From Paramesorhizobium leguminum (GTDB lineage Bacteria; Pseudomonadota; Alphaproteobacteria; Rhizobiales; Rhizobiaceae), in contig NZ_QJTF01000025.1 in assembly GCF_003217235.1 (NCBI RefSeq), positions 1-52,345 of the forward strand: a stretch of DNA of 52,345 nt. The letters run 5' to 3'. This document shows, piece after piece, positions 1 through 52,345 of the stretch (positions are counted from its first letter, which is position 1; each line of letters begins with the position of its first letter). A program made the position numbers and the translations under genes. Under the pieces are notes generated by a model, which was not told the origin of the DNA, searched no databases, and was given only the letters and a program-made list of their open reading frames with translations.

Positions 1-40
1 CAGTCCCATCTGCTCATCTCCCGGCCGATCAAACGCGCGG

Positions 41-96
41 GGAGTGTGACATCCTTACTTTGCAGAAACAGGACACTTCAACTTTGCGGCTACATC
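41..96. mobile_element. possible IS21-type insertion sequence terminus (remnant)
   Basis: Two related direct repeats lie 24 bp apart, at about 48-65 and 72-89. Both begin GACA and end in the same ACTTTGC core. Spaced repeats of this kind are typical of IS21-family ends, and I associate the TTTGC core with them from memory. No transposase reading frame can be followed in the 40 bases to the left. This could be the edge of an element lying outside the window, or a decayed remnant. Confidence is low. Confidence 0.3.
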
Positions 97-220
97 TGTG
101 GATCGCATAAGATAGATTATGGAACTGCAGTGGTTTCATAGCAACGCCCGGTCATCAAAGGTAACCTGGCTTTTCGCGTATTATGCGGTTTTGCGAAACC
201 TATACTTTTCCCGATTTCCA

Positions 221-3200
221 TCACCACTTCACCTTAAGTCCCACATTCCCGGTCAGCTTGTAGCTGTCGGCGAAGTGTTCGAGGCTGGTGTCGACTGAGA
301 CCTCGCCGTAGAGGGCGTATTTGCCGTCGGCCCAGCTATAGGTGCCGCCGCCGCCGATGCCGCCCCAGGTGCGGTCATTCTGGGTGGCGAAGTCGATTTC
401 CGTCACTTCGATCTTGCTCGCCTTGCGGAACTCGTAAGAGAGGTTGGCGCTGGCATAGAGGTTGGTCTGGGTTAGGTGGCCCCGGCTGTCACGCCAGGCC
501 TGCCCGTAATCGGCGGCGATGCCGAGCCGGCCCTTCAGGCTGTCGGTCTCGTTGTGGGTCACCTGAGCGCCGAAGGGATCGGTGAAACCATCGAACTTGA
601 CCGACGACCAGGTGAGCTGAGCTTGTGGCGTCAGCGTTATGTCGGAAGCCCAGCCGGTGTCGATGAGCCCATCGAGGGCGACGCGCTTGCCTGCTTCCAG
701 GCTCAGCGCATAGCCGAAGCCTTCATTGCCGTCGATAAGCCGGCGACGCATCGTATCGGAGTTCAGGTCGTTGCTGTACCAAGTGGTCTTCGCCACGGCA
801 TCGACATAGACGCCGTTGTCGCCATACCAGGTGAGCGTGCCGCCGAGGCCATAGCCGGAGGCCTCGACATCGCCGGAACCAAGCACCGAGCCCATATTGG
901 CCTTGGCATAGCCGTAATGCATCGTGACCCCGCCGACCACGCTGCCCATTTCATTCTCGTAAAGCTTGCCGTCGAGTCCGGCCTCTGCCTTATAGGTATT
1001 GATGTTGTAGTGTGTGTCGCTGGTGGAATAGTTGGGCTTGAAGCGGCCATGCGCGCTTTCGATGCGGCCCCAGATATTGGCGGCCGTGTTGATTTCCGCG
1101 CCCGCCTCATCAGGTGAAGCCGGCGTGCCCGGCCCGTCGCCCTCGTTGAGCCTCGGATTGGCCTCGCCGCTCCAGATGCGGTTGCTGAGGCGGTGGCGCA
1201 TTGTGCCGGTATCGTTCAACTCTTGCAGCACCTGGGCATAGGCCTCGTAGACCGGTATGCCGGCCTGGTATTGCGAACGCAGGTACCAGTCACCGTCAGT
1301 TGGCGTGGAAACTCCACCCTGATAGAGCTGGTAGGCATAGGCGCCGGCGGCTACCGTCGTCTGCTTCCCGGTTTGATACGCTTTACCGCCGGCGAGTGTG
1401 AACTTGCCGTTTGAGTCGCCGTCGACCTCAATGAGCTTGATGCCCTCTTTGGTCTGTGCGCCCTTGCCACCAACATTGGTCACCATGACAACGCCTGTAC
1501 CCGATGTGGCGCCCTTCACATGGAGGAGATCGGTCGGTGAGGTGTCATCGCCCAGCACGGTGTTGAAATGGATCACGCCGCCCTGCCCGGTGTAATCGCC
1601 ATTGACGGTAAGCGTGGTGCCTGCCCCGGTTTTGCCCAGAAGCACCGTGCCGGCATTGGCGAGGCTCCCCATCGTCTGGTTGAAGCCGTTCAGGTCGAGG
1701 TTGTTATCGGCACCGATACTGAAAGCGGAGTTGGGGCTGAATACATTGGCCGCGCCCGCGACGAGTGTGCCGCCGGTCACCGTCGTTGCGCCGCTATAGG
1801 TGTTGGGGCCGGTGAGGACCAGCGTGCCGGCGCCCAGCTTGGTGAGCGGACCCCTGCCGGTGAGTGCCTGCGACGCAGATAGTGTGAATGTGTTGTCCTT
1901 GTCCTCGATATCGAAGCTGCCGCCCGATGGACCCCAGTTGATGGCGCGCGCGGTTTGTTTGAATTGGGTTCCGGTCACCTGCAATGTGCCGCCCTCGAAG
2001 TCGAGCGCGCTCTGTGCCGAGCCGAGGTTCTTGTCATCGCCGACCGAGAGCGTGCCGCAGTTGCCGGGAGTTCCACAGCTCAGGATGACATTGCCGGTCA
2101 GGGTCGTGCTATTATCGCCCGAGAAGATCTGTCTGCCGCCGGAAATCGTCACAGTCCCGCTGCCTTTGATCTGGCCCGCGTAATCCAAGCCTGTCGCAGC
2201 GGTAATCTCCAGGTTTTTGGTGCCGATATCGACGGTTCCAAGGGGCTTTCCGTTGCCTCTTTCATCGCCGGCCAGGCTCTTGATCTTTGACGTGGCGGGG
2301 CCGTTTGTCATATCGAGCGTCGGGTGCGCGAGATTGGGCGCGCCAGAGACGCCGACCTTCACGCTGGCGGCGGCGCTCAGGTCCGCGGTCGCATCGAATA
2401 CCAGCGCGCCATCCACGATGATCCAGGGCGCGGCGCTGCCGACCGCGTTCTTGACATTCCAGTCCATGGGGCCGGTTTTCTTATACACGCTGAACCCGGA
2501 ATACTGGGTCATCACGCTCGGATCGAGCTTGTCGACGATCGTGGAAAGGTCGAAACGATAGTTGCTGTCGATATAGGTGTTTGTCGCCTCGGTACCAAGC
2601 TCCATCACATTGCCGGTTCCAACGGCAATGACATGCCCGCGGGTATCAAAAAATTGGTAACCAGGATAACTCTGGCGTATCTCAAAAATATTATTGTTAC
2701 CGTTTATTTCCGCTGCATGACCATAATTCGCACCGGCCATCCCACCCCACATGGCCCCCGCCTGGATGATACTATTGCCGTCGCCATCGATACGAAGGCC
2801 GACCCCCGCCCCCGCGATATCGGTCGCCGTGGCGGCGTTGCCGCCCTGAATATAAGAGGCTGATGGGACGTTAACCGCACCTCGAGAGGTATTATTGATG
2901 AAATTATTGTCCCCCCTCACCCATAGGCCATAGCCGCCGGTGCCGTTCAATTGTCCGGCTGAGCCTGCTCCGCCGTTCCCTCCTATTAATTGTGATGTCG
3001 GAGTTCTTATATCGACGGTGGGCCTGTATATAATATTGCTGCCATCAATCATCATGGCGACGCCGCCGTTGCCGCCGTTACCGGCCAATCCCTGCCCGCC
3101 GGCGCCTCCATATGCATAGCTACTTGTGACGGTTCCATTTCCCGCATAATATATACCGACGCCGCCACCCCCTCCTCCGGCGCCGTTACCACCCCTGCCG

Positions 3201-3748
3201 CCGTTGGTTTCTGCTCTACCAGTAACGGCGATAAGATCGCCGGTAGCATTTACCCCTGCGCCTCCTCCTCCGCCGCCGCCGGCAGTCGCGTTTCCACCAT
3301 TGCCGCCACCAGTATCGGGGTCAGTCTTGGTCGTGGTGGAATCGCCCAAACCCCCGCCGCCGCCGCCACCGGCGCCGGTGGCATCTCCGCCATGGCCGCC
3401 GCTGCCGGTGCCGACGGTGCCGCCTGCCCCGCCGCCAGGCGGCGCGCCGGCGCCGCCCGTCCCGGAACTTCCCGTTCCCCCCGCCACACCGCCGGCGTTG
3501 CCGCCAGTGCCGCCGCCCGTGGCGAGCCCACCGCCGCCATTGCCGCCGTCATTGCCTGATGTTGCGGAGTGGCCGCCCAGTCCGCCACCAAACTGAGTGT
3601 ATAATTGCTGCGGATTGGATATGACCTGAGCAAACGCGGTATGGGGCTGCAATGCCATCAGGCTTACGGTGATGGCCAATGTTGCGAGCGTCGCGGGCGC
3701 TCCAATTCTGTGAATGACGGTATTACCAAACGTTGCTTTGGCGGTCAT
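221..3748 (-). CDS. glycine-rich autotransporter (type V secretion), outer-membrane beta-barrel
   Basis: This is a 1175-residue protein. A long N-terminal signal peptide ends near ALQPHTAFA (cleavage around residue 40). Residues about 45-235 are an extreme Gly/Ala/Asn/Thr tract with many GGNGG and GGGGG runs. A beta-helical passenger follows, including an autotransporter-associated repeat around residues 632-672 (GAGTLVLTGPNTYSGATTV). The last ~290 residues read as a C-terminal beta-barrel and end in the aromatic-terminated strand LKVKW, as BAM substrates do. By family knowledge the barrel inserts in the outer membrane and displays or releases the passenger, usually as an adhesin. The ATG is preceded by GGAAG. 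The glycine tract resembles PE_PGRS-like low-complexity sequence and is prone to length variation. The substrate and the specific autotransporter subfamily are unknown. Confidence 0.9.
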   Translation of the reverse strand: MTAKATFGNTVIHRIGAPATLATLAITVSLMALQPHTAFAQVISNPQQLYTQFGGGLGGHSATSGNDGGNGGGGLATGGGTGGNAGGVAGGTGSSGTGGAGAPPGGGAGGTVGTGSGGHGGDATGAGGGGGGGLGDSTTTKTDPDTGGGNGGNATAGGGGGGGAGVNATGDLIAVTGRAETNGGRGGNGAGGGGGGVGIYYAGNGTVTSSYAYGGAGGQGLAGNGGNGGVAMMIDGSNIIYRPTVDIRTPTSQLIGGNGGAGSAGQLNGTGGYGLWVRGDNNFINNTSRGAVNVPSASYIQGGNAATATDIAGAGVGLRIDGDGNSIIQAGAMWGGMAGANYGHAAEINGNNNIFEIRQSYPGYQFFDTRGHVIAVGTGNVMELGTEATNTYIDSNYRFDLSTIVDKLDPSVMTQYSGFSVYKKTGPMDWNVKNAVGSAAPWIIVDGALVFDATADLSAAASVKVGVSGAPNLAHPTLDMTNGPATSKIKSLAGDERGNGKPLGTVDIGTKNLEITAATGLDYAGQIKGSGTVTISGGRQIFSGDNSTTLTGNVILSCGTPGNCGTLSVGDDKNLGSAQSALDFEGGTLQVTGTQFKQTARAINWGPSGGSFDIEDKDNTFTLSASQALTGRGPLTKLGAGTLVLTGPNTYSGATTVTGGTLVAGAANVFSPNSAFSIGADNNLDLNGFNQTMGSLANAGTVLLGKTGAGTTLTVNGDYTGQGGVIHFNTVLGDDTSPTDLLHVKGATSGTGVVMVTNVGGKGAQTKEGIKLIEVDGDSNGKFTLAGGKAYQTGKQTTVAAGAYAYQLYQGGVSTPTDGDWYLRSQYQAGIPVYEAYAQVLQELNDTGTMRHRLSNRIWSGEANPRLNEGDGPGTPASPDEAGAEINTAANIWGRIESAHGRFKPNYSTSDTHYNINTYKAEAGLDGKLYENEMGSVVGGVTMHYGYAKANMGSVLGSGDVEASGYGLGGTLTWYGDNGVYVDAVAKTTWYSNDLNSDTMRRRLIDGNEGFGYALSLEAGKRVALDGLIDTGWASDITLTPQAQLTWSSVKFDGFTDPFGAQVTHNETDSLKGRLGIAADYGQAWRDSRGHLTQTNLYASANLSYEFRKASKIEVTEIDFATQNDRTWGGIGGGGTYSWADGKYALYGEVSVDTSLEHFADSYKLTGNVGLKVKW

Positions 3749-3950
3749 TTTTGGCTTCCGGTTATATAAGTATATTTTGACAAAAAATTAGAATCACGCC
3801 TGTCGATAAGACGATGATATTTCAAATAAACTATTAATTTAAGATAATGGTAAACGAAATTCTAATAGTAAAATAGAAAAATACTTCTTTTGTTGCGGAA
3901 TTGCTGCGGGTATATACCGGATTCTCTTTTGAAGCAGAGCCCCCTCTCAC
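3749..3950. other. AT-rich upstream region of the autotransporter gene
   Basis: About 200 bp between the autotransporter start and the first palindromic repeat, clearly AT-richer than the flanking genes, with long A/T runs around 3780-3880. It presumably carries the autotransporter promoter. I cannot assign a specific -35/-10 pair with confidence, and no gene is supported here. Confidence 0.4.
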
Positions 3951-4058
3951 CGTCATTCTCGGGCTTGTCCCGAGAATCTACCGTGGCCCAATCTGTCAGG
4001 ACGGTAATCGCTTATCTTTTTCTGATGGCAGATCCTCGGGACAAGCCCGAGAATGACG
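3951..4058. repeat. inverted pair of palindromic elements (AATGACG family)
   Basis: Two copies face each other: 3951-3978 and 4031-4058 are reverse complements with one mismatch over 28 bp. Each copy is itself a hairpin (CTCGGG...CCCGAG around a CTTGT/ACAAG loop) flanked by AATGACG. Related copies occur at 7498-7525, 31509-31691 and 52031-52059. A 66-codon open frame crosses this pair, but it is a by-product of the repeat and not a gene. Confidence 0.8.
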
Positions 4059-4079
4059 ACAGGACTATGTGCCTTTCCC

Positions 4080-4107
4080 CAAAAAAATAAGGGCCGCTAC
4101 GCGGCCC
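4080..4107 (-). terminator. rho-independent terminator of the lipoprotein gene
   Basis: Read on the minus strand, a perfect 7-bp stem (GGGCCGC / GCGGCCC, 4091-4107) with a 3-nt loop is followed by TTA and a run of T (complement of the A-run at 4080-4088). It lies about 55 bp past the lipoprotein stop codon. Confidence 0.8.
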
Positions 4108-4161
4108 CGTAGTTGCAATGCCTTGAGCGCTGAGATCCGAAACACAATCCGTAAGTGCCGC

Positions 4162-4749
4162 TCACTTCGGCGTCAGCCAGGTCTTCACCTGCCTGGTAAA
4201 GTCGGTTGCGAGCTTTTCCGCAAGCGCTTCCTGGCTCTTGGTCATGGCTGCGTTGATGGCCATCGCGACGACAAAGCCGCCAAGATCGCCGCCTTTCACG
4301 CCTCTGTTCTCGCCGTAAATGCGCGGGTTTTGCGCGATCAATTGGCCCGTCTTGATGTCTTCCAGGCGAACCGTGCCGGTAATCGAGCTATTGCTTCCCA
4401 GCATGACGCGCCCTTGTTCGGAGGCAAGGTCGGCACGTTGCAAGGTGATGACCAGACGCGCGGGGCTGGACCCGCCCGGATAGCCTTTGAGGTCCCGCGT
4501 GGCGACCGTATGGAGTGCATTTACGACGATGGCGACCTGCTGCTCGGGCGTCTTTCCGTTGATCATCGGCAAGCCCGTTGCCACATCCGGCGTGGATTCA
4601 ACCTGGACTTCGGCAACCCGTACGCCTTTCAATGCCTCGACAAGACGTGGATCGCGCGTCATGCAGCCTGTAAGAAGGATGCTGCCCATGATGACGGCGA
4701 TGACAGCCTTCCAGGCGCCGCTCAATCCAGTTCCCCGTTTTAAAAACAT
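4162..4749 (-). CDS. putative lipoprotein of unknown function
   Basis: I start it at the ATG at 4749 (195 residues), because this gives a compact signal sequence: a basic start, a hydrophobic stretch AVIAVIMGSI, then the lipobox LLTGC with the acylated cysteine. An upstream in-frame ATG at 4812 would add 21 residues ahead of the signal. The mature part is about 170 residues and contains a predicted mixed alpha/beta region (VRVAEVQVEST, ARLVITLQRADL). It also has a Gly-rich stretch, GGDLGGFVVAMAINAAM, that may be membrane-active. I do not recognise the family. A strong terminator follows the gene. Its location between an Hsp70-like gene and an autotransporter gives no clear functional clue. 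Confidence 0.75.
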   Translation of the reverse strand: MFLKRGTGLSGAWKAVIAVIMGSILLTGCMTRDPRLVEALKGVRVAEVQVESTPDVATGLPMINGKTPEQQVAIVVNALHTVATRDLKGYPGGSSPARLVITLQRADLASEQGRVMLGSNSSITGTVRLEDIKTGQLIAQNPRIYGENRGVKGGDLGGFVVAMAINAAMTKSQEALAEKLATDFTRQVKTWLTPK

Positions 4750-4895
4750 ATTCCCCAGTCCCCTCTCCTTCGCCGCTCCCTGCGAGCGACGAGCTAATTC
4801 CCCAGCGGCCAAACTCCTTTATTGAAAGGCGGGCCAAACCGCACATCCCAATAAGTTGGAGAACACTGAAAAAACAACGCGTTTACGGGAGACGT

Positions 4896-6155
4896 TTACC
4901 CGAACCGCCGGGCGGCATCGACGGCGAGCCCAAGTCCCACCGATCCGAACTGGTCGGATTGCGCGATACGGGCATCGGGGAAGCGTGACGTCACGGCTGT
5001 TCGCACCAGCGGAACCAGCGCGCCGCCACCGGTCATGATCACGGTGTCGATCGCCCCGCCGGCCACCCCTGCCCCAACGAGCGCATCGTCGATCGCGATG
5101 CTGATTTTCGCCGCCAGCTCGGTGCTCGCCGCCTCGAATGCATGGCGGTCGACGGGTAGCTCCATCGACAGGCCCGGTTCCACCAGGCGGATGATAGTGT
5201 CAGGCGCATCGGTCAGGGCGATCTTGGCCTTCTCCACCTGCGCCGCCAGCCTGTGGCCGGAGCGATGCTCCAGCAGATGCTCGAAGCGCGCCAGTTTTTC
5301 CGGCTCGGCTGCCTCGCGCGCCAGCGACTGGATGTCGCGCAAATTCTTCGCCGTATAGAGCTGGTTGATCCGGTGCCAGGTTGCCATGTCGTTGAAATAC
5401 CAGACGGGCAGATTGCGCTTGCCGTCGAGGGTTTTCGTGCCGAGCCCCAGATGCGGCATCACCTCTGCAATGTTGAGGCAGCGATCGAAATCGGTGCCGC
5501 CGACATGGACGCCCGATGTGCTCAGAATATCGCCGCGCCGGTCCGTTGCCCGTGCCCGCTCCGGCGAGAGCCGCAGGACGGAAAAATCGGACGTGCCGCC
5601 GCCGATATCGACCACCAGCGCGAGCGCTTCCTCGTTGAGCATACGCTCGAAGTGGAGCGCCGCCGCGACCGGCTCGAACTGGAATTCGATATGGCGGAAG
5701 CCTTCCGCGCGCGCGGCGGCCGCAAGCTGGTCTTGCGCGGCGCGGTCGGCGGTCTCGTCACCATCGATGAAGAATACGGGCCGGCCAAACACCACATGTT
5801 CAGGCATGCCGCCTGAATGCTGCTCGAGACGGGCCTTCAGATGCCGGAGAAAGCGTCCGATCAGGTCCTGAAAACTCATGCGCTCGCGTCCGACCGCCGT
5901 CGTTTCCTTCATCAGGCTGGTGCCGAGGATGGACTTCAACGCCCGCATGAACCGCCCTTCCGCACCATCCATATATTCATGAACAGCGGAACGCCCGAAA
6001 TGCACGCTGCCATCCTCAAGGCTGAAGAACAGCGCCGACGGGATGGTGACGTGGTCGCCTTCGACGGGGATCAGGAACGGAGCGTTGCCTCTTTCACAGA
6101 GACCGACGGTGGAATTGGTGGTGCCGAAATCGACACCACAATGAAAACGGTTCAT
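4896..6155 (-). CDS. Hsp70-family ATPase, YegD-like
   Basis: This 419-residue protein has the actin/Hsp70 nucleotide-binding fold. The phosphate-1 motif is VDFGTTNSTVG near the N-terminus, phosphate-2 is VVDIGGGTSDFSV near residue 190, and the adenosine motif is VIMTGGGALVPLVR near residue 375. It stops where the nucleotide-binding domain ends, so it lacks the substrate-binding and lid domains of DnaK (about 640 residues). That architecture matches the YegD-type chaperone-like proteins, which are cytoplasmic ATPases of poorly defined role. The gene stands alone on the minus strand, with about 150 bp to the lipoprotein gene downstream and a separate terminator region upstream. Confidence 0.85.
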   Translation of the reverse strand: MNRFHCGVDFGTTNSTVGLCERGNAPFLIPVEGDHVTIPSALFFSLEDGSVHFGRSAVHEYMDGAEGRFMRALKSILGTSLMKETTAVGRERMSFQDLIGRFLRHLKARLEQHSGGMPEHVVFGRPVFFIDGDETADRAAQDQLAAAARAEGFRHIEFQFEPVAAALHFERMLNEEALALVVDIGGGTSDFSVLRLSPERARATDRRGDILSTSGVHVGGTDFDRCLNIAEVMPHLGLGTKTLDGKRNLPVWYFNDMATWHRINQLYTAKNLRDIQSLAREAAEPEKLARFEHLLEHRSGHRLAAQVEKAKIALTDAPDTIIRLVEPGLSMELPVDRHAFEAASTELAAKISIAIDDALVGAGVAGGAIDTVIMTGGGALVPLVRTAVTSRFPDARIAQSDQFGSVGLGLAVDAARRFG

Positions 6156-6281
6156 AGACGGCTCACAGGGGCGGGAAATTATGGGAGGGGCGTCTGTAGC
6201 CTATTGCAGGCGAGTTGGAAACCCTCGGACTGAGGCCCCTCGCCCATAATGCTAGCCGCTACCATCTGCCTACCAGTGTCG

Positions 6282-6320
6282 CAAAAACTCACCGCAGCGC
6301 TTTTCGCGCTGCGGTGAGTT
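6282..6320 (-). terminator. strong rho-independent terminator of the secreted-protein gene
   Basis: A perfect 15-bp stem (6286-6300 with 6306-6320, arm AACTCACCGCAGCGC) and a 5-nt loop lie 16 bp past the stop codon of the minus-strand gene at 6336. On that strand the stem runs into TTTTTGCG, the usual T tract. Confidence 0.9.
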
Positions 6321-6335
6321 GGCGTTCCAATCGAT

Positions 6336-7319
6336 TCAGTTGTGTATTTTAAGCGTAGTCAAATAAACGGGATTCCCCCCCTGAATCGATACATCATAGT
6401 CCATGCACCCGCCCGGCTTCTGCCAATAAATTGGGCTTAAGGTATAGGGCATTGGATTGGTGAATGTTGAGTAAATGCCCACGCTTCCTGGGGTTTGGTC
6501 ACACGCAGGTAATGAATCTACTGCGTATACAGCGGGATATATAACAATGTATACATCAAATGGCCCAGTGCCAACGCTTTCATTATACCAGCTATCGGAA
6601 TTTGGCCGGCCTTTACTTATGGCAATCATATACAGAAAACCATCGTCTTCTGCTTGTTTTATATTCATCTGCACTTGGTCACCAGGAAAAAAGATGCCAT
6701 AATCGCGCAACAAATAAACATTACCGTTAACGTAGGGGTTCCACCAAAGGGCTGCCGACCATTTCCCCGGATGTGCCGCCTGATTGAAGGCTAATGCCGG
6801 AATCCAGGCTTCATCCGGTTGTAGTGTGGCAATATCCGAAGCTTGAAGGACCGTAAAGAAATAGAGTGTCGGTCCGTTCAGGGCTGGAACGGTGGGAACC
6901 GTCATCTGCATTTGATACGCATCATAAGGAATGGAGAACCTGGTAGTTAGATCCATCACCGTGCCCATTTGCCAGGTAGATATATCCAGCGGCGCATTTT
7001 CAGGTTTGCCTGCTGGAGGTGTTGCCTTCGATGCAACTGTGCCGTCGCCTAAATACCGCGGTTCGGCGCAAGGCGCTGGCTTCCGCACGTTCCCTGCTCC
7101 ATCGCGAATATCCCCACCGGGAAGCCCTACTTCGTCCTTGCCCAGGGCAATCACACATTTCGGCGAGAAATAGCCGAAAGGCGTGAAGACATAGTCGGAC
7201 GGAATCGATGCGGGACGCGTGGATGAATCGGCTTTGTTAGGTGCAGATCCGGCGCCGTAAGCGGTGCCTGCGCCTGCCAGAACGGCCATGGTGACCGCAG
7301 CAAATATGATAGTACGCAA
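6336..7319 (-). CDS. secreted protein of unknown function, TTG start
   Basis: This is a 327-residue protein with a clear Sec signal peptide (FAAVTMAVLAGAGTAYGA, cleavage near residue 23). The start is TTG at 7319, chosen because a consensus AGGAGG sits 5 nt upstream and the signal begins right there. The mature protein is rich in aromatic residues and proline (YVFTPFGYFSPKCV, YFFTVLQASD, WSAALWWNPYVNG) and has four cysteines, which fits an exported beta-rich fold. The N-terminal FGYFSPKCV pattern reminds me of a loosely described family of secreted proteins with a Gly-Tyr/Phe-x-x-x-Cys-Val motif, but this is recollection and not a match. It is a single-gene unit: its own SD, its own terminator, and base composition more AT-rich than its neighbours. 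That suggests acquisition by transfer. The function is unknown. Confidence 0.8.
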   Translation of the reverse strand: MRTIIFAAVTMAVLAGAGTAYGAGSAPNKADSSTRPASIPSDYVFTPFGYFSPKCVIALGKDEVGLPGGDIRDGAGNVRKPAPCAEPRYLGDGTVASKATPPAGKPENAPLDISTWQMGTVMDLTTRFSIPYDAYQMQMTVPTVPALNGPTLYFFTVLQASDIATLQPDEAWIPALAFNQAAHPGKWSAALWWNPYVNGNVYLLRDYGIFFPGDQVQMNIKQAEDDGFLYMIAISKGRPNSDSWYNESVGTGPFDVYIVIYPAVYAVDSLPACDQTPGSVGIYSTFTNPMPYTLSPIYWQKPGGCMDYDVSIQGGNPVYLTTLKIHN

Positions 7320-7497
7320 TTTATCCTCCTAAAAATGATGTGCAACAAAGATTTCGCTCGTAAATACTATTATGAGTTTTCTATTGGCGCAAAGATTCTC
7401 TTTAAAGTTGTATTTTGAGGTTTATACGAGGTTAACCCAAGTTCCTATGAACTTACGACATGAGGTGCTCTCCGCCGCGTAATCCCATTCACTTTCT

Positions 7498-7525
7498 ATT
7501 CTCGGGACAAGCTCGAGAATGACGT
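7498..7525. repeat. single palindromic element (AATGACG family)
   Basis: ATTCTCGGGACAAGCTCGAGAAT followed by GACG repeats the arm seen at 4031-4058, with one change in the stem. It lies 15 bp past the stop codon of the MFS gene and forms a hairpin there, so it may act as a terminator for it. Confidence 0.7.
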
Positions 7526-7539
7526 CTTGGAACTGGTGC

Positions 7540-9081
7540 TCACGGATGGCTTTTGTTGTCGATGTGGGCGCTGGCATAAACCTTGCGGGCGACAACCGCC
7601 AGTATCACGAGCGTGACGGTGGCAAGCAGACAGCATACGGCAAAGCCAAGCGCGAAGCTGGCTCTTGCTGTTTCCAGCCATGCCGGCGTCGCGCCGCCCA
7701 AGGATTTGGCAATCTCGACCGCTCCGGCGAGTGTGAATGCGGCTGCCGCTGCCTGGGCTTCATTGAGGCCGCTCAAATCCACGCTGCTCATCTTCATGCG
7801 GTAGACCACCGTTCCGAGGCTACCCAGCAGCGCGATACCGAGCGCGCCGCCGAACTCCGCGCTGGTTTCGGATATGGCGGAGGCGGAGCCGGCGCGTTCG
7901 GGCGGGGCTGTGCCGACAATCAGGCCTGTGGTGGTGAGGATGACGGGCACGAAGCCGAGGCCGACGAGCATGCTTGCGCCGAGCACGCCAACGAGGCTTT
8001 CCGCATAGGCCGCAGCCGCCATCACCGCCGTTCCCACCGCATTGACGAGCAGGCCTATCAGAACAGTCCGGACCGGGCCAAGGCGGTTGGTGACCCGGTA
8101 AGCCTGGAACGACATGATCGTGAAGACAAGCGCCGAAGGGATCGACCACAGGGCCGCGTGCAGCGGCGAAAGACCCAGCACCAGTTGCAGGAAGAGGTTC
8201 TGGAAAAGGAAGGTGCCGAAAACGAAGAAAACACCGGCCAGATTGACCATCAGCGAGGCGGTGAAGGCCGGTATGCGGAAAAGTGCCAAATCGATGAGCG
8301 GGTGAGCGAGGCTTTTCTGGCGGCGCACGAAGAGGAAGCCGACCAACAGGCCAATGAATATCGGCAGCAGCTGGCGCGGCTCGAAACCATAGGCCGCCAT
8401 ATGCTTGAAGCCGTAAATAATAGGCAGAACCGTTGCCAGCGATAGCAGCACGCTCAAGAGATCGAGCTTGCCGCCCTCGTCGTTCTTGTACTCCGGCAGC
8501 AGAAAAGGCGCCGCGATCAGCAGGGCTATCATAACGGGGATGTTGATCAGGAAGACCGATCCCCAATGGAAATATTGCAGGAGCGCGCCGCCAATCAATG
8601 GCCCGACAAGACCGCCCAGGGCGAAAGCCGTGCCCCAGATACCGATTGCGCGGTTCCGCTCGGCTTCGTTCCGGAACAGATTGACCACGAGGGAAAGCGT
8701 CGAAGGTGCAATCGTCGCACCGGCAATTCCGAGCAAGGCGCGGGAAACAATCAGCTGTTGGGCCGTGCTTGAGAAAGCGGCCAATGCGGAAGCCACGCCG
8801 AAAGCAAAAGCGCCGATCAGGAGGACGCGCCTGCGGCCGATCCTGTCCCCCAGCGTACCCATGGTGACAAGAAAGCCCGCGACCATGAAGCCGTAGATGT
8901 CGTTGATCCAGAGGAGTTCCGACGCGGACGGGTCGAGGTCCGCCACAATCGCCGGCATGGCCAGAAACAGCACGGACAGATCCATGGAATAAATGAGGCA
9001 GGCTATCGAGAGAACGCAGAGCCCAACCCACTCGCGGCGTCCTGCAAGTTGTCCGTCGTCGCCCGTTGGTTCCGCGCGCAT
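7540..9081 (-). CDS. MFS drug:H+ antiporter, DHA2 family (SmvA/QacA-like)
   Basis: An inner-membrane exporter of about 513 residues with roughly 14 hydrophobic segments. Family signatures are the N-terminal LYSMDLSVLFLAMPAI helix, loop WINDIYGFMVAGFLVTMG, and motif A in GDRIGRRRVLLIG. These fit the 14-TM DHA2 group that expels cationic drugs such as methyl viologen and quaternary ammonium compounds; the real substrates are unknown. I start it at the ATG at 9081, because GGGAGGGAATC lies directly upstream. The ATG at 9102 would place that SD inside the gene. It lies 70 bp downstream of the GNAT gene on the same strand and may be co-transcribed with it. No TetR or MarR regulator is adjacent. 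Confidence 0.9.
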   Translation of the reverse strand: MRAEPTGDDGQLAGRREWVGLCVLSIACLIYSMDLSVLFLAMPAIVADLDPSASELLWINDIYGFMVAGFLVTMGTLGDRIGRRRVLLIGAFAFGVASALAAFSSTAQQLIVSRALLGIAGATIAPSTLSLVVNLFRNEAERNRAIGIWGTAFALGGLVGPLIGGALLQYFHWGSVFLINIPVMIALLIAAPFLLPEYKNDEGGKLDLLSVLLSLATVLPIIYGFKHMAAYGFEPRQLLPIFIGLLVGFLFVRRQKSLAHPLIDLALFRIPAFTASLMVNLAGVFFVFGTFLFQNLFLQLVLGLSPLHAALWSIPSALVFTIMSFQAYRVTNRLGPVRTVLIGLLVNAVGTAVMAAAAYAESLVGVLGASMLVGLGFVPVILTTTGLIVGTAPPERAGSASAISETSAEFGGALGIALLGSLGTVVYRMKMSSVDLSGLNEAQAAAAAFTLAGAVEIAKSLGGATPAWLETARASFALGFAVCCLLATVTLVILAVVARKVYASAHIDNKSHP

Positions 9082-9151
9082 GATTCCCTCCCGATCCTGC
9101 ATGGCTCGCGGACCATAGGGAATGTGAGAATCCGAGGCAACAGGCTGGATG

Positions 9152-9610
9152 TTATCCGTCCATCTGCTTGGTCATCTGGGTGCAATTCCTTGCGATGCCA
9201 GTGAGTTCGTCCGGATCCCAGCCCGCACGTTTCCAGCCCATCTTTTCATAATACCCGACCGCCTCCGGAGCGGCGTTGACATGCAGGCTCTTTACCCCTC
9301 GCCGCTTCGCCTCGGTCGCCACCAAGGCATCCAGCTGCCGTCCATGGCCTTTCCCCTGTTCGTCTGCCGCGATAGCAACAAGCCGGACGATGGCTATCTC
9401 ACCGCGAAAATCGAGGCGGACGACACCGATGCGACGATCATCGAGGTGGAGCAGGTACGGCACATTGTCCGCTGCCCGGTCATCAGGATGATTTTCATCA
9501 TAGGCAACCGACTGGCGCCCCGGACGAAACAAAACGGTACGCCTGATTTCATGCAAGCGGCGCCAGTCTTCGGCGGACATGACGGGGCGGAGTTCGTAGA
9601 AATGATTCAT
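9152..9610 (-). CDS. GNAT-family N-acetyltransferase
   Basis: A 152-residue acetyl-CoA-dependent transferase. The acetyl-CoA binding loop is seen in AIAADEQGKGHGRQL (motif A), preceded by beta strand IGVVRLDF. Motif B is in LHVNAAPEAVGYYEKMGWKR. The ATG overlaps the stop codon of the upstream S9 peptidase gene (ATGA at 9607-9610), so its translation is probably coupled to the peptidase. The acceptor substrate cannot be told from sequence. Confidence 0.88.
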   Translation of the reverse strand: MNHFYELRPVMSAEDWRRLHEIRRTVLFRPGRQSVAYDENHPDDRAADNVPYLLHLDDRRIGVVRLDFRGEIAIVRLVAIAADEQGKGHGRQLDALVATEAKRRGVKSLHVNAAPEAVGYYEKMGWKRAGWDPDELTGIARNCTQMTKQMDG

Positions 9611-11544
9611 GCTTTCGTTTCCGAGAGCCCGTCGATCAATTCGCGGCCTGCCATGAACTGGACCGAAGAGCCGGTGAAGTCTTCCCCAACAGGCTCGCGT
9701 TGACCGCCTAAATGCGCGGCCAGGAATGCTTCGACCACTGCGAAGTACGAACGCCTGTTTTCGGCTCTCTCAACGCCATGGCCTTCGTCGGGATACAGGA
9801 TATAGGTGACGGGAATGCCGCGCTCCTGCATCGCCGCGGCGATCTGGTCCGACTCGGAGACCTTTACCCTGACATCATTGGCTCCTTGCGCGATGAGCAA
9901 GGGACGCACGATCCGGTCGATATGGTTCAAGGGGGAGCGCTCCTCGAGGAAGCGCCTCCCCTCCTCAGTGGTAAAGTCGCCCATACGGACCTTCCATTCA
10001 GACTGCCAGCTTCGCCAATAGTCTGGAATCGCGTTTATGAAGGTGACGAGATTGGATATGCCGACCAGATCGACGGCGCAGGCGAATTTCTCCGGCGTGA
10101 ATGTGAGACCGGCCAACGCGGCATAGCCGCCATAGCTGCCGCCCATGATCGCCACGCGGTTCGGGTCGGCGATGCCTTCGGAAATCGCCCAATCGACGGC
10201 GTCGATGAGATCGTCCTGCATCTTGCCGCCCCATTCCCGGTTGGCTGCGTTGACAAACACCTTGCCAAAGCCGGTCGAGCCGCGAAAATTGACGCTCAAT
10301 ACGCCATATCCGCGATTGGCCAACCATTGGTGTACGGGATTGAGGCCCCACAAATCCCTCGCCCAAGGGCCGCCGTGAACCAAAAGCACCATCGGTCCGG
10401 GCCCGGTTTTGCTTTCCGTCGGACGCGAAAGATAACAGAGGAGTTCGAGCCCATCACGCGCGCGCACGATGACGGGTTCCATCGGCACCAGGGGCACATT
10501 CTCAAGCCGCGATTGCGCCGAAAAGAGCCTTCCGGCCTGTTTGGTGGAGCGGTCATAGCAGAAATATTCGAGCGGACGGGTATCCTGCCGATGAGCGATA
10601 ATGATCTTGAGGCCGTCGTCGGAAATGTCGGTGAACACAAGCTCGCCGCGAAAGAGCTGCGCGAGGATATCGAAATCCTGCTGAAATTCCGGGTCCAGAA
10701 CTTTCCATTGGCTGCGATCGAAAGTGCTTGCCGCCGCGATGGGCCGCATCGTTACCGGGTCGAAAAGCATCCCGCCGATATCCGCCCGCGCGTCTTCAGC
10801 CAGGATGCGAATGGCTCCAGTCTTTATATCCTCGGCAACAGCGGCAGCTTTGTCGCGGCCACGGCTGTCCTTCCAGTAGAGGACCTCTCCGTCGTGGCTA
10901 TATTCGATCGGCCATGTCGTCAGGCTGTCCTCGACCGGGATGCGGCTGACCACTCTCGACCACGCGCCGCTTTCATCGCGGCTGAGATGTTCTATCCCGC
11001 CATCAGCGGTATATCTGTCCGCCCGGCGCACTTGGAAATGCTGGTCGGTGAAGAACCCGACGAAACCGTCGTTCTTCTCCACCAAGGAGGCTTTTCCGGT
11101 CGCCACGTCGATGCGGTAGATATCGAAATAGCGCTTGTCGCGCTCGTTATGTGCAATCAGGGCCTCGCCCGGAAAATGCCGCGACGTCTGCTGAACATGA
11201 GCTTGCACGCCATCTGTCGGCGTGAGCGCCCTGGCTTCCCCTGTCTCGATATCGACGCTCCAGATGCACCAGTTCTCATCGCCGGCATTGTCGCGGATAA
11301 TCAGAATGTGGCGGTTGTCATACGCCCATACGAGCGCCGGCCCGATGTTCCGCTCGCGATAATTGGTAAGCGGCCGGGCATTTTCCGGGTCATCTACAGG
11401 AGCAAGCCAGAGATTGAGAACACCATTTATCGGCGCCTGAAAGGCGATCCGCCTGCCGTCAGGACTTATACGCACCAACTGTTTTTCAGGCGGATCGAAG
11501 AAAAGTCGCCGCGGAACGAGCGTTCCCTGCGCGTATCGATTCAT
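9607..11544 (-). CDS. S9-family serine peptidase (prolyl oligopeptidase / acylaminoacyl peptidase type)
   Basis: A 645-residue protein with an N-terminal beta-propeller (about residues 20-360, repeated WS/D strands such as RRIAFQAPINGVLNLWLAP) and a C-terminal alpha/beta hydrolase. The nucleophile is Ser470 in MGGSYGGYAA. The likely acid is the Asp in AQGANDVRVK and the likely base the His in PDEGHGVERA. The oxyanion region is VLLVHGGPWARD. Enzymes of this type cleave short peptides or acylated N-termini in the cytoplasm; there is no signal peptide. The start has a good SD (GGGAGGAATACG before ATG). It overlaps the acetyltransferase gene by 4 nt. A functional link between an acylpeptide hydrolase and an acetyltransferase is tempting but only inferred. 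Confidence 0.92.
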   Translation of the reverse strand: MNRYAQGTLVPRRLFFDPPEKQLVRISPDGRRIAFQAPINGVLNLWLAPVDDPENARPLTNYRERNIGPALVWAYDNRHILIIRDNAGDENWCIWSVDIETGEARALTPTDGVQAHVQQTSRHFPGEALIAHNERDKRYFDIYRIDVATGKASLVEKNDGFVGFFTDQHFQVRRADRYTADGGIEHLSRDESGAWSRVVSRIPVEDSLTTWPIEYSHDGEVLYWKDSRGRDKAAAVAEDIKTGAIRILAEDARADIGGMLFDPVTMRPIAAASTFDRSQWKVLDPEFQQDFDILAQLFRGELVFTDISDDGLKIIIAHRQDTRPLEYFCYDRSTKQAGRLFSAQSRLENVPLVPMEPVIVRARDGLELLCYLSRPTESKTGPGPMVLLVHGGPWARDLWGLNPVHQWLANRGYGVLSVNFRGSTGFGKVFVNAANREWGGKMQDDLIDAVDWAISEGIADPNRVAIMGGSYGGYAALAGLTFTPEKFACAVDLVGISNLVTFINAIPDYWRSWQSEWKVRMGDFTTEEGRRFLEERSPLNHIDRIVRPLLIAQGANDVRVKVSESDQIAAAMQERGIPVTYILYPDEGHGVERAENRRSYFAVVEAFLAAHLGGQREPVGEDFTGSSVQFMAGRELIDGLSETKA

Positions 11545-11653
11545 CGTATTCCTCCCTTGTCTTTGATAACAAGAACAACGGAGGATTGACGCTGCGTCAA
11601 ATTATTTCGAATGGACGCATAAAATCAATTAGTTATATGCGATTTCTCAACGC

Positions 11654-12475
11654 TCACGCCAGCCGCTTCACTGCCAGCATGAGATGTCCCGGCACCGGCT
11701 TTCCCTGTTCTGCGCGCACGACGATTTTAGCGCATTCGGTGCATTCCATGCCGTTTGCCTCAAGCATCCGGTGCACATAGGCTGCAGAATGAGCGAAGCG
11801 TTGGTGGGGGCCGACCATGAAGGGGCGGTCGCCCAAAACCTCGTTAGGCAGCGTCTCGCTTGAGAATGCGAATGTTCCGCCGGGAGCCAGATGCTTGCCG
11901 ACGCCCGCGAAAAAAGCGTCCAGTTCGCCCATATAGGGCAGCACGTCCGTTGCCACGATCAGGTCCCAGGCAGGGCCTTCGGTCTCTTGCAAAAACCGGA
12001 CGGCCTCCCCCACGAACAAGGCGTCGTAATCGCCTTTTTCGTGAGCGATTTCGATCATGTTCTCGGAGATGTCGACGCCGGTCTTGTGGTCGGCCACGTC
12101 GTCCAGAGCATCGGCCGAAAGTCCCGTGCCGCAACCAAGATCGAGCATCCGGGCGAAGTCTGCGTCTTCATCCCGCGTCAATAACATTTCGCGCAATTGC
12201 AGCGGCACGTCATAGCCCAGCTCATCGACGAGGATGGTATCGAACATTTCCGCGTGCTGGTCGAACAGCGTCGCCACATAGGCGTCCGGCGCCTTCTGCG
12301 GCACCGCGCCGCGACCGATGCTGGCGAGCCGCACCGCTGCCCCGCCATGATCGTCCGGATCGATCTTGAGGACTTCGGCATAAGCCAGCGCTGCGCCGTC
12401 GAGATCGCCTGCCTTCTCCAGCCCCAGCGCGCGATTGTAGGCTTCCGCCAGTGCTTCTTCGTCGAATTCACTCAT
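11654..12475 (-). CDS. TPR-containing SAM-dependent methyltransferase
   Basis: I start it at the ATG at 12475, giving 273 residues. AGGAAA lies upstream, and the open frame further 5' overlaps the previous gene. The N-terminal 50 residues form a TPR-like helix pair (YNRALGLEKAGDLDGAALAY...KIDPDD). A class I methyltransferase fold follows: SAM-binding motif I is MLDLGCGTGLSADAL, with KTGVDISENMIEIA as motif II and DLIVATDVLPYMGELDAFF as motif IV/V. This matches a group of alphaproteobacterial TPR-methyltransferases of unknown substrate. It lies 19 bp after the HI0933-type flavoprotein gene and is probably in the same transcript. Confidence 0.85.
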   Translation of the reverse strand: MSEFDEEALAEAYNRALGLEKAGDLDGAALAYAEVLKIDPDDHGGAAVRLASIGRGAVPQKAPDAYVATLFDQHAEMFDTILVDELGYDVPLQLREMLLTRDEDADFARMLDLGCGTGLSADALDDVADHKTGVDISENMIEIAHEKGDYDALFVGEAVRFLQETEGPAWDLIVATDVLPYMGELDAFFAGVGKHLAPGGTFAFSSETLPNEVLGDRPFMVGPHQRFAHSAAYVHRMLEANGMECTECAKIVVRAEQGKPVPGHLMLAVKRLA

Positions 12476-12494
12476 CACGATTGTTTCCTGCAAT

Positions 12495-13685
12495 TCAGGC
12501 CGCCTGCCCGGCGCTCCAGCCGGATGACCAGGCCCATTGGAAATTATAGCCGCCGAGCCAGCCCGTGACATCCACGACTTCGCCGATGAAGTAAAGTCCG
12601 GGCACCGCTTTTGCCTGCATCGTCCGGGAATCGAGCGCCTGCGTATCGACGCCTCCAAGCGTCACCTCCGCGGTGCGATAGCCTTCCGATCCCGCCGGCT
12701 TTATGCGCCAGTCATTGACGGCGGCGGCGATGTTTTGCAAACGCTTGTCTGAAAAATCAGCGAGGTTCCCTTCGGCTTTTTCCTGTTCGGCAATATGCTG
12801 CGCCAGGCGTTTCGGCAGATATAGGGCCAGCGCCGTCTGCACCGCCTGACGGCCATTTTGCGTCCGCGCGGTCTTCAATCGTTCGAAGATATCGGTTCCC
12901 GGCAACATCGAGACGGCGATTTCCTGCCCCTCGCGCCAATAGGACGATATTTGCAGGATCGCAGGACCGCTGAGGCCGCGATGCGTGAACAAGACCGCTT
13001 CGGCAAACCGCTTCTTGCCGCAGCCGACCACCGCATCGACGGCTATGCCCGACAGTTCCTTCAGCTTCTCCAGCGTTCTTGCCTCGAATGTCAGCGGCAC
13101 CAGCGCCGGGCGCGTTTCCACGAGTGGCAGGCCGAATTTCGCCGCGATCTCATAGCCGAGACCGGTTGCACTCATCTTGGGAATGGACTTGCCGCCAGTG
13201 GCCACCACCAGCGAGCGGCAGCGGATGGTGCCCGTCGACAGGGCAACAGAGAACTCCTCGCCCGCTCTTTCGACCTCTCCGATCTCAGTCGCAAGCTGCA
13301 AGGTGGCGCCGGCCTCGCGCATTTCCTTCACCAGCATGTCGATGATCTGGCGCGAGGAGCCGTCGCAGAACAGCTGCCCCAGCGTCTTCTCATGATAGGC
13401 AATGCCGTGGCGCTCCACTAAGCGGATGAAATCCCGTTGCGTATAGCGTCGCAAGGCCGAGATGCAGAAGCGTGGGTTGGCGGAAAGGAAGTTTTCCGGC
13501 GCGGCGTTGAGATTGGTGAAGTTGCAGCGCCCTCCTCCGGAGATGCGGATCTTCTCGCCCGGCGCCTTCGCATGGTCCACGACCAGCACGGATTTTCCGC
13601 GTTTTCCGGCCTCGATCGCGCACATCATGCCGGCCGCTCCGGCGCCCAGCACAACGACGTCGAATTCTTCAGTGCTGGCTTTCAA
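12495..13685 (-). CDS. FAD-dependent oxidoreductase, HI0933/YhiN family
   Basis: A 396-residue flavoprotein with an N-terminal Rossmann FAD-binding motif (VVLGAGAAGMMCAIEAG) and the family hallmark PGEKIRISGGGRCNFTN. A second dinucleotide motif is SLVVATGGKSIPKMSATG. The C-terminal FAD-closing motif is PGLYFIGEVVDVTGWLGGYN. The start appears to be TTG at 13685, preceded by AGGAAA. The first downstream in-frame Met lies inside the FAD-binding motif, so it cannot be the real start. The family function is poorly defined; members are annotated as NAD(P)/FAD-dependent oxidoreductases. Confidence 0.88.
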   Translation of the reverse strand: MKASTEEFDVVVLGAGAAGMMCAIEAGKRGKSVLVVDHAKAPGEKIRISGGGRCNFTNLNAAPENFLSANPRFCISALRRYTQRDFIRLVERHGIAYHEKTLGQLFCDGSSRQIIDMLVKEMREAGATLQLATEIGEVERAGEEFSVALSTGTIRCRSLVVATGGKSIPKMSATGLGYEIAAKFGLPLVETRPALVPLTFEARTLEKLKELSGIAVDAVVGCGKKRFAEAVLFTHRGLSGPAILQISSYWREGQEIAVSMLPGTDIFERLKTARTQNGRQAVQTALALYLPKRLAQHIAEQEKAEGNLADFSDKRLQNIAAAVNDWRIKPAGSEGYRTAEVTLGGVDTQALDSRTMQAKAVPGLYFIGEVVDVTGWLGGYNFQWAWSSGWSAGQAA

Positions 13686-13736
13686 AATGATTTCCTAATT
13701 TAGGATAGCGATGTATCGCATTGATATTGTTATAAT

Positions 13737-14732
13737 TTACACAGACGCCCTTGAGGCTGTTTCCCGCTTGAGCTTTCTGTCCGCATATCTGCGCGCCAGC
13801 ATGGCACAGGCTATGAGCTGGATCTGGTGGAACAGCATCAAGGGCAGAACGACGCTGCCCACGACCTGGCTGGGAAAAATCGCGTTCGCCATGGGCGCGC
13901 CGCTGGCAAGGCTTTTCTTCGAGCCGCAGAACATGATGGTGATGCGATCTTCCAGCTTAAAGCCCAGCCATTTGCTGCCAAAGGCGGTGATGAGCAGCAC
14001 CAGGGCCAGAAGCGCCATATCGACGCCGACCATCATGGCGAGGTCTTCCCAGGATACGCTGTGCCACAAGCCCGCGACCACCGCCTCGCTGAAGGCGAGA
14101 TAGACGACCATGAGGATCGATCCCCGGTCTACCACCCCAAGCGCCTTGTTATGGCGGCGCATGAAATCGCCGATCAGCGGCTGCAGCAACTGGCCCAGCA
14201 GGAATGGCGCCAGCAATTGCAGGAGAATTCCTTCCAGCGCATGAAGCGATATGCCATGGCTGCCCTGCACGGTGAAGAGAAGACCGACCAACAGAGGCGT
14301 CAGAAACATGCCCAGCAGGTTCGATGCGGAAGCCGATACGACCGCGGCGGAGACATTCCCCCCGGCAATCGCCGTGAATGCGATGGAGGATTGCACGGTC
14401 GAGGGCAGGACGCAGAGGAACAAGATGCCGGTATAAAAGGCGGATTCTCTAAGCCCCGGCACCAGCCATCCCGCCGCCAGTCCCAAAATCGGGAAAAGCA
14501 CAAAGGTTGCGGCGAGCACGACGAGATGCAGCCGCCAGTGCACCAGCCCCGCCATCACCGCCGCGCGCGACAGCCGCGCGCCATGCAGGAAGAAAAGGAG
14601 CCCGACCGCGATCTTCGTCGCGATGGCGAACCATTCGGCAAATTCCCCCCTCACCGGCAGGAAGGATGCCGTGATAATTGCCGCGATAAGCATCAGGATG
14701 AATTTGTCGGGGAGGAAACGCATGGGAGTCAT
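13737..14732 (-). CDS. bile acid:sodium symporter-like membrane transporter (YfeH type)
   Basis: A 331-residue membrane protein with about nine or ten hydrophobic segments, of the SBF-like superfamily. Recognisable parts are VGLLFFLHGARLSRAAVMAG, the discontinuous-helix region LPSTVQSSIAFTAIAGGNVSAA, and CGSKKSLASGAPMANAIF near the end. By family it is an inner-membrane Na+-coupled organic-anion transporter; its substrate is unknown. There are two plausible ATGs, 14732 and 14723. The latter has better spacing from AGGT. It stands alone between the flavoprotein gene and a large inverted repeat. Confidence 0.85.
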   Translation of the reverse strand: MTPMRFLPDKFILMLIAAIITASFLPVRGEFAEWFAIATKIAVGLLFFLHGARLSRAAVMAGLVHWRLHLVVLAATFVLFPILGLAAGWLVPGLRESAFYTGILFLCVLPSTVQSSIAFTAIAGGNVSAAVVSASASNLLGMFLTPLLVGLLFTVQGSHGISLHALEGILLQLLAPFLLGQLLQPLIGDFMRRHNKALGVVDRGSILMVVYLAFSEAVVAGLWHSVSWEDLAMMVGVDMALLALVLLITAFGSKWLGFKLEDRITIMFCGSKKSLASGAPMANAIFPSQVVGSVVLPLMLFHQIQLIACAMLARRYADRKLKRETASRASV

Positions 14733-14770
14733 TACCTGAGCATTTCGATTTGAAATGCTGGCGGGACAGT

Positions 14771-14929
14771 ACCCCCCTCTGTCCTGCCGGACATCTCCCC
14801 CTCAAGGGGGGAGATTGGCTGACACGACGCTCGGCCCTCATCCTGCGACGTCGGCGATTGGTGCCGCAGGTCTATGAAGGCGTAATCTCCCCCCTTGAGG
14901 GGGAGATGCCCGGCAGGGCAGAGGGGGGT
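14771..14929. repeat. large inverted repeat, 46-bp arms
   Basis: Arms 14771-14816 and 14884-14929 are reverse complements at 44 of 46 positions, separated by 67 bp. Each arm contains an inner palindrome (CTCCCCCTCAAGGGGGGAG type). It fills most of the gap between the symporter gene and galE. The open frames crossing it on both strands are repeat by-products. Confidence 0.85.
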
Positions 14930-14956
14930 GAGCAACGCCTCCATCAAGCAATATCC

Positions 14957-15964
14957 TTATTCATACCCATTCGGGTTCTTGGCCTGCCAGTTCCACATGT
15001 CCTGGCACATCTCGCGCAGGCCTTTGGTTGCCGACCAGCCAAGAAAATCCTTCGCATGAGCAGGGTCGGAATAGCAAATGGCGACATCGCCCGCACGGCG
15101 CGGCGCGATTTCATAGGCGATCTGGCGGTTCGAGACATGCTCGAACGCCTTGATCACGTCTATCACGCTATAGCCCTGCCCTGTTCCGAGATTTACGGCG
15201 AAGCATTGCGGCTCATCGAGCTTTTCCAGCGCCTTCAGATGTCCGCGCGCCAGATCGACCACATGGATATAGTCGCGAATGCCGGTACCGTCGGGCGTCG
15301 GATAATCATTGCCCCAAACCTTGAGCTTTTCGCGCCGCCCTCCGGCGACCTGCGCAATGATCGGCATCAGATTGTTGGGAATGCCTTTCGGGTCCTCGCC
15401 GATCAAGCCGCTCTCATGCGCGCCGACAGGATTGAAATAGCGCAATATGCCGATATGCCAGGAAGGATCGCTCTGGTGAAAATCGCGCAGCATTTCCTCG
15501 ATCACCAGCTTGGTGCGACCATAAGGGTTCGTCGCCGATAGCGGGTGCTTCTCTTCGAGCGGCAGCTTTTGCGGTTCGCCATAGACAGTGGCGGAGGAGC
15601 TGAAAACGAGCTTGCGCACATTGGCAGCCTGCATGGCCTGCAAAAGGCGCAGCGTGCCGACGACGTTGTAATCGTAATAATGCAGCGGCTTTTCGCTCGA
15701 TTCCCCCACCGCCTTCAACCCGGCGAAATGGATGACCGCGGTGCAGCCGTGGCGGCGCAGAACGTCTTCGAGAAAAGCCTGATCGCGGATATCGCCGGTC
15801 TCGCTTGCGGGCGCTCTGCCCGTGATCTTTGCGATACGGTTCATGGCTTCCGGGTGGCTGTTGTCGAAATTGTCGACCACCACCACATCATGCCCCGCCT
15901 GCAAAAGCTCGACGCAAGTATGGGAACCGATATAGCCGGCGCCGCCGGTCACGAGGATGGTCAT
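14957..15964 (-). CDS. galE: UDP-glucose 4-epimerase
   Basis: A 335-residue extended short-chain dehydrogenase that interconverts UDP-glucose and UDP-galactose for polysaccharide and LPS synthesis in the cytoplasm. The NAD-binding motif VTGGAGYIGSH is at residues 5-15. The catalytic Ser is in FSSSATVYG (122-124), and the Tyr148/Lys152 pair is in NPYGRTK. Length and motifs match bacterial GalE closely. It is transcribed divergently from mazG. Galactose-pathway partners are absent nearby, so supply of sugar nucleotides to surface glycans is the likelier role. Confidence 0.95.
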   Translation of the reverse strand: MTILVTGGAGYIGSHTCVELLQAGHDVVVVDNFDNSHPEAMNRIAKITGRAPASETGDIRDQAFLEDVLRRHGCTAVIHFAGLKAVGESSEKPLHYYDYNVVGTLRLLQAMQAANVRKLVFSSSATVYGEPQKLPLEEKHPLSATNPYGRTKLVIEEMLRDFHQSDPSWHIGILRYFNPVGAHESGLIGEDPKGIPNNLMPIIAQVAGGRREKLKVWGNDYPTPDGTGIRDYIHVVDLARGHLKALEKLDEPQCFAVNLGTGQGYSVIDVIKAFEHVSNRQIAYEIAPRRAGDVAICYSDPAHAKDFLGWSATKGLREMCQDMWNWQAKNPNGYE

Positions 15965-16052
15965 TTGCGTTGAGCCTCATCGATGATAATCAGCATCTAT
16001 CCGATCGGATAAGCAAATTGTCCCCTGCCCGCAAGCCCCGTGGATTTCCCGC

Positions 16053-16877
16053 ATGAAACCTTCGCGCAATATTGAACGCCTGATCGAGATCATGACCGCG
16101 CTGCGTACGCCGGTCACAGGCTGCCCGTGGGATCTGGAACAGGATTTCCGCACCATCGCGCCCTATACTCTGGAAGAGGCTTTCGAGGTGATCGACGCGA
16201 TAGAGCGCGGCGATCTGGACGATCTGAGGGAAGAGCTGGGCGATCTTCTGCTGCAGGTCGTTTTTCACGCCCGCATGGCGGAGGAACAGGGCGCTTTCGA
16301 TTTCGGCGATGTGGTCGATGCCATCACAACCAAGATGATCCGCCGCCATCCGCATGTCTTCGGCGACGAGGATGCCCGCGAGGCAGGCATGGCGAAAGGC
16401 GCCTGGAATCGCATCAAGGACGAGGAAAAGGCCGAGCGCGCGAAACGACGGACGGAACTGGGGCTTGAAGGCGGCGACAAGGACGGCTTCCTCGATGACG
16501 TGCCGCAGGCCCTCCCCGCCCTGATGCGCGCGCTGAAATTGCAACAGAAAGCGGCAAAAGTCGGCTTCGACTGGAGTGAGGCCGAACCGATCCTCGACAA
16601 GATCGCCGAGGAAACGGAAGAGTTGCGCGAAGCCCTGCAAAGCGGAATAAAAGCTGACATCACAGAAGAATATGGCGACCTGCTGTTCGCCCTCGTCAAT
16701 CTCGGCCGGCATCTCGACATCGAGCCGGAGAGCGCGTTACGCGCGACGAACGAGAAGTTTCGTTCGCGGTTTCACTTCATCGAGAATTCGCTGAACGAAC
16801 AAAAACGCTCGCTCAATGAGGCTTCGCTGGAAGAAATGGAAGCGCTTTGGCAAAAGGCGAAAAAGCTAAGAAAGTAG
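16053..16877 (+). CDS. mazG: nucleoside triphosphate pyrophosphohydrolase MazG
   Basis: A 274-residue protein with two MazG/all-alpha NTP pyrophosphatase domains. Domain one shows the helix CPWDLEQDF and the metal-binding EEAFEVIDAIE...LREELGDLLLQVVFH. Domain two repeats the pattern in EETEELREALQ...EEYGDLLFALVNLGRHL. It hydrolyses NTPs and dNTPs to NMPs and limits misincorporation or (p)ppGpp signalling in E. coli. It is convergent with hflX, with only 5 bp between the stop codons. This hfq-hflX-mazG neighbourhood is conserved in alphaproteobacteria, although mazG here is on the opposite strand. Confidence 0.95.
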   Translation: MKPSRNIERLIEIMTALRTPVTGCPWDLEQDFRTIAPYTLEEAFEVIDAIERGDLDDLREELGDLLLQVVFHARMAEEQGAFDFGDVVDAITTKMIRRHPHVFGDEDAREAGMAKGAWNRIKDEEKAERAKRRTELGLEGGDKDGFLDDVPQALPALMRALKLQQKAAKVGFDWSEAEPILDKIAEETEELREALQSGIKADITEEYGDLLFALVNLGRHLDIEPESALRATNEKFRSRFHFIENSLNEQKRSLNEASLEEMEALWQKAKKLRK

Positions 16878-16882
16878 CCGGG

Positions 16883-18277
16883 CTATTTCGACCCTTGCAT
16901 CCGCTCCTGCAAATTTTTCCGCGCCGTGGCGGTCATATCCGCCTCTATCCGCAATGAGCCGTCTTCCAGGTCTTCCCGGCGGATGTTGCTGGCATGCTGG
17001 TAAATCCAGTCGAGCATATGCAGTTCGCCGGGCGACAGATCGAGTGCGATATGTTCCAGATTACCGGAAATACGGCCCTCGATCACCGACAGGAGATGAT
17101 CGACGCCCTCCCCCGTCACGGCTGAAATAGCGATAGGCCGCGCATCCTCGACCGCGGCCGCGCTCAGGCGCAACGCTGCCTCGCGGCCCGCTTCGTCGAG
17201 CAGGTCGATCTTGTTCCACACTTCCAATATGCGCCTGGTATCGCCGCGCTCTATGCCGAGGCTCGCAAGGATGCTCTCGACATCCTCGGACTGCGCCGCA
17301 TTGTCGGGGTCGGAAATATCGCGCACATGCAGGATCAAATCCGCTTCCACCACCTCTTCCAGCGTCGCCCGGAACGCGGCCACCAGATGGGTAGGCAGGT
17401 TCGAGATGAAGCCGACCGTATCGGAAAGGATGATCGTCTGGCCATGCGGCAGGCGGATGCGCCGCAACGTCGGGTCGAGCGTGGCGAAGAGCATGTCCTC
17501 TGCCAGCACTTCCGCACCGGTCAGGCGGTTGAACAGCGTCGACTTGCCGGCATTGGTATAGCCGACGAGCGCAATGATCGGGTGCGGCACCTTCTTGCGC
17601 TTTTGGCGATGCAGCGTACGGGTGCGCACCACCGTTTCCAGCTCGCGACGGATGCGCAGGATCTTTTCCTGCAACATGCGCCGGTCGGCCTCGATCTGCG
17701 TTTCACCCGGACCGCCGAGAAACCCGCCGCCGCCGCGCTGGCGCTCAAGGTGGGTCCAGCTCCTGACGAGACGTCCCTTCTGGTAGTTCAGATGCGCCAG
17801 CTCGACCTGCAGCGCGCCTTCCTTCGTCTGAGCCCGGCGTCCGAAGATTTCCAGAATCAACCCGGTCCGGTCAATGACCTTCGCATGCCATTCCTTTTCG
17901 AGGTTGCGCTGCTGCACCGGCGTCAGTGCATGATCAACGATGACGAGCTCCGCCTCTTTTTCCTTGAGGATTTCGGCGATCGCCTCGACTTTACCGGAAC
18001 CTAAAAGCGTTGCCGGGCGCGGATTGCCGACGATAACGATATCGGAATGGACGAGATCGAGGTCGATGGCCCGCGCCAGCCCTTCCGCTTCTTCCAGGCG
18101 CGCCTCGTTGCTGCGCCGAAATTGCGGGCGGTGAGCGTCGTCGCCCTGCCCGGCATCCTGAAAGCGCTCCGGCAGGACCGGAACGATGACAATGGCGCGC
18201 GTGGAGGTTTTTCCGGAAACATCAAATCCGAAATCCGCATCGCCCCCCTGTGGCGTGCGCCCTTTTGATTTACTCAA
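16883..18277 (-). CDS. hflX: ribosome-associated GTPase HflX
   Basis: A 464-residue P-loop GTPase that binds the ribosome and helps rescue stalled or stressed ribosomes. The N-terminal HflX domain includes RRAQTKEGALQVELAHLNY and the Gly-rich GGGGFLGGPGETQIE. The G1 motif is GYTNAGKSTLF, G3 is LSDTVGFISNLP, and G4 is VWNKIDLL. The start is TTG at 18277, with AAGGA upstream. It lies 22 bp after hfq and is almost certainly co-transcribed with it, as in many proteobacteria. Confidence 0.95.
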   Translation of the reverse strand: MSKSKGRTPQGGDADFGFDVSGKTSTRAIVIVPVLPERFQDAGQGDDAHRPQFRRSNEARLEEAEGLARAIDLDLVHSDIVIVGNPRPATLLGSGKVEAIAEILKEKEAELVIVDHALTPVQQRNLEKEWHAKVIDRTGLILEIFGRRAQTKEGALQVELAHLNYQKGRLVRSWTHLERQRGGGGFLGGPGETQIEADRRMLQEKILRIRRELETVVRTRTLHRQKRKKVPHPIIALVGYTNAGKSTLFNRLTGAEVLAEDMLFATLDPTLRRIRLPHGQTIILSDTVGFISNLPTHLVAAFRATLEEVVEADLILHVRDISDPDNAAQSEDVESILASLGIERGDTRRILEVWNKIDLLDEAGREAALRLSAAAVEDARPIAISAVTGEGVDHLLSVIEGRISGNLEHIALDLSPGELHMLDWIYQHASNIRREDLEDGSLRIEADMTATARKNLQERMQGSK

Positions 18278-18299
18278 TGGTTAATCCTTGTGAGGGCAA

Positions 18300-18539
18300 T
18301 TACTGCCCTTCTTCGCCTTCGAACATCTGCACAGGCTGGCTTGGCATGATGGTCGAGATCGCATGCTTATAGACCAACTGCGAGTGACCGTCACGCCGCA
18401 AAAGCACGCAGAAATTATCGAACGAGGTGACGATTCCCGTCAGCTTGACGCCGTTGATGAGAAAGATCGTCAACGAAATCTTCTGCTTCCGAACGGAATT
18501 GAGAAAGAGATCCTGAAGATTTTGCGATCGCTCAGCCAT
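18300..18539 (-). CDS. hfq: RNA chaperone Hfq
   Basis: A 79-residue Sm-like protein that pairs small RNAs with mRNAs as a hexamer. The N-terminal [15 protein letters not shown] helix, Sm1 ([23 protein letters not shown]) and Sm2 with the YKHAISTI motif are all present. The short acidic tail is typical of alphaproteobacterial Hfq. SD AAGGAT lies upstream of the ATG. The 248-bp gap to ntrX likely holds an hfq promoter. The trkA gene often found between ntrX and hfq in related genomes is absent here. Confidence 0.97.
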
Positions 18540-18787
18540 TTTTTTTATCCTTTAATTCGATCAGCAACTGACTCATACGCGTATATGGCTTAGGCGTACG
18601 CCCGTCTTGAGAAATAAAGTTCCCAAAAAACAGGCGACGCGGCCAATCGAGCCGACAGTGGCAGAAAAGCGACAAGCCAAGTCCAACCCTCTATATTCCG
18701 GTAACAGGATGGCGTTTTTTCTGCAATCTGAAAAATGTTGATGGCGTGAAACTGTTGCGCGCATGTACTTCCTCTACATGCTTATTT

Positions 18788-20149
18788 TCAAACCCCGAGC
18801 GATTTGAGCTTGCGATGCAATGCGGAGCGTTCCATGCCGACAAATTCGGCCGTGCGCGAAATATTGCCCCCGAAGCGGTTGATCTGCGCGATCAGATATT
18901 CCTTTTCGAACAACTCCCGCGCCTCGCGCAACGGCAGCGCCATGATGTGCTGGTCGGATTCCGTCGGCGCGCGCGGCAGTGTATCGCCAATTTCCGCCGG
19001 CAGCAGGTCGGCCGTGATGACCGAATCCGGGTTATCACCCCGTGCGAGGATCAACAGCCGCTCCACATTATTGCGCAGTTGGCGCACATTGCCCGGCCAG
19101 CTATGCGCCTGCAGGACGGCCATGGCGTCCGGTCCGATCTTGCGCGGCTTGATACCCGCCTGCTCGGCGACCTGCTTCATGAACACTTGGACGAGGGCTG
19201 GAATGTCGTCACGCCGCGCCGCAAGCCCCGGCACCATCACCGGCACGACGGCGAGGCGGTGAAATAGATCCTCGCGAAACCGCCCCTCGGCAATCATGCC
19301 TTCGAGATTCTGGGCGGTCGATGAAATGATCCTGACATCGACCTTGACCCGCTTCGTGCCGCCGACGCGCTCGAACTGCTGGTCGACAAGCACCCTCAGG
19401 ATCTTGTTCTGCGTCTCGCGGGGCATGTCGGCAACCTCGTCCAGATAGAGGATGCCGCCATGCGCCTCTTCCAGCGCGCCGACCTTGCGCTCGCCGCCAT
19501 CCATCTCGGTGCCGAAAAGTTCGATCTCCATGCGTTCCGGCGTGATCGTTGCCGCATTCACCGTCACGAATGGGCCGCGCGCGCGGCCTGAAAGCGCATG
19601 GATGGTGCGCGCCACCAGCTCCTTGCCGGAACCGGAAGGCCCCATGATCATGATGCGGCTGTTGGTGGGCGCAACGCGCTCTATGGTCTGGCGCAGATGA
19701 TTCATCGCGAGCGAAGTGCCGTGCAGTTCCACACTGTCGCTGCTGCGTTTGCGCAAGTCCGAGACTTCGCGCTTCAGCTTAGAGTTCTCGAGCGCCCTTT
19801 CCGCGATAAGAATGAGACGGTCCGCCTTGAACGGCTTCTCGATGAAATCATAGGCGCCGCGCCGGATAGCGGAAACGGCGGTTTCGATGTTACCGTGGCC
19901 GGAAATCATCACCACCGGAAGCTCCGGATGCCGGACCTTGATCTCATCGAGCAGCGCCAGCCCGTCGAGCCGGCTGCCCTGCATCCAGATGTCGAGAAAA
20001 ATCAATCGGGGAACGCGATCGCCGATTGCCGCCAGCGCGCTATCGGCATCGTGCGCCACACGGGTCTCGTGCCCTTCGTCGCTCAAGATGCCGGCTACCA
20101 GTTCACGAATGTCCGCTTCGTCATCGACAACAAGAATATCAGACGCCAT
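18788..20149 (-). CDS. ntrX: nitrogen regulation response regulator NtrX
   Basis: A 453-residue response regulator. The receiver domain has ILVVDDEADIREL and phosphoacceptor Asp53 in IFLDIWM. The AAA+ domain follows, with Walker A GPSGSGKELVART and Walker B GGILYLDEVADM. The Fis-type HTH is at the C-terminus (NISRTAEFVGMERSALHRK). The stretch where sigma-54 activators carry GAFTGA reads GTEMDGGERKVGALEE, so that loop is missing; classical sigma-54 activation is therefore unlikely. It is known that NtrX of related bacteria lacks this motif. The ATG overlaps the ntrY stop (TGATG), so the two are translationally coupled. NtrX with NtrY responds to nitrogen and oxygen/redox state in relatives. 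Confidence 0.94.
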   Translation of the reverse strand: MASDILVVDDEADIRELVAGILSDEGHETRVAHDADSALAAIGDRVPRLIFLDIWMQGSRLDGLALLDEIKVRHPELPVVMISGHGNIETAVSAIRRGAYDFIEKPFKADRLILIAERALENSKLKREVSDLRKRSSDSVELHGTSLAMNHLRQTIERVAPTNSRIMIMGPSGSGKELVARTIHALSGRARGPFVTVNAATITPERMEIELFGTEMDGGERKVGALEEAHGGILYLDEVADMPRETQNKILRVLVDQQFERVGGTKRVKVDVRIISSTAQNLEGMIAEGRFREDLFHRLAVVPVMVPGLAARRDDIPALVQVFMKQVAEQAGIKPRKIGPDAMAVLQAHSWPGNVRQLRNNVERLLILARGDNPDSVITADLLPAEIGDTLPRAPTESDQHIMALPLREARELFEKEYLIAQINRFGGNISRTAEFVGMERSALHRKLKSLGV

Positions 20150-22404
20150 CAGTTCACCTGCCCTGTCTTCTTATGTGATTTCTTCTCGATCTCTCCCGCC
20201 ACCGGGAAGACCATGCGTATCATTGCGCCCTTGCCATCATGAAAATCCGGCGGCGCGTCATGCAATTCCATATGGCCGCCGTGCTCCTCCACGATCTTCT
20301 TGACGATCGCGAGGCCAAGGCCTGTCCCCTTCTCGCGCGTCGTCATATAGGGTTCGAGCAGCCGCTGGCGGTTCTCGCCCGGTAGCCCCTTGCCATTGTC
20401 GATCACATCGACAATGAGCTGCTCGCCTTCGCGCAGCGCGCGGATGAGGATATGGCCCTCTCCCCGCTCCTCCTTTGGGACGGCGTCGATCGCCTCACTG
20501 GCGTTCTTGATAACGTTGCCGAACGCCTGGCCCAATAGCCGGCTGTCGAATTCGCCGACCAGCGGCTCGCCGTTGAAAGCTTGTTCGAAGCGGATATCGT
20601 TGCGGCTCACCTCGATCAGGAAGGCCGCCTCGCGCAGTGCCTCGCGCAAATCCATCGGCTTTATTTCAGGCTTCGGCATGCGCGCGAAGGATGAGAACTC
20701 ATCGACCATGCGGCCGATATCGCCCACCTGCCGGATGATCGTCTCTGTGCATTGGTCGAACACCTCGCGATCCTCGGTGATGACCTTGCCGTAGCGCCGG
20801 CGTATCCGCTCGGCGGAAAGCTGGATCGGCGTCAGCGGGTTCTTGATCTCATGCGCGATGCGCCGCGCCACATCCGCCCAGGCCGAGGAGCGCTGCGCCT
20901 GAACGAGATCGGTTATGTCATCCACCGTCACGACATAGGAATGTTCGTCCGATGCGGCGTCTTCCACGGTGATCTGCACGTTGAACGTGCGTGAGCTGCC
21001 GGCCCGCGTCATCGTCACCTGTTCGCGGTGAACAGGACGCCCGGTCGCCCTTGCAATCTCGAACACTTGCCCGATTTCCGGCACGGCGCCCGTCAGGCTT
21101 TTGCCGATGATCTTCTTTGGATTCATGCCGAACATCTGTTCCGCGGAACGGTTGACGATGCTGACCAGCCCGTCCGTATCGATGCCTATAACGCCCGCCG
21201 TCACGCCGGAAAGAACCGCTTCGGAGAACCGTCGCCGTTCGTCGATCTGGTCCTTAGCCGCAATCAGCTCGTTGCGCTGGCTCTTCAGCTCCGCCACCAT
21301 ATTGTTGAACGTGCCGGATAAAGCTCCGACATCGCCATCAGAGCTTCTGACCGGTACCGATACGTCGAGATCGCCCGCCGCCACGTCGTCGGCGGCGCCG
21401 ATAAGCAGGCGGATGGGACGCACCAGCCGGTCGGCGACCGCAATGCCTGTCCAGATCGCAGAGAGCAGCACCACCAGCGTCAAGCCGAAATAAAGCAGCG
21501 CGAACGCAATCTGCGTGGGAATGCGGTTGGCTTCCAGCTCCTGGTAGCGCTTCGTATTGGCTTCCATCAGCCGCATCGAGTCGATGATTTTCGGCTCGAC
21601 GGCGCGGATTGTATAAAGGTACGCGTCAGGAATTTGCCGCATCTTGATAACGGCACCGACGAAATTGCTATTGCCGGGCGGGATCAGGACAGGCTTCCCG
21701 TCCCGCGCTATACGGAGTGTATCCGGCGGCGGCGGCGGCAACGCATTTTCCGTGCCCAAGTCGCTTTTAAAAATGATGTCGCCATTGTCGCGCAAAAGAA
21801 ACGCGCCGAGAAGTCCGCGTCCGCGCGCCTGCAGCGACATGATCTTGATGAACCCGCTACGGTCGAGGCTATAGAGGGTGCGCTGCTCATCGAGATCCTG
21901 CAACATCGAATAGGTCGTGCCTTGCAGGTTGCGCGCTGTTTCGTTGAGATAGGCCTCGGCAATACTGCGTGAGGATTCGACAATCGTCCGGGTGTTCGTC
22001 TCGAACCAGCGATCGAGGCCCAGATTGAGCGTGACCGACGCGACGATCGCCACGATGATGGCGGGAACCGCGGCGATGAGGCAGAACAGCGCGACGATGC
22101 GCACATGCAGCCGTGCCGCTGCCTTGCCATGCCGCCGCGCATGGACGATGCGATAGACTTCCCGGCAAATCAGCAGGATCAGGAACAGAATCAGCGCCAC
22201 ATTGATCGTGGTGAGCGCGAGCGTGACGTTGCGGTCGGGGTTGATCGGCGTAAGACCGATGAGGATGACGAAGGAGACGGCGGCTGTCACAAGCGCGGTG
22301 ACGACGGTAACGATTCCCGGAAGGGCAAGCAGCTTGCGCCCTTCGCCACCCTGCGAGGATGCGCTCAATTGTCCAAACAGACTCAACGGGTTCAATATCG
22401 CCAT
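20149..22404 (-). CDS. ntrY: membrane sensor histidine kinase NtrY
   Basis: A 751-residue inner-membrane sensor kinase. Three hydrophobic segments lie in the first ~135 residues, then a periplasmic sensing domain, another membrane helix near residue 300 (FALLYFGLTLVVLLSAIW) and a HAMP linker. A PAS domain follows (VTAGVIGIDTDGLVSIVNRS). HisKA has His518 in [19 protein letters not shown], and the ATPase domain has DNGKGLPGENRQRLLEPY and GTGLGLAIVKK. It phosphorylates NtrX. The start at 22404 follows GGTTGGGGGC. It begins 17 bp from a strong dyad (22421-22446) that it shares with the divergent deacetylase gene. Confidence 0.95.
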   Translation of the reverse strand: MAILNPLSLFGQLSASSQGGEGRKLLALPGIVTVVTALVTAAVSFVILIGLTPINPDRNVTLALTTINVALILFLILLICREVYRIVHARRHGKAAARLHVRIVALFCLIAAVPAIIVAIVASVTLNLGLDRWFETNTRTIVESSRSIAEAYLNETARNLQGTTYSMLQDLDEQRTLYSLDRSGFIKIMSLQARGRGLLGAFLLRDNGDIIFKSDLGTENALPPPPPDTLRIARDGKPVLIPPGNSNFVGAVIKMRQIPDAYLYTIRAVEPKIIDSMRLMEANTKRYQELEANRIPTQIAFALLYFGLTLVVLLSAIWTGIAVADRLVRPIRLLIGAADDVAAGDLDVSVPVRSSDGDVGALSGTFNNMVAELKSQRNELIAAKDQIDERRRFSEAVLSGVTAGVIGIDTDGLVSIVNRSAEQMFGMNPKKIIGKSLTGAVPEIGQVFEIARATGRPVHREQVTMTRAGSSRTFNVQITVEDAASDEHSYVVTVDDITDLVQAQRSSAWADVARRIAHEIKNPLTPIQLSAERIRRRYGKVITEDREVFDQCTETIIRQVGDIGRMVDEFSSFARMPKPEIKPMDLREALREAAFLIEVSRNDIRFEQAFNGEPLVGEFDSRLLGQAFGNVIKNASEAIDAVPKEERGEGHILIRALREGEQLIVDVIDNGKGLPGENRQRLLEPYMTTREKGTGLGLAIVKKIVEEHGGHMELHDAPPDFHDGKGAMIRMVFPVAGEIEKKSHKKTGQVN

Positions 22405-22420
22405 GCCCCCAACCTAACGT

Positions 22421-22446
22421 AATGCGTTGCAATCATGCAACGCATT
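22421..22446. promoter_or_regulatory. perfect 11-bp dyad, candidate operator between ntrY and the deacetylase gene
   Basis: Arms AATGCGTTGCA (22421-22431) and its exact reverse complement (22436-22446) flank a 4-nt centre ATCA. It lies just upstream of the ntrY ATG and within the 5' leader of the divergent deacetylase gene. Spacing and symmetry fit binding by a dimeric regulator, but the sequence does not match the NtrC consensus I know. An RNA hairpin is the alternative reading. Confidence 0.5.
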
Positions 22447-22590
22447 GTGGCGGAATTGCAACGTTTTTGCCATTTTCAGGGTCTTTTCCAAGCGGAAATT
22501 ATATGCGCCGGGAAAAGTTGCAGGCTTCTCGGACAAGCTGTAAGAAATTTCCGATACACTTATGCGGTTTTTGATGGGGAAAGGCAGCGT

Positions 22591-23679
22591 TTGCGCAGCT
22601 TGGGTTCGGTGATTCTTGGCGGCGCTCCCGGAACGCTTGCCCTGGTGAAGCGTCGTCTGAAATATGCCGCCATCCGCGTGGGCCTGGAGGCGGTCGCATC
22701 GACGGGTCTGGGACGGTTGATTCCATCCGCCGGCGGTCGTGGACTGATCTTCACGCTTCATCATGTTCGCCCGGAAACGGAGCGGCCCGAATTTGCGCCA
22801 AACGCCATTCATTCGATCACGCCGGAGTTTCTGGTGGAGGCCATTCGGGCGGTTTTGGAGCGCGGCCTAACGCCCGTCCACCTTCACCACCTGCCGGCCT
22901 TGCTGGCGAACCCTGCCGATGGGCGTAAGTTCGTCGCCTTTACGCTTGATGACGGCTATCGCAACAATGCAGAATTTGCAGCGCCCGTTTTCGGGAAATT
23001 CAACATTCCATACACGATTTTCGTCAATCCCGGATTTGTAGAGCGGACGCGTACGATGTGGTGGGAAACGGCCGCGGCGATGGCGCGCGAAGTCTCCTCG
23101 GTCGACTTTGATTTCGGCAACGGGCCGGAAATTGTCAAATCCGCAACGGTGAGCGAGAAGTTTGGGCTATACGATCGCTTGGTGGCCTTCGTCCAGTCGA
23201 CCGACGAAGACGAGGCTGTGCGCAGAATCGATGATATGGCGAGAAGCCATCGCATCGATCCAATAAAATTCGTGGACGATCTCGTTATGAACGAGCAGGA
23301 ACTGAGAGACCTTGCGAAGGATCCGCTTGTCCATTTTGGCGCACATACCGTCACTCATGTGAACCTGCGTCGCGTAAGCGCGGAACGTTTGCAACGCGAA
23401 ATCCGGGAATCGACGGAGGCAATCGAGCGCTATGTCGGTTGCCGTCCGAAATCGTTTTCATATCCCTACGGTTGGTCCTCCGCCGCAAGCGATCGAGAGT
23501 TCCGCGCGGCGGCCGATGCAGGCTTCGCCACTGCCGTGACAACGCAGCCGGGCGTCCTCAGCCAGCGAAGCCTTGAGCAACCAACAGGATTGCCACGCGT
23601 ATCGCTGAATGGAAACTTCCAGAAGAAGCGTTATGTCGAGGCGCTTATATCCGGCCTGCCCTTCCGTTTGCTGCGATAG
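22591..23679 (+). CDS. polysaccharide deacetylase family protein
   Basis: A NodB-homology carbohydrate esterase 4 protein. Motif 1 is AFTLDDGYRNN, which holds the catalytic and metal-binding Asp pair. The metal-binding histidines are in HFGAHTVTHVNL. Later motifs are in KSFSYPYGW and the C-terminal TTQPGVLS. It removes acetyl groups from N-acetylated sugars of a surface or exported glycan; the substrate is unknown. The start is uncertain: TTG at 22591 has GGGGAAAGG upstream (362 residues), GTG at 22645 (VKRRLKYAAIRVG) gives 344, and an ATG at 22435 would give 414 but falls in the dyad. It lies on the opposite strand between ntrC and ntrY, splitting the usual ntrBC-ntrYX run, and is convergent with ntrC. 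Confidence 0.87.
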   Translation: MRSLGSVILGGAPGTLALVKRRLKYAAIRVGLEAVASTGLGRLIPSAGGRGLIFTLHHVRPETERPEFAPNAIHSITPEFLVEAIRAVLERGLTPVHLHHLPALLANPADGRKFVAFTLDDGYRNNAEFAAPVFGKFNIPYTIFVNPGFVERTRTMWWETAAAMAREVSSVDFDFGNGPEIVKSATVSEKFGLYDRLVAFVQSTDEDEAVRRIDDMARSHRIDPIKFVDDLVMNEQELRDLAKDPLVHFGAHTVTHVNLRRVSAERLQREIRESTEAIERYVGCRPKSFSYPYGWSSAASDREFRAAADAGFATAVTTQPGVLSQRSLEQPTGLPRVSLNGNFQKKRYVEALISGLPFRLLR

Positions 23680-23700
23680 AGGCGCTCAGGTTGAATTGCT

Positions 23701-25154
<1,454 letters not shown>

Positions 25155-25158
<4 letters not shown>

Positions 25159-26279
25159 TCGTCGGTTCCTGTCGTATCTGAATTCTGCCCGCGCCACGCG
25201 GGCATGAGAATGCGGAAAGTCGTGCGCCGCGCTTGCGAATCGCACTCGATCACGCCGCCATGGTCTCCGACGATCTTGGCGACAAGGGCCAAGCCCAGTC
25301 CGGAGCCATTGGGCTTCGTTGTCACGAAGGGATCGAAAAGGTGTGGCAACAGATCCGCCGGCACCCCCGCTCCTGTGTCATGCACGCAGAATTCCAGCGG
25401 CAGCGCCACCCGGTCACGTACGCCCGGCACGGAAAGCCGGATGCCCGGACGATAAGCGGTGGAAAGCGTGATCTCCCCCTGCTCTTCGTTGCCAATGGCC
25501 TCGGCGGCGTTCTTGACCAGATTGAGGAAGATTTGCACCAGCTGGTCGCGGTTGGCGTAGACCGGTGGCAGCGATGGGTCGTAATCCTCGTTGAACTTGA
25601 TGTGGCTGGCAAAGCCGTTGCGGGCGATGGCCTTCACATGGTCGAGCACGACATGGATATTGACGGCCTCGCGGTCGATAGGACGCTCGTCCGAGAAAAC
25701 CTCCATGCGGTCGACCAGCGAGACGATCCTGTCCGTCTCGTCGGTGATAAGCCGCGTCAGCGAGCGGTCCTCGTCGCCGACGACGCTCTCCAGAAGCTGC
25801 GCAGCGCCGCGAATGCCTGACAGAGGGTTCTTGATTTCATGCGCCAGCATCGAGGCAAGACCGGTTACAGACCGTGCGGCGCCGCGATGAGTCATCTGGC
25901 GGTCCAGCTTCTCCGCCATCGACTTTTCCTTGAACAGGATAACGACTGACCCCGGAAATTCGCTCACCGGCGTCACATAGATATCCACCATGCGATCGCT
26001 GCCCAGTCGCGGCGAAGAGATGTCGACGCGATATTCGTTCACCGGCGACGGATGCGCTCTGACCTGTTCGACAAGCGCAATCAGCGGACTGCCGAACGGC
26101 AGGAAGGAATCGAGCTTGTTGCGCGCCAGGATATTCGAGCTCGACTTGAAGAACTGCTCCGCATCGGCATTGGCGAAGGTGATATAGCCTTCCGCATCCA
26201 CCATGATGACGGGATGGCTGATCGTGTTGAGCACGATCGAGGCCATCGCTTCGGCTGCGGATTTTTCGCGCGCGTTCAT
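25155..26279 (-). CDS. ntrB: nitrogen regulation sensor kinase NtrB (soluble)
   Basis: A 374-residue cytoplasmic histidine kinase started at the ATG at 26279, which forms TGATG with the dusB stop. It has an N-terminal PAS domain ([20 protein letters not shown]), HisKA with His147 in [15 protein letters not shown], and an ATPase domain with N-box [11 protein letters not shown] and G-boxes DTGAGVP and [11 protein letters not shown]. There is no transmembrane helix. In relatives, PII protein switches it between kinase and phosphatase according to glutamine level. Confidence 0.95.
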
Positions 26280-27421
26280 CACGCCACCTTTTTCAGTTCG
26301 GTTATTTGGGGAGGGCACGAAAAGGCTTGGGCGAGTTTTCTGATAACGGTGGCTGGATCGCTTTCGGTCATGATCGCCGCGCGATCCTGTTGTGGAAGCT
26401 CACCGGCATGGCGGTCGAGATACCAGCCCAGATGCTTGCGCGCATGGCGCGTTCCGGTATTCGGGCCGTAATGGGAGAGCATCGCTTCGTAATGCGTGAT
26501 GACGTATTCGCTGATATCCAAAGGCATCGCCGTTTGCCCCTCACCCTTACCCTCTCCCCGCACGCGGGGAGAGGGAGGCGTCAACGTTTGTGCAAGGTTC
26601 GTCGCCTGCTGTGAAGGGCCAACGTCAAGGTCCCCCTCTCCCCGTATTTCACGGGGAGAGGGTAAGGGTGAGGGGCCATCAGCCATGCGGGCAATCTCTC
26701 CCGGCAGCCAGGGCTGGCCGTAGCATCCCCGTCCGATCATCACCGCGTCAGCACCGGAGCGGGCGAGGATTTCTTCCGCATCGCTTGCCGAAATCACATC
26801 GCCATTGGCAACCAATGGGATGCTGACCGCCTCCCGCACCGCGTGAATTGCATCCCAATCCGCCCTGCCTTCATAGAACTGGCAGCGGGTGCGGCCATGC
26901 ACCGTAACCATGCGTACGCCTGCATCCTCAGCCCGGCGCGCCAGTTCCGGCGCGTTGATGCTGTGTTCGTCCCAGCCGAGCCGCATCTTGAGCGTGACCG
27001 GCACGCGGACTGCCTTCACCGTCGTCTCGACAAGCGTCATCGCATGATCGAGGTCACGCATCAGCGCCGAGCCTGAATAACCGCCCGTGACCTTTTTGGC
27101 CGGGCAGCCCATATTGATATCGATGATATGCGCCCCCTCGCCTTCCGCTATGCGGGCGGCCTCGCCCATCCAGCGGGCCTCGCGCCCGGCGAGCTGCACC
27201 ACATGCGTTTCAAGCCCCTCGCCTTTCAGCCGCATCAGGCTTTCGCGGTCGCGCGAGCAGAGTTCCGCGCTCGCCACCATTTCCGAAACCACCATGCCGG
27301 CGCCCGCCGCCCAGGCAAGCTTGCGGAAAGGCAGGTCCGATACGCCGGACATCGGCGCCAGAAACACCCGGTTGCGCAAACGGACATCGCCTACGTATAA
27401 AGCTTCACCCAGAATGGTCAC
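26279..27421 (-). CDS. dusB: tRNA-dihydrouridine synthase DusB with an in-frame palindromic-element insertion
   Basis: A 380-residue FMN-dependent enzyme that reduces uridine to dihydrouridine in tRNA; the family is also called NifR3. The TIM barrel begins [15 protein letters not shown]. The catalytic Cys106 lies in [11 protein letters not shown]. The FMN phosphate site is [14 protein letters not shown]...[16 protein letters not shown]. The C-terminal helical domain ([13 protein letters not shown]...[12 protein letters not shown]) is intact. Between these two parts, residues about 249-296 are a Pro/Gly/Arg/Glu insert encoded by a 141-bp inverted-repeat element (26536-26676), exactly 47 codons. 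Family members are usually near 330 residues. Start is GTG at 27421. The gene leads the dusB-ntrB-ntrC operon common in alphaproteobacteria. Confidence 0.93.
26536..26676. repeat. palindromic element inserted in frame inside dusB
   Basis: The outer 24-bp arms (26536-26559 and 26653-26676) are exact reverse complements. Each end also folds on itself: CCTCTCCCCG at 26551-26560 pairs with CGGGGAGAGG at 26565-26574, and the mirror hairpin lies around 26634-26662. The total of 141 bp is a multiple of three and contains no stop codon in the dusB frame. Related units lie at 46111-46150 and 48911-48949. Confidence 0.9.
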
Positions 27422-27570
27422 GTCGGTTATGCCTGTTTCGTGTGCATTTTATCTATCGCCCAGTCTTTAGACAGGATGGGATATTTCCGCAAGGAAAAGC
27501 AATGCTTGGCATTGATTCCCATCTGGCATTTGGGCGGCGCAGGGTCTAATCGGACATAGACGCGGAAAAT

Positions 27571-28787
27571 ATGACTGAAAAGGCAGTAAAACCATAAAAG
27601 TAGCAGCTGTCATTGTCGCAGCCGGCCGCGGGGAACGGGCCGGACAGAGCACCGAAGGGCCGAAGCAATACCGGCGCATCGGCGGCGAAGCCGTGCTCAC
27701 GCATACGCTCCGGGCGTTTTTCGATTGTCCGCATATCGCCCATGTCGTTTCTGTGATTCATCCGGAAGACCGTCATCTCTACGATGAAGCAACCGGAGAG
27801 CTTGGCGCCAAGGCAATCGTCATCACCGGCGGCCCGACGCGGCAGGAATCGACCCGGCTCGGGCTTCTGGCGCTGATTGAGCATCAGCCGGATTTCGTGA
27901 TGATCCACGATGGCGTACGGCCTTTCATCGCGCAGGAACTTCTGCAGCGCATCATCCACGCGCTTCACCCCGCCATCGGCGTGCTGCCCGCGCTCGCGGT
28001 TTCCGACACGCTGAAGCAGGCGGGGCCGGATGCGCATGTGAAGGCGACGGTCTCCCGCGCCGGGCTCTATGCCGCACAGACCCCGCAGGCATTTCCGTTC
28101 GCGCCGATTCTCGACGCGCATGAATCGGCTTACCGCGTCGGACGCTCGGATTTCACCGACGACGCGGCGATTGCCGAATGGCATGGTTTGGCCGTACGCG
28201 TGGTGGAAGGCTCCGCCGACAACACAAAGCTCACCTGGGCAAAGGATATCGAAATGGCCGACAAGCGGTTTGCGCAAGAGCGCGGCATTTTTCCCGATGT
28301 CCGGACCGGCAATGGCTATGACGTCCATTCCTTCGAGCCCGGCGATCATGTGACGCTGTGCGGAGTGGAGATACCCCATACGCTGAAACTGTCCGGTCAT
28401 TCGGATGCCGATGTGGGCCTGCATGCGCTCACCGATGCCTTGCTTGCGACGCGGGGGGCTGGGGATATAGGCACGCACTTCCCCCCCTCCAACCCCCAAT
28501 GGAAGGGGGCCCCCTCCCGTATTTTCGTGGAACATGCGGTGAAAATCGTGAGGGAATCGGGGGGCCGCATCGCTAATGCTGATATCACGCTGATCTGCGA
28601 AGCGCCCAAGATCGGCCCGCATCGCGAGGCGATGACCGCCGCCCTGTCTGATATGCTTGGCATCGCCCCGGATCGCGTCTCGGTCAAGGCGACGACCAAT
28701 GAGAAGCTGGGGTTCGTCGGGCGCGGCGAAGGCATCGCGGCCATCGCCACTGCCACCGTCATCTATCCAGGAGAAGTGCCCGAATGA
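27571..28787 (+). CDS. ispDF: bifunctional IspD/IspF (MEP pathway), apparent one-base disruption near the start
   Basis: A fusion of 2-C-methyl-D-erythritol 4-phosphate cytidylyltransferase (N-terminal) and 2-C-methyl-D-erythritol 2,4-cyclodiphosphate synthase (C-terminal), acting in isoprenoid precursor synthesis. The IspD CTP-binding loop is [15 protein letters not shown] with GPKQY; the IspF metal site begins NGYDVHSF with HSDADVGLH. The conserved frame is open only from 27579 and offers no ATG, GTG or TTG before that loop. An ATG at 27571 (MTEKAVK) is in a different frame and meets TAA at 27595. One extra A in the A4 run at 27588-27591 would join both frames as [14 protein letters not shown]. 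The GTG at 27693 would delete the CTP loop and is not credible. I take 27571 as the ancestral start. Confidence 0.85.
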
Positions 28788-28797
28788 GAAAACCAGC

Positions 28798-29289
28798 ATG
28801 AGAGACAAGGCTCTGGAAGAAAAAGCCGTCGCCGTGCTCGATACCTGCCGCCGCGCGGGGCTGATGCTGGCGACCGCCGAATCCTGCACCGGCGGTCAGA
28901 TCATATCGGCGCTGACCGACATCGCCGGCTGTTCGCATGTGGTCGATCGCGGCTTCGTCACCTATTCCAACGAGGCCAAGCAGGAGATGCTCGGCGTCCC
29001 AGCCCCCCTCATCGAGAGGGTAGGAGCGGTATCGAAGGAGGTAGCCCTCACCATGGCGGAGGGGGCCCTCACCCACTCCCACGCCGGGGTATCGGTCGCC
29101 GTCACCGGCATTGCGGGACCGGATGGCGGCTCCGAGGAAAAGCCCGTGGGCCTCGTCCATATCGCGGCAATGCGCAAGGACGGCGTGGCGCGTCACTGCG
29201 AATGCCGTTTCGGCGATCTGGGGCGGGATGGGGTCAGGCGGGCGACGGTGATCGCGGCGCTGGATCTGGTGCTGGAGGTGGTTGGATAA
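28798..29289 (+). CDS. cinA: CinA-family nicotinamide-nucleotide amidohydrolase
   Basis: A 163-residue stand-alone CinA C-terminal domain (PncC type), which deamidates nicotinamide mononucleotide for NAD recycling. Signatures are LATAESCTGGQIISALTDIAG, FVTYSNEAKQEMLGV and AVTGIAGPDGGSEEKPVG. The N-terminal MoCF-like domain of full-length CinA is absent, as usual for this short form. The ATG at 28798 lies 10 bp after the ispDF stop, so the two genes form one transcript. An upstream in-frame extension overlaps ispDF and is not needed. Confidence 0.92.
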   Translation: MRDKALEEKAVAVLDTCRRAGLMLATAESCTGGQIISALTDIAGCSHVVDRGFVTYSNEAKQEMLGVPAPLIERVGAVSKEVALTMAEGALTHSHAGVSVAVTGIAGPDGGSEEKPVGLVHIAAMRKDGVARHCECRFGDLGRDGVRRATVIAALDLVLEVVG

Positions 29290-29323
29290 TAAGTTGGCAG
29301 GAAAACAAGCCAACTCTGGCCTA

Positions 29324-29419
29324 TCAACGGATATGTTTCGCGTAATAGAATCCTGCAGCGGCGATAAGGAGAGCACCCACCGGCGCAATGAGAAGGCCTA
29401 GGATTTGCATCGTTGTCAT
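29324..29419 (-). CDS. 31-residue single-span membrane peptide, coupled to the upstream small gene
   Basis: This tiny gene begins MTTMQILGLLIAPVGALL and continues as one hydrophobic helix ending in FYYAKHIR, so its C-terminus is basic. A consensus AGGAGG lies 8 nt upstream of the ATG, inside the last codons of the preceding 73-residue gene, whose TGA overlaps this ATG (ATGA, 29416-29419). That arrangement is hard to explain by chance and argues that both are expressed together. I do not recognise it. Small single-span proteins often act as subunits or regulators of larger membrane complexes, or as toxin-like peptides; neither is shown here. Confidence 0.7.
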   Translation of the reverse strand: MTTMQILGLLIAPVGALLIAAAGFYYAKHIR

Positions 29420-29637
29420 GGTTCCAACCTCCTAAGAATGTTGCTCGCGGCATAATGTAGCGCGAATGATGCCAGAATACAAACAAAGCTGATAAACATA
29501 AGGGCCGGCGTCGGCCCGTTTGGACTGTAAATGCTTGAAATTGCCGGCGCAAATCCGCCAACGGCAAAAACAGCAATGCCAATACCGTTAAAATATGTCG
29601 CTAAAAGCTTGATGCGCTCGTTGTGAATTAAAGTCAT
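29416..29637 (-). CDS. 73-residue small membrane protein, two predicted helices
   Basis: The protein has two hydrophobic segments, roughly residues 13-33 (YFNGIGIAVFAVGGFAPAIS) and 46-64 (LMFISFVCILASFALHYAA), separated by a short polar turn SPNGPTP. It carries a basic N-terminus (HNERIKLL) and a basic tail (RRLEP). GGGGGAGGGGTGGT lies directly upstream of the ATG at 29637. It starts 26 bp after the COQ10/RatA-like gene and overlaps the 31-residue gene by 4 nt. The codon composition is more AT-rich than its neighbours. Function is unknown; it is either the tail of the lipA operon or a later insertion into it. Confidence 0.75.
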   Translation of the reverse strand: MTLIHNERIKLLATYFNGIGIAVFAVGGFAPAISSIYSPNGPTPALMFISFVCILASFALHYAASNILRRLEP

Positions 29638-29663
29638 ACCACCCCTCCCCCAAGTGAGATTAC

Positions 29664-30113
29664 TTACCCATAAATCGCGTCCGCCCTTTTCTCAAAAGCC
29701 TCCGAAAACTTGCGAAAGGCGATGTCGAACATCGTTCCCATCAAGAGCCCCAGCGTGCGGCTTTTGAACTCGTAGTCGATGAAGAACTCGACGTCGCAGG
29801 ACGATCCGTCGCCTACCGGGCGGAAGGTCCAGCGGTTGTCGAGATAACGGAACGGGCCGTCGATATAGTTGACATCGATGATGTTTTCCGCCGGGTTGAG
29901 GAAGACTTGGCTGGTGAAGGTTTCGCGGAGGAGCTTGTAGCCCACCGTCATGTCGGCGACGAGCAGGGTGCGCTCGCCCCGTTCCTTGCGCGAGCGCACG
30001 GTCAGCGCCTCGCACATGGGGAGAAACTCAGGGTATTTTTCGACATCGGCAACGAGCGCGAACATTTGCTCGGCCCGGTGCCTGACCTGCCGTGTTGTCG
30101 TGAACTGCGGCAT
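29664..30113 (-). CDS. COQ10/RatA-like START-domain protein
   Basis: A 149-residue single-domain protein of the polyketide cyclase/START fold. Typical features are the N-terminal VRHRAEQMFALVADVEKYPEFLPMC, the central strand TFTSQVFLNPAENIIDVNYIDGPF, and the long C-terminal helix MFDIAFRKFSEAFEKRAD. Family members bind ubiquinone (COQ10 in yeast) or associate with ribosomes (RatA in E. coli). The ubiquinone role is the more usual inference in alphaproteobacteria. It starts 6 bp after the lipA stop codon, so the two are co-transcribed. Confidence 0.9.
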   Translation of the reverse strand: MPQFTTTRQVRHRAEQMFALVADVEKYPEFLPMCEALTVRSRKERGERTLLVADMTVGYKLLRETFTSQVFLNPAENIIDVNYIDGPFRYLDNRWTFRPVGDGSSCDVEFFIDYEFKSRTLGLLMGTMFDIAFRKFSEAFEKRADAIYG

Positions 30114-30119
30114 GGGCGT

Positions 30120-31088
30120 TCAGTTTCCTGAAACTTGGGCTTCGCGTGCCGCCTTGAGCTTGGCGAAATCCTCCCCGGCATGGTGTGAGGAACGGGTCAG
30201 CGGGCTCGACGCCACAAGCAGGAAACCCTTGGTGCGGCCGATGGTTTCATAGGATTTGAACTCATCGGGAGTGATGAAGCGGATGACCGGATGATGCTTG
30301 CGCGAGGGCTGGAGATATTGGCCGATGGTCATGAAATCCACATCCGCCGAACGCAGATCGTCCATCAGCTGCAGCACTTCGTTGCGCTCCTCGCCCAAGC
30401 CCACCATGATGCCGGATTTGGTGAAGATGGTCGGATCGAGCTCCTTGACCCGCTGCAACAGCCGGATCGAGTGGAAATAGCGCGCGCCGGGACGAACCTT
30501 GAGATAGTTCGACGGCACGGTTTCCAGATTGTGGTTGAAGACATCAGGCTTGGCCCTGACCACGATTTCCAGCGCGCCGTCCTTGCGCAGGAAATCCGGT
30601 GTCAGGATTTCGATGGTGGTCTTCGGTGTCGCCGCGCGGATCGCGTGGATGACATCGGCGAAATGCTGCGCGCCGCCATCGTCGAGATCGTCGCGGTCGA
30701 CCGAGGTGATGACCACATGGGTCAGACCCATTTCCCTGACGGCCTTGGCCACATTCTCCGGCTCGTTCGGATCGAGCGCGGTGGGAATGCCGGTTGCGAC
30801 GTTGCAGAAGGCGCAGGCGCGGGTGCAGATTTCACCCATGATCATGAAGGTGGCGTGCTTCTTGTCCCAGCACTCACCGATATTCGGGCAGCCCGCCTCC
30901 TCGCACACCGTCACGAGCTTGTGCGAGCGCACGATCTCGCGCGTCTCGCTATAGCCTTTCGAGGTCGGCGCCTTCACGCGGATCCAGTCCGGCTTCTTGA
31001 GGATTTCGGAATCCGGCCGGTTCGCCTTTTCAGGATGACGGACTCGCTTTTCCGCCGGGAGAACCGTCCTGTCGAGAATGGTGACCAT
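30120..31088 (-). CDS. lipA: lipoyl synthase
   Basis: A 322-residue radical-SAM enzyme that inserts two sulfurs into protein-bound octanoyl groups. The auxiliary cluster cysteines are Cys62, 67 and 73 ([13 protein letters not shown]); the radical-SAM cysteines are 88, 92 and 95 (CTRACAFC). The conserved C-terminal [17 protein letters not shown] is present. I start it at the ATG at 31088; the open frame upstream runs into the next gene and has no conserved sequence. It is near the E2-type lipoyl proteins PdhB and PdhC that need its product. Confidence 0.96.
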
Positions 31089-31120
31089 CAAAAACCTGCT
31101 TTCAGCCGCGCCTTTTTGGG

Positions 31121-31366
31121 TCAGCGCCGGACGATTTTGGCGATGAATAGCAAAATGCAGGAGCCCACGAAACCCTGCACCAGATAACCGGGCCATCCGG
31201 CTGCTACATGAATATTGGCGCTATCGAAGATGGCGTTGGCGATCACGGCGCCGATGATGCCGATCACGATGTTCATGAAGATACCAAAACGAAGCCCGAT
31301 CAGAATACCGGCGAGCCAGCCCGCCAGTCCGCCGACGATGATCGCTACAACCCAATTCACATCCAT
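31121..31366 (-). CDS. GlsB/YeaQ/YmgE family small membrane protein
   Basis: An 81-residue protein with three hydrophobic, glycine-rich helices ([57 protein letters not shown]). The pattern matches the transglycosylase-associated family often induced under stress; a molecular role is not established. SD AGGAGGG lies upstream. It precedes lipA by 32 bp on the same strand. Confidence 0.88.
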
Positions 31367-31508
31367 TTGAATTCCCTCCTGAAAAACGTCCCAAAGATAT
31401 GGGCGGTTATTTGTCTCTTGGCAATGCCAGGCGATTCCGGTTTTGACGGTATCGCTAGCCCTGCCTGGCTATTCCGTATCCATCTTAAGGTCATCCCCAT
31501 CCATTTGT

Positions 31509-31691
31509 CGTCATCCTCGGGCTTGACCCGAGGATCCACGGCTAGGGAGCACTAACCTTTCCACCACATCGACGCATTTCAGCAAACGGAAACAATCAAT
31601 ATCCCGACAGATGATTCATGATCCCGTCCCGGACGATAGAACCGCTTTTGCCTCCTTGCCGTGGATCCTCGGGTCAAGCCCGAGGATGACG
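31509..31691. repeat. inverted pair of palindromic elements (AATGACG family variant)
   Basis: Arms 31509-31542 and 31658-31691 are exact reverse complements over 34 bp, separated by 115 bp. Each holds an inner hairpin with a CTTGA/TCAAG loop and a GATGACG flank. The pair occupies most of the 395-bp gap between lpd and the GlsB-like gene; no gene is seen there. Confidence 0.85.
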
Positions 31692-31739
31692 ATAGATATT
31701 GAGGATGACGATAGATATTAGAGCGTGACGGCAGATATT
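31682..31739. repeat. short tandem repeat next to the palindromic pair
   Basis: A 19-bp unit (GAGGATGACGATAGATATT) occurs at 31682-31700 and again exactly at 31701-31719, followed by a degenerate third copy at 31720-31739. The first copy begins inside the arm of the neighbouring inverted repeat. Confidence 0.8.
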
Positions 31740-31761
31740 TAATGCCGACGATATTGAAGTC

Positions 31762-33207
31762 CTAAGCGTTCAGCGCCCTACCATACGCATCCAGCACGCT
31801 TTCCTTCATCGCTTCCGAAAGCGTCGGGTGCGGGAAGATCGTGTGGATCAGTTCTTCCTCCGTCGTCTCCAGATTCATGGCGATGACGAAGCCCTGGATG
31901 AGTTCGGTGACTTCCGGCCCCACCAGATGCGCGCCGATGAGTTCGCCCGTCTTCTTGTCGAAGATGGTCTTGACCATCCCGTAATCCTCGCCCAGCGCGA
32001 CGGCCTTGCCGTTGGCTGAGAACGGAAACCGCCCGACGCGGATGTCGCGGCCCTGCTCCTTGGCCTTCGCCTCGGTCAGGCCAACGGACGCAACCTGCGG
32101 CGTGCAATAGGTGCAGCCTGGGATTTTCGATTTGTCCGTCGGGTGCACATTCGGCAATCCCGCGATCTTTTCAACGCAGACCACCGCCTCGTGCTCCGCC
32201 TTGTGCGCGAGCAGCGGGGGGCCGGCGACGTCGCCTATGGCATAGATGCCCGGCACATTGGTCTTGCCGTAGCCGTCGATGACGATGAAGCCGCGGTCGG
32301 TCTTCACGCCGACGCCTTCCAGACCGATATTCTCGATATTGGCCTGTACGCCCACGGCGGAGATCATCCGGTCGGCGGTGATCTTCTCAGATGTGCCATC
32401 CTTCTTCTCGATGGTCGCGGTGATGGAGTCAGCGCCCTTCTCCACCTTGGCGACTTTGGCCTCCAGATGGATCTTCATGCCCTGCTTTTCGAACTGCTTC
32501 CGGGCGATGCCGGAGATTTCCGCATCTTCCACCGGCATCACCTGGCTCATGATCTCGATGACCGTGACATCGACGCCCATGGCGCGGTAGAAACTGGCGA
32601 ATTCGATGCCGATGGCGCCTGAGCCCATGACGAGCAGAGATTTAGGCAAGGTTTCCGGCTTCATTGCCTCGAAATAGGTCCAGATCAGCTTGCCATCCGG
32701 CTCGATGCCGGGCAGCGCACGCGGGCGCGCGCCGGTGGCGATGATGATGTGCTTGGCAGTATAGGTGCCCTCGCCCAGCGTGTTCTTCGGTACCGGCCCG
32801 ACCGGCTCCACCGGCTTCTTGCCCGGCTTGGTCACGACGATCTCACCGGGCTTCACGATTTTCGCCTCACCCCAGATGATATCGACCTTGTTCTTCTTGA
32901 ACAGGAAGCCGACGCCATTGTTCATCCGGTGCGCGATACCACGCGAGCGGGCGACGATGGCCTTAATGTCAGGCGTGATGGAGCCTTCCAGCGTCAGGCC
33001 GTAATCCTTGCCGTGCTGGGCCGTATGCAGCACATCGGCGGAGCGCAGCAGCGCCTTGGTCGGGATGCAGCCCCAATTGGAGCAGATGCCGGCCAGATGC
33101 TCGCGCTCGACCACCGCCACCTTCATTCCAAGCTGAGCGGCACGAATGGCGGCGATATAGCCTCCCGGACCGGAACCGATAACAATGACGTCGTAATTGT
33201 TTGCCAT
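31762..33207 (-). CDS. lpd: dihydrolipoyl dehydrogenase (E3 of pyruvate dehydrogenase)
   Basis: A 481-residue FAD disulfide oxidoreductase that reoxidises dihydrolipoyl groups with NAD+. FAD-binding motif VIVIGSGPGGYIAAIRAAQ is at the N-terminus. The redox disulfide is in GICSNWGCIPTKALL. The NAD motif is LLVMGSGAIGIEFASFY, and the second FAD motif is GIYAIGDVAGPPLLAHKAEHE. The catalytic His-Glu pair near the C-terminus is in HTIFPHPTLSEAMKE. Its place downstream of pdhABC identifies it as the pyruvate dehydrogenase E3. SD GGCAGGATAGT precedes the ATG. Confidence 0.95.
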   Translation of the reverse strand: MANNYDVIVIGSGPGGYIAAIRAAQLGMKVAVVEREHLAGICSNWGCIPTKALLRSADVLHTAQHGKDYGLTLEGSITPDIKAIVARSRGIAHRMNNGVGFLFKKNKVDIIWGEAKIVKPGEIVVTKPGKKPVEPVGPVPKNTLGEGTYTAKHIIIATGARPRALPGIEPDGKLIWTYFEAMKPETLPKSLLVMGSGAIGIEFASFYRAMGVDVTVIEIMSQVMPVEDAEISGIARKQFEKQGMKIHLEAKVAKVEKGADSITATIEKKDGTSEKITADRMISAVGVQANIENIGLEGVGVKTDRGFIVIDGYGKTNVPGIYAIGDVAGPPLLAHKAEHEAVVCVEKIAGLPNVHPTDKSKIPGCTYCTPQVASVGLTEAKAKEQGRDIRVGRFPFSANGKAVALGEDYGMVKTIFDKKTGELIGAHLVGPEVTELIQGFVIAMNLETTEEELIHTIFPHPTLSEAMKESVLDAYGRALNA

Positions 33208-33221
33208 ACTATCCTGCCTTG

Positions 33222-33836
33222 TTAATTCATGTCCCGGCTGAGTAGCACCCAGTCGTGTTTCTTGTCCTGGCCGATGCGCTCCAGCGCTTCGAGCCGTTCA
33301 ACTTCCTTGAAACCATGCGCCGCGTAGAGCGAAAGCGCCACTTCATTGTAGCTTTCGGTAATCAGGCTGATGGCCGGATTGCCATTCTCACGCGCTTTTC
33401 CAATCTCATGCACCATCAACGCCCGACCAATGCCACGCCCACGAAACTCGCGATAAACCCCGACGCTGTCGACGAAGCGGTGACCAATCACTTTGCGCTG
33501 CAAGGTGATCAACTGGTCCAGCACTGGATGCTGCGGCGGAAAGTCATTGAGACTCTCGTCCAGCGTATAGCCAATGGAAAGACCGGCGATCTCGCCATCC
33601 CATTCGGCCATGGTTGTGTTCTTCCAGCCTTCGGTATCGTCAGAGCGCATTTTCTGGCGTCCCCGCTCTATCGCCGTTTCGGTGCGGCCATCGAGCACAG
33701 CCCCATACCAGAGCCATGAGGCAAAGCCATGCGCCGAGATATCGACCAGAATGGCGATCTCTGCAGCTTCGCGGTTTTCAGCCGGGCGGAGGTGAAGGTG
33801 TCTAGCCATCATTGCTTTCAGAACCTGCGTTCCCAT
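33222..33836 (-). CDS. GNAT-family N-acetyltransferase in the pdh cluster
   Basis: A 204-residue acetyltransferase. The acetyl-CoA binding loop is in SVGVYREFRGRGIGRALMVHEI; motif B is in LSLYAAHGFKEVERLEAL. The stop is only 14 bp upstream of lpd on the same strand, so the genes are probably co-transcribed. Its acceptor is unknown. The exact start is uncertain, with in-frame Met codons at 33836 and at 33812 and 33809. Confidence 0.85.
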   Translation of the reverse strand: MGTQVLKAMMARHLHLRPAENREAAEIAILVDISAHGFASWLWYGAVLDGRTETAIERGRQKMRSDDTEGWKNTTMAEWDGEIAGLSIGYTLDESLNDFPPQHPVLDQLITLQRKVIGHRFVDSVGVYREFRGRGIGRALMVHEIGKARENGNPAISLITESYNEVALSLYAAHGFKEVERLEALERIGQDKKHDWVLLSRDMN

Positions 33837-33886
33837 TCCCCTTACGGAGAGGGGTTAGAGCGCTTCTTTTATAGAATCGCCAAGCG

Positions 33887-34022
33887 CCCTCGTCCTTCGA
33901 GGCTCATTCCGCTTCGCTTCATGAGCACCTCAGGATGAGGGCTACTGGTAGCGCCGACGCCCCTTCACCCTCATGGTGAGGTGCGATTGGAGCGAAGCGG
34001 AATGAGCCTCGAACCACGAGGG
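33887..34022. repeat. imperfect large inverted repeat with ~55-bp arms
   Basis: Arms about 33887-33941 and 33968-34022 are near reverse complements. They share the core CGAGGCTCATTCCGCTTCGC and the ends CCCTC / GAGGG. They lie between the GNAT gene and pdhC. This family differs in sequence from the AATGACG elements. Confidence 0.75.
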
Positions 34023-34051
34023 TGAAGGGACTCTAGAGTCGTCACCCCCCC

Positions 34052-34093
34052 ACCCGTCCGCTACGCGGCCACCCTCCCCGCAAGGGGGAGGGA
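34052..34093. repeat. hairpin unit next to the pdhC stop
   Basis: CCGCTACGCGG forms a short palindrome, followed by CCCTCCCC-GCAA-GGGGGAGGG. It sits 10-50 bp past the pdhC stop codon. On the minus strand it could act as a terminator or processing signal, but a T tract is lacking. Confidence 0.5.
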
Positions 34094-34101
34094 GACTCTG
34101 G

Positions 34102-35436
34102 TTAAACCAGCATGCCAACCGGGTTCTCTATGTAGCGCTTGAAGGCGGATGCCAGTTCCGCGCCGAGCGCGCCGTCGATGACGCGGTGATCGAAGGCGAA
34201 TGTCGCCGTCATCACCGTGCCGACCTTGATCTCGCCGTTCTTGACAACCGGCTTTTCGATGCCCGCGCCAATGGAAACGATGGAGGCGTGCGGCGGGTTG
34301 ATGATCGAGGTGAAGTTCGAGACGCCGAACATACCGAGATTCGAGACCGCCGTCGTGCCGCCCTGATATTCGGCAGGCTTCAGCTTCTTGTCACGGGCGC
34401 GCTTGGCGAGGTCCTTCATCTCGTTGGAGATGGTTGACAGCGTCTTTGTTTCCGCCTTGCGGATGATCGGCGTGATCAGGCCATCCGGGATCGCCACGGC
34501 GACGCCGACATCCGAATGTTTGTGCTTGACGCGGGCCGTCGAGGTCCACGAGGCGTTCGCCATCGGCACATCGCGCAGCGCCAGCGCCATCGCCTTGATG
34601 ACGAAATCGTTGACCGAAAGCTTGAAGGCAGGCACGTCGCCCTTCTCGGTCTTCGTTACCGGCGCGGATTTGTTGATCTCGGCGCGCAGTTTCATCAGCG
34701 CGTCGATCTCGCAATCCATCGAGACGAAATAGGACGGAACCGTCTGGTGTGATTCGGTCAGGCGGGCCGCAATCGTCTTGCGCATGCCGTCATGGGGCAG
34801 AAGCTCGTAGGATCCTTCCTCGAACAGCTTGAGGGTAGCTTCATCGGAGGAACCCTTCGCCATGGCGGGTGCTGCCTGCGGGGCGGCCTTGGCGCCGCCG
34901 GAGCTGGCCGCCTTCTCCACATCCGCCTTCACGACGCGGCCACGCGGGCCAGAGCCGGTGATGGCGGAAATGTCCACGCCTGCTTCCTTGGCCAGGCGGC
35001 GGGCGAGCGGTGAGGAGAAGACGCGGTCGCCTGCCGGCTGCGCGGCAGGCGCTGGAGCGACCTTAGGCTGTTCCTGTTTCGCGGGTTCGGAAGCTTTTGC
35101 TTCAGTGGAAGGAGCGGCCTTCTCTTCCGTCTTCGGCGTTTCCGCCTTGGCCGGAGCAGCACCGCCACCCTTCGCCGCGTCCTTCACATCCTCGCCTTCT
35201 TCGGCCAAAACAGCGATCAGCGCGTTGACCTTCACGCCTTCCGTACCCGCTGGTACGACGATCTTGGCGACCGTGCCTTCATCTACGGCTTCGACTTCCA
35301 TCGTCGCCTTGTCGGTCTCGATCTCGGCGATCACATCGCCGGGGGCGACCTTGTCGCCCTCCTTGACCAGCCATTTGGCCAGATTTCCCTCTTCCATCGT
35401 CGGGGAAAGGGCCGGCATGGTGATATTGATCGGCAT
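34102..35436 (-). CDS. pdhC: pyruvate dehydrogenase E2, dihydrolipoyl acetyltransferase
   Basis: A 444-residue E2 protein. One lipoyl domain at the N-terminus carries Lys43 in [15 protein letters not shown]. An Ala/Pro/Lys/Glu-rich linker follows, then the peripheral subunit-binding domain (VFSSPLARRLAKEAGVDIS...GSGPRGRVVKAD, about 139-176). The acetyltransferase core ends with the active-site motif FDHRVIDGALGAEL. It forms the core of the complex, transferring acetyl from E1 to CoA. It is immediately downstream of pdhB (15 bp). Confidence 0.95.
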   Translation of the reverse strand: MPINITMPALSPTMEEGNLAKWLVKEGDKVAPGDVIAEIETDKATMEVEAVDEGTVAKIVVPAGTEGVKVNALIAVLAEEGEDVKDAAKGGGAAPAKAETPKTEEKAAPSTEAKASEPAKQEQPKVAPAPAAQPAGDRVFSSPLARRLAKEAGVDISAITGSGPRGRVVKADVEKAASSGGAKAAPQAAPAMAKGSSDEATLKLFEEGSYELLPHDGMRKTIAARLTESHQTVPSYFVSMDCEIDALMKLRAEINKSAPVTKTEKGDVPAFKLSVNDFVIKAMALALRDVPMANASWTSTARVKHKHSDVGVAVAIPDGLITPIIRKAETKTLSTISNEMKDLAKRARDKKLKPAEYQGGTTAVSNLGMFGVSNFTSIINPPHASIVSIGAGIEKPVVKNGEIKVGTVMTATFAFDHRVIDGALGAELASAFKRYIENPVGMLV

Positions 35437-35451
35437 GTCCTGATCCTTCCC

Positions 35452-36831
35452 TTAGGCGGTGTAGGTTACGGCTTTCACCGCCTCGACGACTTCCGCGACG
35501 TTCGGCAGCGCCAGCTTTTCGAGATTGGCGGCGTAAGGCATCGGCACATCCTTGCCCGCGATGGTGATGACCGGCGCATCGAGATAGTCGAATGCCTGCT
35601 GCATCACGCGCGTGGCAATCTCGGTTCCGACGGAGGATTGCGGATAGCCTTCCTCGACCGTCACGCAGCGTCCCGTCTTTTTAACAGATTCGATCACCGT
35701 CGGCAGATCCATCGGGCGGATTGTCCTCAAATCGATGATTTCCGCGTCGATGCCAAGGGTCGCCAGTTCTTCCGCCGCCTTGATCGCATAGGTCATGCCG
35801 ATGCCGAAGGAGACGATGGTCACATCCGTGCCAACCTTATGGATGCGCGCCTTGCCGATGGGCAGCACGAAATCATCCAGCTTTGGCACATCGAAATGCT
35901 GGCCGTAGAGGATCTCGTTTTCGAGGAAGATCACCGGGTTCGGATCGCGGATTGCCGCCTTGAGCAGGCCCTTGGCGTCGGCGGCGGTGTAAGGCATCAC
36001 CACTTTCAGCCCTGGAATATGGCTGTACCAGGCGGCATAGCACTGGGAATGCTGGGCCGCGACGCGGGCGGCGGCGCCGCTCGGTCCACGAAACACGATC
36101 GGTGCGCCCATCTGGCCGCCCGACATATAGAGCGTCTTTGCCGCCGAATTGATGATCTGGTCAATCGCCTGCATGGCGAAGTTGAAGGTCATGAACTCGA
36201 CAATCGGACGCAAGCCCGCCATCGCGGCGCCGACGCCGACGCCGGCGAAGCCATGCTCCGTGATCGGCGTATCGACCACGCGGCGCGGGCCGAACTCGTC
36301 GAGAAGGCCCTGCGTGATCTTGTAGGCGCCCTGATATTCGGCGACTTCCTCGCCCATGACGAAGACATCGGGATCGCGGCGCATTTCCTCGGCCATCGCA
36401 TCGCGCAATGCTTCGCGTACCGTCGTGTTCACCATTTCGGTGCCTTGCGGAATATCCGGGTCGGACGCGATTTCCAGCGTCGGCGCTTTCGGCGCGGCGG
36501 GAACAGAATCGGCCTTCTTTTCTTCTGCCTTTGGCTCTTCCTTAGGCGCTTCCGTCTTTGGAGCAGCGGAAATGTCGCCGGCGCTCTCGCCTTCGCCGAT
36601 GATAACGGCAATCGGCGTGTTCACCTTCACATTATCGGTACCTTCGGCAACGAGGATCTTACCGAGCGTGCCTTCATCGACGGCTTCGACTTCCATCGTC
36701 GCCTTGTCAGTCTCGATTTCGGCGAGCACATCACCGGCGGCGATCTTGTCGCCTTCCTTTTTCAGCCATTTTGAAAGTTTGCCCTCTTCCATCGTCGGGG
36801 AAAGGGCGGGCATGAGAATTTCTACGGGCAT
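35452..36831 (-). CDS. pdhB: pyruvate dehydrogenase E1 beta with N-terminal lipoyl domain
   Basis: A 459-residue protein with a lipoyl domain at residues 1-80 ([15 protein letters not shown] again, nearly the same as in PdhC). A linker of Ala/Pro/Glu/Lys follows, then the transketolase-type beta subunit from about residue 130 ([35 protein letters not shown]...). E1 beta normally lacks a lipoyl domain; this fusion is known in Rhizobiales. With PdhA it decarboxylates pyruvate using thiamine diphosphate. Spacing to pdhA is 15 bp. Confidence 0.95.
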
Positions 36832-36846
36832 GTCTACTCCCTCCCC

Positions 36847-37887
36847 TTAGAGCAGGATATCGGTGTAAAGTTCGGACGCATCGGGTTCGGGATCGGCTTG
36901 CGCGAAATCCGCCGCGTCGGCGACGATGTCGCGAATGTCCTTGTCGATCGCCTTCAACTCGTCCTCGCTCGCCCAGCCCTTTTCAAGAAGCCGGTTGCGC
37001 ACCTGCTCGATGGGGTCATGCTCGGAGCGCATCTTCTGCACTTCATCCTTGGTGCGGTATTTCGCCGGATCGGACATGGAGTGGCCACGATAGCGGTAGG
37101 TCTGCATCTCCAGGATGATCGGCCCCTTGCCGGAACGCGCCCATTCGGCGGCCTCGTCGCCGGCAGCCCTCACCGCCCGCACATCCATGCCGTCGACCTG
37201 AATGCCGGGGATGTTGAAGGAAAGGCCGCGGCGGGAGAAATCCGTTTCGGCGGAAGCGCGCGAAACCGAGGTTCCCATCGCATAGCGATTGTTCTCGATG
37301 ATGTAGACGACCGGCAGCTTCCACAGCGCGGCCATGTTGAAGCTTTCGTAGACCTGACCCTGATTGGCCGCGCCATCGCCGAAATAGGTCAGCGAGATAT
37401 TGTCGTTGCCGCGATATTTGTTGGCGAAAGCCAGCCCGGTGCCGAGCGGCACCTGCGCGCCGACGATGCCGTGGCCGCCATAGAAATGCTTTTCCTTGGA
37501 GAACATATGCATCGAGCCGCCCTTCCCCTTGGAAAGGCCGCCGCGCCGTCCGGTCAGCTCCGCCATGACGCCGCGCGGGCTCATGCCGGTGGCCAGCATG
37601 TGGCCGTGATCGCGATAGGCGGTGATGACTTCATCGCCCGGCTTCAGCGCAAGCTGCATGCCGACAACGACGGCTTCCTGACCGATATAAAGGTGGCAGA
37701 AGCCACCGATCAGGCCCATGCCATAGAGCTGGCCGGCCTTCTCTTCGAAACGTCGAATCAGCAGCATCTCGCGATAGGCTTCGAGTTCCTGTTTTTTGTT
37801 AAAATCGGCAGGCTTGGGTGCCTTGGGTGCGCTGGATGAAGCCGCTTGCGTCTTCGGCGCAGGAGCTTGGGTAGCCCTCGATGCCAT
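36847..37887 (-). CDS. pdhA: pyruvate dehydrogenase E1 alpha
   Basis: A 346-residue thiamine-diphosphate subunit of E1. The TPP-binding motif runs from GDGAANQGQVYESFNMAALW to ENN (about residues 170-200). The conserved loop RYAMGTSVSRASAETDFSRRG follows, and the N-terminal GGFCHLYIGQEAV is typical. The Ala/Pro/Lys-rich first 30 residues are an unstructured extension. It opens the pdhA-pdhB-pdhC run. Confidence 0.95.
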   Translation of the reverse strand: MASRATQAPAPKTQAASSSAPKAPKPADFNKKQELEAYREMLLIRRFEEKAGQLYGMGLIGGFCHLYIGQEAVVVGMQLALKPGDEVITAYRDHGHMLATGMSPRGVMAELTGRRGGLSKGKGGSMHMFSKEKHFYGGHGIVGAQVPLGTGLAFANKYRGNDNISLTYFGDGAANQGQVYESFNMAALWKLPVVYIIENNRYAMGTSVSRASAETDFSRRGLSFNIPGIQVDGMDVRAVRAAGDEAAEWARSGKGPIILEMQTYRYRGHSMSDPAKYRTKDEVQKMRSEHDPIEQVRNRLLEKGWASEDELKAIDKDIRDIVADAADFAQADPEPDASELYTDILL

Positions 37888-38006
37888 ATCTCACTCCCTG
37901 TTATGAATTGGCGCGGAGGATAAACACCTGTCACCCAACATACAATATGCACGGGACGCATAGCTGCTATGAGAATAACATCTTAAAAATGCACGATAAA
38001 AACGAT

Positions 38007-38031
38007 ATTAACCTGATTTCGGTTAATATGC
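38007..38031. promoter_or_regulatory. perfect 9-bp AT-rich dyad upstream of pdhA
   Basis: Arms ATATTAACC (38007-38015) and GGTTAATAT (38023-38031) flank a 7-nt centre, about 120 bp upstream of the pdhA start codon. The 248-bp gap between pdhA and ftsB holds no gene. An operator for a regulator of pyruvate metabolism is possible. The spacing does not match the CtrA consensus TTAA-N7-TTAA. Confidence 0.4.
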
Positions 38032-38135
38032 GGTCGGCGGAGCTATGCGAATAACGGCTGAGCCATGCAATTAAGTTGAACCAGGCATCCGCTATCCGAG
38101 TCTCTCCGGCTGCATGGTTTGGAATTTTTATGCGC

Positions 38136-38450
38136 TTAATGCGACAGCATGATCGTCACTTCATCGGGACGGGACAGATTCAATGCGCGTCGCGCCTGCT
38201 CGTCCAACATGTCCTTTTCGATGGAACCATCGCGCACAAGCGAGACCTCGCGCTCCAGCGCCGCGCGCTTGCCGGTAAGGTCGCCAAGCTGGGCTTCCAT
38301 GATTTTCACCTGCTCCTCAAGCTTCACCCGGGAATAAAGTCCGTACTCGCCATGATAGGCATGGAAGCCGAAATAATAGAGGAACCCAGCCGCCAAGGCC
38401 GGCAGGATCAATCGCCCACGAATTGATTTGCGCTTTTGTTTTGTCCACAT
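38136..38450 (-). CDS. ftsB: septum formation initiator (FtsB/DivIC family)
   Basis: A 104-residue bitopic protein: a basic N-terminus, one membrane helix (LILPALAAGFLYYFGFHAY), then a coiled coil (KLEEQVKIMEAQLGDLTGKRAALEREVSLVRDG). It ends with ARRALNLSRPDEVTIML, the usual FtsB-like tail. It acts in the FtsQ-B-L divisome complex on the periplasmic side. The enolase gene often found beside it in alphaproteobacteria is not present in this window. Confidence 0.88.
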   Translation of the reverse strand: MWTKQKRKSIRGRLILPALAAGFLYYFGFHAYHGEYGLYSRVKLEEQVKIMEAQLGDLTGKRAALEREVSLVRDGSIEKDMLDEQARRALNLSRPDEVTIMLSH

Positions 38451-38581
38451 GGTCCTGCATCCTTCCGTACGCCCTGAAAAATTTGAGATTTTCGGACAAG
38501 GTCGTGCGGCTCTAAGGGCTCACAGAAACATTGTTTTGTTTAACAGAGGTTTACAGGTGAAAAGAAACGGCCCTGGCCTGC

Positions 38582-41041
38582 TCACTTTCCCGGCAATAAT
38601 CGCCATGTCCCTATCAACCCTTCCTGATAGGCCGGCTCAGCAATAGGGATAGGAACCGCCTCGATCCGTTCCCAGCGCTTTGCCATGTCGCGATAATAGG
38701 GTGAAAGCACATTGCCTGATTGGCCGGTCGTCTGGATATAGGTTGAGCGGTCGAGATCGCTCAGGTCGAATATGCCACGATAGCTGGTGCCGTGCGTGGC
38801 GCGATAGGGATTGGCCTCATCGTTCCAGTTGGAAGTGCCGCGATCCAGCGTATATGCGCCCCCCGACATCGGTTCGTTCACGTCGAAAATGCTTCTAAGC
38901 GCTTTTACCCGCGCGAAAGGCCGGTGCGCGCCATAGGCATAATGCAAGGTGCCCCAGGTCCAAATCTTGCGATCAGGGCCGAGGCGCTTTTCCAGATCGG
39001 ACAGCGCGTCCTGCAAAGCGAGCGCCAGCTCATCGCCGCAGCTTTCCCTTTCCGGCGTCAGCCGGTCGTCGCACCAGTCCCGCGCCGGATCGGGTAAAAG
39101 CCAGCGCAGCATGGCATCCGCCCGCGCCTTCCAGAACTCGGGAAAAGCATCGCCCAGATCGTCCGCGATGATGCGTTTGGTGGCATAGCGCAGCCACGCA
39201 TCGAAGATGAGCGATTCGCTGCGCATCCTGTCCTGCCGGTAATCCCACCGCTTCAGCGCGGTGATGGCCTCGGCGTCCACATCCGTTCGGCCCTCGATGA
39301 GGCCGAGCATGAGCGGCCCCAACGCCGCATAGGCCGGAGAATAATCGTCCCCTTGCGCCTCGCGGTTGGTTTCAAGCGTCTGCTTGACGTTGCTGTCGAC
39401 CATCAGCGTATCGATGCGCTCCTGCCGCCATGGCTCATCCCAATCGAAGGTGAGGAACGGCTGGTAACTCGAATCGACGATCTTGCTGTTGGCGGTGCCG
39501 ATAGCGCCACGCAGCGGATTATATTGGCGCGGCAGCTCGTCATAGGGAATGTAGCCCTTCCAGTCGTAAGTCGCATCCCAGCCCGGAGAAGGCGCGCGGC
39601 CCATGATTTCATTCGCGGGATCGCGCACCGGCACGCGCCCCGGCGCAATCAAACCGATATTACCATCGACATCCGCCACGACCATCGACTGCATCGGCGT
39701 CACGAAATCCTGCATCTCGTCCAGATATTCCTGAACCGACCGGAAATCCCACAGACGATAGCCCGCCGATATCGATGTGTCGTCCGTGGCAAACGCCGTC
39801 CATTGCAGCGCGGCGACGGTGCCTTCGGGCAAATAGCGCGCAAGGTCGCGATAGCTGGCAGGCAGCACGGGTCCATGCCGGGTGACGCGGCGCTCGAAGG
39901 TCACGTCCCGGCCGCCCTTGACCCGGATTGTCTCCGTTCGCTTGTCGAAAAGCCGGTACCCATCCGGCGTCAGATATTCATCCGGGTTTTCCGGGTTGAT
40001 CCGCTCGATGAAGAGATCCTGCACATCCGGGTCCGTATTCGTGAAGCCCCAGGCGACGCGATCGTTGCGCCCGAGGAAAACGAGCGGCGCGCCCGGCAGG
40101 GTGGCGCCCACGAGATTGCGCGCTTCGCCGCCGGGCGCCTTCACCTGCAAATGCGCCAGATACCAGAGCGACGGCGCGGAGAATTCCAGATGGGGGTCAT
40201 TGGCGAGAATCGGCTTGTCCGTCGCGGTCTTCGCCCCCGACAGCACCCAGTTGTTTGATGCGCCCTTGCCCATCATGGCTTCGATCGCGGCAAAATGCTG
40301 CTCCGGCAGGAAAGCCGTATCGAGCGGGCCGCTGCCGAGCCCCAGCAGGGCCTTGAGTTCAGGCAATGGCGGCGGCGTATCCTGTTTCAGCGGCGGCAGC
40401 AGATCGTCTATTTCCGCGTCATTCATGCCGAGCCGCGCGAATTTGAGCCGCTCGATCTCTTGCGTCATGTTTCCGCCGAGCGACACCGACATCATCTTGA
40501 CGGCGGCGACCGCATCCGCCGCCTGCCAGGGCTCCGGCATGTGACCGAGCATCACGAACTCCGGCGAGAACTTCGAGGCGAACGGCCGGCCCGGCGCGTC
40601 AAGAAAGGCATTGATGCCGCGCGCATAGGCTTCCGTCACCTTGCGGTCGCCCTCGTTCAGCCCCTGCAATGATTGCGCCGCCGCACCATGCATATCGAGC
40701 GTACGCAGGAAGAGATCGGCGTTGATGGCCGGCTCACCAAAAAGCTCCGAAAGCCGCCCCTGCGCGGCCATGCGCGCAACTTCCATCTGCCACAGCCGTT
40801 CCTGCGCGTGGACGAAGCCCAGCGCCATGGCGACATCTTCCAGCGATGCGCCCGAGATATGCGGCACGGCGTTGCGGTCGCGCGTGATGGTCACGGGCGC
40901 GCTCAGCCCCGTGAGGCGCGCCTCGCCGCTCGCCGGGGTGACTGATCGCGCAACCCAGACATACAGAACGGCCATAGCCAGCAATGCGAGAGGAACAAGG
41001 AAGAATAGCAGCCATAAAAGGCCTTTGACGATCCATCGCAT
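38582..41041 (-). CDS. penicillin acylase family protein (N-terminal nucleophile hydrolase)
   Basis: About 819 residues when started at the ATG at 41041, where a signal/anchor begins (MRWIVKGLLWLLFFLVPLALLAMAVLYVWV). The alpha chain follows. The nucleophile Ser262, at the start of the beta chain after autocatalytic cleavage, is in KGASNNWVLSG, a classic Gly/Ala-Ser-Asn-Asn-Trp site. The conserved ILANDPHLEFSAPSLWYLAHL comes next. Such enzymes hydrolyse amides, including beta-lactam side chains and acyl-homoserine lactones; the real substrate cannot be read from the sequence. It is exported, with a membrane-retained N-terminus likely. Confidence 0.9.
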   Translation of the reverse strand: MRWIVKGLLWLLFFLVPLALLAMAVLYVWVARSVTPASGEARLTGLSAPVTITRDRNAVPHISGASLEDVAMALGFVHAQERLWQMEVARMAAQGRLSELFGEPAINADLFLRTLDMHGAAAQSLQGLNEGDRKVTEAYARGINAFLDAPGRPFASKFSPEFVMLGHMPEPWQAADAVAAVKMMSVSLGGNMTQEIERLKFARLGMNDAEIDDLLPPLKQDTPPPLPELKALLGLGSGPLDTAFLPEQHFAAIEAMMGKGASNNWVLSGAKTATDKPILANDPHLEFSAPSLWYLAHLQVKAPGGEARNLVGATLPGAPLVFLGRNDRVAWGFTNTDPDVQDLFIERINPENPDEYLTPDGYRLFDKRTETIRVKGGRDVTFERRVTRHGPVLPASYRDLARYLPEGTVAALQWTAFATDDTSISAGYRLWDFRSVQEYLDEMQDFVTPMQSMVVADVDGNIGLIAPGRVPVRDPANEIMGRAPSPGWDATYDWKGYIPYDELPRQYNPLRGAIGTANSKIVDSSYQPFLTFDWDEPWRQERIDTLMVDSNVKQTLETNREAQGDDYSPAYAALGPLMLGLIEGRTDVDAEAITALKRWDYRQDRMRSESLIFDAWLRYATKRIIADDLGDAFPEFWKARADAMLRWLLPDPARDWCDDRLTPERESCGDELALALQDALSDLEKRLGPDRKIWTWGTLHYAYGAHRPFARVKALRSIFDVNEPMSGGAYTLDRGTSNWNDEANPYRATHGTSYRGIFDLSDLDRSTYIQTTGQSGNVLSPYYRDMAKRWERIEAVPIPIAEPAYQEGLIGTWRLLPGK

Positions 41042-41111
41042 TGGCTTAACTATCCCTCCCTCAGGTTGCGCTTGAAAAAGCGCCCTCACACTATTCTAGA
41101 GGAATCAGACA

Positions 41112-41981
41112 ATGGCAACAGTGGCGTTCATCGGTCTAGGCGTTATGGGCTATTCGATGGCTGGACATTTGAAGACGCGCGGCGGCCACGACGTGACCGT
41201 CTATAATCGCACCACGGCCAAGGCGGAAAAATGGGCGAAGGAGTTCAGCGGAAATTTAGCCCTCACCCCGGCGGAAGCCGCAAGGGACAAGGATTTCGTC
41301 TTCTCGTGCGTCGGCAATGATGACGATCTGCGACAGGTGACCACGGGCAAGGATGGCGCGTTCCGGGCAATGAAACGGAACGCCATCTTTATCGACAACA
41401 CCACGGCGTCGGCGGAAATTGCCCGCGAGCTTGCGGCGAAGGCTCAAGCCCAAGGCTTTCATTTCCTCGACGCTCCGGTTTCCGGCGGACAGGCGGGAGC
41501 CGAAAACGGCGTGCTGACGGTCATGGTCGGCGGCGAGGAAACGGCTTTCGAACGCGCGCGCCCGGTCATCGAGGCTTATGCCCGTTCCGTCGGCCTGATG
41601 GGCCCATCGGGCGCGGGACAATTGACCAAGATGGTCAACCAGATCTGCATTGCCGGCCTTGTCCAGGGATTGGCCGAAGGCATCCATTTCGGCAAGCAGG
41701 CCGGGCTCGATATCGAGAAGGTGATCGGCGTCATTTCCAAGGGCGCAGCCGGCTCATGGCAGATGGAGAACCGTTACAAGACGATGAACGAAGGCAAATA
41801 TGATTTCGGCTTCGCCGTGGACTGGATGCGCAAGGATCTGGGCATCTGCCTCACCGAAGCAAACCGCAACGGCGCGGCGCTCCCTGTCACCGCGCTCGTC
41901 GACCAGTTCTACAAGGAAATACAAAAGATGGGCGGCAGCCGCTGGGATACATCCTCGCTGCTGGCGCTGCTTGAAAGATAG
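41112..41981 (+). CDS. NAD(P)-dependent beta-hydroxyacid dehydrogenase (3-hydroxyisobutyrate dehydrogenase-like)
   Basis: A 289-residue protein. The Rossmann motif is VAFIGLGVMGYSMAGHL. The substrate-binding signature is FLDAPVSGGQAGAENGVLTVM. The catalytic Lys is in GAGQLTKMVNQICIAG. Members include 3-hydroxyisobutyrate, tartronate semialdehyde and related dehydrogenases; which substrate applies is undetermined. SD GAGGAA lies upstream. It is 21 bp before the chorismate mutase gene on the same strand. Confidence 0.9.
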   Translation: MATVAFIGLGVMGYSMAGHLKTRGGHDVTVYNRTTAKAEKWAKEFSGNLALTPAEAARDKDFVFSCVGNDDDLRQVTTGKDGAFRAMKRNAIFIDNTTASAEIARELAAKAQAQGFHFLDAPVSGGQAGAENGVLTVMVGGEETAFERARPVIEAYARSVGLMGPSGAGQLTKMVNQICIAGLVQGLAEGIHFGKQAGLDIEKVIGVISKGAAGSWQMENRYKTMNEGKYDFGFAVDWMRKDLGICLTEANRNGAALPVTALVDQFYKEIQKMGGSRWDTSSLLALLER

Positions 41982-42002
41982 CCCCCTTCGGAGGAAAGTC
42001 CC

Positions 42003-42530
42003 ATGCTCAAAATTCTTTGCGTGATCGCCTTCGCCATGCTGCCGCTTAGTGCTTCCGCGGCGGAAAACCAGCAATTATTCAATCTCATCAACCAGCGCTT
42101 ATCCTATATGAAGGCTGTCGCCGCCTATAAGGCCACCGCCCATTCGCCGGTCGAGGATATCGCGCAGGAAAAGAAAGTCGTCGAGAAATCAACGGAACAA
42201 GCCCGCAAGATCGGTCTCGATCCAAAATCAGTGGGTCCGTTCCTTAAAGCTCAAATCGACGCCGCCAAGGCCATACAATATCGCTATCGCGCCGACTGGC
42301 TGTCCGTCCCGGAAAAGAAGCAGCAAACTGTTCCGCTTGACATCCTGCGCTCCCGCATCGCCAAAACCGGCGATGCCATATTGACGGAACTGCATACGGT
42401 ATTGTCGCAAGGCGGGATGAAGCCCGGTGATTTGGCGCTTTTCGACAATGCTGTCACGGAGCCCAATCTATCGGCCACGGATAAGCAAAAGCTCTTCGAT
42501 GCGCTGCTAGAGGTCAAGCTGAAACCCTGA
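42003..42530 (+). CDS. secreted (periplasmic) AroQ-type chorismate mutase
   Basis: A 175-residue exported chorismate mutase of the AroQ gamma class. It has a Sec signal peptide (MLKILCVIAFAMLPLSASA, cleaved near residue 20). The helical catalytic region contains LINQRLSYMKAVAAYKATAH, then EDIAQEKKVVEKSTEQA, and SVGPFLKAQIDAAKAIQYRYR, which carries the usual conserved Gln and Lys residues. It converts chorismate to prephenate. Its location outside the cytoplasm is a known oddity of this class, whose role there is unsettled. SD GGAGGAAAG precedes the ATG. It is convergent with the histidine kinase gene. Confidence 0.9.
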   Translation: MLKILCVIAFAMLPLSASAAENQQLFNLINQRLSYMKAVAAYKATAHSPVEDIAQEKKVVEKSTEQARKIGLDPKSVGPFLKAQIDAAKAIQYRYRADWLSVPEKKQQTVPLDILRSRIAKTGDAILTELHTVLSQGGMKPGDLALFDNAVTEPNLSATDKQKLFDALLEVKLKP

Positions 42531-42539
42531 CTAACGCCT

Positions 42540-44084
42540 TTACGCCGCGCGCGATCGCTTCGCCGGCCGCGCCTTCGGCTTGATCGCGGGCATCGCTTCC
42601 ATGACGCGCGCGGCGGGGAAAATGGCGATGCCCTCCGTCCCTTCGCGCAGTTTCGAATAAAGCCGGAACTCGCCGCCATGCATGGCCATCAGCGCCTGCA
42701 CGATGGGCAGGCCCAGCCCCGTGCCCTGCTCCGCGCTCTTGATGGCGATGCTGCCCTGCCCGAAGGCGGACAGCACGATGGGGATTTCCTCCTGCGGAAT
42801 GCCGGGGCCATTATCGCGCACCGAGATATATTGCCCGCCCCCCGCCGTCCAACCGACCTTGATCTGGATCTCCCCGCCCGCCGGCGTGAATTTTACCGCA
42901 TTCGAAAGCAGGTTCAGCACGATCTGGCGGACGGAACGGACATCGGCCCATAGAAGCGGCAATTCCGGCTCGAAATTCTCGGTAAGATGGATATTCTTCT
43001 TCTGCAGCTTGATCTGCATCAGATGAATGCTTTCGCTCACCGCATCCACCAGCCGAACGGGCTCCTCATTCAGCGCGTAGCGCCCCGCCTCGACCCGGCT
43101 GAGATCCAGGATCTCGTTGATCAGGTTCAAAAGATGCTGGCCGGAGGTGTGGATATCCCGCGCATAGTCCTTGTAGGTCTCGTTGCCCATCTTGCCCAGA
43201 ATCTCCTTGGACATGACCTCGGAGAAACCAAGGATCGCGTTGAGCGGCGTGCGCAGCTCATGGCTCATCGAGGCCAGGAAGCGCGATTTGGCCAGATTGG
43301 CTTCCTCCGCACGGCGGCGCGCCTCATCCGACATGGCGTTGGCCGTTTCGAGTTCCGCGATCAGGCCGTCCTTTTCACTCTGGAAGGCGAGCGTCATCCG
43401 CGACGACCGGTTGAAATGGGTCGCGATGTAGGTGAAGAAAATCAGCGCCATGACCAGCATTACCACCATGGTGCCGTGGAAGGTGGGCGGCAGTTCCCGA
43501 CCGGAGGTAAGGCTGTAGGTCACGATCGGCAGCGCGAAAGCGGCAAATGTCGCCCCGCGCAATGCCGAACAGATGATGGCGGTGGCGGCCATTGCCACCA
43601 GAAGCACCAGCACCTGGGCGAAGGGAAAGAAATCGATGCCGCAGGAAGTGCACCGAATCGACGCGAAATAAGCCCAGCCGAGACCTGTCAACGCATGCCC
43701 GGCAAAGAAGACATTCTTCCAGTGCTCGACATCGACCGCTTCCTGCGGCGTACGCATGAATTTGCGGGTGGCAAGCGCCAGGAAGGCGGAGCATCCGACG
43801 GAGAGAGCGAACCAGATCCCCATCTGCTGCTTGAGGCCTACCGTAAAGCCCGCGACCGCCACGATGGCAACAAACAAACCTATTGGAACGGCGCTCGCCG
43901 CCACCGCGCGCGCGTATATCCGCAGAATTTCATATTCGTAATTGGCCTTGCCGGTCTGCTCGAGCAGCCGGTCGCGGGTCTTCCGCATTGCTTTCGCAAG
44001 TTCGGGATTCCGCTGGGCGCGGCGTCGGTCGACGACATTCTTGTCGATAAGCGGGGATGACAATGTCATTTCCGCAGCGTCCAC
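42540..44084 (-). CDS. membrane sensor histidine kinase, PleC/DivJ-like catalytic region
   Basis: A 514-residue hybrid of a membrane sensor and a kinase core. Five or six hydrophobic helices lie between about residues 55 and 210. HisKA has His275 in SMSHELRTPLNAILGFSE, followed by GNETYKDYARDIHTSGQHLLNLINEILDLSR-type sequence, which is characteristic of the PleC/DivJ/CbrA group. The ATPase domain has SNAVKFTPAGGEI, DNGPGIPQEEI and GTGLGLPIVQALMAMHGG. The start is GTG at 44084 (GGAAC upstream); ATG at 44069 is the alternative. The cognate regulator is not adjacent. Such kinases often feed into DivK/PleD-type cell-cycle control. Confidence 0.88.
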   Translation of the reverse strand: MDAAEMTLSSPLIDKNVVDRRRAQRNPELAKAMRKTRDRLLEQTGKANYEYEILRIYARAVAASAVPIGLFVAIVAVAGFTVGLKQQMGIWFALSVGCSAFLALATRKFMRTPQEAVDVEHWKNVFFAGHALTGLGWAYFASIRCTSCGIDFFPFAQVLVLLVAMAATAIICSALRGATFAAFALPIVTYSLTSGRELPPTFHGTMVVMLVMALIFFTYIATHFNRSSRMTLAFQSEKDGLIAELETANAMSDEARRRAEEANLAKSRFLASMSHELRTPLNAILGFSEVMSKEILGKMGNETYKDYARDIHTSGQHLLNLINEILDLSRVEAGRYALNEEPVRLVDAVSESIHLMQIKLQKKNIHLTENFEPELPLLWADVRSVRQIVLNLLSNAVKFTPAGGEIQIKVGWTAGGGQYISVRDNGPGIPQEEIPIVLSAFGQGSIAIKSAEQGTGLGLPIVQALMAMHGGEFRLYSKLREGTEGIAIFPAARVMEAMPAIKPKARPAKRSRAA

Positions 44085-44210
44085 CCTATTGTTCCACAGC
44101 CCGGATTGAATAACAGCGAGCAGAATATGGAGGAATGATTAAAAGAACCTCAAGTTTTACGTTAGAATAACTACTTAAATGCAGCGGTTTTTCGAGGCCA
44201 AGCGAATTCT

Positions 44211-44846
44211 ATGCATCGTATCTACCGGCGCGGCAGATGGTATTATGATCGCGAGCCACCGCGGCGGTCGCTGTTGCGCAAATTATTCAGCTGGCTGCTG
44301 GCAATCGCCTTTTTTGCGCTTGGCGCGCTTGTGACGGCCAAGCTGGAGACATCGTCCCCCACTCAGGAACCGGTCACGGGGCCGGCCTATGTCATCGATG
44401 GCGACACGCTCGTCGTCAACAGGCGGCACATCCGTCTGCAAGGGATCGACGCGCCGGAAATGGAGCAGACCTGCCATCGCCGGCAACAGGCCTATGATTG
44501 CGGCGCGGATGCCCGCAACGCGCTAAAATCGCTGATAGGCGGTCGCAATGTGCGTTGCGCCGGCGGGAGCGCTGACAAATACCGGCGGCTTCTCGCCGAC
44601 TGCCGAATGGGCGAAACCGACCTCAACCGGGAAATGGTGGAGAAGGGATGGGCCGTGGCCTATGGCCGCTACGCAGGCGAGGAAGAAATGGCCCGCACCA
44701 TGCGGCGCGGCATGTGGGCCGGAACATTCCAACGCCCGCAGGATTGGCGAAAGGCGCATCAGGCGCCGGACACCACCTCCACTCTCGAAATTTTCATGGA
44801 AAAGCTCTATCTCTGGATAAAAAGCCTGATCCCGAAGAACGCATAA
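44211..44846 (+). CDS. membrane-anchored thermonuclease-family protein
   Basis: A 211-residue protein: basic N-terminal region, one membrane helix (LFSWLLAIAFFALGALV), then a staphylococcal-nuclease domain. The catalytic Arg and Asp/Glu region is IRLQGIDAPEMEQTC, and a second Arg is in DKYRRLLADC. VIDGDTLVVNRRHIRLQGID is the usual start of the domain. The family cleaves nucleic acids with Ca2+. Location at the membrane or periplasm suggests nutrient scavenging, but this is inferred. It is transcribed divergently from the histidine kinase gene. Confidence 0.88.
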   Translation: MHRIYRRGRWYYDREPPRRSLLRKLFSWLLAIAFFALGALVTAKLETSSPTQEPVTGPAYVIDGDTLVVNRRHIRLQGIDAPEMEQTCHRRQQAYDCGADARNALKSLIGGRNVRCAGGSADKYRRLLADCRMGETDLNREMVEKGWAVAYGRYAGEEEMARTMRRGMWAGTFQRPQDWRKAHQAPDTTSTLEIFMEKLYLWIKSLIPKNA

Positions 44847-44890
44847 GTTTTCAGGCAGGATTTAGGTAAAAACTGCCAGCTGGAGCGAAT

Positions 44891-45523
44891 GTGATTTCTG
44901 AATGCCGGTTGCGGGCCGAAATCTCGCGGTGCCGCGTATGCCGAGACGCCCCGCGTCATGGCGGATCGCTCCCGCACGAGCCGCGTCCGGTCTGTGTGAT
45001 GTCGCGGACGGCGCGCATCGCCATCTGCGGGCAGGCTCCCGGCATTCGCGTACACAATACCGGCCTGCCCTTCAACGATCCCTCTGGCGACCGCCTGCGG
45101 CAATGGCTGGGCGTTACCCGCGAGGAATTCTACGACCCGGCCCTTTTCGCCATCGTGCCGATGGGCTTCTGCTTTCCGGGTTATGATGCAAAAGGCGGCG
45201 ACCTGCCGCCGCGCCGCGAATGCCGCGAAACCTGGCATGCCCAAGTGTTCGCAGAGATGCCGCAACTCAAACTCATCATCGCCATCGGCCAATATGCGCA
45301 GGCCTATCACATGGGCAATCGCCGCAAGGCATCGCTGACGCAAACCGTGGCGGACTGGCGTGACGCATTGGAAACGCCTGATGAGACGGGGCGCATCGTG
45401 CTGCCCCTGCCGCATCCCTCCTGGCGCAACAGTGGCTGGCTCAAGCGCAACCCATGGTTTGAACGCGATCTCGTGCCCGAATTGAAGCGGCGTGTTCAAA
45501 AATTGACATCCAACGGAAAATAA
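44891..45523 (+). CDS. uracil-DNA glycosylase family protein
   Basis: A 210-residue member of the UDG superfamily, which removes uracil or deaminated bases from DNA. Motif 1 is ICGQAPGIRVHNTGLPFNDP and motif 2 is LPLPHPSWRNSGWLK. An N-terminal cysteine pair (RCRVCRD) hints at an iron-sulfur site like family 4 or 5, but not all ligands can be assigned. Start is GTG at 44891, with GGAG upstream. It lies 44 bp after the thermonuclease gene on the same strand. Confidence 0.88.
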   Translation: MISECRLRAEISRCRVCRDAPRHGGSLPHEPRPVCVMSRTARIAICGQAPGIRVHNTGLPFNDPSGDRLRQWLGVTREEFYDPALFAIVPMGFCFPGYDAKGGDLPPRRECRETWHAQVFAEMPQLKLIIAIGQYAQAYHMGNRRKASLTQTVADWRDALETPDETGRIVLPLPHPSWRNSGWLKRNPWFERDLVPELKRRVQKLTSNGK

Positions 45524-45618
45524 TTTCGCTTATGCGGCTATATGTAGAAATGCTATCTTGGATAGTCCGGCATCAATGCTGCATAAGGTATTTTGTTGTT
45601 TTTACATGAGGCGATGCC

Positions 45619-46098
45619 ATGGACAGACTCGACCGGAAAATTCTGCGGCTTCTGCAGGAAGATGCGACGTTAGCGGTAGCCGATGTCGCCAAGAAGGTCG
45701 GGCTTTCCACGACGCCCTGCTGGCGGCGCATCCAGAAGCTGGAGGAGGACGGCGTCATCAAGCGGCGCGTGGCGATTCTCGATCCGGTGCGCGTCAACGC
45801 GCGGGTGACGGTTTTCGTATCAGTCCGCACCAACACCCATAATCTTGAGTGGCTGAAGCGCTTTTCGGAAGTGGTGACGGAATTCCCCGAAGTGGTGGAA
45901 TTCTATCGCATGAGCGGCGATATCGATTATCTCCTGCGCGTCGTCGTCCCCGACATCGCCGCCTACGATTCGTTCTACAAGCGACTGATCGCCAAGATCG
46001 AAATTCGCGACGTGTCGTCGTCGTTTGCGATGGAGCAGATCAAATACACGACGGAGCTACCGCTCGATTATATGTCGATCGACAAGGAGCAGGGATAG
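45619..46098 (+). CDS. Lrp/AsnC family transcriptional regulator
   Basis: A 159-residue regulator with an N-terminal winged HTH (DRKILRLLQEDATLAVADVAKKVGLSTTPCWRRIQKLEEDGVI) and a C-terminal RAM/ligand-binding domain (VTVFVSVRT...VVEFYRMSGDIDYLLRVVV). It controls amino-acid metabolism genes as an amino-acid-responsive oligomer. The ATG follows ATGAGGCG. The 95-bp gap upstream likely holds its own promoter and perhaps a self-binding site. No amino-acid transport or catabolic gene lies divergently next to it. Confidence 0.93.
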   Translation: MDRLDRKILRLLQEDATLAVADVAKKVGLSTTPCWRRIQKLEEDGVIKRRVAILDPVRVNARVTVFVSVRTNTHNLEWLKRFSEVVTEFPEVVEFYRMSGDIDYLLRVVVPDIAAYDSFYKRLIAKIEIRDVSSSFAMEQIKYTTELPLDYMSIDKEQG

Positions 46099-46110
46099 CC
46101 CAGCGTAGTT

Positions 46111-46150
46111 GCCCTCACCCTTACCTTCTCCCCGTCTTTTATGGGGAGAA
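46111..46150. repeat. palindromic unit between Lrp-like and ExoR-like genes
   Basis: CCCTCACCCTTACC followed by the hairpin TTCTCCCC...GGGGAGAA (46126-46133 with 46143-46150, 9-nt loop) copies part of the arm of the dusB-inserted element. It lies between convergent genes and may terminate transcription from both sides. Confidence 0.6.
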
Positions 46151-46218
46151 GAAGGGTGCCGGTAGGCGTGAGTGGTGTCCCAGTTAGATCGGCCGTTTCA
46201 GTTTAACTCTGACAAACT

Positions 46219-47049
46219 CTAAAAATCGCCCGTCTTCACGATATCGCCAGCCAGTGAAATCGCCGTGCGGCGGTCCGCCTCGCCGGCGACCGAGAACGCC
46301 TGCTCCTGCATGTTGCGGATCCATTCGCAATCCTTGGGCGAACAGCGCTCGAAGGCAGCGGTGAGGATTGCGAGGCCCTTCACCGTCTTGCCCGCCTGGA
46401 ACAGCATGTTGCCCAGCATGGCCTGCGCGTTCGCATTGCCCTTTTCGGCGGCCAGGCGGAACCAGCGGGCGGCCTGCACGGGATTGGACGCGCCGCCCTC
46501 GCCTTTCAGCAGCATCTTGCCCAATTCATATTGCGCCGCCGGATCGCCGAAATTGGAGGCAGCCTGGACATAGAGCTGGCGCGCCACGCCCGGATTGGCC
46601 TTCACCGGCGAACCCGGAATGCCTCGCCGCACATAGCCTGCCAGCGCCACCATCGCATCCGCGACATAGCTCTCGTTCTGCGAGCCGGGCTCCGCTCCGT
46701 CCCTCACGATCTTTTCGAACATCTGATAGGCTTCGAAATCGTTTTCGGTGACGCCGTCGCCTTCCGCGTACATGCGCGCAAGCTTCCACTTGGCGCCCTG
46801 GTGCCCCATATCCGCGGCATAGCGCAGCGTCTTGAGCGCCTCATCCTTATGGCCGCTCTTATAGGCGGAAAAACCGAGCTTGAAGAGTTCGAAGGGACTA
46901 CGGCTCCCCTCGGATTCATCCGCCACGTCGAACGCGCTTGCCTGTCCGCACAGGATGGCGAGCGTCAGGGCCATTCCGACCACGGGGCCGAACACCGGAT
47001 TTGTGAAGTGCTTAACGACGCGCATCAATGCATTTCTCTTGGCAAACAT
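46219..47049 (-). CDS. exoR: periplasmic Sel1-repeat protein, ExoR-like
   Basis: A 276-residue exported protein. A signal sequence (FGPVVGMALTLAILCGQASA) is followed by Sel1/TPR-like helical repeats: GHQGAKWKLARMYAEGDGVTENDFEAYQMF, and then GDPAAQYELGKMLLKGEGG...NANAQAMLGNMLF. The order, length (about 270 residues) and repeat sequence fit ExoR of rhizobia, the periplasmic partner that restrains the ExoS/ChvI two-component system and so controls exopolysaccharide and invasion genes. The symbol rests on this pattern and not on a search. Start codon is uncertain (47049 or the in-frame ATG at 47025). Confidence 0.75.
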   Translation of the reverse strand: MFAKRNALMRVVKHFTNPVFGPVVGMALTLAILCGQASAFDVADESEGSRSPFELFKLGFSAYKSGHKDEALKTLRYAADMGHQGAKWKLARMYAEGDGVTENDFEAYQMFEKIVRDGAEPGSQNESYVADAMVALAGYVRRGIPGSPVKANPGVARQLYVQAASNFGDPAAQYELGKMLLKGEGGASNPVQAARWFRLAAEKGNANAQAMLGNMLFQAGKTVKGLAILTAAFERCSPKDCEWIRNMQEQAFSVAGEADRRTAISLAGDIVKTGDF

Positions 47050-47259
47050 AAGCGGACAATATGCCTCGCCCTTTCCGGGTGCTCCGGGTTTGTGGCGGGA
47101 AATTGGCGAAAGGCCCGGACCACCCCTTCATGCACTTTCATGGTGAAGCAAGTGTTGCTGAATCGACACGAAATCGAGGAGCAATCCCGATCTCTCAAAG
47201 CGCTTTAAACAGCAGGAAAACATGCCCCCATTCACCCCTTTGAAAGAACACTCTTTTCA

Positions 47260-47289
47260 GAAAAAAGCCCGGCTAAAAAACCGGGCTTT
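47260..47289 (-). terminator. rho-independent terminator of the OmpP1/FadL gene
   Basis: A 9-bp perfect stem (AAAGCCCGG at 47264-47272 with 47281-47289) and an 8-nt loop lie 27 bp past the stop codon. On the minus strand the stem is followed by a T tract. Confidence 0.85.
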
Positions 47290-47315
47290 CTCAACACTTT
47301 GCCCGTATGGCGATG

Positions 47316-48572
47316 TTAGAACTTCAACTTGGCCGAAACCGACAGTGCGCCGACAAAATCATCGTCGAAATCGGCGATGGAGCCGGTCGGGTTAGGCTTG
47401 CCGCCGATAAACGTATTATCCTTGGTTCCAGACGTCAGGAGGCCGACGGCACCGGCAACGCGAATCTCGATGCGCTCGTTCGGCGAATAAGTTGTGCCGA
47501 GACCGAGGGTCCAGGTATCCGTCTGTGACTGCAGGCCCGTCGATGTGCCACGATCCCAAGTCAGGCTCGATGCCACCGACCACTGGTCGTTGAGCTTGTG
47601 CCCGACACCACCGGTAACCGTCCAGCCATCGCGATAGTAAAGATCGAGGCCGGTGATCCGTGCGCCGACGGGGATTGCGCCGAATGGTCCGGGAAGATTC
47701 GCGCTGGTATTCAGGAACTCAATGCTGTCCTGGTTGGACCAATGGGTCCATTTGACCGAGCCGAACGCCAACCAGTTCGGCGCAATGCCGGTCTGGAATT
47801 TGAATTCGACCGAGTCAGGCACTTCCGCCTCGCCCACGACAGGGATGGTAATGGGGAACAGGCCGGTGACCGTCCCTTCCAGATCGTACTTTACCTTCGA
47901 CTGGTAGACCACCGAAGCGCGCAAGGCATATTCCGGAATCTCATACGCCGCGCCGAGGCGCCAGCCATAGCCCTTGTCTTCGACATTAAGATAGCCGGTA
48001 CGGAACGGCAGCGATGCGCCAAAGGGGAGAGGAAAGCCAGCAGGCAGGTAGCGGGACTGATAACCCTCGACTTCCTGGTAGGAAACGCCGCCCAGAATAC
48101 GGATAAAGCCCTTTTCGCCCGCCGCAAAGCGGTAGGAGCAGTTGAGGCCGTAATCGCGCGAGGTGATTTTCTGCTCGATGCTGGTGTACATCTCCACCGT
48201 GTTGGTGCCGACATCGCTATGGATGCCGATCGGCTCGCGATATTGCGCGGCACAGGCAAGATCATCGGTCAGATCGACCTTGGCGGAGAATTTCGGTACA
48301 GCATAGCCGCGTGCTTCCCCCGTCTCCGTCTCGTAGGGGCGGCGCGTGATAGGATTGATGCCGCCAGTCTTGGCCCCTACTACCGACCCCCGAATATTCT
48401 TCAGCTTCCGCTCAGGCTTGACGTAGGTCACGCCTGATTCAATGCGCGTGCCCGGCTCGAACAGGATATCGAAATCCTGCGAGCTGCGCTCCATGCCGCC
48501 GGCCTGCGCCGTGGCGGCAGTGCCTGCTACGATAAGCGCGGCGCCGATGAGTTTTGTGGTTCCCCTGGTCAT
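47316..48572 (-). CDS. outer-membrane long-chain fatty-acid transporter, OmpP1/FadL family
   Basis: A 418-residue protein started at the ATG at 48572, with GGGGAGGGA upstream. The signal peptide is TKLIGAALIVAGTAATAQA. The rest is a series of amphipathic strands with aromatic ends (for example WLAFGSVKWTHWSNQD, YRDGWTVTGGVGHKLNDQW), ending in LSVSAKLKF, a C-terminal Phe typical of beta-barrels. The family takes up hydrophobic compounds such as fatty acids across the outer membrane. The true ligand is unknown. Confidence 0.88.
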   Translation of the reverse strand: MTRGTTKLIGAALIVAGTAATAQAGGMERSSQDFDILFEPGTRIESGVTYVKPERKLKNIRGSVVGAKTGGINPITRRPYETETGEARGYAVPKFSAKVDLTDDLACAAQYREPIGIHSDVGTNTVEMYTSIEQKITSRDYGLNCSYRFAAGEKGFIRILGGVSYQEVEGYQSRYLPAGFPLPFGASLPFRTGYLNVEDKGYGWRLGAAYEIPEYALRASVVYQSKVKYDLEGTVTGLFPITIPVVGEAEVPDSVEFKFQTGIAPNWLAFGSVKWTHWSNQDSIEFLNTSANLPGPFGAIPVGARITGLDLYYRDGWTVTGGVGHKLNDQWSVASSLTWDRGTSTGLQSQTDTWTLGLGTTYSPNERIEIRVAGAVGLLTSGTKDNTFIGGKPNPTGSIADFDDDFVGALSVSAKLKF

Positions 48573-48910
48573 TTTGTCCCTCCCCAGATCAATGACTGCA
48601 ATCGAATTTTGACGGAAACGTAACATGAAAGTGATGCCCGGCAAGGGGGTGCTAAAATGCCGTTTCCATCGGCCAAAACCACGTTTCGTAAAAAACACAT
48701 GTTTTCAGCCTGATGAGCGAACTTATAGGCAGATTCTTTGCTTGTGAGAGCGCCAAAAGTGCCAATTTCGAGGGGTTTTAGGCCGATCAGGGCATGCTGT
48801 TGCGGGAACGCAACAATGTCCGCATATTGTTCAAATCATGGCGAAAATGGCAATCCAGCGGAGCAAGGGTTGCGGCAATGAGAGACTGGGGCGGCCTTTC
48901 GAATCGAGGC
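48573..48910. other. intergenic region upstream of the OmpP1/FadL gene, no gene seen
   Basis: The first half probably carries the promoter of the OmpP1/FadL gene. I see no supported reading frame, RNA or recognised site here. The start-proximal part contains AT-rich segments around 48680-48730. Confidence 0.5.
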
Positions 48911-49102
48911 GCGCCCTTACCCTCCCCCTTGCGGGGAGGGTAAGGGCGCGGAGCGCCGGGGTGGGGTGGTGCAGAATTGAGCACAACCGTCTCCACCCCC
49001 ATCCGCCCGCTTCGCGGGCGTTCGTCGCTGGAAAAGCCAAATCGTTGGCTTTTCCTCGGCCTATGGCCGAACGCTCCTCACCCCCGCAAGGGGGAAGGAG
49101 GG
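48911..49102. repeat. cluster of hairpins downstream of valS
   Basis: A perfect 17-bp inverted repeat (48911-48927 with 48933-48949) uses the same CCCTTACCCTC core as the dusB insert. It is followed by three smaller perfect hairpins: CGCCCGC-TTC-GCGGGCG near 49005-49021, GAAAAGCCAA-ATCG-TTGGCTTTTC at 49031-49054, and TCGGCC-TAT-GGCCGA near 49056-49070. The element ends at the valS stop codon. The minus-strand reading of one or more of these may terminate valS. Confidence 0.75.
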
Positions 49103-49104
49103 CG

Positions 49105-51831
49105 CTAGCCACCGACGCGTTTCTGCGCGGTCGCGATCTTTTCCGCCGCCTCGCGCAATTCGGCGAGTTTCTCGCGTTCGGCCTCGACAACATCCTCGCG
49201 CGCATTGGCGACGAATTTCTCGTTCGAGAGCTTCTTTTCGATGCGCTCGATCTCGCCGGCGATCTTGCCCGCCTCCTTGGCGAGCCTTGCAGCTTCCGCC
49301 TTGAGGTCGATCAGGCTGCCCAGCGGCAGGCAGGCCGTCGCCTCGCCGATGACGATCTGCGCCGATGCCTTCGGCGCTTCCGGCGCCAAAGTGATCGCAT
49401 CCACACGCGCCAGCCGCTTGATCGCCGCTTCGTGACGCGTGAGGCGATCCTTCGTCGTATCGTTCGCGCCAAGCACGATGAGCGGCGCGAGCGCCGATGG
49501 CGGCACATTCATCTCCGAGCGCACGGAACGGATTCCGGTGACGAGATCGATCAGCCAGTTCAAATCCGCAGCCGCCGTCTCATCCGCGAAATCCAGCACC
49601 GGCCATTCGGCATGGGCAAGCAGGGTTGGACGCGTCTTCCCCTCGCCCGCCGTATGCGCCCATAGCTCTTCCGTCATGAACGGCATGAACGGGTGCAGCA
49701 GCTTGTAAATCTCATCGAGGCAATAAGCGGCGCAAGCCTGCGCCTCCTTCTTGGCAGCCTCGTCCTCGCCCATGAAGATCGGCTTGAGCAGTTCCAGATA
49801 CCAGTCGCAGAACTGGTTCCAGACGAATTTATAGGCCGCACCCGCCGCCTCGTTGAACCGGTAGGAGGCGATCCCTTCGGTAACGGCGCGGGTCGCCCGT
49901 GTCAGTTCGGTCAATATCCAGCTGTTAACGGCAAGCTTCGCGTTCGCGGGCTCGAATCCCTCGTCGCGCGCCACGCCGTTCATTTCCGCAAAGCGGGTCG
50001 CGTTCCATAGCTTGGTGCCAAAATTGCGATAGCCCGCGATACGCGCCGGATCGAGCTTCACGTCGCGTCCCTGCGCCGCCATGATGGCGAGCGTGAAGCG
50101 CAGCGCGTCCGCGCCATATTCATCGATCAGCTCCAGGGGGTCGATGACGTTGCCCTTGGACTTTGACATCTTCGCCCCGTTCTTGTCGCGAACGAGGGCG
50201 TGCATGTAGACGGTGTGGAACGGCACTTCATCCATGAAGTGCAGTCCCATCATCATCATCCGCGCGATCCAGAAGAAGATGAGATCGAAACCGGTGACGA
50301 GAACGCTGGTCGGATAATAGGCGGCAAGCTCCGGCGTCTTCTCCGGCCAGCCGAAGGTCGAGAAAGGCCAGAGCGCGGAGGAAAACCAGGTGTCGAGCAC
50401 ATCGGAATCGCGCGTGAGGGCAACGTCCGCGCCATAATGCGCGCGCGCCGCCGCTTGTGCCTCTTCCTCGCTTCGCTCCACGAAATAGGCCCCATCCGGC
50501 CCGTACCATGCCGGGATCTGATGTCCCCACCAGAGCTGGCGCGAGATGCACCAGGGCTGGATGTTCTCCATCCAGCCGAAATAGGTCTTTTCCCAGTTTT
50601 CCGGGATGATCTTCGTGCGCCCGTCGCGCACAGCCGCAATCGCCGGCTTGGCGAGTTCCGCCGCGTTGACGTACCATTGGTCGGTCAGGAACGGCTCGAT
50701 CGGCACGCCGCCGCGGTCGCCATGCGGCACCGCATGGGTGTGGTCCTCGATCTTTTCGAGATAACCGCCCTCTTCCATCATCTCCACGATGCGCTTGCGC
50801 GCGGTAAACCGGTCAAGCCCGTCGAGATCGTGGATGAGCTTATCGAGATGGCTCGAACTCTCCAGCCCTTCCAGGAAGTCCTTGTTGTCTTTAAGCGTTA
50901 TATCCGCCTCGACGGTCAGGATATTGATCTGGCGCAGATCGTTGCGCTTGCCGACTTCGAAATCGTTGAAATCATGCGCGGGCGTGATCTTCACCGCGCC
51001 CGATCCCGCTTCCGGATCAGCGTAATCGTCCGCCACGATTGGGATATGCCGTCCGACCAGCGGCAACACGACATTGTTGCCGACGAGCGCATGATAGCGC
51101 GGATCGTCAGGATTGACCGCCACGCCCGTATCGCCCAGCATCGTCTCGGGCCGCGTCGTGGCGACGACGATATAAGTGTGCGGATTTTCCGGATCGAACG
51201 GCACGTTCTCCAGCGGATAGCGGAAATGCCAGAGATGCCCCTTCACCTCGCGCGATTCCACCTCGATATCCGAAATGGCGGTCAGAAGCTTCGGGTCCCA
51301 GTTCACAAGGCGCTTGTCCTTGTAGATCAGGCCCTGCTTGTAGAGCGTGACGAAGACCTCCAGAACCGCCTTCGACAGCCCCTCATCCATGGTGAAACGC
51401 TCGCGCGACCAATCGCAGGACGCGCCGAGGCGGCGCAGCTGGTTGGCGATCATGCCGCCGGATTCATCCTTCCACTGCCAGATGCGCTCGATAAACTTTT
51501 CACGGCCCATGACATGCCGGTTCGGCTCCTGCCGCTCCATCAGCTGGCGCTCGACCACCATTTGCGTGGCGATGCCGGCATGGTCCATACCCGGCTGCCA
51601 GACGACATTCTTGCCGCGCATACGCTCGAAGCGGGTGAGAATGTCCTGGATCGTATTGTTGAGCGCATGGCCCATATGCAGCGAGCCGGTGACATTCGGC
51701 GGCGGGATGACGATGGAAAACGGATCGGCGCCCGGCTTCGCCCCGGCTCCGGCCTTGAAGGCGCCCGCCTTCTCCCAGAGTTCGGCGATTTTCGGCTCGG
51801 TGGCCGCGGCGTCATATGTCTTCTCAAGCAT
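49105..51831 (-). CDS. valS: valyl-tRNA synthetase
   Basis: A 908-residue class I aminoacyl-tRNA synthetase started at the ATG at 51831 (MLEKTYDAAATEPKIAELWE, the usual N-terminus). The HIGH motif is LHMGHALN near residue 53, KMSKS appears as AKMSKSKGNVIDP, and the editing domain contains TTRPETMLGDTGVAVNP. The C-terminal anticodon-binding domain and the terminal coiled coil (AARLAKEAGKIAGEIERIEKKLSNEKFVANA) are complete. It charges tRNA-Val. An upstream frame to 52047 is not conserved sequence. SD is weak, which is common for this gene. Confidence 0.97.
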   Translation of the reverse strand: MLEKTYDAAATEPKIAELWEKAGAFKAGAGAKPGADPFSIVIPPPNVTGSLHMGHALNNTIQDILTRFERMRGKNVVWQPGMDHAGIATQMVVERQLMERQEPNRHVMGREKFIERIWQWKDESGGMIANQLRRLGASCDWSRERFTMDEGLSKAVLEVFVTLYKQGLIYKDKRLVNWDPKLLTAISDIEVESREVKGHLWHFRYPLENVPFDPENPHTYIVVATTRPETMLGDTGVAVNPDDPRYHALVGNNVVLPLVGRHIPIVADDYADPEAGSGAVKITPAHDFNDFEVGKRNDLRQINILTVEADITLKDNKDFLEGLESSSHLDKLIHDLDGLDRFTARKRIVEMMEEGGYLEKIEDHTHAVPHGDRGGVPIEPFLTDQWYVNAAELAKPAIAAVRDGRTKIIPENWEKTYFGWMENIQPWCISRQLWWGHQIPAWYGPDGAYFVERSEEEAQAAARAHYGADVALTRDSDVLDTWFSSALWPFSTFGWPEKTPELAAYYPTSVLVTGFDLIFFWIARMMMMGLHFMDEVPFHTVYMHALVRDKNGAKMSKSKGNVIDPLELIDEYGADALRFTLAIMAAQGRDVKLDPARIAGYRNFGTKLWNATRFAEMNGVARDEGFEPANAKLAVNSWILTELTRATRAVTEGIASYRFNEAAGAAYKFVWNQFCDWYLELLKPIFMGEDEAAKKEAQACAAYCLDEIYKLLHPFMPFMTEELWAHTAGEGKTRPTLLAHAEWPVLDFADETAAADLNWLIDLVTGIRSVRSEMNVPPSALAPLIVLGANDTTKDRLTRHEAAIKRLARVDAITLAPEAPKASAQIVIGEATACLPLGSLIDLKAEAARLAKEAGKIAGEIERIEKKLSNEKFVANAREDVVEAEREKLAELREAAEKIATAQKRVGG

Positions 51832-52139
51832 GGGGTATCCATCGAGGCTGAATGAGCGGAGATGGGGTTTAAAATCACTTTTAGAATGATATTGAAAGGG
51901 AAAATACGTTGCCAGCACGAATAGCGAATAGAGAACGCAGGATTCCCGCTCGCTAGAGAGCTTCCTCTTTTGATGGAATTGCTTGGTGTCCTTTTGCGCC
52001 GTTGTCGTGAATGGATAGGTTGAGGCATGGATTCCTGTGACAAGCACAGGAATGACGGAAGAGCGGGTTCTTCGCCTGAAACTTCATCGTCTTGCAGGCA
52101 GAAATGTTTGGGCTGGTGTCAAAAGCCATATTGCCGTCA
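51832..52139. other. intergenic region between valS and the transposase remnant
   Basis: About 300 bp without a supported gene. It includes the likely valS promoter and one palindromic element near 52031-52059. Confidence 0.5.
52031..52059. repeat. single palindromic element (AATGACG family, different stem)
   Basis: ATTCCTGTGACAAGCACAGGAAT followed by GACGG has the same layout as the elements at 3951, 4031, 7498 and 31509 (stem, ACAAG loop, AATGACG flank). However, the stem bases differ in a paired way. Confidence 0.65.
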
Positions 52140-52345
52140 TCAAGTCAGTTGCGGCTTGGGAGCGATTTGGTCACGGATGCGGGCGTTTGCGCGGATGATG
52201 ATCTTTCGCATGATGGCTGCAAGAGCGAGGCGCTTTGGCTTCCCGGCTTTGAGGAATGCCTTGTATGCCGCGGCCAGATCATTTTTGCCGCGGATGGCGG
52301 TCAGGGCTGCGATGAAGAGCATCGGCCTGATGTGACGGCGCCCGC
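52140..52345 (-). CDS. IS110-like transposase, C-terminal fragment running off the window
   Basis: The partial frame continues past the right edge (GRRHIRPMLFIAALTAIRGKN is read from the last bases). The sequence LFIAALTAIR...YKAFLKAGKPKRLALAAIMRKIIIRANARIRD resembles the conserved C-terminal end of IS110-family (DEDD-type) transposases. The N-terminal RuvC-like part would lie outside the window. Whether the element is complete cannot be told. Confidence 0.7.
   Translation of the reverse strand, partial: GRRHIRPMLFIAALTAIRGKNDLAAAYKAFLKAGKPKRLALAAIMRKIIIRANARIRDQIAPKPQLT

Follow-up and report, generated by a model that had tools for sequence, protein, structure and literature searches.

The dusB gene of Paramesorhizobium leguminum contains, inside its reading frame, a palindromic element of 141 bp that belongs to a dispersed family in the same genome. 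The element is very likely a selfish, MITE-like insertion that is carried by DusB as a translated, tolerated and disordered linker; we infer translation, tolerated function and selfish spread from the evidence laid out below. The window, meaning the whole stretch of DNA that was analysed, is 52,345 nucleotides long and comes from a 3.73 Mb draft genome in 67 contigs (G000; labels G001 to G327 denote the other genomes compared and L labels individual loci). Sister species have genomes of 4.9-5.6 Mb, compared with 3.7 Mb here. P. leguminum is placed in the same genus as Paramesorhizobium deserti, that is, as the relatives G002 and G004, whose dusB loci match contigs of P. deserti A-3-E and Phyllobacterium phragmitis 1N-3 with full identity over 3732 bp. 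The gene and the parts of its insert are:

26279-27421, minus strand: dusB (tRNA dihydrouridine synthase B), 380 aa including the insert, assigned by TIGR00737, Pfam Dus and alignment with structure 6ei9
26536-26676, minus strand: palindromic element, 141 bp, DusB residues ~249-296, encoding PSPLPSPR...RGEGKGEG, absent from all 109 other DusB loci
26536-26560, plus strand: left terminal arm, 25 bp, perfect complement of 26652-26676
26652-26676, plus strand: right terminal arm, 25 bp, perfect complement of 26536-26560
26549-26576, minus strand: hairpin formed by one element end alone, -24.1 kcal/mol as RNA
26632-26663, minus strand: hairpin formed by the other element end alone, -26.8 kcal/mol as RNA

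The product of dusB scored 331.7 bits against NCBIfam TIGR00737 (cutoff 293.3) and also matched Pfam Dus. It was the single DusB match in the P. leguminum genome at E<=1e-40, so no uninterrupted second dusB copy was seen. The inverted repeat was found where the original prediction had placed it; its arms are perfectly complementary, as claimed, but are 25 bp long rather than 24 bp. The further claim of an in-frame insertion of about 47 codons without a stop also held, as the frame is open along the entire length of the gene, insert included. The two ends of the element each fold by themselves and can also pair with each other. As RNA, the insert folds at -100.6 kcal/mol (z -9.84), and none of 200 shuffled sequences was as stable. 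An Rfam search of the window returned no family at the gathering threshold. Judged by position and the usual gene order, the two ORFs 3' of dusB (23701-26318) look like ntrB and ntrC; the strong hairpin of the insert would sit upstream of these putative nitrogen-control genes on the same transcript.

The palindrome is not native DusB sequence. We compared 110 DusB loci, 30 from whole genomes and 80 from named records (including at least 4 duplicate pairs), and the 47 residues were missing from every one of the 109 loci other than that of P. leguminum, where a short, variable linker is found instead; this was the alignment of relatives that had been proposed as a check. The site was likewise empty in the five other same-genus genomes examined. 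The E. coli DusB structure (6ei9) aligned to two parts of the protein, residues 8-254 and 299-340, and the insert fills the gap between them. An AlphaFold model made with 45 sequences had a mean pLDDT of 83.5. Confidence was mostly near or above 90 in the DusB domains, with dips in the loop at 101-120 and at the extreme end, while it was below 50 at residues 261-300 and fell from 84 to 28 over the blocks from 241 to 300. The closest fold match of the model was E. coli DusB. All columns invariant in the 45 DusB sequences were retained, including C106 and the residues between H310 and Y334. Collectively, the model suggests that the insert is probably disordered and lies between two well-folded domains, in agreement with its predicted location at the boundary of the FMN-binding barrel and the C-terminal helical domain.

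The element is one member of a family. A search with the 22-base arm core, allowing up to 3 mismatches, gave three hits in the window (both dusB arms and the site at 46112) against 0.00 expected from 100 shuffles, and 88 hits in the genome against none for a reversed-pattern control, which excludes chance. Two intergenic relatives had been named in the window, at 46111 and 48911. The first is confirmed, whereas the second is doubtful and, given its weak match, is not established as a family member:

46112-46153, plus strand: intergenic partial copy of the dusB-element family, one end only (nhmmer E 2e-7; 22-base core with 1 mismatch)
48910-48950, plus strand: 18-bp perfect hairpin of doubtful kinship to the element (nhmmer E 0.02 for 48917-48951)

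The second hairpin, with its arm-like sequence, may be a remnant of the element or may be unrelated.

The 88 genomic hits merged into 62 copies; both arms were matched in 26 of these and a single arm in 36. Measured by profile, 29 copies are full length at 135-171 bp, 31 span 79-121 bp and two are shorter. In most full-length copies the sequence runs from TGCCCC to GGGGCA, and both ends form hairpins as well. The element is G+C-rich, and most inserts encode the peptide PSPLPSPR...RGEGKGEG. The best-scoring other genomic copy is 79% identical to that in dusB. The family shares the features of MITEs in being short and multicopy, with terminal inverted repeats and no coded transposase. Around the 26 copies with both arms, the two flanks show mild complementarity, averaging 4.9 of 12 compared to 3.8 for shuffled flanks (1 of 2000 shuffles reached the observed value), probably owing to a few copies with longer palindromes.

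Genes were called with a home-made codon-usage finder trained on 90,204 codons, and the families of the ORFs carrying copies were taken from Pfam and NCBIfam. Ten of the 62 copies lie inside predicted genes, all ten in open frames, and 52 are not spanned by a gene, which bears out the claim of a dispersed family. In the calls of the gene finder, as distinct from homologs of each flank, no gene was seen to be split in two by a copy. The genes with a copy are:

dusB: interior
CydC-type transporter gene, L147: between the membrane and ATPase parts (best models CydC, below cutoffs)
threonine-phosphate decarboxylase CobD gene (cobD), L153: interior
TilS gene (tilS), L162: interior
YgfZ gene (ygfZ), L167: interior
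PxpB-PxpC fusion gene (pxpBC), L175: 89-bp copy between the two parts
CoaBC gene (coaBC), L183:928-2442, minus strand: N-terminal, joining a FitA-like antitoxin segment in one open frame
nitrate reductase/formate dehydrogenase (nas/fdh) type gene, L193: between the Fe4S4 and molybdopterin domains
class II aldolase gene, L195: inside the Pfam domain
IolC-DUF2090 gene (iolC), L197: interior

Nine of these copies are interior and that in coaBC is N-terminal. As the latter fuses an antitoxin segment to the N-terminus, the true start of CoaBC is uncertain: either the fusion is translated or a later start is used. Full-length copies were found in genes more often than shorter ones (8 of 29 compared to 2 of 33, p 0.036). 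TilS is essential in bacteria, and tilS had a single match in the P. leguminum genome, which argues that the insert-bearing enzyme can work. At L155, L179 and L194, one end of a predicted gene lies within a copy or shortly beyond it, and the copies at L179 and L155 may supply tails at the C- or N-terminus. ORFs running through copies were dropped if they had no two-sided coding signal or were antisense to a real gene, examples being L174, L194 and the second ORFs of L162 and L175.

A search with the insert peptide found copies in 6 of 61 genomes (P. leguminum, G001, G003, G004, G035 and G079). The relatives' copies were collected as a first set of 29 stretches with 32 profile hits, which held nine distinct in-frame copies, and a second set of 20 further stretches picked mostly for long open frames. 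The in-frame copies of the first set, followed by those of the second, are:

G003: iolC, cydC, the adjoining CydD-like transporter gene (Pfam only), pxpBC and cobN
G001: cobN and the D-apionate lactonase gene (apnL)
G004: a nas-type gene at L254, not called by the gene finder
G035: a PcrA/UvrD-type helicase gene (pcrA/uvrD)
second set, G003: class II aldolase gene
second set, G001: ATP-grasp protein gene, L386
second set, G219: HrpB gene, L383
second set, G188: CobN-like protein gene, with Pfam coverage limited to the portion following the copy

The G003 cydC copy is present in both L240 and L245 and was counted once; in this region (G003 C1 66000-72600), cydC and the neighbouring CydD-like gene have one in-frame copy each. 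L382 of G327 was dropped as it had no Pfam family. Across 297 genomes of the family, 31 gave a match to a composite element peptide at E<=1e-5, and a related repeat was found in 141 plasmid records, 67 of them from Sinorhizobium and 48 from Rhizobium, none with 80% query coverage.

Filled and empty forms of the same genes were compared for dusB, tilS, ygfZ, cydC, cobD and iolC. Among the six same-genus genomes, the full tilS insert was found in P. leguminum alone, with some extra bases at that place in G003. The ygfZ site is filled in P. leguminum and G003 and empty in the other four. The cydC site is filled in P. leguminum and G003 and empty in G001, G002 and G004, with no match in G005 at 1e-40; the cydC-like gene of G002 (C1 283094-284741; L304, L309) is in two ORFs of 261 and 421 aa and is possibly broken. 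For iolC, the site is filled in P. leguminum and in one G003 gene, whereas a further G003 gene and those of G001, G002, G004, G005 and G008 have it empty. The cobD insert is found in P. leguminum (L331) and G001 (L332) and its site is empty in four genomes including G003 (L334), yet a four-gene tree pairs P. leguminum with G003 (support 1.0), so that loss or transfer is needed. Precise loss, transfer or repeated insertion may each account for the cobD pattern, and simple descent does not explain every shared insert. At silent sites, the insert middles of cydC and the aldolase gene are more diverged (0.75 and 0.81) than the genes themselves (0.54 and 0.42), which fits separate insertions at nearly one spot. 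The iolC insert interior, on the other hand, is identical to that of G003 at 62 of 63 positions, and the 100-bp flanks are 89-91% identical compared to 84-85%, suggesting that a tract may have been exchanged recently.

The pooled dN/dS of seven same-gene pairs, which included cobD and the aldolase gene, was 0.58 for the insert (bootstrap 0.44-0.79), 0.51 for the insert middle (0.34-0.77) and 0.16 for the gene (0.15-0.18); pxpBC was left out since P. leguminum has only the 89-bp copy. The inserts are thus under weak constraint, which a translated but tolerated segment would be expected to show, yet their dN/dS is below 1. This value, the strong hairpin and the presence of several inserts in more than one species would also be expected if the in-frame copies were kept for a function, through an effect of the linker or the mRNA hairpin on the enzyme or on operon expression. 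We consider such a function unlikely: the inserts are far less constrained than their genes, one peptide recurs in functionally unrelated enzymes, those of dusB and tilS are confined to P. leguminum among the six same-genus genomes examined, and part of the constraint may be on the palindromic DNA itself.

The reading frames of the arms bear on whether the insert reaches the protein. Among full-length copies in genes, the left-arm frame PSPLPSPR was in phase with the right-arm frame RGEGKGEG in 17 of 17 cases (8 in P. leguminum and 9 in relatives), compared to 18 of the 40 readable among 41 other full-length copies (p 3e-5); in the P. leguminum genome alone the counts were 8 of 8 and 5 of 21 (p 0.0003). 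These statistics are partly circular because in-gene copies were recognised via their open frames. The phase rule is also not absolute, as the copies in HrpB (L383) and the ATP-grasp protein (L386) use another left-arm frame (APHPYPLP) with the usual right-arm frame. Stops account for part of the frame preference: of 82 strand-reads of copies not scored as in-gene, 50 were open in frame 1, 25 in frame 2 and 16 in frame 3. A second alternative is that the insert is transcribed and is then missing from the protein, either through excision of the hairpin from the mRNA or through ribosome bypass. The very stable insert RNA speaks for such a process, but neither excision nor bypass needs an open frame or arms in phase, whereas all ten in-gene copies of P. 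leguminum are open and, with the circularity just noted, all 17 full-length ones, those of relatives included, are in phase. Moreover, length differences between species within shared inserts leave the frame open, examples being a gap of 3 bp in cobD and a pair of 1-bp gaps in ygfZ that closes neither frame, and we regard this alternative as quite improbable. An assembly artefact, in which a misjoin at the multicopy repeat of a 67-contig draft created the insertion, can be set aside as extremely improbable, since misjoins would rarely keep the frame in ten genes, independent assemblies have in-frame copies in the same genes (G003 iolC and ygfZ, G001 cobD and G004 nas-type) and the dusB copy is distinct from all others in the genome.

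Together, these results favour a selfish element that is translated as a tolerated linker. A non-autonomous, MITE-like element of about 135-171 bp at full length, with ends that fold singly and pair together, would have multiplied in this Rhizobiales genome, and one copy would have inserted into dusB at the flexible linker that connects the FMN barrel to the helical C-terminal domain. Ribosomes should translate straight through the PSPLPSPR...RGEGKGEG frame, which is in phase and has no stop, and DusB would gain about 47 disordered residues with its fold kept. Copies that shift the frame or bear stops would be purged by selection, while those in permissive loops and linkers would survive. Points against this selfish-linker reading are the partly circular phase statistic, the two copies that use another left-arm frame, the cobD pattern and the insert dN/dS below 1, and also that no target-site duplication was found: direct repeats beside the 26 two-arm copies were no commoner than in shuffled flanks (3 bases in 8 of 26, none longer). 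More tentatively, the family might be a protein-coding palindrome family of Rhizobiales, separate from those of Rickettsiales, and a recurrent source of new protein segments rather than only tolerated junk, with the same disordered Pro/Gly-rich segment being gained repeatedly at identical permissive positions in core enzymes (e.g. cydC and class II aldolase) and some copies then persisting across species. We hold this wider proposal to be possible, with the odds against it.

In-frame palindromes in many core genes have been described chiefly in Rickettsia and Wolbachia. In the cited passages, the Rickettsia and Wolbachia palindromic elements (RPE and WPE; Ogata et al. 2000, 2002, 2005) are dispersed palindromes of ~100-150 bp, found between genes and in frame in unrelated conserved genes at solvent-exposed spots, and some copies are common to related species at the same sites (PMC2229807, PMC3767692, PMC10969869). 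The text cited gives 19 intragenic RPE insertions and an RPE-bearing guanylate kinase that is translated and active (PMC2229807). The family described here is similar in consisting of dispersed palindromes with terminal inverted repeats (62 copies, with 25-bp arms in dusB) and in having open-frame copies inside what are predicted to be conserved genes (10 of 62). It differs in its G+C-rich sequence and PSPLPSPR...RGEGKGEG peptide, and in having about one sixth of its copies in genes, compared to nearly half of RPEs according to the relevant part of a review (PMC10969869). Its host is a member of the Rhizobiales with a 3.7 Mb genome and not one of the obligate intracellular Rickettsiales (Rickettsia or, for WPE, Wolbachia). 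The likeness to RPE put forward in the original prediction is therefore apt as an analogy, drawn by description and not by sequence, and the element is not assigned to RPE because the host group is different.

Dispersed repeats are also found in rhizobia themselves, including the Rhizobium intergenic mosaic elements (RIMEs), for which the defining paper is reportedly Osteras et al. 1995. The element resembles repeats on Sinorhizobium and Rhizobium plasmids, e.g. at 75-76% over ~90 bases, and none of the 30 matches listed had an annotated feature under it. RIMEs are described as intergenic in the passage cited (PMC2573895), in contrast to the present family, with 52 of 62 copies outside predicted genes and 10 inside. 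RU-1, RU-2 and RU-3 (ERIC, YPAL; PMC2759123) and the Coxiella QMITEs (PMC5896051) are, in the parts of these papers cited, small palindromes that are mobile, contain open frames and occur within genes or as fusions to them. For RUs the same part reports none in conserved domain sequences of superfamily proteins, and fusions at C-terminal regions (PMC2759123), whereas the copies here are mostly interior and several split conserved families; the two are set apart by description and not by sequence. Among alphaproteobacterial palindromic repeats of ~100 bp, which include Bru-RS1 and Bru-RS2 of Brucella (PMC10800456, in part), the CIR of Caulobacter and Brucella has two hairpin arms and a linker, contains the motif GANTC, is interrupted by stops in every one of the six frames and, in the cited excerpt, has no known intragenic copies (PMC2229807). 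Two hairpin arms joined by a linker are seen here too, as each end of the dusB copy folds alone. Identity with CIR is nevertheless ruled out, since GANTC occurs in 3 of 62 copies (0.38 per kb compared to 1.33 per kb in the flanks) and frames are often open. Among the titles and abstract openings listed in searches of the open-licence literature, none describes in-frame palindromic elements in Rhizobiales, which does not prove their absence from print, and a 2024 MITE review, in the portion cited, calls a similar mechanism in other prokaryotes only 'conceivable' (PMC10969869). A separate family in a 3.7-Mb Rhizobiales genome would show that the process known from Rickettsia and Wolbachia is independent of obligate intracellular life, and the filled and empty forms of the same enzymes make it testable at the bench whether selfish DNA creates useful protein segments.
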